Shown here: positions 1 through 64,000 of the stretch, piece by piece | Position numbering within the stretch: position 1 is the first letter of the stretch | How the letters are laid out: every line of letters starts with the position of its first letter | Assembly (NCBI GenBank): GCA_000317655.1 | Contig: CP003940.1 | Span: forward strand, 2,055,547 to 2,119,546 | DNA: 64,000 nt | Direction: 5' to 3' | From: Cyanobacterium stanieri PCC 7202 | GTDB taxonomy: Bacteria; Cyanobacteriota; Cyanobacteriia; Cyanobacteriales; Cyanobacteriaceae | Program-made: the position numbers and the translations under genes | Notes under the pieces: generated by a model | The model's input: only the letters and a program-made list of their open reading frames with translations | Told to the model about the DNA's origin: nothing | The model's database searches: none

Positions 1-1028
1 ACCTCCCGTTGCTTAATCAAAGACTTACGACTTTTATGGACAAATTCAATGGGATCCTCAATGGTAATAATATGTTTATTTTGTTCGGCATTGATATAAT
101 CAATCATCGCCGCCAAGGTGGTGGATTTACCAGAACCCGTCGGCCCTGTAATCAAAACTAAACCCTTGTGAGCTTCACACACATCCTTGAAAATAGGGGG
201 CAATTTTAATTGTTCGATGCTCAAAATCTTCAAGGGAATCAAACGCAATACCAACGCATGACCCCTTAAGGTGTCAAACACGTTAATCCTGACCCTTGCA
301 AACTCATATTGAGTCGCCCCGTCAAACTCTAACTCCTTTTTAAATTTTTGGATGTCTTCAGGGCGCAAAATTTCCTGTAACCAACTCATGAAGGTATTAT
401 TATCAATTTCAGGATATTGATCTAGGGTAAGAATTTCCCCACGATCGCGCATACGCACCAATTCACCCACCCCCAAATGTACATCGGAGTATCCCTCATC
501 ATAGGCCATCTTGATCAATTCTTCTAAGGAAGGTTGCCCTGGCGCTCTGACCGCAGGAGGGGTAAGGGGTACATACTCAGACTTGGAAGGCATAGGAGGG
601 TTTAAGGGCGATCGACCAATGGGCGCCCCTCGTTTTACTCCCGTGGGTTCAGGTGTGCTACGAGGTACTGTAGCCCCTCGAGGAGGAATACCCCCAGGAG
701 TACGTGGGCTGGTACTACCATTACCCAAACCAACTCTACTATTACCCAAAGGAGGAACTTTACTAGAGGGATTAATTTGAGTTACGCTTTCCGAATCATC
801 CTCATCATCCAAATCATCATCCAAGGAAAGAGGTTTTCTGTTACCAATATCAATCATATCCCTTTGTATATCGTTGGACGTACTACGGGATGGAAAAGGC
901 ATTTTTCCTAAACTAACTCGGGTTTGATCGTCTTCGTCTTCCTTAACTTTTGAGCTTTGATTGTTGTCGGGAGGTACGAGGGGAGGCAATGGTAAGGGTT
1001 TTTTTGGTCTATCTGCTGAATTGCTCAT
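1..1028 (-). CDS. pilT: Type IV pilus retraction ATPase PilT (C-terminus cut by window edge)
   Basis: Hexameric ATPase that powers type IV pilus retraction and twitching motility at the cytoplasmic base of the pilus. About 342 residues are visible. Residues 1-165 are a Pro/Ser/Gly/Asp-rich, probably disordered extension. The PilT core then begins (SLEELIKMAYDEGYSDVHLG), with Walker A GPTGSGKS near residue 292 and the EDPIEFVH acidic box shortly before the edge. The rest of the ATPase domain lies outside the window. The long N-terminal extension is unlike minimal PilT and may mark a second PilT paralogue, which is inference. The start ATG is at 1028. A small membrane ORF ends 43 bases upstream on the same strand, so the two may be cotranscribed. 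Family assignment is firm; the paralogue is not. Confidence 0.9.
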   Translation of the reverse strand, partial: MSNSADRPKKPLPLPPLVPPDNNQSSKVKEDEDDQTRVSLGKMPFPSRSTSNDIQRDMIDIGNRKPLSLDDDLDDEDDSESVTQINPSSKVPPLGNSRVGLGNGSTSPRTPGGIPPRGATVPRSTPEPTGVKRGAPIGRSPLNPPMPSKSEYVPLTPPAVRAPGQPSLEELIKMAYDEGYSDVHLGVGELVRMRDRGEILTLDQYPEIDNNTFMSWLQEILRPEDIQKFKKELEFDGATQYEFARVRINVFDTLRGHALVLRLIPLKILSIEQLKLPPIFKDVCEAHKGLVLITGPTGSGKSTTLAAMIDYINAEQNKHIITIEDPIEFVHKSRKSLIKQRE

Positions 1029-1071
1029 GGTTCACCGCCATTTATGATGGTTATATCAATTCTCATTATAT

Positions 1072-1236
1072 TTATATAAAACCTCGATGTCTCAAATAGC
1101 GAGAAAATTCGTAATGAGTTGATTGCATCCGTCCATTGCGTTGATTGGCAAAGTCTCTCATCACATCATAGGTGGGGTGTGCCAAAATTATTAATAATGT
1201 TACGGAACCAATAATTTTTAGATATATATTCGACAT
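1072..1236 (-). CDS. Small hydrophobic protein, 54 aa, upstream of pilT
   Basis: Short reading frame from ATG at 1236 to TAA at 1072. A GAGGAA ribosome-binding site lies about 8 bases before the start. The peptide begins MSNIYLKII, has one hydrophobic stretch (about residues 4-20), then a basic, polar tail with several Arg and His residues ending RHRGFI. This looks like a single-pass membrane peptide with a cationic soluble tail. It is on the same strand as pilT with a 43-base gap, so cotranscription is likely. I do not recognise a family, and no function can be assigned from sequence. The good ribosome-binding site and operon position make it credible despite its length. Confidence 0.55.
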   Translation of the reverse strand: MSNIYLKIIGSVTLLIILAHPTYDVMRDFANQRNGRMQSTHYEFSRYLRHRGFI

Positions 1237-1337
1237 AATTAGATTTCCTCAAGGATTTAATGATCGGAATCTGATAGCAGGGTCAGTCAATATTCACTCT
1301 CTATTTAACTGTGACGATCGCCCTTACAAAAAGTTTC

Positions 1338-1991
1338 CTAATATCTTGCTAATGTCCAGTGTCTGGGGGAAGATTGATAAATTTCGACTTGATGCCATTC
1401 TAGCTCATCAATCATCATTTTTACTTCGTCTATGGTCAGCGCCGCATGAAGGGAATCTTCAAATAATTGTTTTTGTCGAGGGCTATAATCCAAATTAGCT
1501 TGGGCTACTAAATCGATAATTTGTTGTCTCGATGAAGGGCGTAATAAGTCTCGAATAAAAACTTTGCCCTCTGGTTTTACTACTCGATCAATTTCTCGAA
1601 ACAAATGGATGGGTTGGGGTATGTGATGGACTAGACTATTGGAGATGACCAAATCGAAAGAATTATCTGCAAAATTTAAGTTTTTACTATCAGCTAATTC
1701 TAATTTTATTTGTTCTTTTTTATTAGCTAAATCAACATTTTTTTGAGCAATTGTTAACATTGAAGGAGCTAAATCGATCGCCCTTATATGACACTCAGGA
1801 AGCAAATCAGAGAGGAGAATAGGTATTCTGGCAGTACCTGTACCAAGGTCTAAAATTAAACTATTTGAAGAGGCCAACTGACTAGCCCCAAGGGCAAAAT
1901 CTTGATTAACTTCCCTAAAATCCATGGAATCATACTCGAGGGCTTCTTCTTCACTGTCCATTACTTCTGGTTCTAGGATGCGATCGATCAT
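1338..1991 (-). CDS. Class I SAM-dependent methyltransferase, 217 aa
   Basis: Rossmann-fold methyltransferase that would bind S-adenosylmethionine. Motif I (LDLGTGTARIPI, about residues 47-58) carries the GxGxx(R) nucleotide-binding loop. It is followed by the acidic motif II loop (RAIDLAPSML) and by DLVISNSLVHHIPQP, the motif IV region of Methyltransf_11/25 members. The length matches stand-alone small-molecule methyltransferases. The substrate cannot be read from sequence; ubiquinone/menaquinone-type and unknown small-molecule enzymes look alike. It starts at ATG 1991 and is separated from gnd by a hairpin at 2083-2103. Confidence 0.8.
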   Translation of the reverse strand: MIDRILEPEVMDSEEEALEYDSMDFREVNQDFALGASQLASSNSLILDLGTGTARIPILLSDLLPECHIRAIDLAPSMLTIAQKNVDLANKKEQIKLELADSKNLNFADNSFDLVISNSLVHHIPQPIHLFREIDRVVKPEGKVFIRDLLRPSSRQQIIDLVAQANLDYSPRQKQLFEDSLHAALTIDEVKMMIDELEWHQVEIYQSSPRHWTLARY

Positions 1992-2082
1992 AAAATTGTT
2001 AGAGTTGTGAATAAATTGAATGAAAAGATCAGTATTTTTTTCGGTGTAAATTACTTGGTCAACAACAGTTAAATATTATTAA

Positions 2083-2103
2083 GGGTTGAACAATGTTCAA
2101 CCC
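2083..2103 (-). terminator. Hairpin downstream of gnd
   Basis: Perfect 9-bp inverted repeat GGGTTGAAC / GTTCAACCC with a 3-base loop, 17 bases past the gnd stop. On the minus strand it is followed by AT-rich sequence but no clean T-run. It is either a weak terminator or a 3'-end stabilising stem. Confidence 0.4.
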
Positions 2104-2119
2104 CTACGGGTTTGGATTT

Positions 2120-3541
2120 TTAACCATCCATCCATTCGGTGTGGAAAAATTCTCCACGGGGTTTATCGGTGCGCTCATAGGTATGCGCTCCAAAATAATC
2201 CCTTTGGGCTTGGGTTAAATTTTGAGGTAATCTTTCACTGCGATAACTATCAAAATAATCAAGAGAAGCGTTAAACGCAGGGGCAGGAATACCCATGGAT
2301 GTCGCCATCATCAACACATCTCGCCATGCCTGTTGACGATCTAAGATACTTTGTTTAAACTCAGGGGCAAGAAGTAGATTAGCTAAATCAGGATTATCAG
2401 AAAAAGCCTTATTGATTTTGCCTAAAAATCCAGCCTTGATAATACAACCTCCTTTCCAGATTCGGGCTACTTCAGGGAGATTAATATTAAAGTTAAACTC
2501 CTCCGATGCCTTGGCAATTAATGCCATACCTTGGGCATAGGAACACATTTTAGAACAATATAGGGCATCCCGAATTTTGGGAATAAAACTCTCCACGTCT
2601 CCATTAAAGGCAGAGGTTACGGCTTTTAATTCTTGAGATGCTTTGATTCTTTGCTCCTTAAAACCTGAAATTACCCTAGCATTTACCGCCGCATAGATGG
2701 TGGGAATAGGTACAGCTAATTCTAATGAGCTTACCACAGTCCAGCGCCCCGTACCCTTTTGCCCTGCCGCATCTAGGATTAAATCAATGAGGTGTATTCC
2801 AGTGTCAGGATCTTTTTTGGGGAAGATATTGGCGGTAATATCGATGAGGAAGGAATCTAACTCCTCGGTTTTATTCCAGTCGCTAAATACTTCATGGAGT
2901 CTGTCATTGCTCAAACCTAAACCATTTTTGAGTAAATCATAGGCTTCGGCGATTAACTGCATATCACCATATTCGATGCCATTATGTACCATTTTCACAT
3001 AATGCCCGGCGCCCCCCGGTCCTATATAAGTTACACAAGGCCCATCATCTACTTGGGCGGCGATTTTGGTGAGGATAGGTTCTAACTCTGCGTAAGCGGA
3101 TTGAGTACCCCCCGGCATGAGAGAAGGGCCATTAAGCGCCCCTTCTTCTCCACCACTTACACCCATACCCATAAAGCCTAAACCTGTGGCTTCTAATTCT
3201 TGGGTACGTCTTTCGGTGTCATTATAAAGGGAGTTACCGCCATCAATGATCATGTCTCCTTCTTGGAGGAGGGGTTTTAATTGTTGAATGACGGCATCCA
3301 CTGGGCCCCCTGCTTTTACCATCACCAAAATTTTGCGGGGGCGCTCGAGGATTTGCACAAATTCCTCTAGGGAATAGGCGGCTTTGATGTCTTTTCCTTT
3401 TGCCCTAGTAGCCATGAAATTTTCGGTTTTATCAGGGCTACGGTTATACACAGCAATGGGAAAACCCCTACTTTCTACATTAAGAGCTAGGTTTTCACCC
3501 ATTACGGCTAGTCCAATTACTCCAAAGGTTCTTTTAGTCAT
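2120..3541 (-). CDS. gnd: 6-phosphogluconate dehydrogenase, decarboxylating
   Basis: Oxidises 6-phosphogluconate to ribulose 5-phosphate and CO2 with NADP+, the third step of the oxidative pentose phosphate pathway and the main NADPH source of cyanobacteria in the dark. At 473 aa it has the usual family length. The N-terminal Rossmann fold has GLAVMGENLALN (about residues 10-21). IDGGNSLYNDTERR follows near residue 100. The catalytic region GAGHYVKMVHNGIEYGDMQ carries the conserved Lys and Asn, and the C-terminal end FHTEW is typical. The start at ATG 3541 gives a full N-terminus. It appears monocistronic. Confidence 0.97.
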   Translation of the reverse strand: MTKRTFGVIGLAVMGENLALNVESRGFPIAVYNRSPDKTENFMATRAKGKDIKAAYSLEEFVQILERPRKILVMVKAGGPVDAVIQQLKPLLQEGDMIIDGGNSLYNDTERRTQELEATGLGFMGMGVSGGEEGALNGPSLMPGGTQSAYAELEPILTKIAAQVDDGPCVTYIGPGGAGHYVKMVHNGIEYGDMQLIAEAYDLLKNGLGLSNDRLHEVFSDWNKTEELDSFLIDITANIFPKKDPDTGIHLIDLILDAAGQKGTGRWTVVSSLELAVPIPTIYAAVNARVISGFKEQRIKASQELKAVTSAFNGDVESFIPKIRDALYCSKMCSYAQGMALIAKASEEFNFNINLPEVARIWKGGCIIKAGFLGKINKAFSDNPDLANLLLAPEFKQSILDRQQAWRDVLMMATSMGIPAPAFNASLDYFDSYRSERLPQNLTQAQRDYFGAHTYERTDKPRGEFFHTEWMDG

Positions 3542-3616
3542 AAAAAATGTGTATGCTTAATATCTATTACCCTTTCAGGTTAACTTGATATTCTGGTTTT
3601 GTTTACTAAGAGAATG

Positions 3617-3690
3617 TTAAAAAAACTCTGGCATAACATTTTTTGGTTAAGGCGGGGAATGGGCAATAGTAGGGTGGGCAATGCCCACCA
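3617..3690 (+). repeat. Degenerate partial copy of the miniature element, with hairpin
   Basis: ATAACATTTTTTGGTTAAGG at 3633-3652 and the following GGGCAATAG closely resemble the interior of the full element at 59944-60074. The preceding terminal repeat is decayed, and no right terminal repeat is seen. A perfect 7-bp hairpin GGTGGGC/GCCCACC with loop AAT occupies 3673-3689. The stretch lies between gnd and aroA and may fold in the aroA leader. Confidence 0.45.
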
Positions 3691-3768
3691 TTTCTGAATG
3701 TAATCTATAATAAAACTTCCCTATCTCCCCAATCTGGCAAGAGTTTGGTAAGATCTAAATTTCAATTA

Positions 3769-5118
3769 ATGTTCGGAGATGTTGATTTTACTGTGATTAA
3801 ACTGATTAAAACTCCCCAAGAAGACCAGTTGGTAATTGAGCATAATGGCGATGGTTTGAAGGGTACTATTTCTATCCCGGGGGATAAGTCGATTTCCCAT
3901 CGTGCCTTGATGTTAGGGGCGATCGCCTCTGGACAAACCACCATCGAAGGATTATTATTAGGAGAAGATCCCCGCAGTACGGCAAAATGTTTTCAGGCCA
4001 TGGGGGCAACCATATCAGAGTTAAACACAGAAAAAGTAATTGTCGAAGGCATTGGCACTCAAGGATTACAAGAACCCACGGACATCCTTGATGCGGGTAA
4101 TTCGGGAACTACCATGCGCCTGATGTTGGGCTTGTTGGCATCCCAACCGGGTAAATTTTTCACGGTGACGGGGGATAATTCCCTACGCTCTCGCCCCATG
4201 TCTCGGGTGGTTAAACCTTTACAACAGATGGGGGCTTTAATCTACGGTAGAAAGGACAATCAAAACGCTCCCTTGGCGGTGGTTGGACAAAATTTAAAAC
4301 CCATCCATTACCACTCCCCCATCGCCAGCGCTCAGGTAAAATCCTGTATTTTGTTGGCAGGGTTGATGAGTGAGGGGAAAACCACCGTTACCGAACCTGC
4401 TCTATCACGGGATCACAGCGAAAGGATGTTACGGGCTTTTGGGGCAAAATTGGACATTGACCCTGACACTAATAGCGTTACCATTGAAGGTAAAACTCCC
4501 CTCATCGGGCAAAAGGTAATTGTACCGGGGGATATAAGCTCGGCGGCTTTTTGGCTGGTGGCAGGGGCGATCGCACCTAATTCGGATTTATTGATTGAAA
4601 ATGTGGGGGTAAACCCTACCCGTGTGGGCATTTTGGAGGCTTTGCAGATGATGGGGGCTGATATTACCCTCGAAAATCAACGGGAAGCGGCAGGAGAACC
4701 CGTGGCAGATTTACGGGTAAAATCGAGTAAATTAAAGGGTTGTACCATCGCAGGGGATATAATTCCCCGTCTCATTGATGAGGTGCCTATTTTGGCGGTG
4801 GCGGCTTGTTTTGCCGAAGGTACTACCAAAATTAAGGATGCAGAGGAGTTGAGGGTAAAAGAGAGCGATCGCCTTGCGGTGATGGCGTTAGAATTGGGTA
4901 AAATGGGGGCAAAAATTAGCGAATTTCCTGATGGTTTAGAAATTACTGGGGGAAATCCTCTCAGTGGTGCTGATGTAGATAGTTTTACCGACCATCGTAT
5001 TGCTATGAGTTTGGCGATCGCCGCCTTGATGGCAAAAGGACAAACCACCATCCACCGCGCCGATGCGGCTTCCATTTCTTATCCCACCTTTGTGGACACC
5101 TTACAGGCATTAACCTAA
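3769..5118 (+). CDS. aroA: 3-phosphoshikimate 1-carboxyvinyltransferase (EPSP synthase)
   Basis: Transfers enolpyruvate from PEP to shikimate 3-phosphate, the sixth step of the shikimate pathway. The N-terminal signature [15 protein letters not shown], the [18 protein letters not shown] motif, [13 protein letters not shown], and the C-terminal [10 protein letters not shown] and DHRIAMS blocks are all intact. Length is 449 aa from ATG 3769. The frame is open to a TTG at 3745, and a GTG at 3793 follows a GGAG, so the exact start is uncertain. The stop codon TAA (5116-5118) lies inside the left terminal repeat of the miniature element at 5115-5371, so the insertion touches the end of this gene. 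A degenerate related repeat lies upstream. Confidence 0.96.
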
Positions 5119-5371
5119 CTCGAGTTCGGGATAACATTTTTAGTCTTTACAAATAAAGGTGTCGGGTATCGGGTATCAGGTGTTAGGTTAAAGAATTTAC
5201 AAAAAGTCTATGTTAGGGGTTGATGAAAAAGTGGGGTCATGAGGGAGAATTGACAATGAACAATGAACAATGAACAAACTATGACCTGCCACCTGCAACC
5301 TGCCGCCTGTACGGACGTAGCATGCTACGTCCCCTACCATACTGACAACCATTATCCCGAACTGAGGTTAA
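5115..5371 (+). mobile_element. Miniature inverted-repeat element, copy A
   Basis: Bounded by about 20-bp imperfect terminal inverted repeats. The left is TAACTCGAGTTCGGGATAA (5116-5134). The right is TTATCCCGAACTGAGGTTAA (5352-5371). It encodes no transposase. The interior holds short tandem-like repeats (GGTATC..., CAATGAA..., ACCTGC...) and a perfect 20-base palindrome, GGACGTAGCATGCTACGTCC, at 5313-5332. Copy B at 11039-11280 is almost identical over its whole length, which points to recent movement. The ends are flanked by TA/TTAA, suggesting TA or TTAA target sites. Confidence 0.75.
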
Positions 5372-5400
5372 ATAACCTCTCAATTAGGGATAATAAGAAG

Positions 5401-6153
5401 ATGACAAAACCCCTCACTCTCATTCAAATCAGTGATGCGCACTTATTACCTGATTCCACACAATACCTGCGGGGAGAGAACCCTTGGTATAACTTACAAA
5501 GGGTATTAGAACAAGTGAAAAGCCATTCCCCAGATGGATTGTTGCTCACAGGAGACTTGGCAGACGGAGGAAGTGCGATCGCCTATAAAAACCTACAAAA
5601 AGCCATGGCAGAGTTTGATTGCCCTATTTATTGGTTACATGGCAACCACGATGATATTAATCAACTCAAATGTATTTTAACCCCATCCCAACCCTTGGGT
5701 TATCAAACCATTAACTTAGGTAGTTGGCGACTATTATTACTAGACTCAGTATTAATCAGTGCAAAATTTGGTGAGGGTTATCTGCCAGAAGTTCAACTGC
5801 AATGGTTAGAAAAAGAATTACAACAACACCCCCACAAACCCACCATCATCACCCTTCATCATCATCCTATCCCCACAGGTATCGATTGGGTAGATCAAAT
5901 TGGAGTCAAAAACGGTACTGATTTAGTTCGTTTACTAGATTCATTTTCTCAGGTGCGCTTCGTCCTATTTGGGCATATTCACCACGCACTCCACCATCGC
6001 CATTCTCATATAGACTTTTTTGGTTGCCCTTCTACCTTCTCTCAAGTCATTCCTCCTAAACCTTCCCTTAATGATCATTTACCAGGTTTCCGTCTTATTC
6101 ATTTATGGAATGATGGTCATTTTCATACCCAAGTTGAAAGGATTAATCAATAG
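5401..6153 (+). CDS. CpdA-like calcineurin-fold phosphoesterase, 250 aa
   Basis: Metallophosphoesterase of the class III cyclic-nucleotide phosphodiesterase type. The metal-binding motifs occur in order: ISDAH (D-x-H), LTGDLADGG, LHGNHDD, TLHHHP and FGHIHHALHH. These match the D-x-H / GD / GNHD / H / GHxH pattern of cAMP phosphodiesterases. The chosen ATG at 5401 places the first motif about ten residues from the start, as in the family. A longer in-frame start at 5263 lies wholly in the miniature element and is judged spurious. Substrate (cAMP or another phosphoester) is inferred from the family. Confidence 0.85.
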   Translation: MTKPLTLIQISDAHLLPDSTQYLRGENPWYNLQRVLEQVKSHSPDGLLLTGDLADGGSAIAYKNLQKAMAEFDCPIYWLHGNHDDINQLKCILTPSQPLGYQTINLGSWRLLLLDSVLISAKFGEGYLPEVQLQWLEKELQQHPHKPTIITLHHHPIPTGIDWVDQIGVKNGTDLVRLLDSFSQVRFVLFGHIHHALHHRHSHIDFFGCPSTFSQVIPPKPSLNDHLPGFRLIHLWNDGHFHTQVERINQ

Positions 6154-6242
6154 CATTGACAAGTCTCACAGAATTGGAGGATTTAGCGGACAAAACCATA
6201 ATCTTTTTAATAACTTATCACCTGAATTTGATATAAATGGTT

Positions 6243-6686
6243 TTATCTATTAATAACTTTGAGAGTAAAAGGATGTTGATTTCCGTCTGACTCCCCCACA
6301 TAAATAGAATATTGCCCGGGCGCCCATACCCCACCCATTTGTGGTAATTTTCCTGCCCCCACATCCCCTAAAATACAGGTGCGATCGCCTCTATTTGGGC
6401 CTAAAATCAATAAAGTGGGTTTACCCTGACTAGCTTCAACCCGAAGATGAAGAGAATAATTTTGCTCACTTAGATTAATAACATGGTTAGGATTACCAGC
6501 AATATAACCGCAGTCACCACTATTAACACTACCGCCCATATTGCCACTAATTTCTCTATTAAGACTCTGTGCCATGGCAAAAGGAGCAAGGAAAGAGCCA
6601 CAGAAAAGGAATACACATAGAGTATGTAATGCCGTCAAACCAGTATTCTCATATCTAAAAGGAAAGAGAAAAAATTTATAATTCAT
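6243..6686 (-). CDS. Hypothetical secreted protein, 147 aa
   Basis: The N-terminus has a basic/aromatic region and a hydrophobic core ending FLAPFAMAQ, a likely signal peptidase I site near residue 40, so the mature protein is probably periplasmic or secreted. The mature part has two Cys residues (in SGDCGYIAGNP and DRTCILGD) that could form a disulfide. It also has motifs (YSLHLRVEAS, PQMGGVWAPGQYSIYVGE) that look like a small beta-sandwich. I do not recognise a named family. It converges with the phosphoesterase and is divergent from sufE. Confidence 0.65.
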   Translation of the reverse strand: MNYKFFLFPFRYENTGLTALHTLCVFLFCGSFLAPFAMAQSLNREISGNMGGSVNSGDCGYIAGNPNHVINLSEQNYSLHLRVEASQGKPTLLILGPNRGDRTCILGDVGAGKLPQMGGVWAPGQYSIYVGESDGNQHPFTLKVINR

Positions 6687-6769
6687 TTTAGTTCGTCTTT
6701 TTTTTTCCTGCTTTCTATCCTAGACTAGAAAGTAAGCTAAAATGTTCTCTATATTTACAATTCGATAAA

Positions 6770-7198
6770 ATGGCTTCCAATTCCGCAACCAGACCCGAAA
6801 AATTAGATAAGATTGTTCAGAAATTTAAGCGTAGAGAAAATCCCAAGCAAAAATACGAGCAGTTGTTATGGTATGCCAAAAAATTAGAACCATTACCAGA
6901 TACGGCTAAAACTGCGGAAAATAAAGTTTCTGGCTGTGTTTCCCAAGTGTACATTATTGCCAACACAAAAGATGGTCAAATTTTTTATCAGGGGGATTCT
7001 GATGCCCAATTGGTTAAAGGATTAGTGGCTTTTCTGATTGAATCTTTGAATGGTTTAACCCCCCAAGAAATTGTTACCATTGAGCCTGATTTCATTGAAG
7101 AAACTGGATTACAAGCAAGTTTAACTCCCTCCCGTGCCAATGGTTTTTTGAATATCTTTAAGAAAATGCAACAGTTGGCTCTTCTTTCTCTGGGTTAG
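6770..7198 (+). CDS. sufE: Cysteine desulfurase sulfur acceptor SufE
   Basis: Accepts persulfide sulfur from SufS and stimulates it for Fe-S cluster assembly by the SUF system. At 142 aa it is the normal length. The conserved loop ENKVSGCVSQVYI (about residues 50-62) carries the acceptor Cys. IVTIEPDFIEETGLQASLTPSRANGFLNI is the C-terminal SufE signature. ATG at 6770 is the natural start. The gene stands alone; no other suf genes are in the window. Its end is 3 bases from the convergent DUF4336 gene. Confidence 0.93.
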   Translation: MASNSATRPEKLDKIVQKFKRRENPKQKYEQLLWYAKKLEPLPDTAKTAENKVSGCVSQVYIIANTKDGQIFYQGDSDAQLVKGLVAFLIESLNGLTPQEIVTIEPDFIEETGLQASLTPSRANGFLNIFKKMQQLALLSLG

Positions 7199-7201
7199 AG
7201 A

Positions 7202-7957
7202 TCAAAAATTCTTAAGCCAACGAAATGCCCTTTTCAATTCTGCACTTCCATTTTGTTGATACCAACGACCATGGGCAATAATAATACTCTCAGGATTCCA
7301 CATCAACATCTGTTCTAAAGCCTTATTTAATCGGGCTTTATGACCAAAAAAGGTAAACCGCAGATCCAAGGGCATTTTTCCATCAGGGTCAGCATTTCCT
7401 GCCAATTTAAAGGGGATATGTAACCATTTCGAGACTTTGTGGAGTTCAAAATTTTCAATTAAATCTGTGAGAATAAGGGTTTTACTGAGGGGGTGGAAAA
7501 AAAGAACTTCCTCTAAAAAATTTCCTCGCAGATGATGTTGTTTTATTTCTTGTTGCCAAGGAACAGAATCTTCTAATTTTTTCTCGAACTTAATGGGTAT
7601 ATGATTCTGTTTCGCTCGTTTTTCTACTCCCCAAGATGCCCAACTAATAGCATCAGGATAAACTTTTGCCCAATAGGGAATATGGGTATAGTGTAGCTTA
7701 TTTGGGGAGATTAAATGTCGAACTTGTCCTAGTTGATCAATTTCTTCTTTCAGATTATCGGTTAATAAAGTGGGTGAATGTATCCACAAATCATCGTTTT
7801 TTAGGCGAATAATAGTCATTCGGGTGGGAAAAGGCAGATAAATTCCTGCAAAAATGGACATTTGCACCACTGGAGCATCTACAATCCAAATATTATCGCC
7901 AACAGTTTTTAGTTGGTTGATAGGTTCGTACAAACTTATGGCATTAGAGTTGATCAT
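7202..7957 (-). CDS. DUF4336 domain protein, 251 aa
   Basis: The protein resembles DUF4336 members (IWIVDAPVVQMSIFAGIYLPF near the N-terminus, IRLKNDDLWIHSPT, then LISPNKLHYTHIPYWAKVYPDA). These are considered distant relatives of the metallo-beta-lactamase fold with an altered metal site. Here HYTHIPYW, a late HPLSKTLILTDLIEN and IIAHGRWY retain metal-site-like His and Asp positions. No biochemical role is established to my knowledge. The gene starts 9 bases after the upstream membrane-protein gene, so the pair almost certainly forms an operon under the divergent TetR operator at 8556-8596. Confidence 0.75.
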   Translation of the reverse strand: MINSNAISLYEPINQLKTVGDNIWIVDAPVVQMSIFAGIYLPFPTRMTIIRLKNDDLWIHSPTLLTDNLKEEIDQLGQVRHLISPNKLHYTHIPYWAKVYPDAISWASWGVEKRAKQNHIPIKFEKKLEDSVPWQQEIKQHHLRGNFLEEVLFFHPLSKTLILTDLIENFELHKVSKWLHIPFKLAGNADPDGKMPLDLRFTFFGHKARLNKALEQMLMWNPESIIIAHGRWYQQNGSAELKRAFRWLKNF

Positions 7958-7966
7958 AAGACAATT

Positions 7967-8548
7967 TTATATTTGTTGGATAGGTTTTTCTTGAATTAAA
8001 TGACTTATTAAAATTTTCAGGAAGAAAAGGTTTAAAAACCACTCTAGTCCAAGGGTAGGAGTAAATAAATAGCAATTACCTAGTAACACTATGGTGTAAC
8101 AACCCATTGCTACAGGACGTTGCAGGGTGAGGGGAGTTTTGAGAATAATTGTTGAAGCCATTAAAAGATATATAGAAACTGTAATCCAAAAAATAATATC
8201 GCCCCCACGAAATATCCACGCTACCAAGGCTATATGCACTAGATGCAGGGTGACAAAAGAAAAGTGTTGCCAAAACCCCTGACTGGGACGGTGATACCAT
8301 TGTTTAGCTGTATTGGTGGCATTGGTGATTATACCCCCTACTAAATCTAAGGCGAGTAAACCTGCGAAAAGTATTTGTATGATATGCCAATCTATACCAT
8401 TAATTAAACTGTAATAGGGCAGGGCGATCGCACTTAGCACCGCAGGAAAAAATTGCAACCATAATTCACCACTGGTAGCATTTTCCCCTGCTATTTGATC
8501 AATGATTTTTTTCCACCCTCCACGGGTTACTAAATTATTGTTATTCAT
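7967..8548 (-). CDS. Polytopic membrane protein, 193 aa, TetR-linked
   Basis: About five hydrophobic segments are visible. Between them lies a striking conserved-looking polar block, DLVGGIITNATNTAKQWYHR, soon followed by FWQHFSF and TLHLVHIALVAW. The clustered His residues could bind metal or heme in the membrane, which is inference. I do not recognise the family. The ATG at 8548 is preceded by a GAGG ribosome-binding site about 5 bases away. The DUF4336 gene follows after 9 bases. Upstream is the perfect inverted repeat at 8556-8596 and a divergent TetR gene, so expression is probably repressed by that regulator. Confidence 0.7.
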   Translation of the reverse strand: MNNNNLVTRGGWKKIIDQIAGENATSGELWLQFFPAVLSAIALPYYSLINGIDWHIIQILFAGLLALDLVGGIITNATNTAKQWYHRPSQGFWQHFSFVTLHLVHIALVAWIFRGGDIIFWITVSIYLLMASTIILKTPLTLQRPVAMGCYTIVLLGNCYLFTPTLGLEWFLNLFFLKILISHLIQEKPIQQI

Positions 8549-8555
8549 CTTTACC

Positions 8556-8596
8556 TCACAACAGTTGTTATGTTTTATTTATAACAACTGTTGTGA
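8556..8596. promoter_or_regulatory. TetR operator, perfect 16-bp inverted repeat
   Basis: The arms TCACAACAGTTGTTAT (8556-8571) and ATAACAACTGTTGTGA (8581-8596) are exact reverse complements around a 9-base spacer. Each arm also contains the pseudo-palindrome ACAACwGTTGT, which would suit one regulator dimer per arm. The site lies between divergent starts at 8548 and 8629, only 8 bases from the membrane-protein start codon. That is ideal for repressing both promoters. Confidence 0.85.
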
Positions 8597-8628
8597 TAAA
8601 GTGTCAAGGAGTGACCAAAAAAATATAA

Positions 8629-9207
8629 ATGTCTGATCAACGTCGTAAAGAAGTTAGCCAAGCCACATGGCAAGTCATAATTAGGGATGGTTTAGATAGA
8701 ACCAGTTTACGGGCAATTGCCCAAGAATTGGGGTGTACCACAGGGGTAGTAACCCACTATTTTCGTAACAAGGAGGAATTAATTTTATTTGCTCTACAAC
8801 AAGTTACAGAAGAATTAGAACAAACCATGAGGCAACAAGCCACAGGAAAAGAAGGCTTAGAAAAGATACATGGAATGTTATTGGCATTTTTACCCCTTGA
8901 TGACCATCGCCAAAACTTAGTCCGTGTATGGGTTGCATTTTTAGGTTATGCCGTGGGTAGAGATTCTTTATTGGCTGAACATAAACATAGTGCCAAGCGT
9001 CTCCATGGCATAATCAAGCAAGAATTAGAGGAGTTAGAAGCTGAAAACATGATCAAAAAAAATCTTGATCTCGAGAGTGAAGTAAACAGCTTATTAGCTT
9101 TTGTCAATGGAATGAGTTTAGACTGTTTCATTCAGGCAAATCCTTTAACTCCTCCACTACAAGAGCAATATTTAAACCGTTACCTTAAAAGTATTTTTCT
9201 TGATTAA
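8629..9207 (+). CDS. TetR/AcrR family transcriptional regulator, 192 aa
   Basis: N-terminal TetR DNA-binding domain (about residues 8-55): TSLRAIAQELGCTTGVVTHYFRNKEEL is the helix-turn-helix with the typical Y-F-x-x-K-E-x-L end. The C-terminal part is an all-helical ligand/dimer domain, with some resemblance to BetI-type regulators. It is divergent from the membrane-protein/DUF4336 pair, with the 41-base operator between them. Autoregulation and repression of that pair are the simplest reading. The ligand is unknown. Its stop overlaps the end of the convergent sdhA gene by a few bases. Confidence 0.88.
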   Translation: MSDQRRKEVSQATWQVIIRDGLDRTSLRAIAQELGCTTGVVTHYFRNKEELILFALQQVTEELEQTMRQQATGKEGLEKIHGMLLAFLPLDDHRQNLVRVWVAFLGYAVGRDSLLAEHKHSAKRLHGIIKQELEELEAENMIKKNLDLESEVNSLLAFVNGMSLDCFIQANPLTPPLQEQYLNRYLKSIFLD

Positions 9208-10952
9208 TACTTTCTTTCCTTGGGTTCAAACATATTGATAACTACGGGCATATAATCGATTTTTACCCCTTCAGGGTGATGGTAAGCGAGGGTATGTTGC
9301 AAAAACTTTTGATCATCACGTTGGGGAAAGTCTTCTCGAGAATGGGCCCCTCGGCTTTCTTGCCGTCGGATGGCGGAGGTTAAAATCATTTCTCCCACTA
9401 CCATGATATTTTTTAGCTCGAGAGCTTCAATTAATTCTGTATTCCAGTAAATTGATTTATCATCAAGAAAAATTTGATTATAAAGGGATTTAAGTTCTTG
9501 AATTTTATCTAATCCCTCTTGCATTACTTCTTGACGACGAAACACTCCACAATGTTCACTCATACAGTCTTGAAACTTTTGCCTTAAATCATTAATTCTC
9601 ATATTGCCCCTTTGATTTAGTAAACAATCTATCCTTGCTTGGGCGGTTTCTAAATAGGGTATTTCATTGATGGTGGGCAACTCTCGATTTTGTACATAAG
9701 ATGCGATCGCCCTTCCCGTTTTTCTACCATATACCACACACTCCAAAAGCGAATTACTACCCAAACGGTTGGCACCATGTACCGATACACAGGCACATTC
9801 CCCCGCCGCAAAAAAGCCCTCCACGAGGGTATTTCCATCCTGACGCACTCGCCCATCAGTATTAACAGGTATTCCCCCCATACAATAATGGGCAGTGGGG
9901 CGCACGGGCATGGGCTCATGCACCGCATCAATGCCCACCAACCGATGGGCTTCCTCCCAACAAAAAGGCACACGACTCATGATCTTTTCCTTGCCCATGT
10001 GAGTCAAATCGAGATGAATATAAGGCCCTCCTGCACTGCCATCGCTATGGATACCCCTACCGGCCCGAATCTCTTTCACAATTGCCCTAGAAGTGATGTC
10101 ACGGGGTGCTAATTCCATCTGATTGGGGGCATACCTTGTCATAAATCTTTCCCCCTCACTGTTGCGTAAATAAGCCCCTTCTCCCCTCACGGCTTCCGAG
10201 ATTAAAACCCCCACAGGATATAAGCCCGTAGGATGAAATTGGACAAATTCCATATCCTCTAACGGCAACTGGGCGATCGCACACATCCCCAAACCATCCC
10301 CCGTCGAAGCATAATCATTAGACGTAGTATTAAAAACCCGACCATAACCCCCCGTCGCAAACATCACAGCCTTTGCCCTAGCCACCTGCACATTACCATC
10401 ATCAATATTAAACATCACCACCCCCTTAGCCTCCCGTTGCCCGTTTTCAGAAGCCTTCTCCTCCAAAATCAAATCCATCACATACCACTCATCATATATC
10501 TGCACCCCACAACGCCGTAAATTATTCACCAACTCATGTAAAATAGCATGACCAGTTTTATCCGCCGCATAACAAGTGCGCTTATGAGAATGTCCCCCGA
10601 AAGCCCGTTGGGCAATCTTGCCATCCTGCAAACGGGAAAATAACACCCCCAAATGTTCCAACTCAATAATTACCTCTGGCGCTTCCTTAGTCAAATATGC
10701 CACAGCATCCTGATCCGCCAAATAATCAGAACCCTTAACAGTATCAAAAGCGTGAGCTTTCCAATCATCATCAGGATCAACATTTTTCAGCGTTGCCGCA
10801 ATGCCCCCCTGTGCCGCCACAGAATGGGAACGAATAGGGTGGGTTTTTGCCACCAAAGCCACATCTATATCTTGATTTTGCTTCTTTATTTCCAACGCTG
10901 CCCGACAACCAGCCAAACCACCACCAACGATAATTACATCATGCTGTAACAT
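9204..10952 (-). CDS. sdhA: Succinate dehydrogenase/fumarate reductase flavoprotein subunit
   Basis: FAD-containing catalytic subunit oxidising succinate to fumarate; in cyanobacteria it feeds electrons to the thylakoid quinone pool. Dinucleotide-binding VIIVGGGLAGCRAALE is at the N-terminus. RSHSVAAQGGIAA carries the His that binds FAD covalently. FVQFHPTGLYP and PVRPTAHYCMGGIPVN are substrate-site blocks, and HGANRLGSNSLLECVVYG follows. Length is 582 aa from ATG 10952, chosen over a TTG two codons upstream. No sdhB is adjacent, consistent with the scattered cyanobacterial subunits. Miniature element copy B lies 86 bases upstream of the start. Confidence 0.95.
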   Translation of the reverse strand: MLQHDVIIVGGGLAGCRAALEIKKQNQDIDVALVAKTHPIRSHSVAAQGGIAATLKNVDPDDDWKAHAFDTVKGSDYLADQDAVAYLTKEAPEVIIELEHLGVLFSRLQDGKIAQRAFGGHSHKRTCYAADKTGHAILHELVNNLRRCGVQIYDEWYVMDLILEEKASENGQREAKGVVMFNIDDGNVQVARAKAVMFATGGYGRVFNTTSNDYASTGDGLGMCAIAQLPLEDMEFVQFHPTGLYPVGVLISEAVRGEGAYLRNSEGERFMTRYAPNQMELAPRDITSRAIVKEIRAGRGIHSDGSAGGPYIHLDLTHMGKEKIMSRVPFCWEEAHRLVGIDAVHEPMPVRPTAHYCMGGIPVNTDGRVRQDGNTLVEGFFAAGECACVSVHGANRLGSNSLLECVVYGRKTGRAIASYVQNRELPTINEIPYLETAQARIDCLLNQRGNMRINDLRQKFQDCMSEHCGVFRRQEVMQEGLDKIQELKSLYNQIFLDDKSIYWNTELIEALELKNIMVVGEMILTSAIRRQESRGAHSREDFPQRDDQKFLQHTLAYHHPEGVKIDYMPVVINMFEPKERKY

Positions 10953-11038
10953 AACCAAACCTAAGTAAACATCACTATTTCTATGATGTAACAGTTATGG
11001 AAAAATGTACCATTTTGATTACAACTCTTTGTATTAAT

Positions 11039-11280
11039 TTAACTCGAGTTCGGGATAACATTTTAGTCTTTACAAATAAAGGTGTCAGGTATCGGGTATC
11101 AGGTGTTAGGTTAAAGAATTTACAAAAAGTCTATGTTAGGGGTTGATGAAAAAGTGGGGTCATGAGGAAGAATTGACAATGAACAATGAACAAACTATGA
11201 CCTGCAACCTGCCGCCTGTACGGACGTAGCATGCTACGTCCCCTACCATACTGACAACTATTATCCCCAACTGAGGTTAA
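11039..11280 (+). mobile_element. Miniature inverted-repeat element, copy B
   Basis: The left terminal repeat is TTAACTCGAGTTCGGGATAA (11039-11058) and the right is TTATCCCCAACTGAGGTTAA (11261-11280). The interior matches copy A almost base for base, including the 20-base palindrome GGACGTAGCATGCTACGTCC (about 11222-11241). It differs mainly by loss of short internal repeat units. It has no coding capacity. Both ends abut ATT/AAT-rich sequence. It sits in the 431-base interval between the divergent sdhA and phhB genes. Confidence 0.75.
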
Positions 11281-11325
11281 TTTAATTTTGAGATCAAGAT
11301 TAAAAATCAAGTCGTCATCAATGAC

Positions 11326-11349
11326 GGGTTTTTAAACCCAATTTTTTTG
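11326..11349 (+). terminator. Terminator-like hairpin ahead of phhB
   Basis: GGGTTT-TT-AAACCC (11326-11339) is followed by AATTTTTTT. A second palindrome, CGTCAT-CA-ATGACG (11313-11326), abuts it. This double stem ends 35 bases before the phhB start. It could stop transcripts coming out of the miniature element or act in the phhB leader. Confidence 0.5.
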
Positions 11350-11383
11350 ATAACATCAAAATTGAAAACCCAACACAAAAACT

Positions 11384-11668
11384 ATGCTTCTCAATCAAAC
11401 AGAAATCCAACAAAAACTGAATAACTTAGATCAATGGGCTATCAACGGCAAAAACATCACCAGAACCTTCCAATTTAGTGATTTTGTCAATGCCATTGAC
11501 TTCGTTAATAAATTAGTCGGCCCAGCCGAATCCGCAGGACATCATCCCGACATATCAATCTCTTATAACAAAGTCACCATCAGCCTCACCAGCCATGATC
11601 AAGGAGGAATTACTCAAAAAGACTTTGACCTAGCCCAAGAAATTACAAATATATTTCAATCTTCCTAG
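11384..11668 (+). CDS. phhB: 4a-hydroxytetrahydrobiopterin dehydratase (pterin-4a-carbinolamine dehydratase)
   Basis: Dehydrates 4a-hydroxytetrahydropterins and recycles the pterin cofactor. The 94-aa single domain is the usual length. The conserved AESAGHHPDISISYNKVTISL block carries the His-His-Pro active-site motif, and SHDQGGITQKDFDLAQEI is the family C-terminus. ATG at 11384 is the natural start. Its end overlaps the convergent hypothetical gene by 4 bases. Confidence 0.92.
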   Translation: MLLNQTEIQQKLNNLDQWAINGKNITRTFQFSDFVNAIDFVNKLVGPAESAGHHPDISISYNKVTISLTSHDQGGITQKDFDLAQEITNIFQSS

Positions 11669-12057
11669 TCAGGTGACTGCTCTTCCAATGTTCCCTTACT
11701 TTGGGCATCATTGAGGAAAATCCGAAAACAATCATCATCATTGATGATATAACTAAAAGCCCCTCTCATTAACTCTAAACTGAGGGGATCATTCCCAATA
11801 TTATCCACAAAAACTAAACCAAGCATCAAAGATAAAAACTCCTCGGGATTATCCTCCTCATATCGAGCCGCCGCTGCCAAAGCAAACTCCTCCAAAATAT
11901 CAGGATCATCCATAGTTCCCGTGGTGATCAAAGACTTACACATATAGCTTCCCATCAAATCCCCCACCTCACCAGCACTGACATTTGTTTCTGCCCTCAC
12001 CTGAGCAAAAGGTGTCATCCACAGCAACGCACTAATGAATAAAGTCAAGTATTTCAT
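11665..12057 (-). CDS. Hypothetical secreted protein, 130 aa
   Basis: MKYLTLFISALLWMTPFAQVRAE is a clear signal peptide with a cleavage site near residue 22. The mature region is acidic and probably helical, with two Cys residues (SYMCKSL and DDDCFRIF). It resembles short cyanobacterial periplasmic proteins of unknown function; I assign no family. It is convergent with phhB and begins 24 bases left of miniature element copy C, so its promoter may lie in or next to that element. Confidence 0.65.
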   Translation of the reverse strand: MKYLTLFISALLWMTPFAQVRAETNVSAGEVGDLMGSYMCKSLITTGTMDDPDILEEFALAAAARYEEDNPEEFLSLMLGLVFVDNIGNDPLSLELMRGAFSYIINDDDCFRIFLNDAQSKGTLEEQSPD

Positions 12058-12081
12058 TGCAATTTCTAATATTAATGATAA

Positions 12082-12291
12082 TTAACCTCAGTTCGGGATA
12101 ACAGTTGTCAGTATGGTTAGGTTACAGGTTGCAGGTTACAGGTTTAAAATACGACCAGCCTTTGTTAGTTCCTTGATGGAACTAAGTATCAGAAAATTAA
12201 TTAACATTACAGTTTTTGTAAATTTCTTAACCTGATACCCGATACCTGGCACCTTTACAAGACTATAAATTTTATCCCGAACTCAGATTAA
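12082..12291 (-). mobile_element. Miniature inverted-repeat element, copy C (inverted, diverged interior)
   Basis: Terminal repeats are TTAACCTCAGTTCGGGATAA (12082-12101) and TTATCCCGAACTCAGATTAA (12272-12291). Relative to copies A and B it is inverted: its left interior GTTGTCAGTATGG matches the reverse complement of their right interior. The centre is diverged but also contains a stem, TTAGTTCC-TTGAT-GGAACTAA. Conserved ends with a variable, hairpin-bearing centre are typical of non-autonomous elements. Confidence 0.7.
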
Positions 12292-12389
12292 TTAATCATA
12301 CATTGAACTCCTAAAAAGAGTGACAAAAACCAAAAAAAGAGCCAAAAAGCCCAATATGTCATCAAATATTGGCAAATTGAAACCCAGAT

Positions 12390-13710
12390 CTTGACATTCT
12401 CCCGTCACCAAATCAAAGATTATGGTGAGGGATTCTAACTTCAACCACCCAACTTATCAATCAAGTTTTCACTCAGTTGACAGAGGTTAATGTGTCCATT
12501 AGCGTTTACCAGTTCCAGACTGGAAGTTTGGGATTGCCCACCCCTACTTAATTCTCTCAATGCTTTAGCTAAGATATTAATTGCCCCCGCTTCGTCTCTA
12601 TCCATTACACAACCACATTCGCAAACATGGGTTCTTTGAGATAGAGTTTTCTTAACTATGGCTTTACAATGAGGACATTCTTGACTCGTATATTGTGGAT
12701 TTACACCATAGACAACTTTGCCCATCACTTTACCATAGTATTCTAACCAATCAAAGAAAGTTCTCCAAGAAGCATCATTTATACTCTTAGCTAAACAATG
12801 GTTTTTGACCATATTTTTAACAGTTAATTTCTCATAAGCTACGACATCGTTAGATGACACCACGCACCGAGCTAATTTGACAAGCCAGTCTTTACGTTGC
12901 CTTGATACTTTTAAGTGTTTTCTACCTAACTTCTTAATCGCTTTTTTACGAGAATTACTACCTTTTTTCTTTTTGCTAACTTTTCTTTGCAATCTTTTTA
13001 ATTGCTTTTCAGACTTTCTTAAATGTCTTGGATTATTAACTTTAACACCGTTTGAATCTGTATAAAAGCTACTTAAACCGACATCTAAACCGATAGCATT
13101 CCCACTAGGTTTAATATCCTCTTGTCTTTCTTGGTCAATACAAAATTGACAATAGTATCCATCAGCACGACGAATAACTCTAACTCGTTTAATTTGATTA
13201 AGTTGGTAGAAATTGAGGTCAAAACCACCTCGCATTTTAAACCACCCTGCTTTAAATCCATCCCGAAAATTAATAGCAGTTCCATCTTTAGAAAGTTGCC
13301 ATCCAGTCGTTTTGTACTCCACAGAACGACCTTTCTTAAATTTAGGATAACCTTTTTTCTTAAGAGATGGATTTTTACAGTTGTCATAAAACCGTTTAAT
13401 AGAAGCCCAAGCCCTTTCTGCACTAGCTTGACGAGCCATAGAATTGAGTTTCTTTGCCCATTCAAACTCACTAGCTAATTCTTTACAAAGGCGAGATAAA
13501 TCATACTGCCCAACCCCCTTATGGTCCATCCAATAGCGAATACAAGAATTACGCACGAAACTAGCAGTGCGAATCATCTCATCTAATTTTTGGTCTTGAG
13601 GTTGGTTTCCGTATAATTTAGCTTCGATAACTAGCATAACTTTATGGTGTTTACATTACCATAAGATTTATTTTAACACAAAGATTTTATCTTGTGTGGA
13701 ATCCTAGGAA
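12390..13710 (-). mobile_element. tnpB-only IS200/IS605-type element 1
   Basis: The right end has a stem CCC-g-TCACCA / TGGTGA-GGG (12401-12431), flanked by CTTGACATTCT and GATTCT. The same flanking arrangement occurs in the second element at 19773. The terminus is placed at about 12390 by that alignment. The left end is uncertain: a TCCTAGGA palindrome at 13702-13709 is the best candidate. No tnpA is present. The guide-RNA scaffold of TnpB systems is normally made from the tnpB 3' end to this right end. Confidence 0.5.
12441..13637 (-). CDS. tnpB: RNA-guided endonuclease TnpB (OrfB), 398 aa
   Basis: RuvC-like nuclease, ancestor of Cas12, that cuts DNA complementary to an element-encoded guide RNA. 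The catalytic acidic residues appear intact: GLDVG (Asp 185), VAYEKL (Glu 269) and MDRDEAGAINIL (Asp 346/348). A zinc finger (CPHC...CECGC) sits between the last two. The N-terminal helix-turn-helix/wedge region and GYPKFKK motif are normal, and the length is full. The last motif has Ala-Gly where many TnpB have Asn-Ala, a variant that probably does not abolish activity. It stands without tnpA. A short inverted repeat, TTATGGT/ACCATAA (13642-13664), flanks the region before the start codon. Confidence 0.92.
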   Translation of the reverse strand: MLVIEAKLYGNQPQDQKLDEMIRTASFVRNSCIRYWMDHKGVGQYDLSRLCKELASEFEWAKKLNSMARQASAERAWASIKRFYDNCKNPSLKKKGYPKFKKGRSVEYKTTGWQLSKDGTAINFRDGFKAGWFKMRGGFDLNFYQLNQIKRVRVIRRADGYYCQFCIDQERQEDIKPSGNAIGLDVGLSSFYTDSNGVKVNNPRHLRKSEKQLKRLQRKVSKKKKGSNSRKKAIKKLGRKHLKVSRQRKDWLVKLARCVVSSNDVVAYEKLTVKNMVKNHCLAKSINDASWRTFFDWLEYYGKVMGKVVYGVNPQYTSQECPHCKAIVKKTLSQRTHVCECGCVMDRDEAGAINILAKALRELSRGGQSQTSSLELVNANGHINLCQLSENLIDKLGG

Positions 13711-13723
13711 TGTTTTTTTGCTG

Positions 13724-13844
13724 GTCGCTTTTCATGAGGGGCTGTGGGGCGAATTCACTTCGCCCCGATAGCAACGCCCCATCCCCCGTTAAATTCTGTG
13801 GGTTTTATTTTTGTTGTGAAGTTTAACGGGGGCATTCAAGCGAC
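13724..13844. repeat. Structured intergenic element with nested inverted repeats
   Basis: The outer arms GTCGCTT (13724-13730) and AAGCGAC (13838-13844) enclose two perfect stems. These are GGGGCGAA/TTCGCCCC (13746-13766, 5-base loop) and CCCCCGTTAAA/TTTAACGGGGG (13783-13832). The design suggests a small non-autonomous repeat or a folded RNA. It lies between tnpB and the antiporter gene and is GC-richer than its surroundings. Confidence 0.6.
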
Positions 13845-13935
13845 ATTTTTAAGGTAAAAAACAAATACAAACTGGTTGTGATAATCTAAGGAAAATATAA
13901 AGTAAAGATTTTCTCAGCTTAAAGTATAAAAATCT

Positions 13936-15291
13936 ATGTCTTGGTTTCATCCCATTTTAGCAACAGCAACGGAAACAGAAACAGCCGAACCATCTTTAGT
14001 TTTGGCTGGAGTATTGTTAAGTCTCGTGATCATCTATTTTGCCAGTAAAATAGGTGGAGAAATTTGTGCAAGAATCAACCTCCCCGCCGTATTAGGAGAA
14101 TTAGTCGGCGGGGTTGTCATCGGAGTATCTGTCCTCAAACTTTTGGTATTTCCAGAAGGCGGCATGGAAGCCACCGACTCCCTTATTATTCAACTTTTGC
14201 AATCCACCGCTAATTTAACCCCCACAGGGACAGAATTAGTATTTGAGAGCATGAGTGAAGTTATCTCTGTCTTGGCAGAATTAGGCGTAATTATTCTCTT
14301 ATTTGAAATTGGCTTAGAGTCAGACTTAAAAGAATTAATTAGGGTAGGCCCTTCGGCGGCCATTGTTGCAGTGGTAGGGGTTGTCGCTCCCTTTGTTATG
14401 GGTACTGCGGGATTAGTATTTCTTTTTGGTTTACCTGTTATTCCTTCGGTATTTGCAGGGGCAGCACTAACCGCTACCAGTATTGGGATTACAGCCAAGG
14501 TATTAGCAGAGTTGGGCAAATTAAGCTCCACAGAAGGACAAATTATTATCGGTGCGGCAGTACTCGATGATATTTTAGGAATTATTGTTTTGGCAGTGGT
14601 GGGTAGTCTTGTCAAAACAGGGGAAGTACAAATTAGCCAAATTATCATCCTGATTATCAGTGCGGGTGCTTTTTTGATAGGTACGATTCTTGTTGGTAGA
14701 TTAATCTCTCCTTTCCTCATCAGTTTGGTCAATCAAATGAAAACAAGAGGACAAATTTTAATTACAGGTATTGTTTTTGCCTTTGTATTAGCTTATTTAG
14801 CAAATATTATTCAACTAGAAGGGATTTTAGGTGCTTTTGCCGCTGGATTGGTACTAGCAGAAACAGAAAAAAGAAAGGAATTAGAAGAACAAATTATTCC
14901 CGTAGCGGATTTGTTTGTGCCTGTTTTCTTCGTCTGTGTAGGGGCTAGAACTGATTTGGGAGTGTTAAACCCTGCCATTCCTAGTAACCGTGAGGGTTTA
15001 ATTATTGCTTCATTTCTGATCGTGGTGGCAATTGTTGGTAAAGTGATTACTGGTTTTACAGTATGGGGTAAACCTAATATTAATAAACTCGCCATTGGTG
15101 TTGGTATGATACCTCGAGGAGAAGTTGGTTTAGTTTTTGCTGGAGTAGGTTCGGCAAGTGGGGCGTTATCCCCTGCTACTGATGCGGCAATTATTGTGAT
15201 GGTAATAGCGACTACTTTTGTAGCTCCTCCTCTTTTAAAAGCCGTATTCAAAGATGAGACTCAAGAGGTAGTGGAATCGGAAGCAAACTAG
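13936..15291 (+). CDS. Na+(K+)/H+ antiporter, CPA2 family (NhaS3/NapA-like), 451 aa
   Basis: Membrane antiporter exchanging monovalent cations for protons. About 12-13 hydrophobic segments follow a short N-terminal segment. The ion-binding Asp-Asp pair is visible in AAVLDDILGIIVLAV (about residue 210). The family motif LAELGVIILLFEIGLESDLKEL is present near residue 112, and GMIPRGEVGLVFAG near the C-terminus. The protein resembles cyanobacterial NhaS3 in length and motifs, so a thylakoid or plasma-membrane pH/sodium role is likely. It ends in a short acidic tail. It appears monocistronic. Confidence 0.88.
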   Translation: MSWFHPILATATETETAEPSLVLAGVLLSLVIIYFASKIGGEICARINLPAVLGELVGGVVIGVSVLKLLVFPEGGMEATDSLIIQLLQSTANLTPTGTELVFESMSEVISVLAELGVIILLFEIGLESDLKELIRVGPSAAIVAVVGVVAPFVMGTAGLVFLFGLPVIPSVFAGAALTATSIGITAKVLAELGKLSSTEGQIIIGAAVLDDILGIIVLAVVGSLVKTGEVQISQIIILIISAGAFLIGTILVGRLISPFLISLVNQMKTRGQILITGIVFAFVLAYLANIIQLEGILGAFAAGLVLAETEKRKELEEQIIPVADLFVPVFFVCVGARTDLGVLNPAIPSNREGLIIASFLIVVAIVGKVITGFTVWGKPNINKLAIGVGMIPRGEVGLVFAGVGSASGALSPATDAAIIVMVIATTFVAPPLLKAVFKDETQEVVESEAN

Positions 15292-15662
15292 AATCCTTTA
15301 AAATATAAAAGGTAAGAACTTAAGCAGAGGTGGGGATTATTCAGAGTAGGTAAATAAAAATGCTTGAAAAGTATAGTGATAAAAGATAAAGGGATTTTAA
15401 AATTTACTTTTTCGTACTTTTAAAAAACTTTAATTGAATCAATTTTGGGCATTTATAGATCAAAAAATATCACTTATTACTTATTACCTGTTACTTTACC
15501 CTAATTAGAAAAGTTGAGTAAGAATCAACCCTGCTTCTGTCTTAGGTTTTAATTATCTTTGGTTTTCTGCTATTTTCTATAATTTTGAGTTATTATCATA
15601 GGACTAGCAGTGAGTAAGGGTTATTAAGATAAATTTAGTTCGTATTTTATATATAAATTATT
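15292..15662. other. Intergenic region, 371 bases, no gene seen
   Basis: AT-rich stretch between the antiporter and PRC-barrel genes. It has a weak CCTTTA/TAAAGG stem just after the antiporter stop and a short tandem TTATTAC repeat at 15474-15487. No convincing ORF, tRNA or ribosome-binding site was found. It presumably holds the promoter of the next gene. Confidence 0.5.
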
Positions 15663-16619
15663 ATGGCAAGTGAACAAAGTCGTTTACGCAATGAGTTTTT
15701 GAATACTCAGGTAATTACTCGAAGCACTGGTAAAAGGCTAGGGGTAATTAAGGAGGTGTTGGTAGATATTGATCGCCGAGAGGTGGTAGCTTTTGGTTTA
15801 CGGGATAATATGCTGGCATTATCTGGCATCCCTAAGTATATGTATATTAATAGTGTGTCTCAAACAGGGGATGTGGTCTTGGTTGAGAGTGAGGATGCCA
15901 TTGAAGATGTTGATATTGAGCTTTATAGTCAGTTAATTAACTGTGAAGTGGTAACGGAAACTGGTGAGCCTTTGGGTAAGGTGAGGGATTTTCAGTTTAA
16001 TTTAGAAACTGGAGAGGTTGATTCTTTAACCATTGCTACCCTCGGTTATCCTCAAATTCCAGATCAGTTAATTAGTACCTATGAACTATCTGTGGATGAA
16101 ATTGTTAGTAGTGGGCCAAATCGAATTATTGTATTTGAGGGAGCTGAGGAACGCATTACTCAAATTACAGTGGGAGTTTTGGAACGTTTAGGAATTGGTC
16201 GTCCTCCTTGGGAAAAAGATGATGATGATATGTATTATGCTCCTACGACTCCCCCAGAAAATCAATTGCCTACGGGAATGCCTGTGCGCCCTGTGGCACC
16301 ACCGATTAAAACTCAACCTTCTGTGGCTCAGGATAACTGGCAGGAGGATGAGTGGGAAGAAGTGCGTCCTGTAGCTCCTCCTGTACGTCGTCAACGCTCT
16401 GCTCCTTTGTATGAGGAGGAAGAGTTTGAGGGAGATAATTGGGGTGAGGATAGAATTGAAAAACCTGCTCCAAGACGTTATGAATCTTCTAGCCGTGAGG
16501 TGGATAATTATAATGCGGAGTTGATGGAGGAGGATGTTTGGGATGATGAAGAATATCGCCCTCAAAAAGTCAATATTCCTCAAAAGCAAAAAATGCCTGA
16601 ATACGAGGAAGAATATTAA
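15663..16619 (+). CDS. PRC-barrel domain protein with acidic C-terminal tail, 318 aa
   Basis: Two tandem PRC-barrel domains are visible, at about residues 6-80 and 88-160. Each begins with the N-G-x-x-(L/V)-G-x(V/I) style strand (TGKRLGVIKEVLVDIDRREV; TGEPLGKVRDFQFN). The second half (about 185-318) is Pro/Glu/Asp/Arg-rich and low-complexity, with repeated EDEWEEVRPVAPP-like segments, so probably disordered. Such proteins occur across cyanobacteria; PRC barrels bind RNA, photosynthetic reaction centres or other proteins, but this one's partner is not known. It has its own terminator and seems to be a single-gene transcript. Confidence 0.8.
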   Translation: MASEQSRLRNEFLNTQVITRSTGKRLGVIKEVLVDIDRREVVAFGLRDNMLALSGIPKYMYINSVSQTGDVVLVESEDAIEDVDIELYSQLINCEVVTETGEPLGKVRDFQFNLETGEVDSLTIATLGYPQIPDQLISTYELSVDEIVSSGPNRIIVFEGAEERITQITVGVLERLGIGRPPWEKDDDDMYYAPTTPPENQLPTGMPVRPVAPPIKTQPSVAQDNWQEDEWEEVRPVAPPVRRQRSAPLYEEEEFEGDNWGEDRIEKPAPRRYESSSREVDNYNAELMEEDVWDDEEYRPQKVNIPQKQKMPEYEEEY

Positions 16620-16664
16620 GTTTAATTGGTCTTGGGATCAAATTTAATTTTTTGGCTGTTTGAT

Positions 16665-16692
16665 AATCTCCCTATTTTGGGGGATTTTTTTT
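16665..16692 (+). terminator. Rho-independent terminator after the PRC-barrel gene
   Basis: AATCTCCC-TATTTT-GGGGGATT hairpin (one G-T pair) runs into an eight-T run. It lies 46 bases past the stop codon. Confidence 0.75.
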
Positions 16693-16806
16693 GGTGATAA
16701 TCAGTGTCGGTGTTCAATTTATTTTTTTCATTAAACCCAAATTAATCAATGGCAATTAATAGGCTATGATATAAGATTGCTTACTAAATTGAAAATTTTA
16801 TATTGA

Positions 16807-17811
<1,005 letters not shown>

Positions 17812-17830
17812 GCGGTTTTTTTGATTTTTG

Positions 17831-17859
17831 CCCCTCTAGTAATAGAGGGGATTTTTTTT
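17831..17859. terminator. Terminator between convergent ilvC and ftsY
   Basis: Perfect stem CCCCTCTA-GTAA-TAGAGGGG followed by an eight-T run. It ends the ilvC transcript. The T-run overlaps the ftsY stop codon, so ftsY transcripts from the other side reach the same stem. Confidence 0.85.
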
Positions 17860-19294
17860 ATTGGGATAATAGGGCTTCGACAAATTCAAAGCTGGAGAAG
17901 GGCCGTAAATCTTCGATGCCTTCCCCTGCACCGATAAAGCGGATGGGGAGGTTTAGTTGTTGGGAAACTGCGATCGCCACGCCCCCTTTAGCAGTACCAT
18001 CTAATTTTGTCAATACCACCCCTGTTAAATCTGCAGCTTCAGAGAACACCTGAGCTTGACGCAGTCCATTTTGCCCAAGGGTTGCATCTAAAACGACCAA
18101 AGATTCTACATGGGCATCCACGGCTTTTTTATCGATGATAAGGCGAATCTTTGCCAACTCCTCCATTAAATTCTTTTTATTTTGCAGTCTTCCTGCGGTA
18201 TCCACCAATAGTAAATCGGCGTTACGGGCGATCGCCGCACTAATGCCATCAAAAACCACCGCCGCAGGGTCAGTATTTTTACCGGGATTGGCAATGACAG
18301 GGGTATCAGTCCTTTCACCCCAAACCTTGACCTGTTCCACCGCTGCCGCCCGAAAAGTGTCCGCCGCCGCAATGACGCAACTATAACCCGAACTTTTGGC
18401 GAGGTGGGCGAGTTTACCGATGGTGGTGGTTTTTCCTGCTCCATTTACCCCCGTCAATAGCCAAATATTTAACTTACCTTCTTGGGGTTCAAAGGTTTTA
18501 TCTTCGATATTTTCGAGGGGTTTATCTAATAAAGTTTGTAAAATTTGTTTCAAATAGGCGATCGCCTCCTCGGGGGGTAAAGCCTCCTCCCGCAATTTTT
18601 CCTGTAGAGTATTAATAATATATTCCGTCGCCTCAATACCCACATCTGCACTCAACAATAATGCCTCAATTTCCATCACCGCATCATCATTAAGCGGGCC
18701 TTGCCCCACCACAGATTTTAATTGATTAATTAAGTTTCGTCGGGTTTTTCCTAGGCCCTGCCTTAATTTTTTGAGCCACTCAAACTCCTCCATGCTGACA
18801 TCATCCGCACTTCTACCCTGAGAAGCCAAAACCTGTGCCGACCACATAAAGTCTTCATCCAACTCCTCCTCGGTGGTATCGATAGCACTTTCCTTGAGAG
18901 TTTCGAGGCGATCGGACTTTTGCATCCAAGCAGGAACATTTTCCTCCATCTCAGGGGTTTCTTCCTCCTCTTCTGGCACTTCGGCAACCATTTCCCCTTG
19001 GGGAGTTTCCTCCCCCGACTCGGTTACAGTTTCTTCTTCCTGACCAGTGGCGGATTGTTCATCTTCCGTAACGGTTTGGGATTCCTCTGGTTCAGTTTCT
19101 ACCCCTGCCTTTTGTTTCTGAATATTAGCAAAAGCAGTCTTTGCCCATTCCAAATATTGCTCTTGGGAAGCCGAACTTTCCCCCTCCTCTTGTTTTTCTT
19201 CCACCACCTCTTCTTGAGTTTCGGAGGCTGGGGGAGTATCTTGCTTTACTTGCTCTTTATCACTATCTTTATTGCGACGAAACCAATTAAACAT
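17858..19294 (-). CDS. ftsY: Signal recognition particle receptor FtsY
   Basis: GTPase that docks SRP-ribosome complexes at the membrane for cotranslational insertion. At 478 aa it has three parts. There is a long acidic A domain (about residues 1-170, rich in Glu/Gln/Thr), an N domain of helices, and the G domain. The G domain carries GVNGAGKTTTIGKLA (P-loop), DTFRAAAVEQ, DTAGRLQNK and TKLDGTAKGG, then GEGIEDLRPFSSFEFVEALL. ATG at 19294 gives an intact N-terminal basic segment (FNWFRRNK) that could contact membrane. It is convergent with ilvC. Confidence 0.96.
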   Translation of the reverse strand: MFNWFRRNKDSDKEQVKQDTPPASETQEEVVEEKQEEGESSASQEQYLEWAKTAFANIQKQKAGVETEPEESQTVTEDEQSATGQEEETVTESGEETPQGEMVAEVPEEEEETPEMEENVPAWMQKSDRLETLKESAIDTTEEELDEDFMWSAQVLASQGRSADDVSMEEFEWLKKLRQGLGKTRRNLINQLKSVVGQGPLNDDAVMEIEALLLSADVGIEATEYIINTLQEKLREEALPPEEAIAYLKQILQTLLDKPLENIEDKTFEPQEGKLNIWLLTGVNGAGKTTTIGKLAHLAKSSGYSCVIAAADTFRAAAVEQVKVWGERTDTPVIANPGKNTDPAAVVFDGISAAIARNADLLLVDTAGRLQNKKNLMEELAKIRLIIDKKAVDAHVESLVVLDATLGQNGLRQAQVFSEAADLTGVVLTKLDGTAKGGVAIAVSQQLNLPIRFIGAGEGIEDLRPFSSFEFVEALLSQ

Positions 19295-19355
19295 ATAGAA
19301 TATAAATGCTATTTTAACGTTATCTTTTACTTTATCTTAATATTTGTAACTCCCC

Positions 19356-19772
19356 ATGTCTAATTTACCCTACCTCAGAATCGGTACAGCCGTAATAGTT
19401 GATGATGAGGGACTGATTCTCATCGATAAACGAAGAAATAAAGGCAGTATGGCGAATAAATGGGAGTTTCCCGGAGGCAAGTTTGAAGACGGAGAAAATG
19501 CCCAAGAATGTATTATTAGGGAAATCAAGGAGGAGTTAGGGATTGATATTGAAGTGGGAAAGCATTTGATGAATGTTAAACATGATTATCCTCATCTTTC
19601 CCTTACTCTTATGGTTTATTATGCCCGTATTATTTCAGGAGAACCTCAGACCCTTGAATGTGCCGAAATTCGTTGGGTAAAACCAGAAGAATTATCTGAT
19701 TTTGATTTTCCCGATGCTAATTATCAAATTATTGAGAAAATTCAGACTCAACAAATTAAGACAAGGGTGTAA
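19356..19772 (+). CDS. mutT: NUDIX hydrolase, MutT-like (8-oxo-dGTP diphosphatase), 138 aa
   Basis: Hydrolyses oxidised nucleoside triphosphates to prevent mutation, by family inference. The full Nudix box GGKFEDGENAQECIIREIKEELGI is intact, at about residues 46-69, with the REIKEE metal-binding core. FPGGK precedes it as in MutT, and AEIRWVKPEELSDFDFPDANYQII is the usual C-terminal part. The stop codon at 19770-19772 directly abuts the right end of the second tnpB element, so the element inserted at or just after the end of this gene. Confidence 0.85.
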   Translation: MSNLPYLRIGTAVIVDDEGLILIDKRRNKGSMANKWEFPGGKFEDGENAQECIIREIKEELGIDIEVGKHLMNVKHDYPHLSLTLMVYYARIISGEPQTLECAEIRWVKPEELSDFDFPDANYQIIEKIQTQQIKTRV

Positions 19773-19811
19773 CTTGACACTCCTCTGCCTGAAGGCGAGA
19801 GGATTCTTCCT

Positions 19812-20996
19812 TCACTGACCTATCTTGCTATTACAGGACGAACCAGCAATAGTAGAGGACAAATCTCCAGAAGCGTTCGGACTTAAAATCCAGGTTCCAA
19901 CGTGCCCCGTTGTACCCAAAGCTCTATTTAGAATGTTGATTGAGGCATTATGATCACGGTCTAACCTACATCCACAAGCACATACATGGGTTCTAGTGGA
20001 TAAAGATTTTTTAACTATAGCCCCACAATTAGAGCATTGTTGAGACGTATGGGAAGGATTAACCGCAATAGTTACTCTTCCCATTTTTTGTCCAAAATAC
20101 TCTAACCATTTTCTAAATTGATACCAACCTGCATCTTGAATAGATTTAGCCAAACAATGATTTTTAACTAAGTTCTTGATTCTTAAATCTTCATAGGCGA
20201 CCAAATCGTTAGATTGGATTACGCAACGAGCTAACCTTTTAGCGTGTTCTTCACGTTGCCTACTTATTTTAAGATGTTGCCGACTTAATCTATTAATAGC
20301 TTTCTTACGGTTGGCAGAGCCTTTTACTTTGCGAGAAACAAGACGCTGATGTCTTTTTAACTTTTCTTCTCCTTTTTTGTAGAATCTGGGGTTAGGTTCA
20401 GTATTTCCATTAGAGTCTGTGTAAAACTCTTTAAGTCCTACATCTAACCCAACTGTTTTATTAGTAGGAGGTATCTCTTCTTTAACATCAACTGAGATAC
20501 AAAATTGACAGTAATAGCCATCAGCCTTTCTAACTAAACGCACTCTTTTAATTTGATCATTGGAATAAAAAGCTAAATCCCATGTTCCTACCAATTTGAG
20601 TTTTCCAATACCTTTTTTATCAGTAAACTCAATATGTTTTGGGTCTAGTAACTTCCACCCAGAAGTCTTATATTCTACTGAGCGGCAGTTTTTTTTAAAG
20701 CGTGGGTAGCCTTTTTTACCTGATACTTTCTTTTTACAATTATCAAAAAATCTAGCGATAGCTGACCAACATCTTTCCACAGATGCCTGACAAGCATGAG
20801 AGTTTAAATCTTTAACAAAATCAAATTCAGCACGAAGTTGAGTATTGTATCTATAAAGTTCAGCACGACTTACCTTTTGACCATCCATCCAATAGCTCAG
20901 GCATTTATTGCGCACGAATTGAGCGGTTCTAATAGCTTCGTCTATAGATTGGTATTGACTTTGTTTACCTTTAATTTTGAACTCTAATACTATCAT
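19812..20996 (-). CDS. tnpB: RNA-guided endonuclease TnpB (OrfB), 394 aa
   Basis: Second full-length TnpB in the window. The RuvC residues are present in GLDVGLKEFYTDSNG, VAYEDLRIKNL and LDRDHNASINIL. The zinc finger is CSNC...CACGC. The protein aligns with the copy at 12441-13637 throughout but is clearly diverged, so these are separate elements rather than a recent duplicate. The ATG at 20996 follows a promoter at 21027-21054. The guide RNA would be expected to run past the right end into the mutT 3' end. Confidence 0.93.
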   Translation of the reverse strand: MIVLEFKIKGKQSQYQSIDEAIRTAQFVRNKCLSYWMDGQKVSRAELYRYNTQLRAEFDFVKDLNSHACQASVERCWSAIARFFDNCKKKVSGKKGYPRFKKNCRSVEYKTSGWKLLDPKHIEFTDKKGIGKLKLVGTWDLAFYSNDQIKRVRLVRKADGYYCQFCISVDVKEEIPPTNKTVGLDVGLKEFYTDSNGNTEPNPRFYKKGEEKLKRHQRLVSRKVKGSANRKKAINRLSRQHLKISRQREEHAKRLARCVIQSNDLVAYEDLRIKNLVKNHCLAKSIQDAGWYQFRKWLEYFGQKMGRVTIAVNPSHTSQQCSNCGAIVKKSLSTRTHVCACGCRLDRDHNASINILNRALGTTGHVGTWILSPNASGDLSSTIAGSSCNSKIGQ

Positions 20997-21026
20997 TTTT
21001 GACGCTGTACTTTTGTGCGTAATCTT

Positions 21027-21054
21027 AGTATAACAGAAAAATTGTATATTGCAA
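21027..21054 (-). promoter_or_regulatory. Sigma-70 type promoter for tnpB (element 2)
   Basis: Reading the minus strand, TTGCAA (21049-21054) and TATACT (21027-21032) are spaced by 16 bases. The promoter lies inside the element, 31 bases before the start codon. Confidence 0.55.
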
Positions 21055-21100
21055 GAAAAGTCGTCCTAGAAGGACGGGGCTTGTATCCCATGATTTTTGG

Positions 21101-21817
21101 TCAATATTTAATTTGTAGAGTCACAGAAGCCCTCACCTCCTGCTCTCCTGCCACTACGGGGGTAGAAGCCATGTTAGAAGACAATGCCCTGTCTGCCATA
21201 GCTTCCATCATCACAGGACGAGGCATATTAGCACCATTAACATTAATGGTAATTACTTCTTGGGGAGTTAAACTTAATGCACCTAAAACAGCCTGTGCTT
21301 GTTGTTGAGCGTCTTCTGTTGCCTTAGCCAAGGCTCTTCTTTGGGCTTGGGTAATGGCGTTTTCGGTGGCAGTGAGACTTACATTATCAATGCGAGTTGC
21401 TCCTACATTAACGGTTCTATCTAATATTGTACCAACTCTGTCGATGGGAGTTTCAAAACTAACTAGATTAGTGGCCGTGTAGTTAACCAACTGACGACGA
21501 TTATTATCGTAGGTGTAGTTTGGTCTGAGTTGAATCCCTCTAGTTTGTAGTTTTTGGACATTTTCAGAACGCAATACCTCAATGAGGGAGGTGGTGCGCT
21601 CGGCTACCTCTTGTTGAATTTCGGCCGCATTTTCTCCCTCTATTTCCACCCCCATTTGCACGGTGGCAAGGGTAGTAGGGATCATTTCTACCCCTTGCCC
21701 TGTAACGGTAATAGTTTTAATAATTTGTTCTTGGGCGATGGTAGGGGTTGCCCACATTAGAGTGGAAATGCCGAGGGGTAAGCAGAATTTGTGAATTAAT
21801 TGAATAGACAACATCAT
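21101..21817 (-). CDS. SIMPL (DUF541) domain protein, secreted, 238 aa
   Basis: Signal peptide at the N-terminus (hydrophobic HKFCLPLGISTLMWATPTIAQ). It is followed by the SIMPL domain: ITVTGQGVEMIPTTLATVQMGVE, VEGENAAEIQQEVAERTTSLIEVL, then YTATNLVSFET and ALAKATEDAQQQAQAVLGAL. SIMPL proteins (for example BP26/OMP28) are periplasmic or outer-membrane oligomers of unclear function. ATG 21817 is chosen; an in-frame TTG at 21829 overlaps the upstream stop as TTGA and could allow coupling. It is the second gene of a two-gene operon. Its 3' end is next to tnpB element 2. Confidence 0.82.
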   Translation of the reverse strand: MMLSIQLIHKFCLPLGISTLMWATPTIAQEQIIKTITVTGQGVEMIPTTLATVQMGVEIEGENAAEIQQEVAERTTSLIEVLRSENVQKLQTRGIQLRPNYTYDNNRRQLVNYTATNLVSFETPIDRVGTILDRTVNVGATRIDNVSLTATENAITQAQRRALAKATEDAQQQAQAVLGALSLTPQEVITINVNGANMPRPVMMEAMADRALSSNMASTPVVAGEQEVRASVTLQIKY

Positions 21818-21825
21818 TTTATAAC

Positions 21826-22224
21826 TCAATGGAATTTTTTACTCCATTCCCCAGAGGGAATTAAGATTCCTTGATAATAGTCTATTTTTTGTTTGGTCAT
21901 AAAATATGTCCATGCTTTATCGATGGGAGAATTATGATGATCATACACAGTTACTTTTTCCCGTTGATATTCATTTAGGTGAGATTCTCTATTTTCTTGA
22001 TAACCTTCTAGTTGATCCAGTTTTGCTAAGGGTGAGGAATCGGCAAAGGTGAGTAAATATCCTTGTGCTTTGTTTTTACTTTTGATCATGGCAGGATAAC
22101 CGAGGGAAAGGGAGTAAATATCTCCATAAGTCCAGCATTGTTGTTCCTTGATGGTTTTACCTGCACAGTATAAGTAATAGTTGATTTCTTGGGGTTTAAG
22201 AGTGCCGTAAACAAAAACTTTCAT
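21826..22224 (-). CDS. Gamma-glutamylcyclotransferase (AIG2-like) family protein, 132 aa
   Basis: MKVFVYGTLKPQEINYYLYC carries the YGTL(K) signature that binds the gamma-glutamyl moiety in this fold. Downstream, GYPAMIKS, VxGYLLTF-like GYLLTFAD and LDQLEGYQ follow the family order, with the catalytic Glu in LDxLEGY. A likely role is cleaving gamma-glutamyl amines or peptides, but many members are uncharacterised. ATG 22224 puts the signature at the N-terminus; a TTG at 22239 is also in frame. The stop overlaps or abuts the SIMPL gene, so they are cotranscribed. Confidence 0.8.
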   Translation of the reverse strand: MKVFVYGTLKPQEINYYLYCAGKTIKEQQCWTYGDIYSLSLGYPAMIKSKNKAQGYLLTFADSSPLAKLDQLEGYQENRESHLNEYQREKVTVYDHHNSPIDKAWTYFMTKQKIDYYQGILIPSGEWSKKFH

Positions 22225-22409
22225 TGTTGATGAAATCAATATTGAGCAATATTTTTGTGATCAAATCATACAACAAGATCCGATGTTTAAGGTTTCTTAA
22301 TATTCACATTTCGAAATGAAAAGAACTTTTGTGTATTCAGACTACACTTAGGTAAAATTAAAGTATAGATGGAAACTCGCTGAATATCTGCCTCGGCAGT
22401 TGATAAATT

Positions 22410-25244
22410 ATGAATTTACCATTGCAATTGCCGTCGTATGTACAAAAAAATTTTGTCACCGTTAGCTCTGAAGTAAAGATATTCGAGGTTATTGAGTTGA
22501 TGGGTTGTGGGCAAAAAAATCCATCAATTAATCTCAATGAAGGGGATGGCTTAATAAATTGTGCATTGGTTGAAAATAGTAATGGTTTAGTTGGATTGGT
22601 TAGTCCGAAGGATGTAGTTTCATGGGTAGCTCAAAAATTACCTTGGAAATCCGTTGCTGTATCTGAGGTGATGAGAAATAAGATTGTTACTTGTCGAGTT
22701 GATGAGTTGGAAAACGTTGGTCATTTAATTAATTTATTTTCTCAAGAAAAGATTGACATTTTACCTGTTGTTGATAATCAGCATAGGGGGATTGGTATAA
22801 TTACATCCCATGGTTTGTTAGAGATTATAAACTCGAAAAAGTCGTTATGGTTAAAAAATAATGAGGATGATTTTTCGACTCCATCAAATTTTGATGTTGT
22901 CATGAAAAATAAAACTTTTGATGTTCAAAATAATCGTTGGCAGTTGGCAGTAGAGGGTGCGGGGGATGGTACTTGGGATTGGAATCCTCAAACTGATGAG
23001 GTTCATTTTTCTCGGCAATGGAAACGAATGTTAGGGTTTGAAGATGAGGAAATAGGCGATCGCCTCGAGGAATGGAGTGACAGAGTGCATCCTGATGACC
23101 TAGATTCTTGCTATCGAGATATTGAAAGGTATTTGAGGGGTGAAACGTATATTTACCAAAATGAGCATCGAATGCTCTGTAAAAATGGTCAATATAAATG
23201 GATTTTAGACCGAGGACAAGTAATAGAGAGAGATTCGGCAGGTCGCCCCACCCGATTTATCGGTACCCATAGCGATATTGACTATCGCAAAATTATTGAA
23301 ATCGCTCTCAAGGAAAGTGAGGAAAAATATCGTCGCATCGTCGAAACTACCACCGAAGGGATTTGGATGATTGATCGAGAGGGTAAAACAAACTATGTTA
23401 ACGCTCAAATGGCAGAAATGTTAGGTTATGACCCCGAGGAAATGTTGGGTAAACCTTTATTCTATTTTATGGATCAAGAAGCCCAACAATTAGCCCAAAA
23501 ATATCTTAAAAAAAGGATCCAGGGAATTAAAGAGCAACATGATTTTCGCTTTACCCGTAAAGATGGTTCTGATTTATGGGCTATTGTTTCCACAACTCCC
23601 AGTATTAACGAAAAAGGGGAATATCTTGGTAGTTTAGCCATGATAACGGATATAAGCGATCGCCATCAGACGGAATTGGCACTTATCGAGTTTAAGCAAA
23701 GATTGGATCAGTTAGCCATACATATCCCCGGAATGATTTATCAGTATCGTCTTTATCCTGACGGTAGTAACCAGTTACCCTACGCTAGTGAAGGTATTAG
23801 ACAAATCTATGGAGTTTCACCACAGGAAGTAATGAAGGATGCCACTCATCTATTAAAAACTATTCACCCAGAGGATTTACCTTTTGTTGTCCAATCTAGT
23901 CAAGAGTCGGCCGAAAACTTAACCCCTTGGTATTGTGAATATCGTATCTGTCATCAAGATGGTAGCATCATCTGGGTTTCTGCCCACTCCACCCCAACAA
24001 AACAGCCCGATGGTAGTATTATCTGGCATGGTTATATTTGTGATATTAGTGATCGCATCAAAATCCAACAGGAGCTAATCCACGCAAAAGAAACGGCAGA
24101 GGCGGCTACTAAGTCTAAAAGTGCATTTTTTGCCATGATGAGCCACGAAATTCGTACACCAATGAATGGGGTAATAGGTATGACAGGCCTATTGTTAGAT
24201 ACTAATTTAACCCCAGAACAAAAAAAACTGGTCGAGATAATCCGCAGTAGTGGTGATAGTTTATTAACCATAATTAATGATATTCTCGACTTTTCCAAGA
24301 TAGAGTCAGGTAAGTTGGAGTTAGAAAAACAAGACTTTAATCTGCGAGAATGTGTTGACAGTGTTTTTGACCTATTAAAATATCAAGCTCAAAAGCAAGA
24401 TCTCGATTTTTATTATTTTTATGACCCCGAACTACCGACAATGTTTGTGGGAGATATAAGCCGTATCCGTCAAGTGTTAGTAAATCTTTTGGGTAATGCC
24501 CTTAAATTTACTGAAAAAGGGGAGGTTAGTTTAACTATTAGTGGTACTAAGATCGAACAGCGTCAAAATAATAACAGTAAATATGAAATTAAATTTGCCG
24601 TTAAGGATAGTGGTATTGGTATTCCGAAACAAAAACAAGATAGACTATTCAAATCCTTTAGTCAGGTAGATTCTTCCACCAATCGTAAATACGGAGGTAC
24701 AGGGTTAGGGTTGGCTATTAGTAAATTATTAACCGAGAAAATGGGTGGCAAAATCTGGGTTGAAAGTGAAGTAGGTATGGGTTCAACTTTTTACTTTACG
24801 ATTAAAATTCCTACGGTCAAAAAGATACAGCCCACAGATAAACCGCAATTATTAACTAAATTAGAATCTCCCTCCCCTCGGAAAAATCTAAAAATCCTTT
24901 TGGCTGAAGATAATACTGTTAATCAAAAAGTAGCTTTGTTAAGTCTCAAAAAAATTGGCTATTTAGCCGATGTGGCATCCAACGGACTAGAGGTTATTGA
25001 TGCCTTGCAACGTCAACATTATGATGTGATTTTGATGGATGTACAAATGCCAGAAATGGACGGTTTGACAGCTACTCGCTGGATTAGGAAAAACTATCCG
25101 AAAGATCAACAACCCCATATTATCGCCATGACCGCAGGGGCAATGGAGAACGATCGCACTTTATGCTTGGATGCAGGAATGAATGGTTATATTTCCAAAC
25201 CTATTAATATAGATAGTTTGAAACAGGTATTATATTTGGGTTAG
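22410..25244 (+). CDS. Hybrid sensor histidine kinase/response regulator (CBS-PAS-PAS-PAS-HK-REC), 944 aa
   Basis: Soluble multidomain signalling protein with no transmembrane segment. A CBS pair (about residues 15-140; VEN..GLVGLVSPKDVVSWV and DILPVVDNQHRGIGIITSHGLLEII) suggests adenylate-nucleotide sensing. Three PAS domains follow (about 170-295, 305-420, 430-550). The HisKA domain has SHEIRTPMNG with phospho-acceptor His 579. The ATPase has NLLGNALKFTEKG, DSGIGIP and GTGLGLAIS. The C-terminal receiver (about 828-944) has LLAEDN, phospho-acceptor Asp 877 in LMDVQMPEMDG, AMTA and SKPI. The partner regulator is unknown and not adjacent. The stop lies in a repeat-derived stem. Confidence 0.93.
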   Translation: MNLPLQLPSYVQKNFVTVSSEVKIFEVIELMGCGQKNPSINLNEGDGLINCALVENSNGLVGLVSPKDVVSWVAQKLPWKSVAVSEVMRNKIVTCRVDELENVGHLINLFSQEKIDILPVVDNQHRGIGIITSHGLLEIINSKKSLWLKNNEDDFSTPSNFDVVMKNKTFDVQNNRWQLAVEGAGDGTWDWNPQTDEVHFSRQWKRMLGFEDEEIGDRLEEWSDRVHPDDLDSCYRDIERYLRGETYIYQNEHRMLCKNGQYKWILDRGQVIERDSAGRPTRFIGTHSDIDYRKIIEIALKESEEKYRRIVETTTEGIWMIDREGKTNYVNAQMAEMLGYDPEEMLGKPLFYFMDQEAQQLAQKYLKKRIQGIKEQHDFRFTRKDGSDLWAIVSTTPSINEKGEYLGSLAMITDISDRHQTELALIEFKQRLDQLAIHIPGMIYQYRLYPDGSNQLPYASEGIRQIYGVSPQEVMKDATHLLKTIHPEDLPFVVQSSQESAENLTPWYCEYRICHQDGSIIWVSAHSTPTKQPDGSIIWHGYICDISDRIKIQQELIHAKETAEAATKSKSAFFAMMSHEIRTPMNGVIGMTGLLLDTNLTPEQKKLVEIIRSSGDSLLTIINDILDFSKIESGKLELEKQDFNLRECVDSVFDLLKYQAQKQDLDFYYFYDPELPTMFVGDISRIRQVLVNLLGNALKFTEKGEVSLTISGTKIEQRQNNNSKYEIKFAVKDSGIGIPKQKQDRLFKSFSQVDSSTNRKYGGTGLGLAISKLLTEKMGGKIWVESEVGMGSTFYFTIKIPTVKKIQPTDKPQLLTKLESPSPRKNLKILLAEDNTVNQKVALLSLKKIGYLADVASNGLEVIDALQRQHYDVILMDVQMPEMDGLTATRWIRKNYPKDQQPHIIAMTAGAMENDRTLCLDAGMNGYISKPINIDSLKQVLYLG

Positions 25245-25310
25245 GTGTTGATGAAAAAGTACCCCATGAAGGCAATCATCAATCGTAACACCTAATAACA
25301 CACCTTTTTT
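25241..25310. terminator. Convergent 3'-end stem between hybrid kinase and crtB
   Basis: TTAGGTGTT (25241-25249) and AACACCTAA (25287-25295) are a perfect 9-bp pair around a 37-base loop, followed by a T-rich run (CACACCTTTTTT). The loop start GTTGATGAAAAAGT also occurs inside miniature element copies A and B, so this stem may derive from the same repeat family. It overlaps the kinase stop codon. Confidence 0.45.
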
Positions 25311-26238
25311 ATAGAGCTTGGGCTCTTAGCCATGCCACAGGAAGATAAAGCATTTTATTCGGGGTAGGCACAAAGGCACGACGATTGAAAACATCATAAT
25401 TATTTTTCTCAATCACATCGAGAATACCTTGGTACAACATTAAGGCAGTCCATACAGGCCAACGACCATCAGGATTTAAAGCACGGATACCCCTTTCTGC
25501 ATCTACATAGTATTTTCTGGCTCGTTGGATTTCAAACTTCATAAGATTGTACCAACGATCATCAATGACCTTATTCAATAAATCTTCTTCGGTATAGTTG
25601 AATTGTGCCAAGTCTTCTAGGGGTAGATAAATCCGATTACGGTCAATATCTTCCCCCACGTCCCTCAAAATATTAGTGAGTTGGTTGGCAATACCAAGGG
25701 CGATCGCCTCTTCCTCTGGTATGATGATGGATTGACGATTCCAAGGGGCGCTTAAGTTGCGATCGTCAACTCCCAACACCGCAGAAGACATCAAGCCGAC
25801 GGTACCAGCTACACGATAACAATATAAATTGAGTTCCTCAAAAGTATCATAGCGGTTACGGTATAAATCCATCCTTTGACCGGCTATCATATCCCTAAAG
25901 GGTTGAATATCCATGGGAAAGCGATTAAGGGTATCCACAAGGGCGACATCAGGATCATCAATGGGTTGTCCATCAAATACTGACTCCAATTGAGTTTCCC
26001 ATAAATCGAGGGTTTCGGGAGTCGTAAACTTAGCTTGAGGGCCATCCACTAATTCATCGGTACGACGACACCAGACATATATAGCCCAAATTGCCTTTCT
26101 CTTTTCTTTGGGCATAAGCAAAGTACCAAGATAGAAAGTCTTGGAATACTTAGCCGTTACCTGACGACAATATTCATAAGACTCCTCAACGGAAGCTAGG
26201 GGGTGTTTTGGTTTTAATTTTTTAGGCAGTTGCAGCAT
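25309..26238 (-). CDS. crtB: 15-cis-phytoene synthase
   Basis: Condenses two geranylgeranyl diphosphates to phytoene, the first committed step of carotenoid synthesis. At 309 aa it has the normal length. The aspartate-rich motifs are seen as WCRRTDELVDGP and NQLTNILRDVGEDIDRNRIYLP. YCYRVAGTVGLMSSAVLG is the conserved centre. ATG 26238 is preceded by an AGCAGGGATGA leader. The gene lies downstream of crtP on the same strand, but with a 348-base gap. Confidence 0.96.
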   Translation of the reverse strand: MLQLPKKLKPKHPLASVEESYEYCRQVTAKYSKTFYLGTLLMPKEKRKAIWAIYVWCRRTDELVDGPQAKFTTPETLDLWETQLESVFDGQPIDDPDVALVDTLNRFPMDIQPFRDMIAGQRMDLYRNRYDTFEELNLYCYRVAGTVGLMSSAVLGVDDRNLSAPWNRQSIIIPEEEAIALGIANQLTNILRDVGEDIDRNRIYLPLEDLAQFNYTEEDLLNKVIDDRWYNLMKFEIQRARKYYVDAERGIRALNPDGRWPVWTALMLYQGILDVIEKNNYDVFNRRAFVPTPNKMLYLPVAWLRAQAL

Positions 26239-26586
26239 TCATCCCTGCTGAAATAATTACTAGATTAAGTTTAAAAATAAAAATAATGACAATTTTCTAG
26301 TATTGTCTCACTTTCTGACAAATTTTAATTATTTATTTCTTTAGGAGTCTAACAAAATTATTCACCCTCAACAAGGCAGAGTTACTCAAACAAGGACATT
26401 AATAAACCGTTAATATCACATTTGAGTGATCGGTGGCACAAAAAGATCGTTATTTTACTCTCCAAATTTCCCCAGTGTGGGGAATGTAAATCATGGTTGT
26501 TGATCAATCTATTTTGCTATGCTCAAACCTCTGCTTGGGAAATTTAATAACATTAAACTCCGTTGAAATAAATAATAGATTATGGA
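26239..26586 (-). other. Intergenic region between crtP and crtB, with a hairpin
   Basis: 348 bases without an ORF. A perfect 7-bp stem TTCCCCA-GTG-TGGGGAA sits at 26468-26484. It has no T-run, so it looks more like a leader or processing structure than a terminator. AT-rich sequence nearer crtB could hold a separate crtB promoter. Confidence 0.5.
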
Positions 26587-28038
<1,452 letters not shown>

Positions 28039-28219
28039 TCATTTTAGTAGTATTTCTTGACATTTCGTAATATTTTTTTAACATTTGGGCAATTTTATGG
28101 AAAATAATACAAATATACTATGAAAGGTTCTTGAATAAAACAGTATTTAATTATTTATTGATTGTCAATTGTTCACTGTCCATCGATAATAGGTCAAGTT
28201 ATCAAATTCTTTTCTAGGC

Positions 28220-29812
28220 GTGAATAAAGGTAAACAAAGGTCAATCGGTAATATCGCAGGAATCGTAGGTATTGCTACCTTCATCAGTAAAATAGTGGGT
28301 TTGGTGCGTGAGCAGGTGGTGGCGGCGGCTTTTGGGGTGGGTGCTGTGGCGAATGCTTATGCTTATGCCTATGTTATTCCGGGGTTTTTGTTAATTTTGT
28401 TGGGGGGGATAAATGGCCCTTTTCATAGTGCTTTGGTGAGTGTGTTGGCAAAGCGTGATCAAAAGGAGGCTGCACCCCTCATTGAAACGGTCACTACTTT
28501 GGTAACGGCTATTTTGTTGGTGGTTACGGTGGTTTTGATTGTTTTCGCTGGTCGTTTTATTGATTTAATTGCCCCTGGGTTGGATTCGGAGGTAAGGGCG
28601 ATCGCCATTCAGCAGTTTCAGATTATGGCACCTCTAGCAGTTTTTGCGGGTTTGGTAGGTATTGGTTTTGGTAGCCTGAATGCTTCGGATCAGTATTGGT
28701 TGCCGAGTTTAAGTCCTCTTTTTTCTAGTCTGACTATCATCGTTGGGGTGGGGGGTTTATATTGGTTTTTAGGAGAGGAAATTAATGATCCTGAATATGT
28801 GAAACTGGGGGGCGTGGTGTTGGCTGTTACTACCCTATTGGGGGGGGTATGGCAATGGATAGCTCAACAAATAGCCCAGATGCGATCGGGGATTAGTGGT
28901 TTTCGATTGCGTTTTGACTGGGCAAGGGAGGGGTTAGATGATGTGATGAAGGTGATGATTCCTGCCACTCTTTCCTCGGGGATGTTACATATCAATGTTT
29001 ACACAGACCTCTTTTTTGCGTCTTATTTGCCCAATGCGGCGGCGGCGATGCGTTATGCCAATTTTGTGGTTTTAACCCCCGTGGGCATCATTTCTAATGT
29101 GATTCTGGTGCCTTTTTTGCCTGTGTTTTCTCGTCTGACGGAACCTGATAAGTGGGATGAGTTGAAGTTAAAAATTCGTCAAAGTTTGGTATTAACTGGG
29201 TTAACGATGTTTCCTTTTAGTGCTATTTTCGTGGCACTATCTGAGCCTATTATTAGAATTATTTTTGAGAGGGGAGTATTCCGTGCCGATGCTTCTGCTC
29301 TTGTGGCGCCTGTGTTACTTGCCTATGGTTTGGGGATGTTTTTCTATTTGGCGAGGGATGTTTTAGTTCGGGTATTTTATGCGTTGGGGGATGGTAATAC
29401 TCCTTTTAAGATTAGTATTTTGAATATTTTTCTTAATGCTTTCCTTGATTATATTTTGGTGAGAAGTTTTGAGGTGCAGGGTTTGGTGTTTGCCACCATT
29501 GGGGTGAATGTCATTTCGATGATTATTTTCATTTTTCTTCTCAATCGTCGTCTTAATGGTTTACCGCTATGGGAATGGGCAGGGGTTTTTAGTATTTTGG
29601 TAGTTGCTAGTGTGGTTTCTGGTATTGCCTGTCGGGCTATCCATGAGGGTTTAACTTATTTTTGGGGTGATGATGGTTTTGTTTTGCAATTTATTAATCT
29701 TTCTGTGGCTAGTGTAGGGGCGATCGCCCTTTTCCTTACTTTTGGCAAATTGTTAAAATTACCAGAGTTAGAACTTTTATTTAATAGAGTTTTAGCAAAA
29801 CTTAAACGTTAA
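28220..29812 (+). CDS. murJ: Lipid II flippase MurJ (MviN)
   Basis: Polytopic MOP-superfamily transporter that flips lipid II across the plasma membrane for peptidoglycan synthesis. At 530 aa it has about 14 hydrophobic segments. The start region GIATFISKIVGLVREQVVAAAFG, the PGFLLILLGGINGPFHSALVSVLA segment and RVFYALGDGNTPFKISI are family hallmarks. The start is GTG at 28220, following TAGG. The M16 peptidase gene follows after 9 bases, so they are cotranscribed. The upstream region contains an ATTGTCAATTGTTCACTGTCC stretch similar to repeats elsewhere in the window. Confidence 0.93.
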   Translation: MNKGKQRSIGNIAGIVGIATFISKIVGLVREQVVAAAFGVGAVANAYAYAYVIPGFLLILLGGINGPFHSALVSVLAKRDQKEAAPLIETVTTLVTAILLVVTVVLIVFAGRFIDLIAPGLDSEVRAIAIQQFQIMAPLAVFAGLVGIGFGSLNASDQYWLPSLSPLFSSLTIIVGVGGLYWFLGEEINDPEYVKLGGVVLAVTTLLGGVWQWIAQQIAQMRSGISGFRLRFDWAREGLDDVMKVMIPATLSSGMLHINVYTDLFFASYLPNAAAAMRYANFVVLTPVGIISNVILVPFLPVFSRLTEPDKWDELKLKIRQSLVLTGLTMFPFSAIFVALSEPIIRIIFERGVFRADASALVAPVLLAYGLGMFFYLARDVLVRVFYALGDGNTPFKISILNIFLNAFLDYILVRSFEVQGLVFATIGVNVISMIIFIFLLNRRLNGLPLWEWAGVFSILVVASVVSGIACRAIHEGLTYFWGDDGFVLQFINLSVASVGAIALFLTFGKLLKLPELELLFNRVLAKLKR

Positions 29813-29821
29813 GCATAAGTC

Positions 29822-31408
29822 ATGAAAAAAATAATTTATCACAAGGGGCTTAATACCTTTGCCCCATTCTTAAAATCATCTACTTCAGTGCTAAAAAAAA
29901 TATTTAACCTACTATTAGTAACATTATTAATCTGGAATTTTAATTTTAATTCTGCTTTTGCAGATGTCACAGAAAATAGATCAATTACCCCTTATTTAGA
30001 ACAGGTAAAAAACAATATTACAGAATTTACCCTTGATAATGGTTTAAAATTTATCCTTCTCGAAAACCACCAAGCACCAGTTATTTCCTTTGTTACCTAT
30101 GTTGATGTAGGGGCGGTGGATGAACCTGAAGGACAAACAGGAGTCGCCCATTATTTAGAACATTTAGCCTTTAAAGGAACTTCCGAAATTGGTACTATTA
30201 ACTATGAAGAAGAAAGACCTTTATTAGACCAATTAGCAGAACTTTTTGATCAAATTCAAGAGGCGAGAGCGGAAAATGATCAAGAAAAATTGGCTCAATT
30301 AGAAACCCAATTTAGGGAAGTCAATCAACAGGCCAGTGAATATATCAGACAAAATGAATTTGGGCAGATAGTAGAAATTGAGGGAGGGGTGGGTTTAAAT
30401 GCCGCTACCTCCGCCGACTATACCGCCTATTTTTATAATTTTCCCTCCAATAAACTAGAGTTGTGGATGTATTTAGAATCCAATCGATTTTTAGATCCTG
30501 TCTTTCGGGAATTTTATGAAGAAAAAGACGTAATTTTAGAAGAGAGAAGACTACGCACTGATAATTCTCCCATCGGTAAAATGGTGGAGGAGTTTTTGTT
30601 AACCGCCTTTGTTTCCCATCCCTATCGTCGCCCTGTCATTGGCTTTGAGGAGGATATTCGTAATTTAACCACTGCCAATGTGCAGGACTTTTTTGATACC
30701 CATTATGGCGGTGAAAATATCACCATTGCCATGGTAGGAGATGTCAACCCCAGTGAGGCGAGACGAATGGCACAGGAATATTTTGGGCGTTTTCCTGATA
30801 GTGTCAAACCTTCTCCCTTGACTATCAATGAACCTGAGCAAAATGAAACTAGGGAGGTTGTAGTGCCTTATCCTTCCCAACCGTTGTATTTTGAGGGTTA
30901 TCATATTCCTAGTTTAAATGACCCTGATTATGTGGTTTATGAAATTATGGGTTCAATTTTGAGTGATGGGCGTACTTCTCGTTTATATCAGTCTTTGGTA
31001 GAGGAGGAAAAGGTTGCTCTGAGTGTGGCAGGTTTTAGCGGTTTTCCGGGCAACAAGTATGAAAATTTAATGTTATTTTATGGTGTTTCTGCCCCTGGGC
31101 GATCGCTCGATGAACTAGCTATAGAATTAGATAAGGAGATCGAAAAGCTAAGGACTGAGTTAGTATCTAGTCAAGAGTTGGAAAGGGTAAAAACCCAAGC
31201 CACCGCTAGTTTATTACGTTCAGTTAGTTCTAATGCTGGTATGGCGAATTTGTTGGCACAATATCAAGGGAAAACAGGGGATTGGCGTAATCTCTTTACC
31301 CGCCTAGATGCGATTAATGGGGTAAGTGCTGAGGATATACAAAGACTAGCTCAACAAACTTTTATCCCTGAACATAAAACTGTTGGTAAGTTGGAAACCG
31401 TTAGTTAG
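29822..31408 (+). CDS. M16 family zinc peptidase, exported, 528 aa
   Basis: The N-terminus has a hydrophobic stretch (LLLVTLLIWNFNFNSAFAD) ending in a likely signal cleavage site. The inverted zinc motif HxxEH is HYLEHLAFKGT, with the distal Glu in EEKDVILEERR. Between these lies an unusual insertion of about 70 residues rich in Glu, Gln and Ala that is probably coiled coil. A second M16 half (from about residue 290) follows. It probably acts in the periplasm on peptides, substrate unknown. It forms an operon with murJ. A second M16 gene lies at 34071-35342. Confidence 0.85.
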   Translation: MKKIIYHKGLNTFAPFLKSSTSVLKKIFNLLLVTLLIWNFNFNSAFADVTENRSITPYLEQVKNNITEFTLDNGLKFILLENHQAPVISFVTYVDVGAVDEPEGQTGVAHYLEHLAFKGTSEIGTINYEEERPLLDQLAELFDQIQEARAENDQEKLAQLETQFREVNQQASEYIRQNEFGQIVEIEGGVGLNAATSADYTAYFYNFPSNKLELWMYLESNRFLDPVFREFYEEKDVILEERRLRTDNSPIGKMVEEFLLTAFVSHPYRRPVIGFEEDIRNLTTANVQDFFDTHYGGENITIAMVGDVNPSEARRMAQEYFGRFPDSVKPSPLTINEPEQNETREVVVPYPSQPLYFEGYHIPSLNDPDYVVYEIMGSILSDGRTSRLYQSLVEEEKVALSVAGFSGFPGNKYENLMLFYGVSAPGRSLDELAIELDKEIEKLRTELVSSQELERVKTQATASLLRSVSSNAGMANLLAQYQGKTGDWRNLFTRLDAINGVSAEDIQRLAQQTFIPEHKTVGKLETVS

Positions 31409-31410
31409 AC

Positions 31411-31461
31411 AAAAAAAACCAGATTATGGATTTTTGAGTATCTCATAATCTGGTTTGTTGT
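31411..31461. terminator. Bidirectional terminator between M16 peptidase and sigma factor
   Basis: AAACCAGATTATG (31416-31428) and CATAATCTGGTTT (31444-31456) form a perfect 13-bp stem. On the minus strand it ends in an eight-T run, so it strongly terminates the sigma factor transcript. The plus side is less T-rich. Confidence 0.75.
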
Positions 31462-31493
31462 CTTTAAGGAGAAAACTTGATTATTGATGGTTT

Positions 31494-32480
31494 TTAGCCT
31501 GTAACAATATATTCTTTGACGCTACCCCGTTTTTTGCGTAGATGGGCGAGGGCTTGTTGTTCTAGTTGTCTTACCCTTTCTCGGCTGATGCCCATTCTTT
31601 GCCCAATTTTGGCAAGGGATAATTCTTTGCCATCATCTAGCCCAAATCGTAGTCTGACGACTTCCTGCTGTTGGGTGGTCAATTCGTCAAGAAGTTTGTG
31701 TAAGTCTTGACGCATTAATTCTTGGGTGATGTATTTGTCGGGGGATAACCCTTCATCTTCCAATAGTTCGGACAATTCAGTATCTTGATTGTCGCCGACT
31801 TTTACGTCTAGGGAGATGGGTTGACGGGCAATGCTGAAATATTCTCTGATTTGAGAGGGTTCTAAATCAAGGGCGTTGGCGATTTCGCTCTGGTTGGGGC
31901 TTCTACCTAATTTTTGGGATAATTCCCTTTGGGTTTTCTTGATTTTATTTAATTTTTCGGTAATATGAATTGGTAGGCGGATAGTTCTGGCTTGTTGTGC
32001 GATCGCCCTTGTAATGGCTTGACGAATCCACCAGTAAGCATAGGTAGAGAATTTGAAACCTTTGGTAGGGTCAAATTTTTCCACTCCTCTTTCTAAACCG
32101 AGGCTACCTTCTTGGATGAGATCGAGAAATTCCATATTTCTTTTTTGGTATTTCTTGGCAATGGCAACCACTAGGCGTAAATTCGCCTCGATCATTTTTT
32201 GTTTCGCTCGTTTTCCTTGGTGAATAAGTTTTTTCAATTCTGCAGGGGTTTTTTCCGCAGCCTGGGCCCACTCCTCTAAAGTCGGTTCACGGTCAAGGTT
32301 TTCGGCTAGTTCTTCTTTTTGGGCGTACAAAGACATCATGATTTGCACTTGTTTCCCAAAAACAATTTCTTGCTCATGACTCAAAAGGGGGACTTTTCCA
32401 ATTTCTTGTAGATAGGTACGCACCATATCTACAGTATTAACTTTTTTCTTGTCCATTCCGTTTAGTTTGGCAGTGGGCAT
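31494..32480 (-). CDS. Group 2 RNA polymerase sigma factor (SigB/SigD type), 328 aa
   Basis: Non-essential sigma-70-like factor that redirects RNA polymerase under stress or dark conditions in cyanobacteria. It has region 1.2 (DMVRTYLQEIGKVPLLSHEQEI), region 2 (ANLRLVVAIAKKYQKRNMEFLDLIQEGSLGL and GFKFSTYAYWWIRQAITRAI), region 3, and region 4 (LSLAKIGQRMGISRERVRQLEQQALAHLR). It lacks the long region 1.1 of the primary factor. The exact paralogue (SigB, C, D or E) cannot be fixed without a tree. ATG at 32480 has a GGAG site upstream. The leader is long (440 bases to rnpB). Confidence 0.9.
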   Translation of the reverse strand: MPTAKLNGMDKKKVNTVDMVRTYLQEIGKVPLLSHEQEIVFGKQVQIMMSLYAQKEELAENLDREPTLEEWAQAAEKTPAELKKLIHQGKRAKQKMIEANLRLVVAIAKKYQKRNMEFLDLIQEGSLGLERGVEKFDPTKGFKFSTYAYWWIRQAITRAIAQQARTIRLPIHITEKLNKIKKTQRELSQKLGRSPNQSEIANALDLEPSQIREYFSIARQPISLDVKVGDNQDTELSELLEDEGLSPDKYITQELMRQDLHKLLDELTTQQQEVVRLRFGLDDGKELSLAKIGQRMGISRERVRQLEQQALAHLRKKRGSVKEYIVTG

Positions 32481-32920
32481 AGGGCTTATCTTCTCCTAAC
32501 TTCAAGCGCAATTTTTTTGTGGTAGGATTGTTAATATGAAACAAATCCTTTGGTTTTCTGGGAGCTTCCAAGGAATCTCCAGAGAATCTCTATTTTTATA
32601 TTACTGCTTATATAGACTTCAGTTTGTTAAAAAAAGTTCACTGTCGCAAATCTTTTTTTTCAATCCAGACATACTGAGGTTCTAAAAAACTTTACAAAAA
32701 TATAACAATTTATTAACTACTACTTTATATAATGACTTATTTTGAGTTATTATTAAAGGTTTATCGGTTCAGTAATTACCGAACGTTTATTTTCGGTTCT
32801 CTTTTCTCTCCATATAGATCATTTTTCCCCTTCCTGAAACGAAAACAATCAGTTTATTTGTACTAAGTAGTTTAAAATAAATCGTAATTGGGGGGCTTGT
32901 GGTGATAGTATATTTAATTG
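32481..32920. other. Divergent intergenic region, sigma factor and rnpB promoters
   Basis: 440 bases between the divergent sigma factor and rnpB. No credible ORF. An imperfect palindrome GGTTCAGTAATTACCGAAC lies near 32765-32785 and could be an operator. The long AT-rich sequence implies a long 5' leader for the sigma gene. Confidence 0.45.
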
Positions 32921-33298
32921 AGAGAGTTAGTGAGGTGGTTGCAAGGTAGGCTTTCCTGTGAGCTTATCTTGAGGAAAGTCCGGACTCCCGAAAGATCAAA
33001 CTTGCTGGGTAACGCCCAGTGCGTGTGAGCGTGAGGATAGTGCCACAGAAACATACCGCCTTTATGAGAATAAAGGTAAGGGTGCAAAGGTGCGGTAAGA
33101 GCGCACCAGCAGTATCGAGAGGTACTGGCTCGGTAAACCCCGGTTGGGAGCAAGGTCGGAGGAATAAAGGTTGATCTTTTCCCTATTCCGCTTCTGGTGT
33201 ACCGCTGGAGGTGTTTGGTAACAAACATCCTAGATAGATAACTGCCCCTTATATTTTTTTGATATAGGGAACAGAATCCGGCTTACGTCTAACTCTCT
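32921..33298 (+). ncRNA. rnpB: RNase P RNA, bacterial type A
   Basis: Catalytic RNA that matures tRNA 5' ends. The hallmark stretches occur in order: GAGGAAAGTCCGGACTCC, GTGAGGATAGTGCCACAGAAACATACCGCC, GGTAAGGGTGCAAAGGTGCGGTAAGAGCGCACCAGCAG, GGTAAACCCCGGTTGGGAGCAAGGTCGG and ACAGAATCCGGCTTA. The terminal P1 helix AGAGAGTTAG (32921-32930) pairs exactly with CTAACTCTCT (33289-33298), which sets the ends. Length about 378 nt is normal for cyanobacteria. A T-run follows and may terminate it. It is convergent with the FHA gene, whose stop is 5 bases away. Confidence 0.97.
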
Positions 33299-33303
33299 TT
33301 TTT

Positions 33304-33951
33304 TTAACTTATTTGAAATATGAAAGTTACTTTATCTTCTTTACCGAGGGCGATGCGATCGCCATTACTCAAGCGATGACGATTACCCTTTGGTAAAGGA
33401 ATGTGATTAACATAGGTACCGTTGGAACTTCCTGTATCCTCAAGAAAATAAGAGCCATTGTCCTGCCGAATATCAGCATGAATGCGGGAGACGATTTGAG
33501 AGTTGGGAAATCCTGAAACATCAATGTCAGGGGGAATTGTTTCGTTAGCTTTACCAATATGGATAACGGGTAAATCGACTGTTAATTCGATGGTTGTATT
33601 GGTTTGTACATGGAGCAAAGTTGCGGAGGGTACCTGTAACAAAGTTTCTTGTTTGGCGGGGGGATTGTCCACCGTGGTAGCCGCCCCTGCGGTGGGGGTT
33701 GGGGAGGAAGAGTAACTGGCTATTTCTGCCTCTAAATCTTCAGCGCTTAAACTATCAACTATTTCTGCCTCATGAACACCACTGAGACTAAAACCACATT
33801 CACCACAAAAAGTAGCATTTGGTGGTACATCAGCATTGCAGTTAGGGCATTTTGTCGCCGTCATATCACCACTACTGATGGGGGCGAAACAAAGTTCACA
33901 AACTGTCGCCCCGTCAGGGTTTTCATGTTGGCAATTAGAACAAGTAATCAT
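33304..33951 (-). CDS. Zinc-ribbon and FHA domain protein, 215 aa
   Basis: The N-terminus has two zinc ribbons: CSNCQHENPDGATVCELC and CPNCNADVPPNATFCGECG. A Ser/Thr/Ala-rich linker follows, then a C-terminal FHA domain (about residues 125-215). The FHA core is present: IVSRIHADIRQ (the S-R-x-H motif) and LEDTGSSNGTYVN. This domain binds phosphothreonine peptides, so the protein probably works with a Ser/Thr kinase; none is in the window. ATG at 33951 puts the first Cys pair at the N-terminus. Its 3' end nearly meets rnpB. Confidence 0.87.
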   Translation of the reverse strand: MITCSNCQHENPDGATVCELCFAPISSGDMTATKCPNCNADVPPNATFCGECGFSLSGVHEAEIVDSLSAEDLEAEIASYSSSPTPTAGAATTVDNPPAKQETLLQVPSATLLHVQTNTTIELTVDLPVIHIGKANETIPPDIDVSGFPNSQIVSRIHADIRQDNGSYFLEDTGSSNGTYVNHIPLPKGNRHRLSNGDRIALGKEDKVTFIFQIS

Positions 33952-34070
33952 AGTGATATATCACTTTAAGAAAAGTATTTTAATTATTGTAATGGAATTA
34001 TATTTCTCCCATTTTAACCCCAATATTCCCTAGAATCTTCTATTATCTTTTTGAACAGATCCATTTTTGC

Positions 34071-35342
34071 TTAGGCATCTATGGCTCGGACAATACCATA
34101 ACCATTGATATTGAGATATTTTTGGGCTGCCCTTTGAATGTCATCAACTGTTAAACTACGTAAACTATCTGTATAGTTAAAGGCTAAATCTAAATTTCCT
34201 AATTGAGAATAATAATAACCATAAAGATTGGTGCGATCGCTCGGTTTCTCACTATGAAAAATAAACTGATTTGCCACCAAGTTACAAACCCTTTTTAACT
34301 CAGATTCAGCAATGCCATTATCCTGAATATCCTTAATATGATCAACTATTTGCCCCTCCACCTGATCTAAATTATCTTTTGATAACTGACTACCAATATA
34401 AAACACACCCTGCACCTGATGAGTCATATTACTAGCCGAAATACCTTTTACCAATCTCTTGTCTTCCCTCAGACTACGAAATAGTCGAGATAACTTACCT
34501 TGCCCTAAAACCACCGCCAAAACATCAAGGGCAAGGGTATCCTCAAAACTCATTAAGCCGGGTACACGCCACATCATAATCATTCGAGATTGTTTGAGGG
34601 CAGAGTCCACATATTCCTCCCTAATGATTTCCTCAAAAGGAGACTCGGAAACAAAAGGAGTTTTTACCATTTCTTGCCCTCGGGAATAATGTTCCATGGT
34701 TTCGGCGACAATGGCGGTTAAATCTTCTACGGGTAGATTGCCCACTGCATTAACTGTCATAGATGCGGGTTGGTACCAATAGCGATGAAAATTGTACATT
34801 TCTTCTCTGCCCAAAGGTTCTATACTTGCTTGTGTACCCAGAATCGGACGACTGTAGGGCAGATTAGGGAAACAGATATTCATCGCCTTTTCAAAGGCTA
34901 AACGGCGAGGATTATCATTGGCACGGCGGATTTCTTCTAGGACAACTAATTTTTCCCTGACAAATTCTGCGTCGGGCAGACTACTATTTAAAACTAAGTC
35001 TAGCTGTAAAGGTGCTAAATCAGCAAAGTTTTCGGGGGAGCAGGTGACATAAAAATGGGTATATTCTTGACTGGTGGCGGCATTAGTGAGGGCGCCCCTA
35101 GATTCGACAATTTTTTCAAATTCCCCACACAGTAGTTTTTTGCTCCCTTTAAAGATCATGTGTTCTAAAAAGTGAGCCATGCCATTAATTTGGTTACTTT
35201 CCACGGCCGAACCAATGTTAAACCAAACATTAAAGTTAACTGCATCTACGGGCATTTGTTCTGCGATGATGGTTGCACCGTTAGATAATTTGGTAATAGT
35301 AGGAATATTACGTAGTGTTGGTTTAACTGCCGTTAAAGTCAT
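34071..35342 (-). CDS. M16 family zinc peptidase, processing-peptidase-like, 423 aa
   Basis: The zinc motif HFLEHMIFKGS (H-x-x-E-H) is near residue 58, with the distal Glu in EKLVVLEEIRRANDNP. NAATSQEYTHFYVTCSPENF between them matches the bacterial M16B type. The C-terminal half lacks a second motif, as expected. There is no signal peptide, so it is probably cytosolic. It differs from the exported M16 protein at 29822-31408, which carries a signal sequence and an insertion; the two may act on different pools. It appears monocistronic. Confidence 0.88.
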   Translation of the reverse strand: MTLTAVKPTLRNIPTITKLSNGATIIAEQMPVDAVNFNVWFNIGSAVESNQINGMAHFLEHMIFKGSKKLLCGEFEKIVESRGALTNAATSQEYTHFYVTCSPENFADLAPLQLDLVLNSSLPDAEFVREKLVVLEEIRRANDNPRRLAFEKAMNICFPNLPYSRPILGTQASIEPLGREEMYNFHRYWYQPASMTVNAVGNLPVEDLTAIVAETMEHYSRGQEMVKTPFVSESPFEEIIREEYVDSALKQSRMIMMWRVPGLMSFEDTLALDVLAVVLGQGKLSRLFRSLREDKRLVKGISASNMTHQVQGVFYIGSQLSKDNLDQVEGQIVDHIKDIQDNGIAESELKRVCNLVANQFIFHSEKPSDRTNLYGYYYSQLGNLDLAFNYTDSLRSLTVDDIQRAAQKYLNINGYGIVRAIDA

Positions 35343-35420
35343 CAGTATTATTTGAAACTAGGTTTTACTTTATCATTCTAGTGTATTCCACCAAAATAGG
35401 GATTGGAGCATTTTGATATA

Positions 35421-35452
35421 AAAAAACTGCCCCTTGTTAGAGACAGTTTTTT
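35421..35452. terminator. Terminator between the convergent-facing small ORF and M16 promoter region
   Basis: AAAAAACTG (35421-35429) and CAGTTTTTT (35444-35452) form a symmetrical stem with U-tracts on both strands. On the minus strand it lies downstream of the 64-aa ORF and probably ends that transcript. Confidence 0.65.
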
Positions 35453-35521
35453 GTTGTTTCCCCAGTGGGGGTGATTACTTGAAAAAATTGTGATAACTGA
35501 GTGGATACAGTTTATTTGTAG

Positions 35522-35716
35522 TTAGCCCAACTCACGAGAGGTAAATTTCTCGATGGTGGCTTGAGTTTCATAGACAAAATTATGATTGTTATCCTTGATC
35601 TTGTTCATGCTAGGAAGAAGGTTGCGAGATTGGAGGCTCATGTGTAGCTGTAAATGAGCAACATAATCACTTACATCTTCCTTGGAAGAAGGGGGAATAT
35701 TTGGTTTTAAGTTCAT
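35522..35716 (-). CDS. Small hypothetical protein, 64 aa
   Basis: A soluble, polar 64-residue protein starting MNLKPNIPPSSKEDVSDYVAHL. It has an AGGAAA ribosome-binding site 5 bases before ATG 35716, an upstream TATTAT box and its own terminator at 35421-35452. These make it a credible independent gene. The sequence is probably mostly helical (SDYVAHLQLHMSLQSRNLLPSM, then FVYETQATIEKFTSREL). I recognise no family or motif. Confidence 0.65.
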   Translation of the reverse strand: MNLKPNIPPSSKEDVSDYVAHLQLHMSLQSRNLLPSMNKIKDNNHNFVYETQATIEKFTSRELG

Positions 35717-35861
35717 TGTTTCCTGCTTATAATATGGCTATGATTAGTAAACCTTATCATTTTTTTTTCGATCAGTCAAGTTTTGTTCGTCGTTTGCTAT
35801 TGATAAGAATAGCTATAAAATTTACAATTAATTATTATTATTGATTATTATATTAAATAAT

Positions 35862-36764
35862 ATGAATAACCCCCATAATGTCCCTGATAAATATAAGAGT
35901 ATGGATTGGTATGCGATCGCCTGTAAGGTGAGAGCTAAGTATGAAAAGTTAAAGGAAAATAATCATAATTTAGAAAAATCGTTGTTGGGTTATCAAAAGG
36001 AAATTGAAGTAAAGGAAAGGGTTATTTATGAACAAAATCAAGAGTTAGAAGTTTTCCAAGAAAATGTTAATAAACTTTACCATCAAATAGAGGAAGATAA
36101 GGCAAAAATTAGGGAGCAAAAGTTACTGATGGAAAAGTTAGCCCAGGAATTAAAGGATTCTCAAATTCAACGGGGTGCTTTGGAAAGGGAATGCTCTTTG
36201 TTACAGGAAAATTATAATCAGTTACAGTATCAGATAAAGGAAAAGGAGAAGGAGAATAAGGAATTAAATATTAGGTTACAAAGGCAGCAGAGATCTACTT
36301 TGGAGTATAAAGCGGCTTTGGATCAATATTTGGAGTCTCCTGTGGCACAAAAGCCCAAAATAATTCAATCTGATAAGACTACCATCAAGTCTTGGTCTGA
36401 GGTTACTAATCCTAAAAATAGTTCTGAGCAAACTAATATTAATCAATTGTCTAACTTTGCGATCGCCCCTGTACCTAATTTTGTTAATATTCCTTTAGTT
36501 AATGAAGATAAAAAGAAGGTAGAAAAAGAAGAAATAAAACCTTCTCAAGAGTTAGAAAAAAAAGAAGAAAAACCTCTTGACAATGAAATAAAAGAGGAAG
36601 AAATAAATGAAAAAAAGAAACAGGAAAATATCCAAAAAAAGATAAAAACTATTAATTTATTATCCGATATAAAACCATCTAAGGATGAATCCAATAAAAA
36701 TAAGGAGGACCAAAAAATTATTATTGATTTACCTGATTTTTTTAAAAATAAGCGTGAGGAATAG
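35862..36764 (+). CDS. Coiled-coil protein of unknown function, 300 aa
   Basis: After a short N-terminal segment (NVPDKYKSMDWYAIACKVRAKYEKLKE), residues about 25-160 are a long heptad-rich helix of Glu, Lys, Gln and Leu, ending in QRSTLEYKAALDQYLESPVAQKPK. The remaining third is lysine/glutamate-rich and probably disordered, closing with IIIDLPDFFKNKREE. No enzyme domain is present. Proteins of this architecture are common in cyanobacteria near cell-division or scaffold functions, but no link is shown here. ATG 35862 is preferred to a TTG at 35841. It converges with the nuclease gene after 19 bases. Confidence 0.7.
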   Translation: MNNPHNVPDKYKSMDWYAIACKVRAKYEKLKENNHNLEKSLLGYQKEIEVKERVIYEQNQELEVFQENVNKLYHQIEEDKAKIREQKLLMEKLAQELKDSQIQRGALERECSLLQENYNQLQYQIKEKEKENKELNIRLQRQQRSTLEYKAALDQYLESPVAQKPKIIQSDKTTIKSWSEVTNPKNSSEQTNINQLSNFAIAPVPNFVNIPLVNEDKKKVEKEEIKPSQELEKKEEKPLDNEIKEEEINEKKKQENIQKKIKTINLLSDIKPSKDESNKNKEDQKIIIDLPDFFKNKREE

Positions 36765-36783
36765 TTTTTTGTGATTTTTATTC

Positions 36784-38232
36784 CTAGCTTTTTTGTTGTT
36801 TTACTAACCAGTTTTTTACGGCAAAGGTTGCCTGACAGTCATCTTCGTTATACATCAAAATATAACCTAAATAAGTGCGATCGCCCGTATTTAACCATTT
36901 ATCATACCAAACCACACATTGATCTCCCCCTAAATTATTAGCATCATAATCAGGGGGGATGCGCCATTGAAAATTTAACCATTTACCCAAAGATTTCAAA
37001 GAATAACTTTCGATAGGTAAAAGATAATTTTGAGTGACAAATTTATGAACATCAATAAATCTTTTTAACAATGGCTGAATCAAACTATTAGGAGTTTTAT
37101 AAATACTAGCTAATCTTTTAATAGTTTCCACCTCATATCCCGAAAAATGATAAATAAAACTATCAGGATAACCATTGATAAACTCAAGAAAACTTAACCA
37201 TATATCTTTTTCTCCCTCCAAAGTTTCGGCTAAAAAACTATAATATTTTTTGATTTTTTGACTATTATCAACCAACAAAACCCCTAGTAAATAATCAGTT
37301 TGTCGATCTGGCTCTGCCTCTATATCAAAATAAAGCTCAATATTACTACTAGGAATTATATTAACAGTATCTCTTTTTAAAACAGGGCTATTAGATTTTA
37401 ACGACTGAATTTGCTTAAAAAGAATCCCTCCCCCATCATGCTCAAATATTTGATTTAATTCAGCGAAAGATAAATCAATAAGTTTATCAAAACTCCCCAC
37501 ACCTTTTTGTTTTAGAATATCGTATTTTCGAGGAGTAATACCCGGTATTAAAGATGGATGATTTTGTCTTAGGGCAAGACTATGACACTCACTATACCAC
37601 TCACACAAACCGCATTTTTGACGAGAAATAAACACCTCGGGGGCATCCTCATTCATAAATAATCTTTGACAATCATCAATCACTTCCTGCACCCTTGGCA
37701 ACCAAATGCCCAAGTTGACGCTATATCTCTTAAAACTCCTGACAATAAAATCTGCATGGGTAGGCATCAATCCCTGATTGCTTCCCAATACCCATGCCTG
37801 AAAAGCTGCCACCAGTTTATATTCTGGTTTATGATTTTTGCCTAAATGAGTATTGACTGTTATGTAACTCCAATTTCCGAAACGAGAGGGAATATTTTGT
37901 TTTATTAGTAATGTGGGGCTGGTTTCAAAAACAAGATTGTGATATTTTCCCTCCATCTGATAGCTAAGTTGTCCATTATAAATACAATCAACCCCCTGAT
38001 TCATCAAATCCAAGGTTGACTCGATGTAAGAGTTACTTGTCGTCGAAAAAATAGGATGCTCAATCTGCCAATTATTATGCTCTATAACCTTTTGAGTGTG
38101 GAGGATTCTTTCCTGCTTGAGTTTATTAACAAAATCTCTTTCTGGTGGTTTTTCACCCTCATAGTGAAAATTTAGAAAAGCCTTGCGTTTACACCTCTTA
38201 TATTGAAGCAGAGTATCATCAGTTATGAGCAT
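36784..38232 (-). CDS. TM0106-type RecB-like nuclease with C-terminal RNase H-like domain, 482 aa
   Basis: The N-terminal half is a PD-(D/E)xK-like RecB domain starting LLQYKRCKRKAFL and ending in a Cys cluster (CGLCEWYSECHSL) that could bind an Fe-S cluster, as in AddB/Cas4-type nucleases. A helix-hairpin-helix-like piece follows (GITPRKYDILKQKGVGSFDKLIDLS). The C-terminal half is a YprB-like RNase H/DEDD exonuclease domain: ELYFDIEAEP (DxE motif), YHFSGYEVETIKRLA, and YNEDDCQATFAVKNWL. The family is known from genome annotation; its DNA or RNA substrate is not. ATG 38232 follows a TTG at 38235. Confidence 0.85.
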   Translation of the reverse strand: MLITDDTLLQYKRCKRKAFLNFHYEGEKPPERDFVNKLKQERILHTQKVIEHNNWQIEHPIFSTTSNSYIESTLDLMNQGVDCIYNGQLSYQMEGKYHNLVFETSPTLLIKQNIPSRFGNWSYITVNTHLGKNHKPEYKLVAAFQAWVLGSNQGLMPTHADFIVRSFKRYSVNLGIWLPRVQEVIDDCQRLFMNEDAPEVFISRQKCGLCEWYSECHSLALRQNHPSLIPGITPRKYDILKQKGVGSFDKLIDLSFAELNQIFEHDGGGILFKQIQSLKSNSPVLKRDTVNIIPSSNIELYFDIEAEPDRQTDYLLGVLLVDNSQKIKKYYSFLAETLEGEKDIWLSFLEFINGYPDSFIYHFSGYEVETIKRLASIYKTPNSLIQPLLKRFIDVHKFVTQNYLLPIESYSLKSLGKWLNFQWRIPPDYDANNLGGDQCVVWYDKWLNTGDRTYLGYILMYNEDDCQATFAVKNWLVKQQKS

Positions 38233-38299
38233 CAATAGTGATTTATAAGTTATGGATTAGTTATTCATTATTTTAATATCTTACTCACCAAAGCTTATA

Positions 38300-38351
38300 A
38301 AATAAAAATTCCCCTTGCTAAAACCTTGGAATGGTAATAAATGAGGGGAAT
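38300..38351 (-). terminator. Terminator after nrdB
   Basis: Perfect 8-bp pair ATTCCCCT (38308-38315) / AGGGGAAT (38344-38351) around a 28-base loop. On the minus strand it runs into TTTTTATTTTATAAG, so it fits as the nrdB terminator. Confidence 0.55.
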
Positions 38352-38379
38352 CATGGTACAACGATAAAGATAAAACTAT

Positions 38380-39447
38380 CTAAATTTCATCCCAACCAGT
38401 TACGCCAGAAGACATCATATAACTGGTTACACTGGCTTCAAAAAAGTTTGCCTTGGTGCTACCTTCTTTTTTGGTGTCAGAAAACTTCTCTAAATGAGTA
38501 TAAGGACTCTTAGCATACTTGGCATCGGTGTAAAGAGGTTCTAAACCGATCGCCCTTAATCTAATATTAGCAAGATATTTGGTATAACGTTCAGTGCTAG
38601 ATTCGGTAATACCGAGGATGTTGTTACCGACAATATGATTAGTCCAACGACATTCATGTTTCACTGCGGTATCAAACATTTCATAAATTTGGTCGAGGGA
38701 ATAATTAAAAGTGTTCATCGCCTCGGGGATTAATCTTTGGTATAATCGAACGTGGCTTAATTCGTCACGGTTAATCATCTTGAAAATATCCGCTGAACCG
38801 GGCATTAACATCCTAGCGGCTAAATTGTAGAAGAAAATAAACCCGTTATAAAAATATAAACCCTCTAATAAATAATCACTTAAAAGGGCGATAAAATAGT
38901 TTTCTTTGGTAGGATTATCAATGTATTTTTGATAATAACCAGCGATAAATTCACAACGGGCAGAAAGCACTTTATCCGTACGCCAAAAATCATAAACTTG
39001 ATCTCTTTTATCACTAGGGATAATGGTTTCAATCATGTATTGATAGGCGTGATTGTGCATCCCCTCCTGAGAAATTTGTTCTGCCATACAGAGGCTAATT
39101 TCTGGGGCTGTAATAGAACTTTTTAGGTGAGGAATATTACAAGTTTGTACAGAATCAAGGAAGGTTAAATAAGATAAAATACCTTCAAATGCACGTCTTT
39201 CTTCTGGGGTTAAATTCCAATAATCGGTAACGTCTTGGGTAATGTCTAGTTTTTGCGGGATCCAAAAATTTTCCCTCATTTGTTGATATAAACCAATGGC
39301 CCAAGAATAACGAACATCGTTGAGTTGCATAAGGTTGGTGGTATTGCCAAACCAAACACTACGATTTTCAATTCTATCGTCACCCCCCGGATTAAAAATT
39401 GGGGTGAGGGGCATTCTTTGATTATTATTCGGTGCGCTTGCTACCAT
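38380..39447 (-). CDS. nrdB: Ribonucleotide-diphosphate reductase, beta subunit (class I)
   Basis: Makes the radical needed for deoxyribonucleotide synthesis. At 355 aa it has the usual length. The di-metal ligands are visible: FLDSVQ (Asp), QEGMHNHAYQY (Glu, His, and the radical Tyr four residues after the His), LLEGLYFYNGF (Glu) and NRDELSHV (Glu, His). The C-terminus ends SSGVTGWDEI. The radical Tyr is present, so a classical tyrosyl-radical enzyme is expected. The alpha subunit gene is not in the window. Start ATG 39447. Confidence 0.93.
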   Translation of the reverse strand: MVASAPNNNQRMPLTPIFNPGGDDRIENRSVWFGNTTNLMQLNDVRYSWAIGLYQQMRENFWIPQKLDITQDVTDYWNLTPEERRAFEGILSYLTFLDSVQTCNIPHLKSSITAPEISLCMAEQISQEGMHNHAYQYMIETIIPSDKRDQVYDFWRTDKVLSARCEFIAGYYQKYIDNPTKENYFIALLSDYLLEGLYFYNGFIFFYNLAARMLMPGSADIFKMINRDELSHVRLYQRLIPEAMNTFNYSLDQIYEMFDTAVKHECRWTNHIVGNNILGITESSTERYTKYLANIRLRAIGLEPLYTDAKYAKSPYTHLEKFSDTKKEGSTKANFFEASVTSYMMSSGVTGWDEI

Positions 39448-39624
39448 AGATTAAAAATATATATTTTGATGATGGCGTGTGTAGATCTAAATTATAACAA
39501 AATATTAAGATGTTTCGGAAAGTTTTTTATTAGTTATTTTTTGCTTAGTTTTTCATTACGTGGATTTAAAAAAATAATTATTTTTCTATTTTATATACTT
39601 TAAAATATTGAAATTATTTTGATA

Positions 39625-40488
39625 TTAATTATTAACTATGTTGTTTAACTTAGGTTTAAACAAGTTAGTAAATATCCCTTGTGAGGGGCTAAATAAGAAG
39701 GACAAAAAGAATAAAAAAGTCGCCACTAAAACTATGGCAGGACCAGAAGGAATATTATAATAAAAACTGATATACATTCCGCTAATACTAGAAACTACTC
39801 CCACGAGTACCCCCACTAACATTACTTGATGGAGTCTTGTTACTAATAAATAGGCGGTGGCAGAAGGGGTAATGAGCAAAGATAGGACGAGAATAACGCC
39901 CACTGCTTTTAAACTGGCAACTATGGTCAAGCCAATGAGGATCATTAGGCTAAAATCAAGCCAATATACGGGTAAACCCACAGATTGCGCCCCTAGTTTG
40001 TCGAAGGTGTAAAATAATAATTCTTTGTAGAACAAGATTACTATAAAGAGGATAAAAAGGGCGATCGCAATGGTATCCCGAACCTCAGTGACACTAACAC
40101 TTAAAATGTTGCCAAAAAGAAAGTGATTGAGGTCAATTTTATTGTCTTTTTGGACAACGGTAATGAGGGTAATTCCCAAAGCAAAAAAGGCAGAAAAAAC
40201 AATGCCCATGGCTGCATCTTCCTTGATTTGAGAGTTATTTCTAATCACATTTATTAAAATTGTACTCAATAATCCTGCGATAAATGCCCCTGTAAAAATA
40301 TTCCAGTCAAAAATAAAGGCGATCGCCAAGCCGGGTAGTACAGAATGACTGATGGCATCCCCCAAAAGGGCTAACCGTTGCACCATCAAATAAGTACCCA
40401 CCACGGCACAAATGATACCCACCACCACCGCCACAATTAACGAGCGTTGCATAAAACCGTATTGTAAAGGCTCAATCAAAAAATCCAT
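39625..40488 (-). CDS. Metal ABC transporter permease (ZnuB/MntB family), 287 aa
   Basis: ABC-3 type integral membrane permease with 7-8 hydrophobic segments. The opening LQYGFMQRSLIVAVVVGIICAVVGTYLMVQRLALLGDAISHSVLPGLAI is the typical signature, including the Ala-Leu-Gly-Asp-Ala-(I/L)-Ser-His block. Substrate is probably Mn2+ or Zn2+. ATG 40488 gives the normal N-terminus; a further in-frame start at 40548 would add residues of a poor, hydrophobic type. No ATPase or binding protein is adjacent, so it is an orphan in this window. Confidence 0.88.
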   Translation of the reverse strand: MDFLIEPLQYGFMQRSLIVAVVVGIICAVVGTYLMVQRLALLGDAISHSVLPGLAIAFIFDWNIFTGAFIAGLLSTILINVIRNNSQIKEDAAMGIVFSAFFALGITLITVVQKDNKIDLNHFLFGNILSVSVTEVRDTIAIALFILFIVILFYKELLFYTFDKLGAQSVGLPVYWLDFSLMILIGLTIVASLKAVGVILVLSLLITPSATAYLLVTRLHQVMLVGVLVGVVSSISGMYISFYYNIPSGPAIVLVATFLFFLSFLFSPSQGIFTNLFKPKLNNIVNN

Positions 40489-40598
40489 CTTTGTAGAAAA
40501 TAAAATGCAAAAAAAACTTTTGCCATTTATATAAAGTAATAATTTCAATTATATCTCTCTATGGTAAGGCTCTGATGTTGCTAAATGCCTTATAAAAT

Positions 40599-41876
40599 TC
40601 ATGAATTATTACCATGATAAATGTGATGGGCGATCGCCTTTGAAGCCCCCGCAGAGCCAATCCTTTCCAAACCATTCTCACGACAATCCGCCAAATATTG
40701 TTCATCTTCAACAATTTCCATAATTTCCCTTGCCCCCTGACTAAACATCAAATCCAAATCATCATATTCAGTAACCGTGCGAATATTAGGGCCTAAATAA
40801 CGCATTTGAGCCTCCGCAAAACGATAAGTAAATTGAGGGCCATCCCCGATAATTTGTACTACGGGCTTACCCAAGCCTACCCCTTGCTCTACTGCAGTTC
40901 CGGCCATACCCAAAATTACATCACTTTTAATCAAAATTTCTGCAAAAGTGTTATAAAACAACTCAATTATAACATTTTTTTCTTTTATTTTTTTAGTTAA
41001 AATTAACTTATCAGGCTTTTCTTTCAAAGAAATATAATCTTTTTTTTCACCCTTTTTAAACTCATTAGGAAAATAAAAATTCCAACCTAACTTTTTAGCA
41101 ATATCAGCCACATCACTATAAATAATATCCGTCACCAAAGCCCCACAAAAACGCCATGATTTTGACGACAAATGAATTAATCTTTCACAAACTTGAATTT
41201 GTAGCTCTAAATTATTAACTGCTTCAGGTAAACGACTACCCGGTAACAGTGCCACCATTAACACCTCAGAATCATTATTAATGGCATTACCCAAATAATC
41301 ATAGCTCAAGCGGTCAGAATCAAATTTAAGAGCATCCATAATAGGATAACCATAACAAGTCACCTTTTTTATGCCCTGTTTTTGTAAATCCCTCGCCGTA
41401 AAATTATCCTTGGTAAAGACTCCTAAACAAAGAGAAGAGTTGAGCAAAAAACGACTGAATAAAGGTAAACCTAATTTACCTTCATAATAGCTAGAGTAAG
41501 CCACTAAAAAAATGACAAATTTTTTTCTAATCAAAAAACAGAATAAAAGAGGAACAATATCACCAATTGCCACAAATATATCATATTTATTTCTAAGTTT
41601 AAAAAAAGTGAAAATTTGTCTAAAAGTTAAACCTAACAATCCTGCCCCCAAATCCTTAATAAAATTCCCCGGATTCAGATAAAACATTCCCCCTGATGGC
41701 ATGGTCAAAGTAGGAGCCACAATCCGAAAACCTCTGCGAAGATAACTTTTTCCTTGCCCCACAATAGGAAAAGCATCCACCATTAAATCAGAATCAATTT
41801 TGTTTAAAGCCTCGGCAATTAAACTACCATTCAAATCTTCTCCATGACCATTACTAATAAATAAAATTTTTTTCAT
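40599..41876 (-). CDS. Lipid-A-disaccharide synthase-related glycosyltransferase, 425 aa
   Basis: Matches the cyanobacterial LpxB-related family: KKILFISNGHGEDLNGSLIAEAL at the N-terminus. MFYLNPGNFIKDLGAGLLGLTFRQ, VAIGDIVPLLFCFL, GYPIMDAL, then LLPGSRLPEAVNNL (GSR of LpxB-like enzymes) and MAGTAVEQGVGLGKPVVQIIGDGPQFT follow. It probably transfers a sugar at the membrane, but it is distinct from true LpxB and the product is not known. ATG at 41876 is natural. The gene follows proB after 49 bases on the same strand, so the two could be cotranscribed. Confidence 0.82.
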   Translation of the reverse strand: MKKILFISNGHGEDLNGSLIAEALNKIDSDLMVDAFPIVGQGKSYLRRGFRIVAPTLTMPSGGMFYLNPGNFIKDLGAGLLGLTFRQIFTFFKLRNKYDIFVAIGDIVPLLFCFLIRKKFVIFLVAYSSYYEGKLGLPLFSRFLLNSSLCLGVFTKDNFTARDLQKQGIKKVTCYGYPIMDALKFDSDRLSYDYLGNAINNDSEVLMVALLPGSRLPEAVNNLELQIQVCERLIHLSSKSWRFCGALVTDIIYSDVADIAKKLGWNFYFPNEFKKGEKKDYISLKEKPDKLILTKKIKEKNVIIELFYNTFAEILIKSDVILGMAGTAVEQGVGLGKPVVQIIGDGPQFTYRFAEAQMRYLGPNIRTVTEYDDLDLMFSQGAREIMEIVEDEQYLADCRENGLERIGSAGASKAIAHHIYHGNNS

Positions 41877-41925
41877 AAATAGTATCTAACACCAATCTTT
41901 TATCAAAATCATGTATCACAACCAA

Positions 41926-43035
41926 CTAATTAATAATTACCAAATTATCTCGATGAATTACCGTTTCTGCCCCTTCATAACCAAGTATGTCATTAATATT
42001 ATGTGACTTTTTACCCTTAATTAACTGCAACTCATTACTACTATAATTAACAATACCCCTTGCTATTTTTAAATTATCCTGAGAATATAAATCTACCGCA
42101 TCGGCACTATAAAAATCTCCCTCCACAGCAATAATTCCAGCGGACAAGAGAGATTTTCCCTGTTCAGAAATAGCTTTGAGGGCGCCATCATCCAGATATA
42201 TTTTCCCTTTAGAAACCAAGCCATTGGCAATCCATCTCTTACGGGCATTTTCAGGACGGGGCTGGGGTTCAAATCTTGTCCCGATCGCCCTTCCTGCTAA
42301 AATTTTAATGATATTACTAGGCTTCTTACCATTGGTAATCACCGTGGTAACCCCTGCACCCGTAGCGATACGTGCCGCCGTAATTTTTGTCACCATTCCC
42401 CCTGTACCCCAACTCGTACCACTACCCCCCACACTAATATCTAAATTGGATAACTCATCACTAGCCACCAAATCAATAGGAGTCGCAGAAGGAACTAAAC
42501 GAGGATCCGCAGAGTATAATTTATCAACATCGGTCAATAAAAACAACCAGTCTGCCCCCACCAAACTAGCTACCAAAGCCGAGAGGGTGTCATTATCACC
42601 AAATTTTAACTCATCCGTTGCCACCGTATCATTTTCATTAACCACAGGAATAACCCCCAAATCCAACAATGCCTGGAGGGTGTTATTCGCATTGACGTAA
42701 CTACTTCTTTCCTTAAAATCGTGACGGGTAAGAAGAATTTGGGCAATGGGTTGTCCTAAATTGTTAAATAAGTCATCATAGATACGAATTAAACGTCCTT
42801 GTCCTACGGCGGCAATGGCTTGTTTTTGATGCAAAGTTTGAGGGCGTTTACTAATACCCAATCTGCCACAACCAACTCCTACGGCGCCCGAGGAAACAAG
42901 AATTACCTGATAACCTTGTTGTCTTAAGTTGGTTAGGGTTTCCACAAGGGTGGCAATGGTGGAGAGGGCCAGACTGCCTGTGTCGGGAACAGTTAAACTA
43001 GAAGTACCTATTTTGATAACGATAATTTGATTCAT
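41926..43035 (-). CDS. proB: Glutamate 5-kinase
   Basis: Phosphorylates glutamate in the first step of proline synthesis. At 369 aa it includes the N-terminal amino-acid kinase domain and a C-terminal PUA domain (about 275-355). The kinase part has [48 protein letters not shown] and [18 protein letters not shown] 43035 is natural. A near-perfect inverted repeat (43051-43154) lies in the leader. Confidence 0.95.
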
Positions 43036-43050
43036 TAATCACCGAGGGTT

Positions 43051-43154
43051 GGGTGTTAGGTTTGAGGGTTTATTAACTACAAAATAATCCTACACGAATT
43101 ATTGACTTTGAACCATTTTAATATGGGGTGTTTGTAGAAAAAACCCTAACACCC
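43051..43154. repeat. Inverted repeat upstream of proB
   Basis: GGGTGTTAGGTTT (43051-43063) and AAACCCTAACACCC (43141-43154) are near-perfect inverted copies about 77 bases apart. The motif GTGTTAGG also occurs in the miniature elements. It may be another short repeat or a leader stem affecting proB. Confidence 0.45.
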
Positions 43155-43191
43155 TTTGTCAATCTCATGACTTCACGTTTTGGGGCAACTG

Positions 43192-43605
43192 TTATTTATC
43201 CATCGCCTGTTGCATTACCCTTAGTTGCTGTAACCTTTGATTTTGTTGTTCAATTTGGATTGATAAAGAGTTACAAACTAAATCGCATAATTCAAAGACA
43301 AAAGGATTAGATATTTGATAGTAAACGTTAATTCCTTTTTGAGTGCGATTAACAATTCCTGCCCCTGCTAATATTTTAAGATGTTTAGATACATTGGCTT
43401 GTCCTAAGCCTGTGGTTTCAATAATTTGAGATACATTTTTTCTGCCTGTGCGCAAAGCGCATACTATATTTAAACGACTACTTTCAGATAAAACTTTGAA
43501 AAAATCAGCCACTAAATTTAATGCGGAAGGAGACATTTTCGCCATTAAACATTCTGAGGCGAGGGGAGTAATTTTGTCTGGTAAGGAAGAGGTTAATTTA
43601 CTCAT
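43192..43605 (-). CDS. ArsR family transcriptional regulator, 137 aa
   Basis: Winged helix-turn-helix of the ArsR type: NLVADFFKVLSESSRLNIVCALRTGRKNVSQII, then TGLGQANVSKHLKILAGAGIVNRTQKG. The metal-binding ELCVCDL motif of ArsR/SmtB is absent. There is Cys in NIVCALR and FELCDLVCNSL in the C-terminal helix, which could still sense metal or redox. It is a SdpR/BigR-like or redox-type candidate. The target is unknown; it is not divergent from an obvious transporter. Confidence 0.85.
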   Translation of the reverse strand: MSKLTSSLPDKITPLASECLMAKMSPSALNLVADFFKVLSESSRLNIVCALRTGRKNVSQIIETTGLGQANVSKHLKILAGAGIVNRTQKGINVYYQISNPFVFELCDLVCNSLSIQIEQQNQRLQQLRVMQQAMDK

Positions 43606-43706
43606 GTTTTTTCTTGTTAGTTCATTCTATAAGGGCTAAACTTTTATCTTAAAAGTGATAGATCGTTTTGAGCATGGCATTATGAAGTTTTTGCATTATC
43701 ACAATA

Positions 43707-45263
43707 CTATATTATTATACAGTAAATTAATAGCCCTAAGATAATGATAACAAATAGATTGTTAAGCCAGTCTCCCCATCGAACGTAGGGGGTTTGGGTT
43801 TGACGGCGGTATATTGTTCCTTGGTAGGTTTGATATTGATTGATGTCGGATAGCCAGATGGTGTTGCCATGGGGATCAACTATACCAGAATATCCTGTAT
43901 TGGTTGCCCGTGCCATCCATCGGTCATTTTCAATGGCTCTCATGACATCTTGGGCATGGTGTTGGCTAGGCATGGCTTCGCTATAGTGAGCATTATTAGA
44001 AGAGGTGATCATAAATTCTCCTCCTCGGCGGGTTTGCTCTCGAAAATGCTCGGAGTAGGCTGATTCGTAACAAATACCGACAATGGCTTTACCGAAGGGG
44101 GTGATAAAGGTTTGATTTTTTTCCCCTGCGATTAGGTGGGCATCGAGGGGGGAAAGACGGTTGATGAAGTTACCGAGTATGTCGGCAAAGGGTATATATT
44201 CTCCGAGGGGTACTAGGTTAACTTTATCGTATTGTTGGGTCATGTTACCCTGAGCGTCGATGAGAAAGAGGCTATTGCTGAAGTTATTTTCTTTGACTCC
44301 AAAGGCACCCAAGACTATGGGGGTTTCTTCTCTGATGATGGCTGGATATAGTTTTGTTTTATCTTTTATGTCTTGATAATATAGGGGGATGGCTGTTTCC
44401 GGGGTGATTACTAAATCTGCTCCTGTTTGACTCAGTTTTTCGTAACTCTCGGTATAACGGGCGATCGCCCTTGACACCCCCGACTCATATAATTTGATAG
44501 TATTAGGTATATTGCCCTGAATAATACCCACTTGCAAACTATTTTGAGGATTATCTACGATGGGTTGAACATAGAGTAAATAACCACCAATATGGGCAAA
44601 AATAAGGAAAAAGATACTGCAAAAAGAAAATAAAAAACCTTTTTTTTGATTAGTAAATTTATAATTTTTTAATCGAATATTTTGGGAAAATATTTTTATA
44701 CTTTCTGCAAATAAACCATTAACTAATATAATTAACGCAGTTAAAGTAGTAATTCCTGAAAATCTAAGTAACTGTAAAATATAAAGATTATAAGGACTTT
44801 GGGTATAGGAAATAGACGACCACCATAAAGGCGAAAAACTCCAAATTTTTTCTAATAAACACCAAAAAATAATCCCAATAGTCACTCGTATCCAAACATT
44901 ATTTACATCTTTTTTATACCTATTTACATAGTTAAAAAGAAAGTAACAACTAACTCCCCAACTGACGACTAAAATAACCCCCCACAGGGTAATAAAAACC
45001 CAAGCAAATAAAGCGATTAAAATACTATTAAACCAACTCACCCCCATCCAAGTCATGGGATGAATACCCGTAATCCAAAATAGTGCTAAACCATGATAAC
45101 CGCATCCCCAAGCTACACAAGAAAATACGGTTTTTCGTAAAGAATCCTTTTCTACTCCCATCCAAAGAGGTATTATACCTACCCAAGCAAAAAACCAATA
45201 ATTTGTCGGGGCTACTGTTAAGCCCATTAAAATACCACCCAAAAAAGAAAATAAAATGCTCAA
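43707..45263 (-). CDS. lnt: Apolipoprotein N-acyltransferase
   Basis: Adds the third acyl chain to lipoprotein Cys in the plasma membrane. At 518 aa it has an N-terminal block of about 7 transmembrane helices, then a nitrilase-like domain. The catalytic triad is visible: VITPETAIP (Glu), YDKVNLVPLGEYIPF (Lys) and VGICYESAYSEHFRE (Cys). The start is TTG at 45263; an in-frame TAG two codons upstream rules out a longer form, and the first ATG (45227) would trim the first helix. Confidence 0.9.
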   Translation of the reverse strand: MSILFSFLGGILMGLTVAPTNYWFFAWVGIIPLWMGVEKDSLRKTVFSCVAWGCGYHGLALFWITGIHPMTWMGVSWFNSILIALFAWVFITLWGVILVVSWGVSCYFLFNYVNRYKKDVNNVWIRVTIGIIFWCLLEKIWSFSPLWWSSISYTQSPYNLYILQLLRFSGITTLTALIILVNGLFAESIKIFSQNIRLKNYKFTNQKKGFLFSFCSIFFLIFAHIGGYLLYVQPIVDNPQNSLQVGIIQGNIPNTIKLYESGVSRAIARYTESYEKLSQTGADLVITPETAIPLYYQDIKDKTKLYPAIIREETPIVLGAFGVKENNFSNSLFLIDAQGNMTQQYDKVNLVPLGEYIPFADILGNFINRLSPLDAHLIAGEKNQTFITPFGKAIVGICYESAYSEHFREQTRRGGEFMITSSNNAHYSEAMPSQHHAQDVMRAIENDRWMARATNTGYSGIVDPHGNTIWLSDINQYQTYQGTIYRRQTQTPYVRWGDWLNNLFVIIILGLLIYCIII

Positions 45264-45339
45264 AACCTATTTTTAACTAATAACTTTATTTACTTTTATC
45301 CCTAACATTAAACAACCATAATATTTTAAAAATTATTCA

Positions 45340-46155
45340 TTAATGTAATGAATACTGAGCAGGATTCAACCACCTTGAAACTTCTTTTTCCAATACATAA
45401 ATATCTCGAGAAAGGCTTTGTTTTACCCATTGCCCAATGGCATCAAAAGGGGTAAAAACTTCTCCCACCTGCCAATCAATATCCTGCCCCAAGGGAGTAA
45501 GATGATTCCCCGGAAGAGTTAAAGTAGAAACTAAATTGGGAAATAGCTCTTTTAAAATTGGTTGTAGAGTTAAAGTTTGATCGATATTATCATTGTCAAA
45601 CTTTATGAGCAGATTTCTACGGGTAGTGTAACTCTCTGTGATAATTTCCTGCGTTTTTTCTGGAGATGGGGTAAACTCAAACTGTAAATTAGGATCAATT
45701 TTCCAATTATTTTTGAGATTATCAGTAATAGTGGGAATAATTTGATCCATAAAAGGAATAGCTTTTTGTAAGGGATAATTATTAAAAGAAACCAGAATAT
45801 TTCCTGCTCTTTCAACTTCAAATAAACTGCCGATTAAAAGATGAAGTTTACAACCCATACTATGACCCATACCATAAATGGGTAAATATTTAATATCTAA
45901 TCCTGTATTATTATCTAATTTTTGTAAGAGATTTTCAAATTTATTTAAAACATATAAAGCAATGCTTTTATGGTCTAATGTATTAATAAAAGGAGTAGCA
46001 ATGATTAAATAACCTTGGGATGCTAATTTTTCTAACAACCAACGATAGGTTAAATGAGGGGCAGTTGCTACAAAAGCACCACCGAGAAAATGGATGATAC
46101 CAATAGGTTGTGAGGGTGCTAACACCCAGTTACCATTTCTTTCTTGCCATTCCAT
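45340..46155 (-). CDS. DUF1350 alpha/beta-hydrolase-like protein, 271 aa
   Basis: Conserved cyanobacterial/plastid family. The opening block WQERNGNWVLAPSQPIGIIHFLGGAFVATAPHLTYRWLLEKLASQGYLIIATPF gives the typical strand and oxyanion region. The candidate nucleophile elbow is YGMGHSMGCKLHLLIGS. LTLPGNHLTPLGQD provides a candidate catalytic His. Chemistry is inferred from fold; substrate is unknown. ATG 46155 is natural. It lies 76 bases upstream of lnt on the same strand. Confidence 0.85.
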   Translation of the reverse strand: MEWQERNGNWVLAPSQPIGIIHFLGGAFVATAPHLTYRWLLEKLASQGYLIIATPFINTLDHKSIALYVLNKFENLLQKLDNNTGLDIKYLPIYGMGHSMGCKLHLLIGSLFEVERAGNILVSFNNYPLQKAIPFMDQIIPTITDNLKNNWKIDPNLQFEFTPSPEKTQEIITESYTTRRNLLIKFDNDNIDQTLTLQPILKELFPNLVSTLTLPGNHLTPLGQDIDWQVGEVFTPFDAIGQWVKQSLSRDIYVLEKEVSRWLNPAQYSLH

Positions 46156-46360
46156 GGAAATATATTGTAATTTTTGTTATCTTTTGCACTTAGAACTATT
46201 ATAATCACATTTAAAAGGGATTGTTTGCTAGATAATTAATAACTAACTCCCTTCTGTTTTATTATTTAATGAATGTTTTTTGTTATAACTGGAATCGCTT
46301 TATTTACTAATAATAATTTTATTTTTATTTATCCACTATTATTTTTTATATTTATTTTAA

Positions 46361-47179
46361 ATGTTTTCTATTTTTATTCTTACTTATAACGAAGAAATAG
46401 ATATTGCTGATTGTATCAAATCTGCTTCTGAATGTGATGATATTATTGTGGTGGATTCTTTTAGTAATGATAAAACCATTGAAATCGCTTCGCAATTTCC
46501 TGTCCGAATTTTTCAGCATGGTTTTGAATCCCATGGTAAACAAAGAAATTGGATGTTAGAAAATATTGAGACTAAATATGATTGGGTTTATTTATTGGAA
46601 GCTGATGAAAGATTTACCCCTGAATTGTTTGAGGAATGTTTGGAAGCGGTGAGCAGTGATGAATATGTGGGGTATTATGTGGCGGAAAAGATGATTTTTT
46701 TGGGTAGTTGGATCAAATACAGTAGTCAATATCCCCGTCATCAAATGCGTTTGTTTAGAAAGGAGAAAATTTCTTTTATTGATTTTGGTCATGCGGAGAG
46801 GGAAGTTTGTGATGGTCAAACGGGATATTTGAAAAATACTTATCCTCACTATACTTGTAGTAAGGGTTTAAGTCGTTGGTTAGAAAAGCATAATCGTTAT
46901 TCCACCGATGAAGCCATTGAAAGTATTAAGCAACGGGGATTTAATAATAAAATTCGTTGGCGAGATTTATTTTTGGGGGAAACGGAGGTGATTCGTCGTC
47001 GGGCGTTAAAAGATTTATCTTTTCGGATGCCTTTTCGTCCTTTTTTTCGTTGGTTTTATATGTATTTTATTTTGAGGGGTTTTTTGGATGGTAAGGCTGG
47101 GTTTGCTTGGTGTGTTTTGCAGGGTTTTTATGAATATTTTATTATTTTGAAGGTTGAGGAGTTAAAGCGAAAGGGTTAA
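46361..47179 (+). CDS. Glycosyltransferase family 2, 272 aa
   Basis: GT-A fold transferase. FSIFILTYNEEIDIADCIKSA opens the nucleotide-sugar fold. DDIIVVDSFSNDKTIEIA and WVYLLEADERFTPELF (the D/E-A-D type divalent-metal motif) follow. SSQYPRHQMRLFRKEK and HAEREV recall WaaE/KdtX-like enzymes that add sugars to lipopolysaccharide core. A hydrophobic C-terminal part suggests membrane association. Its end overlaps the convergent membrane protein gene by 38 bases. Confidence 0.87.
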   Translation: MFSIFILTYNEEIDIADCIKSASECDDIIVVDSFSNDKTIEIASQFPVRIFQHGFESHGKQRNWMLENIETKYDWVYLLEADERFTPELFEECLEAVSSDEYVGYYVAEKMIFLGSWIKYSSQYPRHQMRLFRKEKISFIDFGHAEREVCDGQTGYLKNTYPHYTCSKGLSRWLEKHNRYSTDEAIESIKQRGFNNKIRWRDLFLGETEVIRRRALKDLSFRMPFRPFFRWFYMYFILRGFLDGKAGFAWCVLQGFYEYFIILKVEELKRKG

Positions 47180-47936
47180 TTGTTAATGATAATTTTTGCT
47201 CTTTGTTTACGAGGGATTTTGAGGGGTTTTTGTTCTGGTGGGGGGGGAATTTTTTTTCTGAATTTATGCTAATTTGGTTTAGAAATTCTGCTAGTCTATT
47301 ATAAACAATGGGTTCTTTCTCGTTGTTTTTCATGATTAATAAATAGTCAAGCATATATTTACTTTGATAGGGGGTTATTTTTCCTATTTCCCAGAGATTA
47401 ATTATTTGATTGAGTCCATACAGTCTTTGGACGGGAGATTCGGCTATGAGATAGTTAATGCAAATTTCAAAGGATTCTACATTAATTTTTTTTTGTTTAT
47501 TTTTTTGCTGATAAAAATACCAACCAAACAGGGCAAAAGTACCACTACTGATTAATCCTTGGAAAATGATGGCACTTGCTAACCAATGACTATCGATTTC
47601 TGACCATATTTTAGCACTGATATAAAGGGCGATCGCACTTATACCACTTCCTGCCACAGCTAAAGTAAAACGACGATTATGGGCTTGGAAAAAACGGGAT
47701 AATACCTGAAAAGAAGAAAAAGAAACCCCTTGATAATTATAGATGAAAAAGAGAAAGGCGATCGCCCCTAGACTAGCAAAAATTAAACCCCTATCACCCA
47801 CAGCGAGGGTAAAACCAGCCACAAACCACCATAAACGCCCATAATTTTTTGAACCCCCGCCAGAAGCCAAAACACCATAACATCGACTTAAAAGCCGAGG
47901 AGAAAGATAAAAATTAGACCTTTTAATTTTCACCAT
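47142..47936 (-). CDS. Hypothetical membrane protein, 264 aa
   Basis: About four to five hydrophobic segments occupy residues 35-145 (WWFVAGFTLAVGDRGLIFASLGAIAFLFF and neighbours). A soluble tail follows, with INYLIAESPVQRLYGLNQIINLWEIGKITPYQSKYMLDYLLIM, that looks like a small helical domain, then a low-complexity basic end. I do not recognise a family. Its 3' end overlaps the convergent glycosyltransferase gene by 38 bases. Confidence 0.6.
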   Translation of the reverse strand: MVKIKRSNFYLSPRLLSRCYGVLASGGGSKNYGRLWWFVAGFTLAVGDRGLIFASLGAIAFLFFIYNYQGVSFSSFQVLSRFFQAHNRRFTLAVAGSGISAIALYISAKIWSEIDSHWLASAIIFQGLISSGTFALFGWYFYQQKNKQKKINVESFEICINYLIAESPVQRLYGLNQIINLWEIGKITPYQSKYMLDYLLIMKNNEKEPIVYNRLAEFLNQISINSEKKFPPHQNKNPSKSLVNKEQKLSLTINPFALTPQPSK

Positions 47937-48109
47937 AAAATCAATAACCGTGGAAACAATATCACACCCCTCAAAATAATAATCCTATCACCAATTAATA
48001 ATCTGCTGATCTTTTCTCCACAAAAAAAGAGCAAATTTTGGTTCAGTACTTACTTTAATATAGAATGAAGTCCAGAAGCAAATAAATAAAACCAATAAAA
48101 TTACTGAAA

Positions 48110-49228
48110 ATGAACTCAGGAATTGACTTACAAGGAAGTTTTATAACCTCCCTCATCGACTTGGGATTGCCTCCAGAGTTAGCCAAAACCCTCTGGATAC
48201 CATTACCCCTCGTTTTGATGATTATCGGTGCCACCGTGGGAGTATTAGTAACCGTATGGTTAGAAAGAAAAATCTCCGCTGCCGCCCAACAAAGGATAGG
48301 CCCTGAATACGCCGGTCCTCTGGGGGTATTACAACCTGTAGCAGACGGAATTAAATTAGTTTTTAAAGAAGACATTACCCCAGCCAAAGCAGACTCATTG
48401 CTATTCACCCTGGGCCCTGCCATCGTTGTGATACCCGTATTTTTATCATACTTAATCGTACCCTTTGGACAAAACCTCGTCATCACAGACTTAAACGTCG
48501 GTATTTTCATCTGGATTTCCCTCTCCAGTATCGCCCCCATCGGCTTATTAATGGCAGGTTACGCCTCCAACAATAAATACTCCCTTCTCGGTGGGTTAAG
48601 GGCGGCGGCACAATCCATCAGTTATGAAATACCCCTTGCCTTATCAGTCTTGGCGGTAGTTATGATGTCTAATAGTCTAAGTACCATTGACATTGTGCAA
48701 CAACAATCAGGCTACGGCATTCTGGGGTGGAATGTATGGCGCCAACCTGTAGGCTTTATCATTTTTTGGATTGCCGCCTTAGCAGAATGTGAGCGTCTCC
48801 CCTTCGACTTACCCGAAGCAGAAGAAGAATTAGTCGCAGGGTATCAAACCGAATACACAGGTATGAAATTCGCCCTCTTTTATGTTGGTTCCTATGTTAA
48901 CCTCGTATTATCCGCCCTCATTGTCGCTGTGCTTTATTTAGGAGGCTGGGATTTTCCCATCCCCATCCAGAATTTAGCCAGTTGGTTAGGTGTAAGCGAA
49001 ACAACCCCCTGGTTACAGGTAATCACCGCCTCCCTCGGTATTTCCATGACAGTATTAAAAGCATACTTCTTAGTCTTTATTGCCGTATTATTACGTTGGA
49101 CAGTGCCTAGGGTAAGAATTGATCAATTATTAGATTTAGGTTGGAAATTTTTATTACCCGTATCCCTCGTTAACCTACTCATTACCGCCGCCCTAAAGTT
49201 AACCTTTCCCATGGCCTTTGGAGGCTAA
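48110..49228 (+). CDS. ndhA: NAD(P)H-quinone oxidoreductase subunit 1 (NdhA)
   Basis: Membrane subunit of the photosynthetic NDH-1 complex next to the quinone site. At 372 aa it has about 8 transmembrane segments. [83 protein letters not shown] and the C-terminal [22 protein letters not shown] are the defining blocks. ATG 48110 is natural. In many cyanobacteria ndhI, G and E follow; here the next gene is a GNAT enzyme, so the cluster is broken. Confidence 0.95.
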
Positions 49229-49276
49229 TAATTAACTTAATCATCGTGGGCGGACAAATGTTCGCCCCTATCGGTA

Positions 49277-49915
49277 ATGCAACCCAAAAATTTTTCACTA
49301 TCCACCCCTGAAAAACTGGTGACATCATCATTATCTTTTTCCCATAACCATGGGGCTTCATCCTCCCATTGTCTCACCATTCGCCGAGCGACATCCGAGG
49401 ATATTAATAGAGTTTCGGAATTACTAACCCATAGTTTCCACAGTTTTAATACCTTGATGAAATGGCTTTATCCCCTCATCAAATTGGGTATTGCCGAGGA
49501 TTTGCGCGATCGCTTTTATAGCAATAATCCCCATTACTGTTGTTTAATAGCTATCATACCAGCATCATCCACCCAACCAGAGCAAATAGTGGGTACCATT
49601 GAAATATCCCTCAGAAACCCCTATGGATGGGGAAGCAAGAAAAAATATCCCTACATATCAAATCTTGCTGTCAAAAAGGAATTTCGTCGTCAAGGCATCG
49701 GTAGCCAACTATTACAAAAATGCGAAGAAATAGCTCAAAGTTGGGGATTTGAAAATCTCTTACTCCATGTTTTAGCCGAAAATAATGCAGGGCAACAAGT
49801 ATATCTCAATAATGGTTACATCATCAAACAAGTAGAAACCGATTTATATAGCCTGTTTATCAAAAGCAAACGACGACTATTATTAGAAAAATCCCTCACC
49901 AACCAATCTTTATAA
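49277..49915 (+). CDS. GNAT family N-acetyltransferase, 212 aa
   Basis: Acetyl-CoA-dependent transferase. The domain starts near residue 33 (LTIRRATSEDINRVSELLTHSF). Motif A YISNLAVKKEFRRQGIGSQLLQKCEEIA carries the R-Q-G-I-G acetyl-CoA loop. NLLLHVLAENNAGQQVYLNNGYI is the motif B end. The first 30 residues are Ser-rich and may be a linker or a misplaced start; later in-frame starts exist. Substrate unknown. Confidence 0.83.
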   Translation: MQPKNFSLSTPEKLVTSSLSFSHNHGASSSHCLTIRRATSEDINRVSELLTHSFHSFNTLMKWLYPLIKLGIAEDLRDRFYSNNPHYCCLIAIIPASSTQPEQIVGTIEISLRNPYGWGSKKKYPYISNLAVKKEFRRQGIGSQLLQKCEEIAQSWGFENLLLHVLAENNAGQQVYLNNGYIIKQVETDLYSLFIKSKRRLLLEKSLTNQSL

Positions 49916-49960
49916 CCATCTCAATCCCATAATTTTCCCTAGTCATATCATTCATCTCCC

Positions 49961-50413
49961 ATGAATAATTATCCCCAGAGTCACATCTATAATGATTTAG
50001 ATAAATTTGTTCAAGAAAAACCCCTCTTAATAGTTAATCCCAAAAAGAAAAATGGCTTAATTCTTATCAAAAAATATTATGCCGAATTTGCAGGGCCAGG
50101 GGCGATAGTTGGTGGTTTTTTTGACCAAGACTTGGTGGATGTTATTCCTGTGGGTAAACTATCCCTATTCATACCTAAAAATCCTTCTGAACAACAACGA
50201 GGATACCTGATTAGAAGACAATGGGTAAAACTCATTAAACAAATCACCGATAACCCCATTCCCAGAGAAAGGGCGCAGGTGATTCTCAATCAATTTGAAC
50301 ACTGGTTTGATAGTCAAACCACCCAAAAGTTATCGGATGAAGTATTTGCCCTCTTGGTGGGGGTGTTACCTGATACTATTAAAAAAGCAAGAGATTTAGT
50401 CAATCGTTTTTGA
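49961..50413 (+). CDS. Hypothetical protein upstream of bvdR, 150 aa
   Basis: Compact soluble protein. It has a Lys/Ile-rich strand region (PLLIVNPKKKNGLILIKKYYAEF), then GPGAIVGGFFDQDLVDVIPVGKLSLFIP and a helical C-terminus ending LPDTIKKARDLVNRF. No motif I recognise. It is 25 bases ahead of the biliverdin reductase gene on the same strand, so probably in its operon. Confidence 0.65.
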   Translation: MNNYPQSHIYNDLDKFVQEKPLLIVNPKKKNGLILIKKYYAEFAGPGAIVGGFFDQDLVDVIPVGKLSLFIPKNPSEQQRGYLIRRQWVKLIKQITDNPIPRERAQVILNQFEHWFDSQTTQKLSDEVFALLVGVLPDTIKKARDLVNRF

Positions 50414-50438
50414 AGAATCAACTTTTAGATTAACCGTG

Positions 50439-51437
50439 ATGAGTCAGTATAATATTGTCAAAACTCCCCTCAAAGTAGGTATTGTCGGCACAGGATATGC
50501 CGCCGCTAGACGGGCAGAAGCCTTTAACGCATCACCCCATACCCAATTAGTTGCTGTTAGTGGTAATACCCCTGAAAAAACCGCTACTTTTGGCAATACT
50601 CATCATGTAAAAACCGTATCTAGTTGGCAAGATTTAATCAACGACAAGGAAATTGATTTAATTTGTGTGTCTAATGTCAACTCTCTCCATGGGCAAATTA
50701 TCAAGGAAGCCCTATTAGCAGATAAACACATTATTGTAGAATACCCCCTAACTATTAATAGTAGTGAAGCCCCTGAGTTGTTAAATTTAGCTAAGGCAAA
50801 AAGAAAACTACTCCATATTGAGCATATCGAACTTTTGGGGGGAGTTCATCAAGCTATTAAACAACATATCTCTAAAATTGGTAATCCCTTCCTTGCTAGT
50901 TATGAAACCATTTTATCTAAGCCCAAAGTAGGCACCCATTGGACTTACAATTATCACAATTATGGTTTTCCTTTGATTGCCGCCCTTTCTCGCTTCAATC
51001 GCTTTACGGATTTGTTTGGGGAGGTGGCAACTGTTAGTTGTAATGCTCGTTTTTGGGATGCCCCTGAAAGTGGTTATTTTTCGGCTTGTTGGTGTCAGGC
51101 ACAATTGATGTTTAAAAACCAGATGGGGGTAAATATTACCTATGGCAAGGGGGATAAGTTTACCCATAGTGGTAGGGTGTTGACTATTTATGGCGATGAG
51201 GGGGTTTTGTTGTTTGAGGGGGAAAAGGGTAAATTAATTCAGGGGGATAAAATCATTGATGTGGAGGTGGGCAGTCGTCGAGGTTTGTTTGCCCAAGATA
51301 CTGAGTTGGTTTTGGAACATTTATTAAATGATGCTCCTATTTATACAACGAATCGCCATAGTATTTATACTTTGCAGGTGGCAAATGCTGCCCTTGAGTC
51401 TTATAAGACGAAGCAAACTCAGCTAATGGACAATTAA
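50439..51437 (+). CDS. bvdR: Biliverdin reductase (Gfo/Idh/MocA family)
   Basis: Reduces biliverdin IX alpha to bilirubin with NAD(P)H; in cyanobacteria it supports phycobilisome biogenesis. At 332 aa it has the Rossmann motif VGIVGTGYAAARRAEAF, EYPLTINSSEAPELLNLAKAKRKLLHIEHIELLGGVHQAI, and the C-terminal GFPLIAALSRFNRFTDLFG and VGSRRGLFAQDTE blocks. These I recall matching the Synechocystis enzyme closely, from memory rather than a search. The start is ATG 50439 (a GTG at 50436 precedes it). Confidence 0.87.
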   Translation: MSQYNIVKTPLKVGIVGTGYAAARRAEAFNASPHTQLVAVSGNTPEKTATFGNTHHVKTVSSWQDLINDKEIDLICVSNVNSLHGQIIKEALLADKHIIVEYPLTINSSEAPELLNLAKAKRKLLHIEHIELLGGVHQAIKQHISKIGNPFLASYETILSKPKVGTHWTYNYHNYGFPLIAALSRFNRFTDLFGEVATVSCNARFWDAPESGYFSACWCQAQLMFKNQMGVNITYGKGDKFTHSGRVLTIYGDEGVLLFEGEKGKLIQGDKIIDVEVGSRRGLFAQDTELVLEHLLNDAPIYTTNRHSIYTLQVANAALESYKTKQTQLMDN

Positions 51438-51593
51438 CAATTGATAATGGATAATTATTATCTTTTGCCTGTTGCCTGTTGCCCATTCCCCACCTAAACT
51501 AAAAATCATATCTAAATTAAATAATGCTAATTGTTCATCTTGCCAAAGTTTGAGATAATCTAGGGTGGACTTTAGTTATTGATTAGCCGATAA

Positions 51594-52223
51594 ATGAGCG
51601 CAATTATTTCTCCTGATGTTAGTGTTGAACAGTTAAGATCTACTACTCCTGTTAGTTTGGGGGTAATGGCTTCGGGCAGTGGTAGCAATTTTGAGGCGAT
51701 AGCCCATGGTATCATCAATGGAGAATTAAATGCTAAAATTCAAGTCCTCGTTTATAATAACCCTGATGCTAAAGTCAAGGAAAAAGCGGAAAAATTAGGT
51801 ATCAAAGCGGTATTATTAAATCACCGAGATTTTAAAACCCGTGAAGAGTTGGATCAAGCCATTGTGGAAATATTCCAAAATCACGGGGTGCAATGGGTAG
51901 TGATGGCAGGATGGATGCGAATTATTACCAATGTATTGTTAAATGCTTTTCCTCGCAAAGTCATCAATATTCACCCTAGTTTATTACCTAGTTTTAAAGG
52001 CATCAACGCCGTTGAACAAGCCCTCAAGGCAAAGGTAAAAATTACGGGTTGTACCGTTCATTTAGTTGATTTGGCGGTGGACAGTGGCCCGATTCTCATT
52101 CAATCTGCCGTGCCTATCCTCGATGATGATACCCCCGAAACCCTACACAAACGGATTCAAGTCCAAGAACATCTTATCATGGTAAGGGCGATCGCCCTTC
52201 TGCCCCATCTTGAAAACCAGTAA
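51594..52223 (+). CDS. purN: Phosphoribosylglycinamide formyltransferase
   Basis: Third step of purine synthesis, transferring a formyl group from 10-formyl-THF to GAR. At 209 aa it has SLGVMASGSGSNFEAIAHG (phosphate loop), the catalytic N-x-H in VINIHPSLLPSFKGINAVEQAL, and GCTVHLVDLAVDSGPILIQSAVPI with its Asp. ATG 51594 is natural, with a short N-terminal extension. The Ycf20-type gene starts 6 bases later, so they are cotranscribed. Confidence 0.94.
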   Translation: MSAIISPDVSVEQLRSTTPVSLGVMASGSGSNFEAIAHGIINGELNAKIQVLVYNNPDAKVKEKAEKLGIKAVLLNHRDFKTREELDQAIVEIFQNHGVQWVVMAGWMRIITNVLLNAFPRKVINIHPSLLPSFKGINAVEQALKAKVKITGCTVHLVDLAVDSGPILIQSAVPILDDDTPETLHKRIQVQEHLIMVRAIALLPHLENQ

Positions 52224-52229
52224 ACCATT

Positions 52230-52559
52230 ATGCAAGAAACAAGACTAAATATTTTACTAACAAGCATCGGGAATCAAATCATCGACTTTTTTAGTAACCC
52301 TTGGCGCCGATTATCCCTCAACATCATTGCTTTTTTATTAGGTTTTTTTCTTGCCTCCACCACCGCCGCCATTGCTGGACAAGCGGGAAAATGGGATGTT
52401 ACCTATGCCTTTTTCTTCCTAGTCTTTACCGAAGGCTCAAATATCATCATTTACAAAAATCGTAATCCCAATAAACCTCTCTGGCGTACCACCCTCAACG
52501 CCTTCAAAATCGGCTTTGCCTACTGTTTATACCTCGAAGGGTTCAAATTGGGATCATAA
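52230..52559 (+). CDS. DUF565 / Ycf20-like membrane protein, 109 aa
   Basis: Two hydrophobic segments (LNIIAFLLGFFLASTTAAIAGQ and VTYAFFFLVFTEGSNIIIY) and a polar C-terminus (NRNPNKPLWRTTLNAFKIGFAYCLYLEGFKLGS). This order is the signature of DUF565/Ycf20, conserved in cyanobacteria and plastids; plastid relatives are linked to non-photochemical quenching. It is in an operon with purN. Confidence 0.85.
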   Translation: MQETRLNILLTSIGNQIIDFFSNPWRRLSLNIIAFLLGFFLASTTAAIAGQAGKWDVTYAFFFLVFTEGSNIIIYKNRNPNKPLWRTTLNAFKIGFAYCLYLEGFKLGS

Positions 52560-52719
52560 AAAATATATTGAATTATTTTTATTTTGTACTTATTTTCTGA
52601 AAATTTTTTGTTCAACAAAAAACACCCTATAAAAAGAAACTTTTTCCTGACTATTGACTCTACACTTAGTGTAAGATCAAGATATAGTGGTTTGAAACGA
52701 TGAACATTTCATAAAATAA

Positions 52720-54084
52720 ATGCAACTTTTTGAGCAGAAAAAAGATAATAATCAGAAAAAAGAGTCTGCCTCCACAAAAGATGAGGAAAACTCGATGCAA
52801 AAAGTAAGTAAAAATGGATTTATTAGCGTTCTTAAAAATCTTGATTTTTTAAACCTATGGCTGGGTCAAGTCTTTTCCCAATTAGCGGATAAAATATACC
52901 TTGTTTTAATGATTGCAATTATTAGTAATGACTTTCATCGGGAAGGTGAAGCCATTAGTGGATGGGTATCAGGGATTATGATAGCCTTTACAATTCCAGC
53001 AATTTTATTCGGTTCTTTGGCAGGAGTATATGTAGATCGTTGGCAAAAAAAACTGGTTTTAGTTATATCTAATTTAGGAAGGGGATTATTAGTTTTTATA
53101 ATTCCTTTTTTTGTGTATCATCAAACTTTAGGAGCAGGTTGGTTTAACTTACCATGGGAATTTTGGTTATTACTCTTAATTACCTTTTTCGTTTCTACTC
53201 TCACCCAATTTTTTGCCCCTGCCGAACAATCTTCCATCCCTTTAATTGTCAAAAAGGGTAATTTGTTGGCAGCCAATTCCCTTTATACCACCACCATGAT
53301 GGTGATGTTGATTATCGGTTTTGCCATCGGTAATCCACTTTTAGAGTTGGTTACTGCTTGGGGTGACAATTTTTCCTTTAACTATGGTAGGGAGTTATTG
53401 GTGGGTGGAGGATATACCATCGCAGGTTTAATCCTTCTTTTAGTTAATACTAGAGAAAGAGAACAAGATCGACAAACCGAAGAAAATCACGTCTGGGAAG
53501 ATATTAAAGGCGGTTTAGCTTATCTCCAGCAAAATCATCGAGTACGTAATGCCTTGTTTCAATTAATTATTCTTTTTTCCATTTTTGCCGCCTTGGCAGT
53601 ATTAGCTGTAAGCGTGGCAGAAAAGATACCGGGTATCGATGCGGAGGAATTTGGTTATCTCCTAGCCGCCGCAGGGGTTGGGATTGCCGTAGGGGCTGCT
53701 TTTGTCACCCAGCAAGGAAAGTTCCTTAGTCATGGTAAATTAAGTTTTTATGGATCTATGGGAATGGCGATCGCCCTTATGGGGTTATCATTTTCTACAG
53801 GTAGTTTGCCCTGGGCTTTATTAATGATAGCCATCGTGGGCGGATTTGCCGCCCTGGTGGGAGTACCAATGCAAACCACCATTCAGGCAGAAACTCCCCC
53901 AGATATGCGCGGTAAAGTATTTGGTTTACAAAACAATGCCGTCAATATTGCCCTTTCCTTACCCCTTGCCCTAGCAGGAATTGCCGAATCCATATTAGGT
54001 TTGCAATGGGTTTTAGTAATCTTAGCATTATCCTCGGTGGGAGGAGGCATCCTTACCTCTCTTCTCACTCTCCAAGATAACTAA
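52720..54084 (+). CDS. Major facilitator superfamily transporter, 454 aa
   Basis: About 12 hydrophobic segments. An initial Lys/Glu-rich cytoplasmic stretch precedes FLNLWLGQVFSQLADKIYLVLM. The GSLAGVYVDRWQKKLVLVISN loop is the MFS loop 2-3 motif. The family also shows GKVFGLQNNAVNIALSLPLALAG. It resembles drug/efflux-type permeases (MFS_3). Substrate unknown. ATG 52720 gives a hydrophilic N-terminus, and a further ATG at residue 26 could be used. Confidence 0.82.
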   Translation: MQLFEQKKDNNQKKESASTKDEENSMQKVSKNGFISVLKNLDFLNLWLGQVFSQLADKIYLVLMIAIISNDFHREGEAISGWVSGIMIAFTIPAILFGSLAGVYVDRWQKKLVLVISNLGRGLLVFIIPFFVYHQTLGAGWFNLPWEFWLLLLITFFVSTLTQFFAPAEQSSIPLIVKKGNLLAANSLYTTTMMVMLIIGFAIGNPLLELVTAWGDNFSFNYGRELLVGGGYTIAGLILLLVNTREREQDRQTEENHVWEDIKGGLAYLQQNHRVRNALFQLIILFSIFAALAVLAVSVAEKIPGIDAEEFGYLLAAAGVGIAVGAAFVTQQGKFLSHGKLSFYGSMGMAIALMGLSFSTGSLPWALLMIAIVGGFAALVGVPMQTTIQAETPPDMRGKVFGLQNNAVNIALSLPLALAGIAESILGLQWVLVILALSSVGGGILTSLLTLQDN

Positions 54085-54299
54085 CAAGAATTTTTAAATG
54101 GGGAACTAAACATTAAGCAAATCAATCATAATTCACAGTTGGGGCATTACATTTCTTTAAGATTATCTCAACCCTCTATATTCTTGTGAAGAAGAGGATT
54201 TAGGTTATAGTTAAAGGATTTTTGTCTTAGCTTTTGCCACGAAAACGCAAAAATTTCACAATTATTCTGCCACACAATTATTATTATTTTCTCTCAATT

Positions 54300-54773
54300 A
54301 TGATTAATACTATTAAAGGTTTATCTACAATAAAATTATCTACCAGTCAAATTATTTTAATGTTAGGTCTAAGTAGCTTAGGAATCTTAACAGGGGTAAC
54401 CCCAGAATATCACACCCAATCAAACAGCTTTAAAATAAGTAATCAAGTCCTTGCCCAAAGTTTTTCTGACGCAGATTTAACTCGCTATGCTCAAGCTGCC
54501 ATCGAAATAGAAAGATTAAGACGTTCTACTTTTGCCAATATCGAAAGTATTGTCGGACAAGAAAGAAGTAGTCAGTTAGCCTGTCATCAAAAAGATTCTA
54601 TCAATGAGTTACCCAGTAATGCTCGTACCATGATGAATGATTTTTGCCAAAATTCAGAGGTGATTGTCAGACGAAATGGATTGACCATGAATCAATTTAA
54701 CCAAATTACTCAGCAAGTTAGACAAGATAACGAATTGAGAAGTAGATTAAGAGATATTACCCGTCAATTATAA
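54300..54773 (+). CDS. DUF4168-like exported protein, 157 aa
   Basis: From ATG 54300 there is a signal-like hydrophobic stretch (STSQIILMLGLSSLGILTGV) and a cleavage-like site near QVLAQS. The DUF4168 pattern follows: FSDADLTRYAQAAIEIERLR, then SNARTMMNDFCQ and GLTMNQFNQITQQVRQDNELRSRL. Two Cys residues could pair. A longer in-frame start at 54234 would bury the signal. Function unknown. It converges with the propeller protein gene. Confidence 0.75.
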   Translation: MINTIKGLSTIKLSTSQIILMLGLSSLGILTGVTPEYHTQSNSFKISNQVLAQSFSDADLTRYAQAAIEIERLRRSTFANIESIVGQERSSQLACHQKDSINELPSNARTMMNDFCQNSEVIVRRNGLTMNQFNQITQQVRQDNELRSRLRDITRQL

Positions 54774-54775
54774 AA

Positions 54776-56305
54776 TCATGGACTCCATTGGGGCTTTAAA
54801 CCTCCAATGGGCAACTCTTGTAAGGATGCTTGAGGAGAATCGGCTCTAGGTAAATTTAATAACCATAAACGACTGGTTAAGATTAATTCTGCTGAGTCAC
54901 TAAACAATTCTCCTGCAGGCATATCATCTAGCATATTATTCTCATCCATCATACTTTCTGTTACCAGTTGATCAAACAAAATACCAGAACCATCAGGGGA
55001 TATACTAATTCTTATATCTTGATAATGGGGAAGTGCTAATAATGGAATGACATTCTCCGATTCAATGTCAATCCCCACAAAATAAGGTTTTTCCTGAAAT
55101 TCGGTTTCGGTTTCTATTAATTCTGTTAAAAGGCAAAAAAGACTATTGCCATTAGGAGAAAATTCGCAATCAACTATTGAGCCTTCGATGGTTACTAATT
55201 CTTTTTCCACCCCCTGATTATTAACGTAAAACAATGAGCGAGTGTAACGTAATTCAGGATTATCTGTATTAAAGTTAATCATAGCGGCTCCTGTACCATC
55301 CCTAGTAAAGGTTAACACCTGTCCATATTGGGGTAAAAAGTTCAAGGATTCTACTTCTTCTTGTTGTCTTTGAATAGGTACGATGGAAATACCTTCTCCT
55401 TGGGCAATGGCGATCGCACTTCGATCTGGAGTTATAATAAAACTACCACCATCAGTATTGAGTTTTTGAGGAATTTTGCCCTCTTCAATTTTCCACAAAT
55501 CAAAATCCGTGGGGTCATCTTTGCGTATTCTTTGCACAATAATAATATCACCATTTTCCCCTGCCAAATCAAAACGATTATTTAAATAGTTGTCTTTTCC
55601 TAAAATGGTCTTTAATTGTCCCGGAATTTTGGGATTACCATCATCAGATAAACCAGTGGTTACTTCATAAATAAATAAATCCCTAACACCATCTTGATTA
55701 TTATTTCTTTCGGAAGCAGAAAAAATAATTTTTTCTGTATTAGGAGTAAACTTAAAGTCCACTACCGTTAAATTTTCAGGGGTTAAAATAGTTTGATTTT
55801 CTTTGGTTGTATTATTCAGGATTAATCTTCCTGTTTCTGCCCCTTCACTACCCACATAGGCAAAAGCCTTATCTCGACTCTGAAATTGTCCTACAAAAGG
55901 TTCTATTTCGGCTCCTAATTCTTCTCTGCCTCTAAATTGTTCTTGGGCATCTTTTAATGATAAACGATAACTTCTACCGTAGGGAATAACATTATTTAGA
56001 GTGTAAACTAATCTTTTTCCTGCCCAGCTAATTCTACCGGGTAAGGCAGGTTCAATTTCTAAATTATCTTCTACACTTTCTCGAGATACGGGGCGATCAA
56101 AGTCAAGGATAAAAGCGTTATCATTGGAGTTTATTTTACGACTATCCCAAGAAAATCTTTCTACATGGGGATTGGTACTAAATAAACAAATATCGTTAGG
56201 GCAAACTCTACTACCAATGACCAAAATTAGAATAATTATTGTACATATACTTATGGTAAATAAAGATATTTTATCGATGGTTTCTTGGTAAGTAACTTTT
56301 TTCAT
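54776..56305 (-). CDS. Membrane-anchored Ig-like plus beta-propeller protein, 509 aa
   Basis: A single N-terminal transmembrane anchor (LFTISICTIIILILVIGSRV) is followed by a Big_5/SbsA-like Ig module (NDNAFILDFDRPVSRESVEDNLEIEPALPGRISWAGKRLVYTL). The rest resembles TolB/WD40-like propeller blades with repeated NxDGxRDLF, DLWKIEEG and SPDGSGILFDQ patterns. The domain order fits an outer-face sensor or scaffold in the periplasm. I do not recognise a named family. ATG 56305 is chosen; a GTG at 56311 is equally possible. Confidence 0.75.
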   Translation of the reverse strand: MKKVTYQETIDKISLFTISICTIIILILVIGSRVCPNDICLFSTNPHVERFSWDSRKINSNDNAFILDFDRPVSRESVEDNLEIEPALPGRISWAGKRLVYTLNNVIPYGRSYRLSLKDAQEQFRGREELGAEIEPFVGQFQSRDKAFAYVGSEGAETGRLILNNTTKENQTILTPENLTVVDFKFTPNTEKIIFSASERNNNQDGVRDLFIYEVTTGLSDDGNPKIPGQLKTILGKDNYLNNRFDLAGENGDIIIVQRIRKDDPTDFDLWKIEEGKIPQKLNTDGGSFIITPDRSAIAIAQGEGISIVPIQRQQEEVESLNFLPQYGQVLTFTRDGTGAAMINFNTDNPELRYTRSLFYVNNQGVEKELVTIEGSIVDCEFSPNGNSLFCLLTELIETETEFQEKPYFVGIDIESENVIPLLALPHYQDIRISISPDGSGILFDQLVTESMMDENNMLDDMPAGELFSDSAELILTSRLWLLNLPRADSPQASLQELPIGGLKPQWSP

Positions 56306-56412
56306 TTGCACTGTATAATTGCTTTCTAAAATCTTTTTTATTGTAACATTTCTGAATTAGTTTTAAATTCAGTTAAATAGTATTTAAAATCGATAATTTA
56401 TCGAGCATAAAA

Positions 56413-57687
56413 TCAAATAAGAAAAATATTTCTCCCCTGATAAGAATCAAAAAAACTAACTTTATCCAAATTAATACCTAAGTGTATTTGTTCTCCGATG
56501 GAAAATAAATCATCCCCAAAAATTCTGATCTGTAAATCTTGTTTAGGGGAAGAATTTAAGGTGACTCCCAAAAGAGTTTCGTTACCCAAAGACTCGATCA
56601 TATTAATGGTACAAAATAAAGATTGATCGCTTTCTTGGGTGATATAAAAATGCTCTGGTCGAATGCCTAATTCTATTTTTTCATAGTTATAATTAGCCAA
56701 TATCTCAAGATATTTTGGAGGCAATTTAATTTTAAAACTATGATGAATAATCATAGACTCTTGTTTTAGATAGTCCATTTCAATGAAGTTCATGGCAGGT
56801 GAGCCGATAAATTGAGCTACAAACTTATTGGCTGGTTGTCGATATACTTCTAAAGGTGTTGCTACCTGTTGAATTTCTCCATTATTCATAATGGCAATGC
56901 GATCGCCCATAGTCATAGCTTCGGTTTGATCATGGGTAACATAGATAGTAGTTACCTGTAATTGTTTTTGTAGTTTAACAATTTGACTACGGGTTTCTGT
57001 TCTTAGTTTAGCATCCAAATTAGAAAGAGGCTCATCCATCAAAAAGGCTTGGGGATTACGGGCAATGGCGCGCCCAAGGGCAACCCGTTGTTTTTGCCCT
57101 CCTGATAATTGTTTGGGCAATCTATCCAAAAGATGATCAATTTGTAACAACTGCGCCACTTGCAAAACTTTGGCTTGGATATTTTTTTCTTCTTGACTTA
57201 AATAACGTAAACGAGGGGGTAAGGCACGGCTGAGGTTTCCCAGAATTTTGGGGGGAGAAAATTTCTTTTTCTCAGGATTCATCCGCCGTAAACCAAAGGC
57301 GATATTATCATATACTCGCAGATGAGGATATAGGGCATAGTTTTGGAATACCATGGCAATATCCCTCGATTTTGGTGGTAAATTGTTGACAGTGCGATCG
57401 CCTATACAAATTTTACCCGCCGTAATCTCTTCTAAACCAGCAATTAATCTTAGTAGGGTACTCTTACCACATCCCGAGGGGCCCACCAAAACCATAAATT
57501 CCCCTTCCCTAATTTCTAAATTGATACCTTTAAGTACATGGGTATTATCCTCAAGGGAGGATTTTTTTTCTTCCACAGCCATGGGCATAGGAGTAGGGGA
57601 AACAACTGCCAAATTACTACTATCAGATAGTTTTATCTTCGAGCTAGAGTAACTTTTATAAAGGTTTTCGATAACTACTTGTGCCAA
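56413..57687 (-). CDS. Sugar-type ABC transporter ATP-binding protein (UgpC/MalK-like), 424 aa
   Basis: Nucleotide-binding subunit. Walker A GPSGCGKST is near residue 70, Q-loop VFQNYALYPHLRV, signature LSGGQKQRVALGRAIA, Walker B AFLMDEPLSNLD, and H-loop VTHDQTEAMTM. The C-terminal part is a TOBE-like regulatory domain. Two insertions are unusual: about 30 residues at positions 15-45 (Ser/Pro-rich) and about 35 at 135-170 (basic). The start is TTG at 57687; two in-frame stops just upstream exclude a longer form. No permease is adjacent; such ATPases are often shared between several sugar transporters. Confidence 0.87.
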   Translation of the reverse strand: MAQVVIENLYKSYSSSKIKLSDSSNLAVVSPTPMPMAVEEKKSSLEDNTHVLKGINLEIREGEFMVLVGPSGCGKSTLLRLIAGLEEITAGKICIGDRTVNNLPPKSRDIAMVFQNYALYPHLRVYDNIAFGLRRMNPEKKKFSPPKILGNLSRALPPRLRYLSQEEKNIQAKVLQVAQLLQIDHLLDRLPKQLSGGQKQRVALGRAIARNPQAFLMDEPLSNLDAKLRTETRSQIVKLQKQLQVTTIYVTHDQTEAMTMGDRIAIMNNGEIQQVATPLEVYRQPANKFVAQFIGSPAMNFIEMDYLKQESMIIHHSFKIKLPPKYLEILANYNYEKIELGIRPEHFYITQESDQSLFCTINMIESLGNETLLGVTLNSSPKQDLQIRIFGDDLFSIGEQIHLGINLDKVSFFDSYQGRNIFLI

Positions 57688-57762
57688 AATTTACTATGTA
57701 CCCACAATAAGCATTTAACGTCAGATTATAACATTTTAAATAATGACCAATTAATTGGACAC

Positions 57763-57791
57763 AAAAAAAGGTACAACAATATCGTTGCACC
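57763..57791 (-). terminator. Terminator after ndhF
   Basis: On the minus strand GGTGCAAC-gatatt-GTTGTACC (57770-57791) is followed by a seven-T run (57763-57769). It lies 24 bases past the ndhF stop. Confidence 0.8.
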
Positions 57792-57814
57792 CTTAATATT
57801 GATTTTCTAAATGT

Positions 57815-59821
57815 TTAGCCAATGACACTAAAGGCAATGACAAAGCCTAATACAGCACCAAAAACGATAAGAGCGTAAAATTGTGCCCGTCCATTTTCTA
57901 AATACTTCAAGCCTTCACCACTGACGATGGTAAATAAACCAGTGAGGTTAACAGCACCATCTACCACCTTGTAATCAACCTCCATGATACCCCTAGCGAT
58001 ACGACGACAACCCTTGACAAAAACGCTGTCATAAATATCGTCAAAATACCACTTATTGAGGGAAAATTGGTATAAAGTGGGGAATTTAGAGGCGATCGCA
58101 CTTGGGTCAATTTTCTTACGGCTATACATCAAAGAAGCCACGGTAATCCCAATCAAAGCAATACCAACAGAATTACCAGCCATGATCAGAAACTCAGTCA
58201 AATCAAAATGATGAGCAACTTCCGTCACCGCCTCATTAGGAGAAGCAATAAATTCCTCAAAACGATTATTCCAAGGCATACCCAAGAAACCCACCAACAC
58301 AGAAGGAATCGCCAACATCATCAATGGAAAAGTCATGGTTAAAGGAGACTCATGGGGTTTGTCGCCGTGATGTCCTTCATCAGTGGGAATAACATTCGCC
58401 GCAGCTAATAACTCCTCTTGAATTTTATGATCCTTGCCTCTAAAGTCACCCTCAAAGGTCATAAAATACATACGGAACATATAAAAAGCAGTCAAACCAG
58501 CGGTTAACCAACCGATTAACCATAGAGCAGGATTTGCTTCAAAAGCTAAGCCTAAAATTTCATCCTTCGACCAAAATCCAGCAAAAGGAGGAATACCACA
58601 AATCGCCAAAGTACCAATCAAGAAACAACTAGAGGTAATGGGCATATATTTCCGTAAATTACCCATCAAGCGCATATCCTGTGCTAATACAGGCTCATGT
58701 CCTACCACTTCCTCCATACCATGGATTACAGAACCAGAACAGAGGAAAAGCATCGCTTTAAAATAAGCATGGGTCATGAGGTGAAATAAACCAGCACTAT
58801 AAGCACCGATACCCATAGCCATCACCATATATCCTAACTGGGAAATAGTAGAATATGCCAAACCCTTTTTAATATCATTTTGAGTCAAGGCAATGGTCGC
58901 ACCCAAGAGGGCAGTAAAACAACCCACCCAAGCCACTAAATCCATCGCCACAGGGATAGGCTCAAATACAGGATACATTCTAGCGATCAAAAATACCCCT
59001 GCCGCTACCATGGTAGCAGCATGAATCAAAGCAGAGATGGGGGTAGGGCCTTCCATGGCATCAGGGAGCCATACATGGAGCGGGAACTGGGCTGATTTTG
59101 CCACAGGACCCAAAAAGACCAAAATAGCAAGAAACGCCGCTAACCACCCAGCAAGTTGCCCTGAGACGACCGACTCATGAAGTCTGATGCCCATTTCGCC
59201 AAAGTCAAAGCTACCAGTGGCCCAGTATAAACCAAGCATCCCTAATAATAAACCGAAATCCCCCACACGGTTGGTGACAAAAGCCTTTTGACAAGCATCG
59301 GCGGCCGCTTTGCGATCGTACCAAAAGCCGATGAGTAGGTAAGAACACATCCCCACCAATTCCCAGAAGATATACACCTGCACAAGGTTGGGGCTAACTA
59401 CTAAACCCAACATCGAAGCACTAAAGATACTCAAATAGGCATAAAAGCGCACATAGCTTTCATCATGCGCCATGTAACCATCGGTGTAAATCATCACCAA
59501 TAATGCTACGGTGGTGACAATGACCAACATTAGGGAACTCAGGTGATCGATGGTGTAACCCATACTCAGGGAAAAGTCCCCCGCCGAAGCCCATTCAATC
59601 ATTTGGGTATAAGGTTCGGCACCCTGCCACTGACTCCAAAAAAGAGCCACAGATAAGGCGAGACAGGCTCCCAATGTGGAGATAATAAAGATTGAATTTA
59701 CTTGTCTTAGTTTATTGGTTGCTTGGTTAAAAGAGATTAAGCCAATACCCACTATCATTGCGGAGAGTAGGGGTAAAGTTGGCACTAACCAAGCATATTC
59801 ATATAATTGTAAACTGTCCAT
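57815..59821 (-). CDS. ndhF: NAD(P)H-quinone oxidoreductase subunit 5 (NdhF)
   Basis: Proton-pumping, antiporter-like membrane subunit of NDH-1 involved in cyclic electron flow and respiration. At 668 aa it has about 16 membrane segments. The Lys/Glu relay blocks are present: FWELVGMCSYLLIGFWYDRKAAADACQKAF and FPLHVWLPDAMEGPTPISALIHAATMVAAGVFL. TQNDIKKGLAYSTISQLGYMVMAMG follows. Length and sequence suggest the NdhF1 (respiratory/cyclic) type rather than CO2-uptake NdhF3/F4; this is inference. ATG 59821 is natural. Confidence 0.94.
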   Translation of the reverse strand: MDSLQLYEYAWLVPTLPLLSAMIVGIGLISFNQATNKLRQVNSIFIISTLGACLALSVALFWSQWQGAEPYTQMIEWASAGDFSLSMGYTIDHLSSLMLVIVTTVALLVMIYTDGYMAHDESYVRFYAYLSIFSASMLGLVVSPNLVQVYIFWELVGMCSYLLIGFWYDRKAAADACQKAFVTNRVGDFGLLLGMLGLYWATGSFDFGEMGIRLHESVVSGQLAGWLAAFLAILVFLGPVAKSAQFPLHVWLPDAMEGPTPISALIHAATMVAAGVFLIARMYPVFEPIPVAMDLVAWVGCFTALLGATIALTQNDIKKGLAYSTISQLGYMVMAMGIGAYSAGLFHLMTHAYFKAMLFLCSGSVIHGMEEVVGHEPVLAQDMRLMGNLRKYMPITSSCFLIGTLAICGIPPFAGFWSKDEILGLAFEANPALWLIGWLTAGLTAFYMFRMYFMTFEGDFRGKDHKIQEELLAAANVIPTDEGHHGDKPHESPLTMTFPLMMLAIPSVLVGFLGMPWNNRFEEFIASPNEAVTEVAHHFDLTEFLIMAGNSVGIALIGITVASLMYSRKKIDPSAIASKFPTLYQFSLNKWYFDDIYDSVFVKGCRRIARGIMEVDYKVVDGAVNLTGLFTIVSGEGLKYLENGRAQFYALIVFGAVLGFVIAFSVIG

Positions 59822-59943
59822 GCGGATTATTTATTTGATTTATCCATAACGCTATCATTGTGACATATCATTACTGTCAATGATCAATTAAGATTTTATT
59901 TTGCCTTTAACCATATCTCAATTGCCCCATGATGATGGATTAT

Positions 59944-60074
59944 TTAACCTGAGTTCGGGATAACATTTTCTAGTTAAGGCAGGCAATAGGGAATAGGGAA
60001 TAGGCAATGGGCAATAAAATAATTGTCAATTGTCAATTGTCAATTCTTCACACCCTTATCCCGAATTGAGGTTA
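59944..60074 (+). mobile_element. Miniature inverted-repeat element, copy D (short)
   Basis: TIRs are TTAACCTGAGTTCGGGATAA (59944-59963) and TTATCCCGAATTGAGGTTA (60056-60074). The 131-base element has a different interior from copies A-C, made of short tandem units (GGGAATA x2-3 near 59990; TTGTCAA repeated near 60023-60045). It ends 6 bases before the Uma2 stop codon. This shows that the family shares ends and swaps interiors. Confidence 0.7.
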
Positions 60075-60080
60075 GATGCA

Positions 60081-60701
60081 TTACAAGTCTCCTCTAAAAA
60101 TCTGCTGAGTATTAAGGCTTAGTTCTGGAAAAATAGTAGATTTAATTACTTCATTGTCTCGAAATTGATTACTTTGATATTCTCCATTTTCTAAACTATA
60201 AATAGTTAGGGTGGGTTGTTTTGGGTTGCCAATAAATTTACGTCCTCCTAAACCTAAATAGTCAACTATCCAATATTCTTTGATGCCTAAGTTTTCATAA
60301 GCATCTAATTTTAAAGCATAATCATCACTCCAATTTCCACTCACGATTTCAATTATTAGTTGAATCGCATTTCCCGATAATAATGTTGATTGTTTTTCCC
60401 ATAATGGTTCATTTTCAATAATGTTTTTATCTAAAATAATTCCATCTGGCTCATAACCTGAGAAGCGATCGCCCTTAATTAAACATTCTTTTGGGAAAAA
60501 ATAAGGAAGTTTTAAGCGTCTTATTTCTAGGGTTAATTCTGTCATTAAAAACCCAGCTATTTGAGAATGTTTTCCTTTTGGTTTTGGCATTTGTACGATG
60601 GTTCCATTGTGTAATTCATAGTGGTATTCCGTTGATGCAGGATACCATTCTATAAATTCTTCAAATTCTAAATAATTGTCTGTAAATAATGCTTGTATCA
60701 T
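60081..60701 (-). CDS. Uma2 family (DUF820) endonuclease-like protein, 206 aa
   Basis: PD-(D/E)xK-fold family greatly expanded in cyanobacteria. The core motifs are visible: YELHNGTIVQMPKPKGKHSQIAGFL, GYEPDGIIL (catalytic Asp), and LIIEIVSGNWSDDYALKLDAYENLGIKEYWIVD with the E-x-(V)-S and K residues. Activity is inferred from fold; in vivo substrate is unknown. ATG 60701 is chosen because it gives the family N-terminus. A longer in-frame start at 60821 would overlap the upstream ABC ATPase gene. The stop is 6 bases from miniature element copy D. Confidence 0.84.
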   Translation of the reverse strand: MIQALFTDNYLEFEEFIEWYPASTEYHYELHNGTIVQMPKPKGKHSQIAGFLMTELTLEIRRLKLPYFFPKECLIKGDRFSGYEPDGIILDKNIIENEPLWEKQSTLLSGNAIQLIIEIVSGNWSDDYALKLDAYENLGIKEYWIVDYLGLGGRKFIGNPKQPTLTIYSLENGEYQSNQFRDNEVIKSTIFPELSLNTQQIFRGDL

Positions 60702-60720
60702 ACTTTTTTGCCCATATACT

Positions 60721-61398
60721 TTAACTATCCATGACCAATTGTAACCGTGGTTTAACCGTAAAATCGGAGGGAGTAACAACTTCAATTTTTCCTGCTTCGA
60801 TACGCCAACAATGATCAGCAATAGAAATTAAATCACTGGCATCATGGGTAACAATCAACAGTGTCCAATGTTGTTTTAATTTTGCTAAAAGATTTACCAG
60901 TTGATCACGCATTACCCAGTCTAATCCTGCGGTGGGTTCGTCTAGGAGTAAAATATTTGGTTGGCGGATTAGTTGCACTGCAAGGGATAAGCGTCTTTGT
61001 TGTCCTCCACTAAGGGCGTGGGGTGGAACTTCATAACTGATATGTCCTAAACCGACTTCGGTGAGGGCTTCTTTTACTTTGATGGCACTTAATTCGGGAT
61101 GTCCTAAACGTAATTCTTCTAATACGTTAGAGCCACAAAAATGTCTTTCGGGAAATTGGAACACTAATCCGCTTAGTTGTTGTAGTTCTACGGAAGTGAT
61201 TTCTTCTTTTTTCCAGCAAATTTTTCCGCTGGTGTTTTCGGCTAATCCTGCTAATATTTCAAGGAGGGTGGTTTTTCCTGAGCCACTTTTGCCGACAATT
61301 AATCCTAGTGTTTGGGGTTCGAGGTTAAAACTAATGTTTTCAATGATGGGAATAGGACTCGCTGCGGGGTGATAACCAACATTTTTTAAGGAAAGCAT
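60721..61398 (-). CDS. ABC transporter ATP-binding protein (energy-coupling type), 225 aa
   Basis: Single small ATPase. It has Walker A GKSGSGKTTLLEIL near residue 36, Q-loop VFQFPERHF, signature LSGGQQRRLSLAVQLI, Walker B ILLLDEPTAGLD and VTHDASDL. The QFPE-H type Q-loop is typical of EcfA/CbiO-like energy-coupling ATPases. No membrane component is adjacent in the window, so it is an orphan here. It starts at ATG 61398. The Uma2 gene begins 20 bases downstream and may share a transcript. Confidence 0.85.
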   Translation of the reverse strand: MLSLKNVGYHPAASPIPIIENISFNLEPQTLGLIVGKSGSGKTTLLEILAGLAENTSGKICWKKEEITSVELQQLSGLVFQFPERHFCGSNVLEELRLGHPELSAIKVKEALTEVGLGHISYEVPPHALSGGQQRRLSLAVQLIRQPNILLLDEPTAGLDWVMRDQLVNLLAKLKQHWTLLIVTHDASDLISIADHCWRIEAGKIEVVTPSDFTVKPRLQLVMDS

Positions 61399-61491
61399 AG
61401 TTTAGGCTAAAATCATAAGGAATATTCACCTTTAATGATAATTGCTAAAGGTATTATTCACATTGTTCCTTTAAGAGGCATCAGATTTATC

Positions 61492-62439
61492 ATGCAAGAT
61501 AAGAGTAACAAGTTGGTTTCTTCTTTATTTCGGGTTCGTCGTCGGGGGGCTTTTATTTTCTCTACGATCGCCCTTACGACTTTATCTTGGGGGTTTTCTA
61601 TGGGGGTTGGTTTAGCGGCTGATCCTTTTAGGACTAATAATGCCCGTGATATTGGAGAAAAAACTGAACAGGCTTTTAAGGCTCTTTTTGAGGAGGGGAA
61701 TTATCCCCGTGCTAAAAGGTTGTTGGATGAGGCGAAACAGTCGGAAACTAATGATCCTTTAGTACCTGCCCTACGGGCTTCTTTGGCTTATACCGAGGAG
61801 GATTGGAGTGGTATGGAATCCTATGCTAATGAGACGGTAAGGGTGGCAAGGGCGATCGCCACGGCCGATCCTTTGCGTAGTAGCCTATATTTGGCAGTGG
61901 GTAATTTTTTACAAGGCGCCCATAAATTCCAAACCAGTGGACCCATGGCGGCTATTGGTCAATTACAGTCAGTTTTTCGTTATTTTGAACAGGCGGAAAG
62001 AATTGATCGTAATGATCCTGAGTTAAATTTGATTAAGGGTTATTTTAATTTGATTTTGGCGGTGAATCTTCCTTTTTCTAGCCCTACCCAAGCTATTAAT
62101 CAGTTACAGCAGTTTGCTAGTCCTCAGTATTTGGTACATCGGGGCATTGCGATCGCCTACAGGGATCTCAAAGACTTTGATCAAGCCCTCACCTTTGCCA
62201 ATAAAGCAGTCCAAAGCACCCCCAATAACCCAGAAATTCATTACCTCCGTGGTCAAATTTTACGGGAAAAGGGGATGCGTGATAACAATGTTAATACCCT
62301 AGAAGAAGCCCTGAGAAGTTTTGATATTGCCATGGAAAAAATTGACCAAACGCCCGTGGAAGCCACTCAAGAACCCTTAAGGCGCGATCGCACCAGCACC
62401 ATTGAAGCCCTAGCCAGATTTCGAGGATTTACCGAATAA
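61492..62439 (+). CDS. Sll0314/Alr1548-type TPR repeat protein, exported, 315 aa
   Basis: After ATG 61492 there is a basic segment (RVRRRGAF), a hydrophobic stretch and a cleavage-like GVGLAADP. Helix-turn-helix TPR-like repeats follow: TEQAFKALFEEGNYPRAKRLLDEAK, then ESYANETVRVARAI, DQALTFANKAVQSTPNNPEIHYLRGQIL, and LRSFDIAMEKIDQTP. The protein therefore probably works in the periplasm as a scaffold. Alternative in-frame start at 61435 has an equal ribosome-binding site; the shorter form puts the signal peptide first. Confidence 0.78.
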   Translation: MQDKSNKLVSSLFRVRRRGAFIFSTIALTTLSWGFSMGVGLAADPFRTNNARDIGEKTEQAFKALFEEGNYPRAKRLLDEAKQSETNDPLVPALRASLAYTEEDWSGMESYANETVRVARAIATADPLRSSLYLAVGNFLQGAHKFQTSGPMAAIGQLQSVFRYFEQAERIDRNDPELNLIKGYFNLILAVNLPFSSPTQAINQLQQFASPQYLVHRGIAIAYRDLKDFDQALTFANKAVQSTPNNPEIHYLRGQILREKGMRDNNVNTLEEALRSFDIAMEKIDQTPVEATQEPLRRDRTSTIEALARFRGFTE

Positions 62440-62450
62440 CTAGAGGATAC

Positions 62451-62474
62451 TGTGACAGTTTAGAAAGTGTCACA
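62451..62474 (+). other. Hairpin after the TPR gene
   Basis: TGTGACA-gtttagaaag-TGTCACA is a perfect 7-bp stem starting 11 bases after the stop. It has no T-run, so it may be an mRNA end-stabiliser or weak terminator. Confidence 0.4.
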
Positions 62475-62532
62475 AGGTGCTGATCACTTGAAACAAAATA
62501 AAGTTTAATTGTAGTTAAGTGAGGAGTTAAAT

Positions 62533-62616
62533 ATGAGGAACCTTTGGAGTCGAAACATGGAAAGACGCCCGAAGGTTTTTCTTTTTAACAAGGGTGCTTT
62601 ACGAAAACCCTATTAA
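62533..62616 (+). CDS. Candidate very small ORF, 27 aa
   Basis: ATG 62533 to TAA 62614-62616, with a strong GAGGAG ribosome-binding site 6 bases before the ATG. The peptide is short and basic (MRNLWSRNMERRPKVFLFNK then GALRKPY). The same bases can form a 10-bp stem (GAGGAACCTT 62535-62544 with AAGGTTTTTC 62572-62581), so this could instead be a structured RNA. No family is known to me; either reading is uncertain. Confidence 0.3.
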   Translation: MRNLWSRNMERRPKVFLFNKGALRKPY

Positions 62617-62699
62617 TCCAGCACTATCAATCATCTCCCCAAAATAGTATCCTATGTTGTGGTTAGGATCACTTACCAGAAGTCATAAATATTCTCAGA

Positions 62700-62721
62700 G
62701 GAGCTTTCCGAAAAAAGCTCC
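62700..62721 (-). terminator. Hairpin downstream of psaK
   Basis: Perfect 8-bp stem GGAGCTTT-ccgaaa-AAAGCTCC, 18 bases past the psaK stop on the minus strand. Its downstream side is not T-rich. It is probably a 3'-end element for psaK. Confidence 0.5.
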
Positions 62722-62738
62722 CTGATCAAGGCTATCAA

Positions 62739-63005
62739 TTATAAAGCGCCTAAATTTGACAATCCCAAGATTACACCAGCACCAATTAGATGACCTAAGC
62801 TAGTGGTCGCTAATAAAGCGGGGAATCCCATACCGCCAAAGAGATTAGGAGAAGGTAATTGAGGCCCTTCGCTAGGATATTTGATGGTGAATTTACCAAT
62901 GGCGATCGCAACGATATTGCAAACAATCATGGTAAAAGCTACATTAGGACTCCATTCAATGGTGGTAGGAATTGCAGTAGCAATGATAGAAGTAAATTGA
63001 AACAT
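62739..63005 (-). CDS. psaK: Photosystem I reaction center subunit PsaK
   Basis: Small two-helix subunit at the outer edge of photosystem I, important for antenna binding. At 88 aa it has the typical form: EWSPNVAFTMIVCNIVAIAIGKFTIKYPSEGP, then FGGMGFPALLATTSLGHLIGAGVILGL. The family Ser-Leu-Gly-His block is clear. ATG 63005 follows an AGGGAAAGT leader. Cyanobacteria often have two psaK genes; which this is cannot be told. Confidence 0.94.
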   Translation of the reverse strand: MFQFTSIIATAIPTTIEWSPNVAFTMIVCNIVAIAIGKFTIKYPSEGPQLPSPNLFGGMGFPALLATTSLGHLIGAGVILGLSNLGAL

Positions 63006-63101
63006 TTAATACTTTCCCTGAAATATATAAAACGGTTTTCAAAGTCTTCATTTTAAACGCAACGGAAGAAAAACTCTCTTTTTTGTTGCAATACTTTGCA
63101 A

Positions 63102-64000
63102 TTAATTGCTACTTTCTTCCTTTTTCGTTTGATGATTTGCCCATCTTTCCTCCGCAGTGTCCATCACCAACTCTCGTTTTTCTAAAAATTCCCCTGGATA
63201 GGTTTCCAAAACTTTGGTAGAAAGAGAAATGCGATTTTTGACCGTATCGATTTCCATCACCACCACTTTAATTTCTTCTCCTACCTTAAAAATATGACTC
63301 ACTGAGTCGATATGTCCGCCACTAATTTGTTTAATGTGTAGCAATCCTGCCACGCCGCCAAAATCCACAAATACGCCGTAGGGTTGCAATTTTACCACCT
63401 TACCTTGTACCACCTGATGCTCTTGTAGTTGTGCCATGGCAGAAGATTTGGCAATATTTCTTTGGGTAAGAACAATTTTATTTTGTCCTCGATCCAACTG
63501 TAAAATATTAGCAGGAAGAGTTTGATCTACTAACTCTTCAAAGTTTTCTTTTTCGATGAGGTGCGATCGAGGAATAAAAGCCCGTAAACCATCAATCTGT
63601 CCAATGACACCACCACGATTTACCCCTGTTACCAGCATTTGTACCAGTTTGCCTTTTTCTTGGACTTCGGTTAAATTATCCCAAGCCTGATCAATATATA
63701 ACTGACGACGGGAAAGTTTTACCTGTCCTTCAGAATCTTGTTCTTTGATAATCAAAAATTCAAACTCTTGGTCAAGGGGTAGAACTTCGCTCACATCACC
63801 AAAAGATTGCCATGCAGCTTCACTGAGGGGAACAAATCCGGGAGATTTACCGCCAATATCTACATAAACGCCACTGGGATCATGTTGAAATACTTTCCCT
63901 TTTACTATTTCTCCTTTATTAAAATGATAGTCATATTGTTCCTGCTCTAGGGCTTGAGCAAAATCATCCATGGAGAAATTAGCGGCGTTTTGCCCTTGGG
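63102..64000 (-). CDS. Ribosomal protein S1-like RNA-binding protein (start beyond window)
   Basis: Three S1 (OB-fold) repeats are visible. They start at FNKGEIVKGKVFQHDPSGVYVDIGGKSPGFVPL, GKLVQMLVTGVNRGGVIGQIDGLRAFIPRSHL and HQVVQGKVVKLQPYGVFVDFGGVAGLLHI. The protein resembles the cyanobacterial Rps1 family with three repeats. It most likely aids translation initiation by binding mRNA leaders. An ATG lies at 63971 (MDDFAQALEQEQYDYHFN), but the frame stays open to the edge and related proteins have longer N-termini, so the true start probably lies outside the window. The C-terminus ends in a short Glu/Lys/Ser tail. Confidence 0.87.
   Translation of the reverse strand, partial: QGQNAANFSMDDFAQALEQEQYDYHFNKGEIVKGKVFQHDPSGVYVDIGGKSPGFVPLSEAAWQSFGDVSEVLPLDQEFEFLIIKEQDSEGQVKLSRRQLYIDQAWDNLTEVQEKGKLVQMLVTGVNRGGVIGQIDGLRAFIPRSHLIEKENFEELVDQTLPANILQLDRGQNKIVLTQRNIAKSSAMAQLQEHQVVQGKVVKLQPYGVFVDFGGVAGLLHIKQISGGHIDSVSHIFKVGEEIKVVVMEIDTVKNRISLSTKVLETYPGEFLEKRELVMDTAEERWANHQTKKEESSN

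Follow-up and report, generated by a model that had tools for sequence, protein, structure and literature searches.

The divergent gene cluster analysed here, from Cyanobacterium stanieri PCC 7202, is best read as a core of two components, a TetR-family repressor and a membrane protein of an unnamed family (hereafter MP), to which a DUF4336 gene is an optional addition. Overall, we consider it moderately probable that the cluster constitutes a ligand-released TetR switch over a membrane protein whose function is probably enzymatic. With respect to the separate parts of this reading, control of MP by a TetR switch is highly probable, and an enzymatic role for MP is close to an even call. An earlier note on this DNA had guessed at a three-gene system; in its place stands a two-part switch consisting of TetR, an exact double operator and one recurrent target family. 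In terms of biological role, our best reading is an inducible module for small-molecule stress whose membrane protein belongs to an undescribed family.

Within the window (the whole stretch of DNA that was analysed, 64,000 nucleotides), the module is tightly packed between sufE and a long open reading frame (ORF) that we take to encode the flavoprotein of succinate dehydrogenase/fumarate reductase, and which is referred to below as the sdhA-read ORF (Table 1). The sufE and DUF4336 genes are convergent and 3 bases apart (7198-7202), and the TetR gene overlaps the end of the converging sdhA-read ORF by 4 bases (9204-9207). The gene order, the divergence of TetR from the other two genes and the 9-base spacing between those two, all described previously, agree with the ORF coordinates. 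The divergent intergenic region between TetR and MP measures 80 bp. A scan for sigma-70 promoters yielded none that was convincing (2 found versus 0.9 expected), and in our reading there are no choline or betaine genes among the ORFs listed at 3000-14000.

Table 1. Genes and regulatory features of the TetR-MP locus, in window coordinates.
Feature	Position	Strand	Description
sufE	6770-7198	+	SufE family by Pfam
DUF4336 gene	7202-7957	-	251 aa (ORF list)
MP/DUF4336 intergenic gap	7958-7966		9 nt, between two minus-strand genes
Membrane protein (MP) gene, unnamed family	7967-8548	-	193 aa (ORF list)
Whole inverted repeat	8556-8596		Arms 8556-8571 and 8581-8596, 16 nt each, 9 nt between
Putative operator site 1, ACAACAGTTGT	8558-8568		Adjoins MP gene
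Putative operator site 2, ACAACTGTTGT	8584-8594		Adjoins TetR gene
TetR-family repressor gene	8629-9207	+	192 aa, BetI-type C-terminal domain
Long ORF beyond TetR	9204-10958	-	ORF list

In terms of regulatory DNA, the perfect inverted repeat reported between TetR and the divergent pair is indeed present. Its arms are 100% complementary, and it was the sole perfect one of the seven pairs reported when positions 6500-9700 were searched for arms of at least 10 nt separated by at most 40 nt. The repeat had been interpreted as one operator, and this part of the claim did not stand: each arm has its own odd palindrome, so the feature reads as two operators, whose start positions are 26 bp apart. A single place in the window (both strands listed) matches the pattern ACAACNGTTGTTAT-N(5-25)-ACAACNGTTGT, against 0 matches in 100 dinucleotide shuffles. 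Moreover, the pair ACAACNGTTGT-N(10-22)-ACAACNGTTGT, with no mismatch, occurs at one place in the 3.16-Mb genome, and because the exact pair is present once in this genome, the TetR protein is probably a dedicated regulator.

Assignment of this protein to the TetR family is supported by an N-terminal helix-turn-helix domain (Pfam TetR_N, 42 bits against a cut-off of 24, E 8.2e-11) and by palindromic sites, which are predicted operators, in a divergent intergenic region and recurrent in relatives. The C-terminal domain matches TetR_C_6 (Pfam, 62.3 bits against a cut-off of 27, E 6.1e-17). PADLOC gave no match, and in PHROGs the matches were limited to three families of unknown function, all at the N-terminus of TetR. 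Relatives of the TetR protein at E 1e-25 or better are present in 9 of the 386 genomes of the phylum. In one locus (L056, 2932-6084), a TetR-like region lacking the N-terminus lies in frame at the end of a 1050-aa ORF that by eye is of the NTPase/WD40 type; the genome concerned (G300) also has a full-length TetR copy.

The linkage between regulator, operator and target was followed across MP loci. Relatives of MP were found via two short peptide patterns containing K82, W84 and H86 or E169, W170 and K178, and a profile from six MP sequences yielded 126 relatives, from which the best 80 were carried forward. TetR was sought at these loci with a TetR profile built on the same loci. A scan of genome contigs with a single MP sequence gave 29 pattern matches, none of them confirmed. 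The contigs of two of the loci, L075 and L128, are probably identical with those of G360 and G207, respectively, which were matched in the search of the phylum, and the two MP searches are thus not independent. Among the best 80 of the 126, a divergent TetR gene lies beside MP in 34 loci and a codirectional one in 3 more, against a background in the same 80 loci of 6 TetR genes in 580 kb away from MP. Conserved co-occurrence of the three families had been proposed as a check on the original claim. By this measure TetR adjoins MP, in either orientation, in 37 of the 80 loci, which is below half (43 are without it), and the DUF4336 part of the claim fails under the refuting condition that the note itself had set, as described below.

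The operators follow the same arrangement. A search with a degenerate 11-mer, allowing one mismatch per site, gave 26 operator pairs in the 852 kb of the 80 loci, 75 of which hold more than 700 bp upstream of MP. All but one of the pairs (25 of 26) are found no more than about 110 bp upstream of the MP match, with a spacing of 24-26 bp in 21 of these 25, and their carriers are 23 of the 34 divergent TetR/MP loci together with L077 and L092; the 26th pair is in L128, 2.8 kb from MP. Extraction of 33 divergent intergenic regions gave 22 with two sites 22-30 bp apart, and the 23rd is that of L068. L077 and L092 carry their paired operator upstream of MP, yet have no adjacent TetR gene. The 34th divergent locus, L143, encodes another kind of TetR (TetR_C_8) and has no operator pair, and the ten other divergent loci without this operator all belong to gammaproteobacteria. 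Short, different palindromes were seen, at the limit used, in four of these ten (L107, L115, L116 and L127), an example being TTTAGTCCA-CA-TGGACTAAA in L115, which suggests a second operator type.

Genomes in which no MP was found also have paired sites beside their TetR relatives (L051, L052, L054 and L055, 26-32 bp), and L053, of the same group, has one clear site. In all five loci an acetyltransferase-like gene faces TetR (Pfam-tested in L052, by eye in the others). The presence of sites before these genes, where MP was not found, indicates that the sites are tied to the regulator and not to MP. Taken together, these comparisons establish the linkage of TetR, operator and MP and describe a predicted switch that is conserved; they also bear out the earlier view of a TetR-linked, apparently undescribed membrane system, as regulator, operator pair and MP are co-conserved.

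With respect to MP itself, the loci span cyanobacteria, Chloroflexota, Pseudomonadota and several other phyla, and within its own phylum MP was found in 8 of 386 genomes including its own, one of the eight being weak and with an internal stop. Relatives at 26-30% identity also occur in 12 plasmid records (11 Vibrio and 1 Ruegeria), annotated as 'hypothetical protein' or with no feature. The window MP matches no Pfam or NCBIfam family above cut-off. Scanning 78 MP members against the same collections gave scattered weak hits, the lowest E value being 3.6e-5, to HGSNAT_cat in one member whose cut-off status was not shown. A prolipoprotein diacylglyceryl transferase model matched two of the 78 (best E 3.7e-4), and individual scans of ten members from among the most divergent produced no hit at E 0.01. 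In a tree made by a quick method from 77 of the 80 relatives (L120, L121 and L139 were left out for stops or shortness), the window MP forms a long branch of odd composition and unsure placement.

Structure-based searches gave a similar picture. The AlphaFold2 model of the window MP is all helical with a mean pLDDT of 90.8, and Foldseek gave no match to it in the PDB at E 0.001 or better. The best VIA match (Z 5.7, rmsd 5.8, 140 aligned) is within the range of common helical arrangements, as are the rhodopsin entries (Z 4-6). A comparison of the MP profile with PDB sequences gave two matches, the best at E 0.92.

The most distinctive feature of MP is its set of conserved polar residues. The alignment rows are 37-58% identical to the window MP, and E28, D68, K82, H86, R87, H102, R144, E169, W170 and K178 are present in all 78 of them, with the conservation of K82, W84 and H86 and of E169, W170 and K178 being partly selected because each locus was found via patterns containing these residues. 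E28, D68, N76, H95, H102, R144, H183 and E187 lie outside both search patterns, and R87 was allowed as R or K. N76 and E187 are each conserved in 77 of 78 rows, H183 in 76 and H95 in 75. The clustered histidines remarked on earlier are thus a real property of the family, with H105 less conserved (59 of 78). In a membrane protein of 193 residues, polar conservation of this kind suggests catalysis or ion coupling.

The genes found beside MP vary among loci. In 16 of 80 loci, all from cyanobacteria according to their titles, the gene directly after MP encodes a member of a family of four-transmembrane proteins (4-TM), and the three such members that were compared with Pfam matched no family above cut-off; examples are L015 (6546-7064), L020 (7984-8583), L073, L081 and L091. 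An NmrA/NAD_binding_10 cluster is present in 13 of 80 loci and directly follows MP in ten, mostly from Vibrio, Shewanella and Marinomonas. Examples tested by Pfam, among mechanically called ORFs, include two of these and also, in L092, a short-chain dehydrogenase that lies two genes beyond MP, in L100 an F420H2-quinone-reductase-like gene before MP and in L143 a P450 after it. These redox-type neighbours constitute circumstantial support for an enzyme role of MP, and they are too varied for any pathway to follow.

The third gene encodes a member of DUF4336 (PF14234, 57.8 bits against a cut-off of 28.5). It is a short 251-aa form that matches positions 13-164 of the 321 in the family model, whereas the other DUF4336 protein of the genome, a 401-aa ORF, matches 1-321. 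The metallohydrolase ancestry proposed for it is supported by fold. Specifically, its model, which is of modest confidence (mean pLDDT 68.3, five sequences), was matched by Foldseek to B1 lactamases (best E 4.4e-10, prob 1.00), and the nearest fold match by VIA (Z 17.9, rmsd 3.3, 191 aligned) is 2p97, the putative metal-dependent hydrolase Ava_3068 of Anabaena variabilis. The predicted fold is that of the metallo-beta-lactamases (MBL), and a comparison with PDB chains gave no sequence match. The canonical metal motif of that fold, HxHxDH, is found neither in the window protein nor in the consensus of 14 relatives, and the sequence occupying its place, as judged from strand order, is SPNKLHYTH. 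Across 14 sequences, of which one is truncated ahead of a stop, conservation is complete for H89 and nearly complete for D165 and H229. No alignment was obtained with hhalign between the DUF4336 alignment and two MBL proteins of the same genome, and the mapping of metal residues is therefore by order of motifs only. The predicted metal-binding region of DUF4336 is altered relative to MBL enzymes.

Turning to distribution, neither MP nor TetR was found, at the thresholds used, in the single further member of the genus or the five further members of the family that were sampled, and DUF4336 was absent at E 1e-5 from four other genus members and ten other family members sampled. Given this sparse distribution, the module is a patchy, accessory feature. 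Of 60 relatives, its own genome counted, 14 have this DUF4336 at E 1e-5 or better. The best homologues of sufE and the sdhA-read ORF are not neighbours in the relatives searched, and no clean empty site was seen; the idea that the module was inserted cleanly between the two genes flanking it was rejected, as their best homologues lie on different contigs or far apart where both were found. Together with the failure to find the module genes in the close relatives searched, this indicates that the region has been rearranged. Genes that by eye are TnpB/IS200-IS605-like lie near the module (window 12441-13637, minus strand), near a broken copy of it in G066 (L016 9367-10632, minus strand) and directly after MP in L066 (4938-6297, minus strand), and are possible agents of its mobility.

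Several other explanations of the locus were weighed. Efflux operons classically have a TetR gene divergent from a membrane protein gene, and MP could accordingly be a small-molecule exporter or permease in an ordinary TetR-controlled operon of this kind. The window MP has a weak hit to the SMR transporter QacL (E 0.0065), an EmrE model matched one MP member (E 0.13), and genes of an ABC transporter cluster lie near MP in some loci. However, the QacL hit comes from 1 of 78 MP members and scores 17 bits against a cut-off of 205, for which reason identity with SMR multidrug exporters was rejected, and no transporter figured among convincing fold matches, of which there were none. Moreover, the near-invariant His, Asp, Glu, Arg and Lys residues of MP exceed what most small exporters show. 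We therefore regard an exporter as unlikely.

Joint action of MP and DUF4336 on one substrate, which would make this a genuine three-part system, appears less likely still. It is favored by the codirectional arrangement of the two genes here with their 9-base gap, by their adjacency in L090, L097, L118 and L128, and by broken copies with TetR in G066 (L016 6672-8791), where MP is frameshifted, MP and DUF4336 segments are tandemly duplicated behind TetR and a 143-aa DUF4336 piece is present twice. Nonetheless, the former four are the only loci among the best 80 of 126 with DUF4336 near MP; all belong to one clade (Phormidium/Geitlerinema), have a different, convergent arrangement, and lack both TetR and an operator pair next to MP. 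Among the loci examined, all three families occur together only in the window and, broken, in G066, and the conserved three-gene module claimed earlier is not borne out. In addition, the window DUF4336 is closer to four stand-alone relatives (58-59% identity, L057-L060) than to those beside MP (52-54%), other stand-alone members being 34-56% identical to it, and nine loci of other DUF4336 relatives (L057-L065) have no MP or TetR by tblastn. A distant DUF4336 (30%) lies about 4.3 kb from TetR in the TetR locus L051. In L062 (4484-5888, genome G002), a stand-alone DUF4336 gene, with no MP in the locus, stands beside a gene that by eye is Cupin_5-like, and such a gene also flanks MP-DUF4336 in the Phormidium clade. 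The opposite extreme, that DUF4336, MP and TetR are chance neighbours that share a divergent region and are functionally unrelated, might draw on the absence of the module genes from the close relatives searched and on the separation there of the sufE and sdhA-read homologues. It is very improbable, as TetR, operator pair and MP recur together in 23 of 34 divergent loci, and two further loci have just the pair. Chance adjacency is possible for DUF4336 taken by itself, and this gene looks like an optional partner and occasional passenger of the TetR-MP core.

Building on the two-component switch as the favored reading, we propose the following mechanism. TetR probably occupies the two operators as a pair of dimers and would repress both its own gene and a co-transcribed MP-DUF4336 operon. 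A small, probably hydrophobic molecule would bind TetR and release it from the DNA. MP would then act, most likely as a membrane-embedded enzyme and less likely as a transporter, to modify or remove the inducing compound or to repair membrane damage caused by it. The gene beside MP would be exchangeable, being DUF4336 here and elsewhere a 4-TM, NmrA-like, short-chain dehydrogenase, F420H2-quinone-reductase-like or P450 gene. Comparison shows the linkage of TetR, operator and MP, how broad and how conserved the MP family is, and the fold of DUF4336; repression and release, co-transcription, the enzymatic role and the hydrophobic nature of the inducer are what we infer. TetR regulators usually bind the compound that their target handles, and the identity of the inducer would for this reason point to the function of an MP family that is spread over cyanobacteria, Chloroflexota, gammaproteobacteria and other phyla. 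More speculatively, and with considerably more doubt than confidence, MP may found an undescribed family, and possibly fold, of small enzymes embedded in the membrane, in which residues such as E28, D68, H86, H95, H102, E169 and H183 would form a metal or haem site, TetR-switched in cyanobacteria and gammaproteobacteria and working with exchangeable redox partners in a general detoxification or lipid-modification route.

With respect to known systems, a literature search gave nothing on Ava_3068 and nothing for the combination of TetR family, GNAT and inverted repeat; a search with operator words gave no paper on TetR by title, and the passages found on DUF4336 were entries in tables. The b-type cytochrome membrane protein ExtQ (NF040970) is weakly matched by 13 of 78 MP members (best E 0.0011), and the window MP itself has no such match. 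As a haem clue ExtQ was set aside, the two matching members of the ten scanned scoring 15.9 and 16.1 bits, over 44-49 residues, where the cut-off is 150. Within the family, fold and literature searches made, the MP target family is undescribed, and the way in which the regulation is laid out belongs to a known type. The choline-responsive repressor BetI (TIGR03384) shares TetR_N and TetR_C_6 with the window TetR, and the match extends over residues 1-174. Identity with BetI was rejected, as the window TetR scores 74 bits against the equivalog cut-off of 201.3 (and 65.6 against 118 for PRK00767); it differs from BetI in falling below this cut-off and in its presumed target, which is an unnamed membrane protein.
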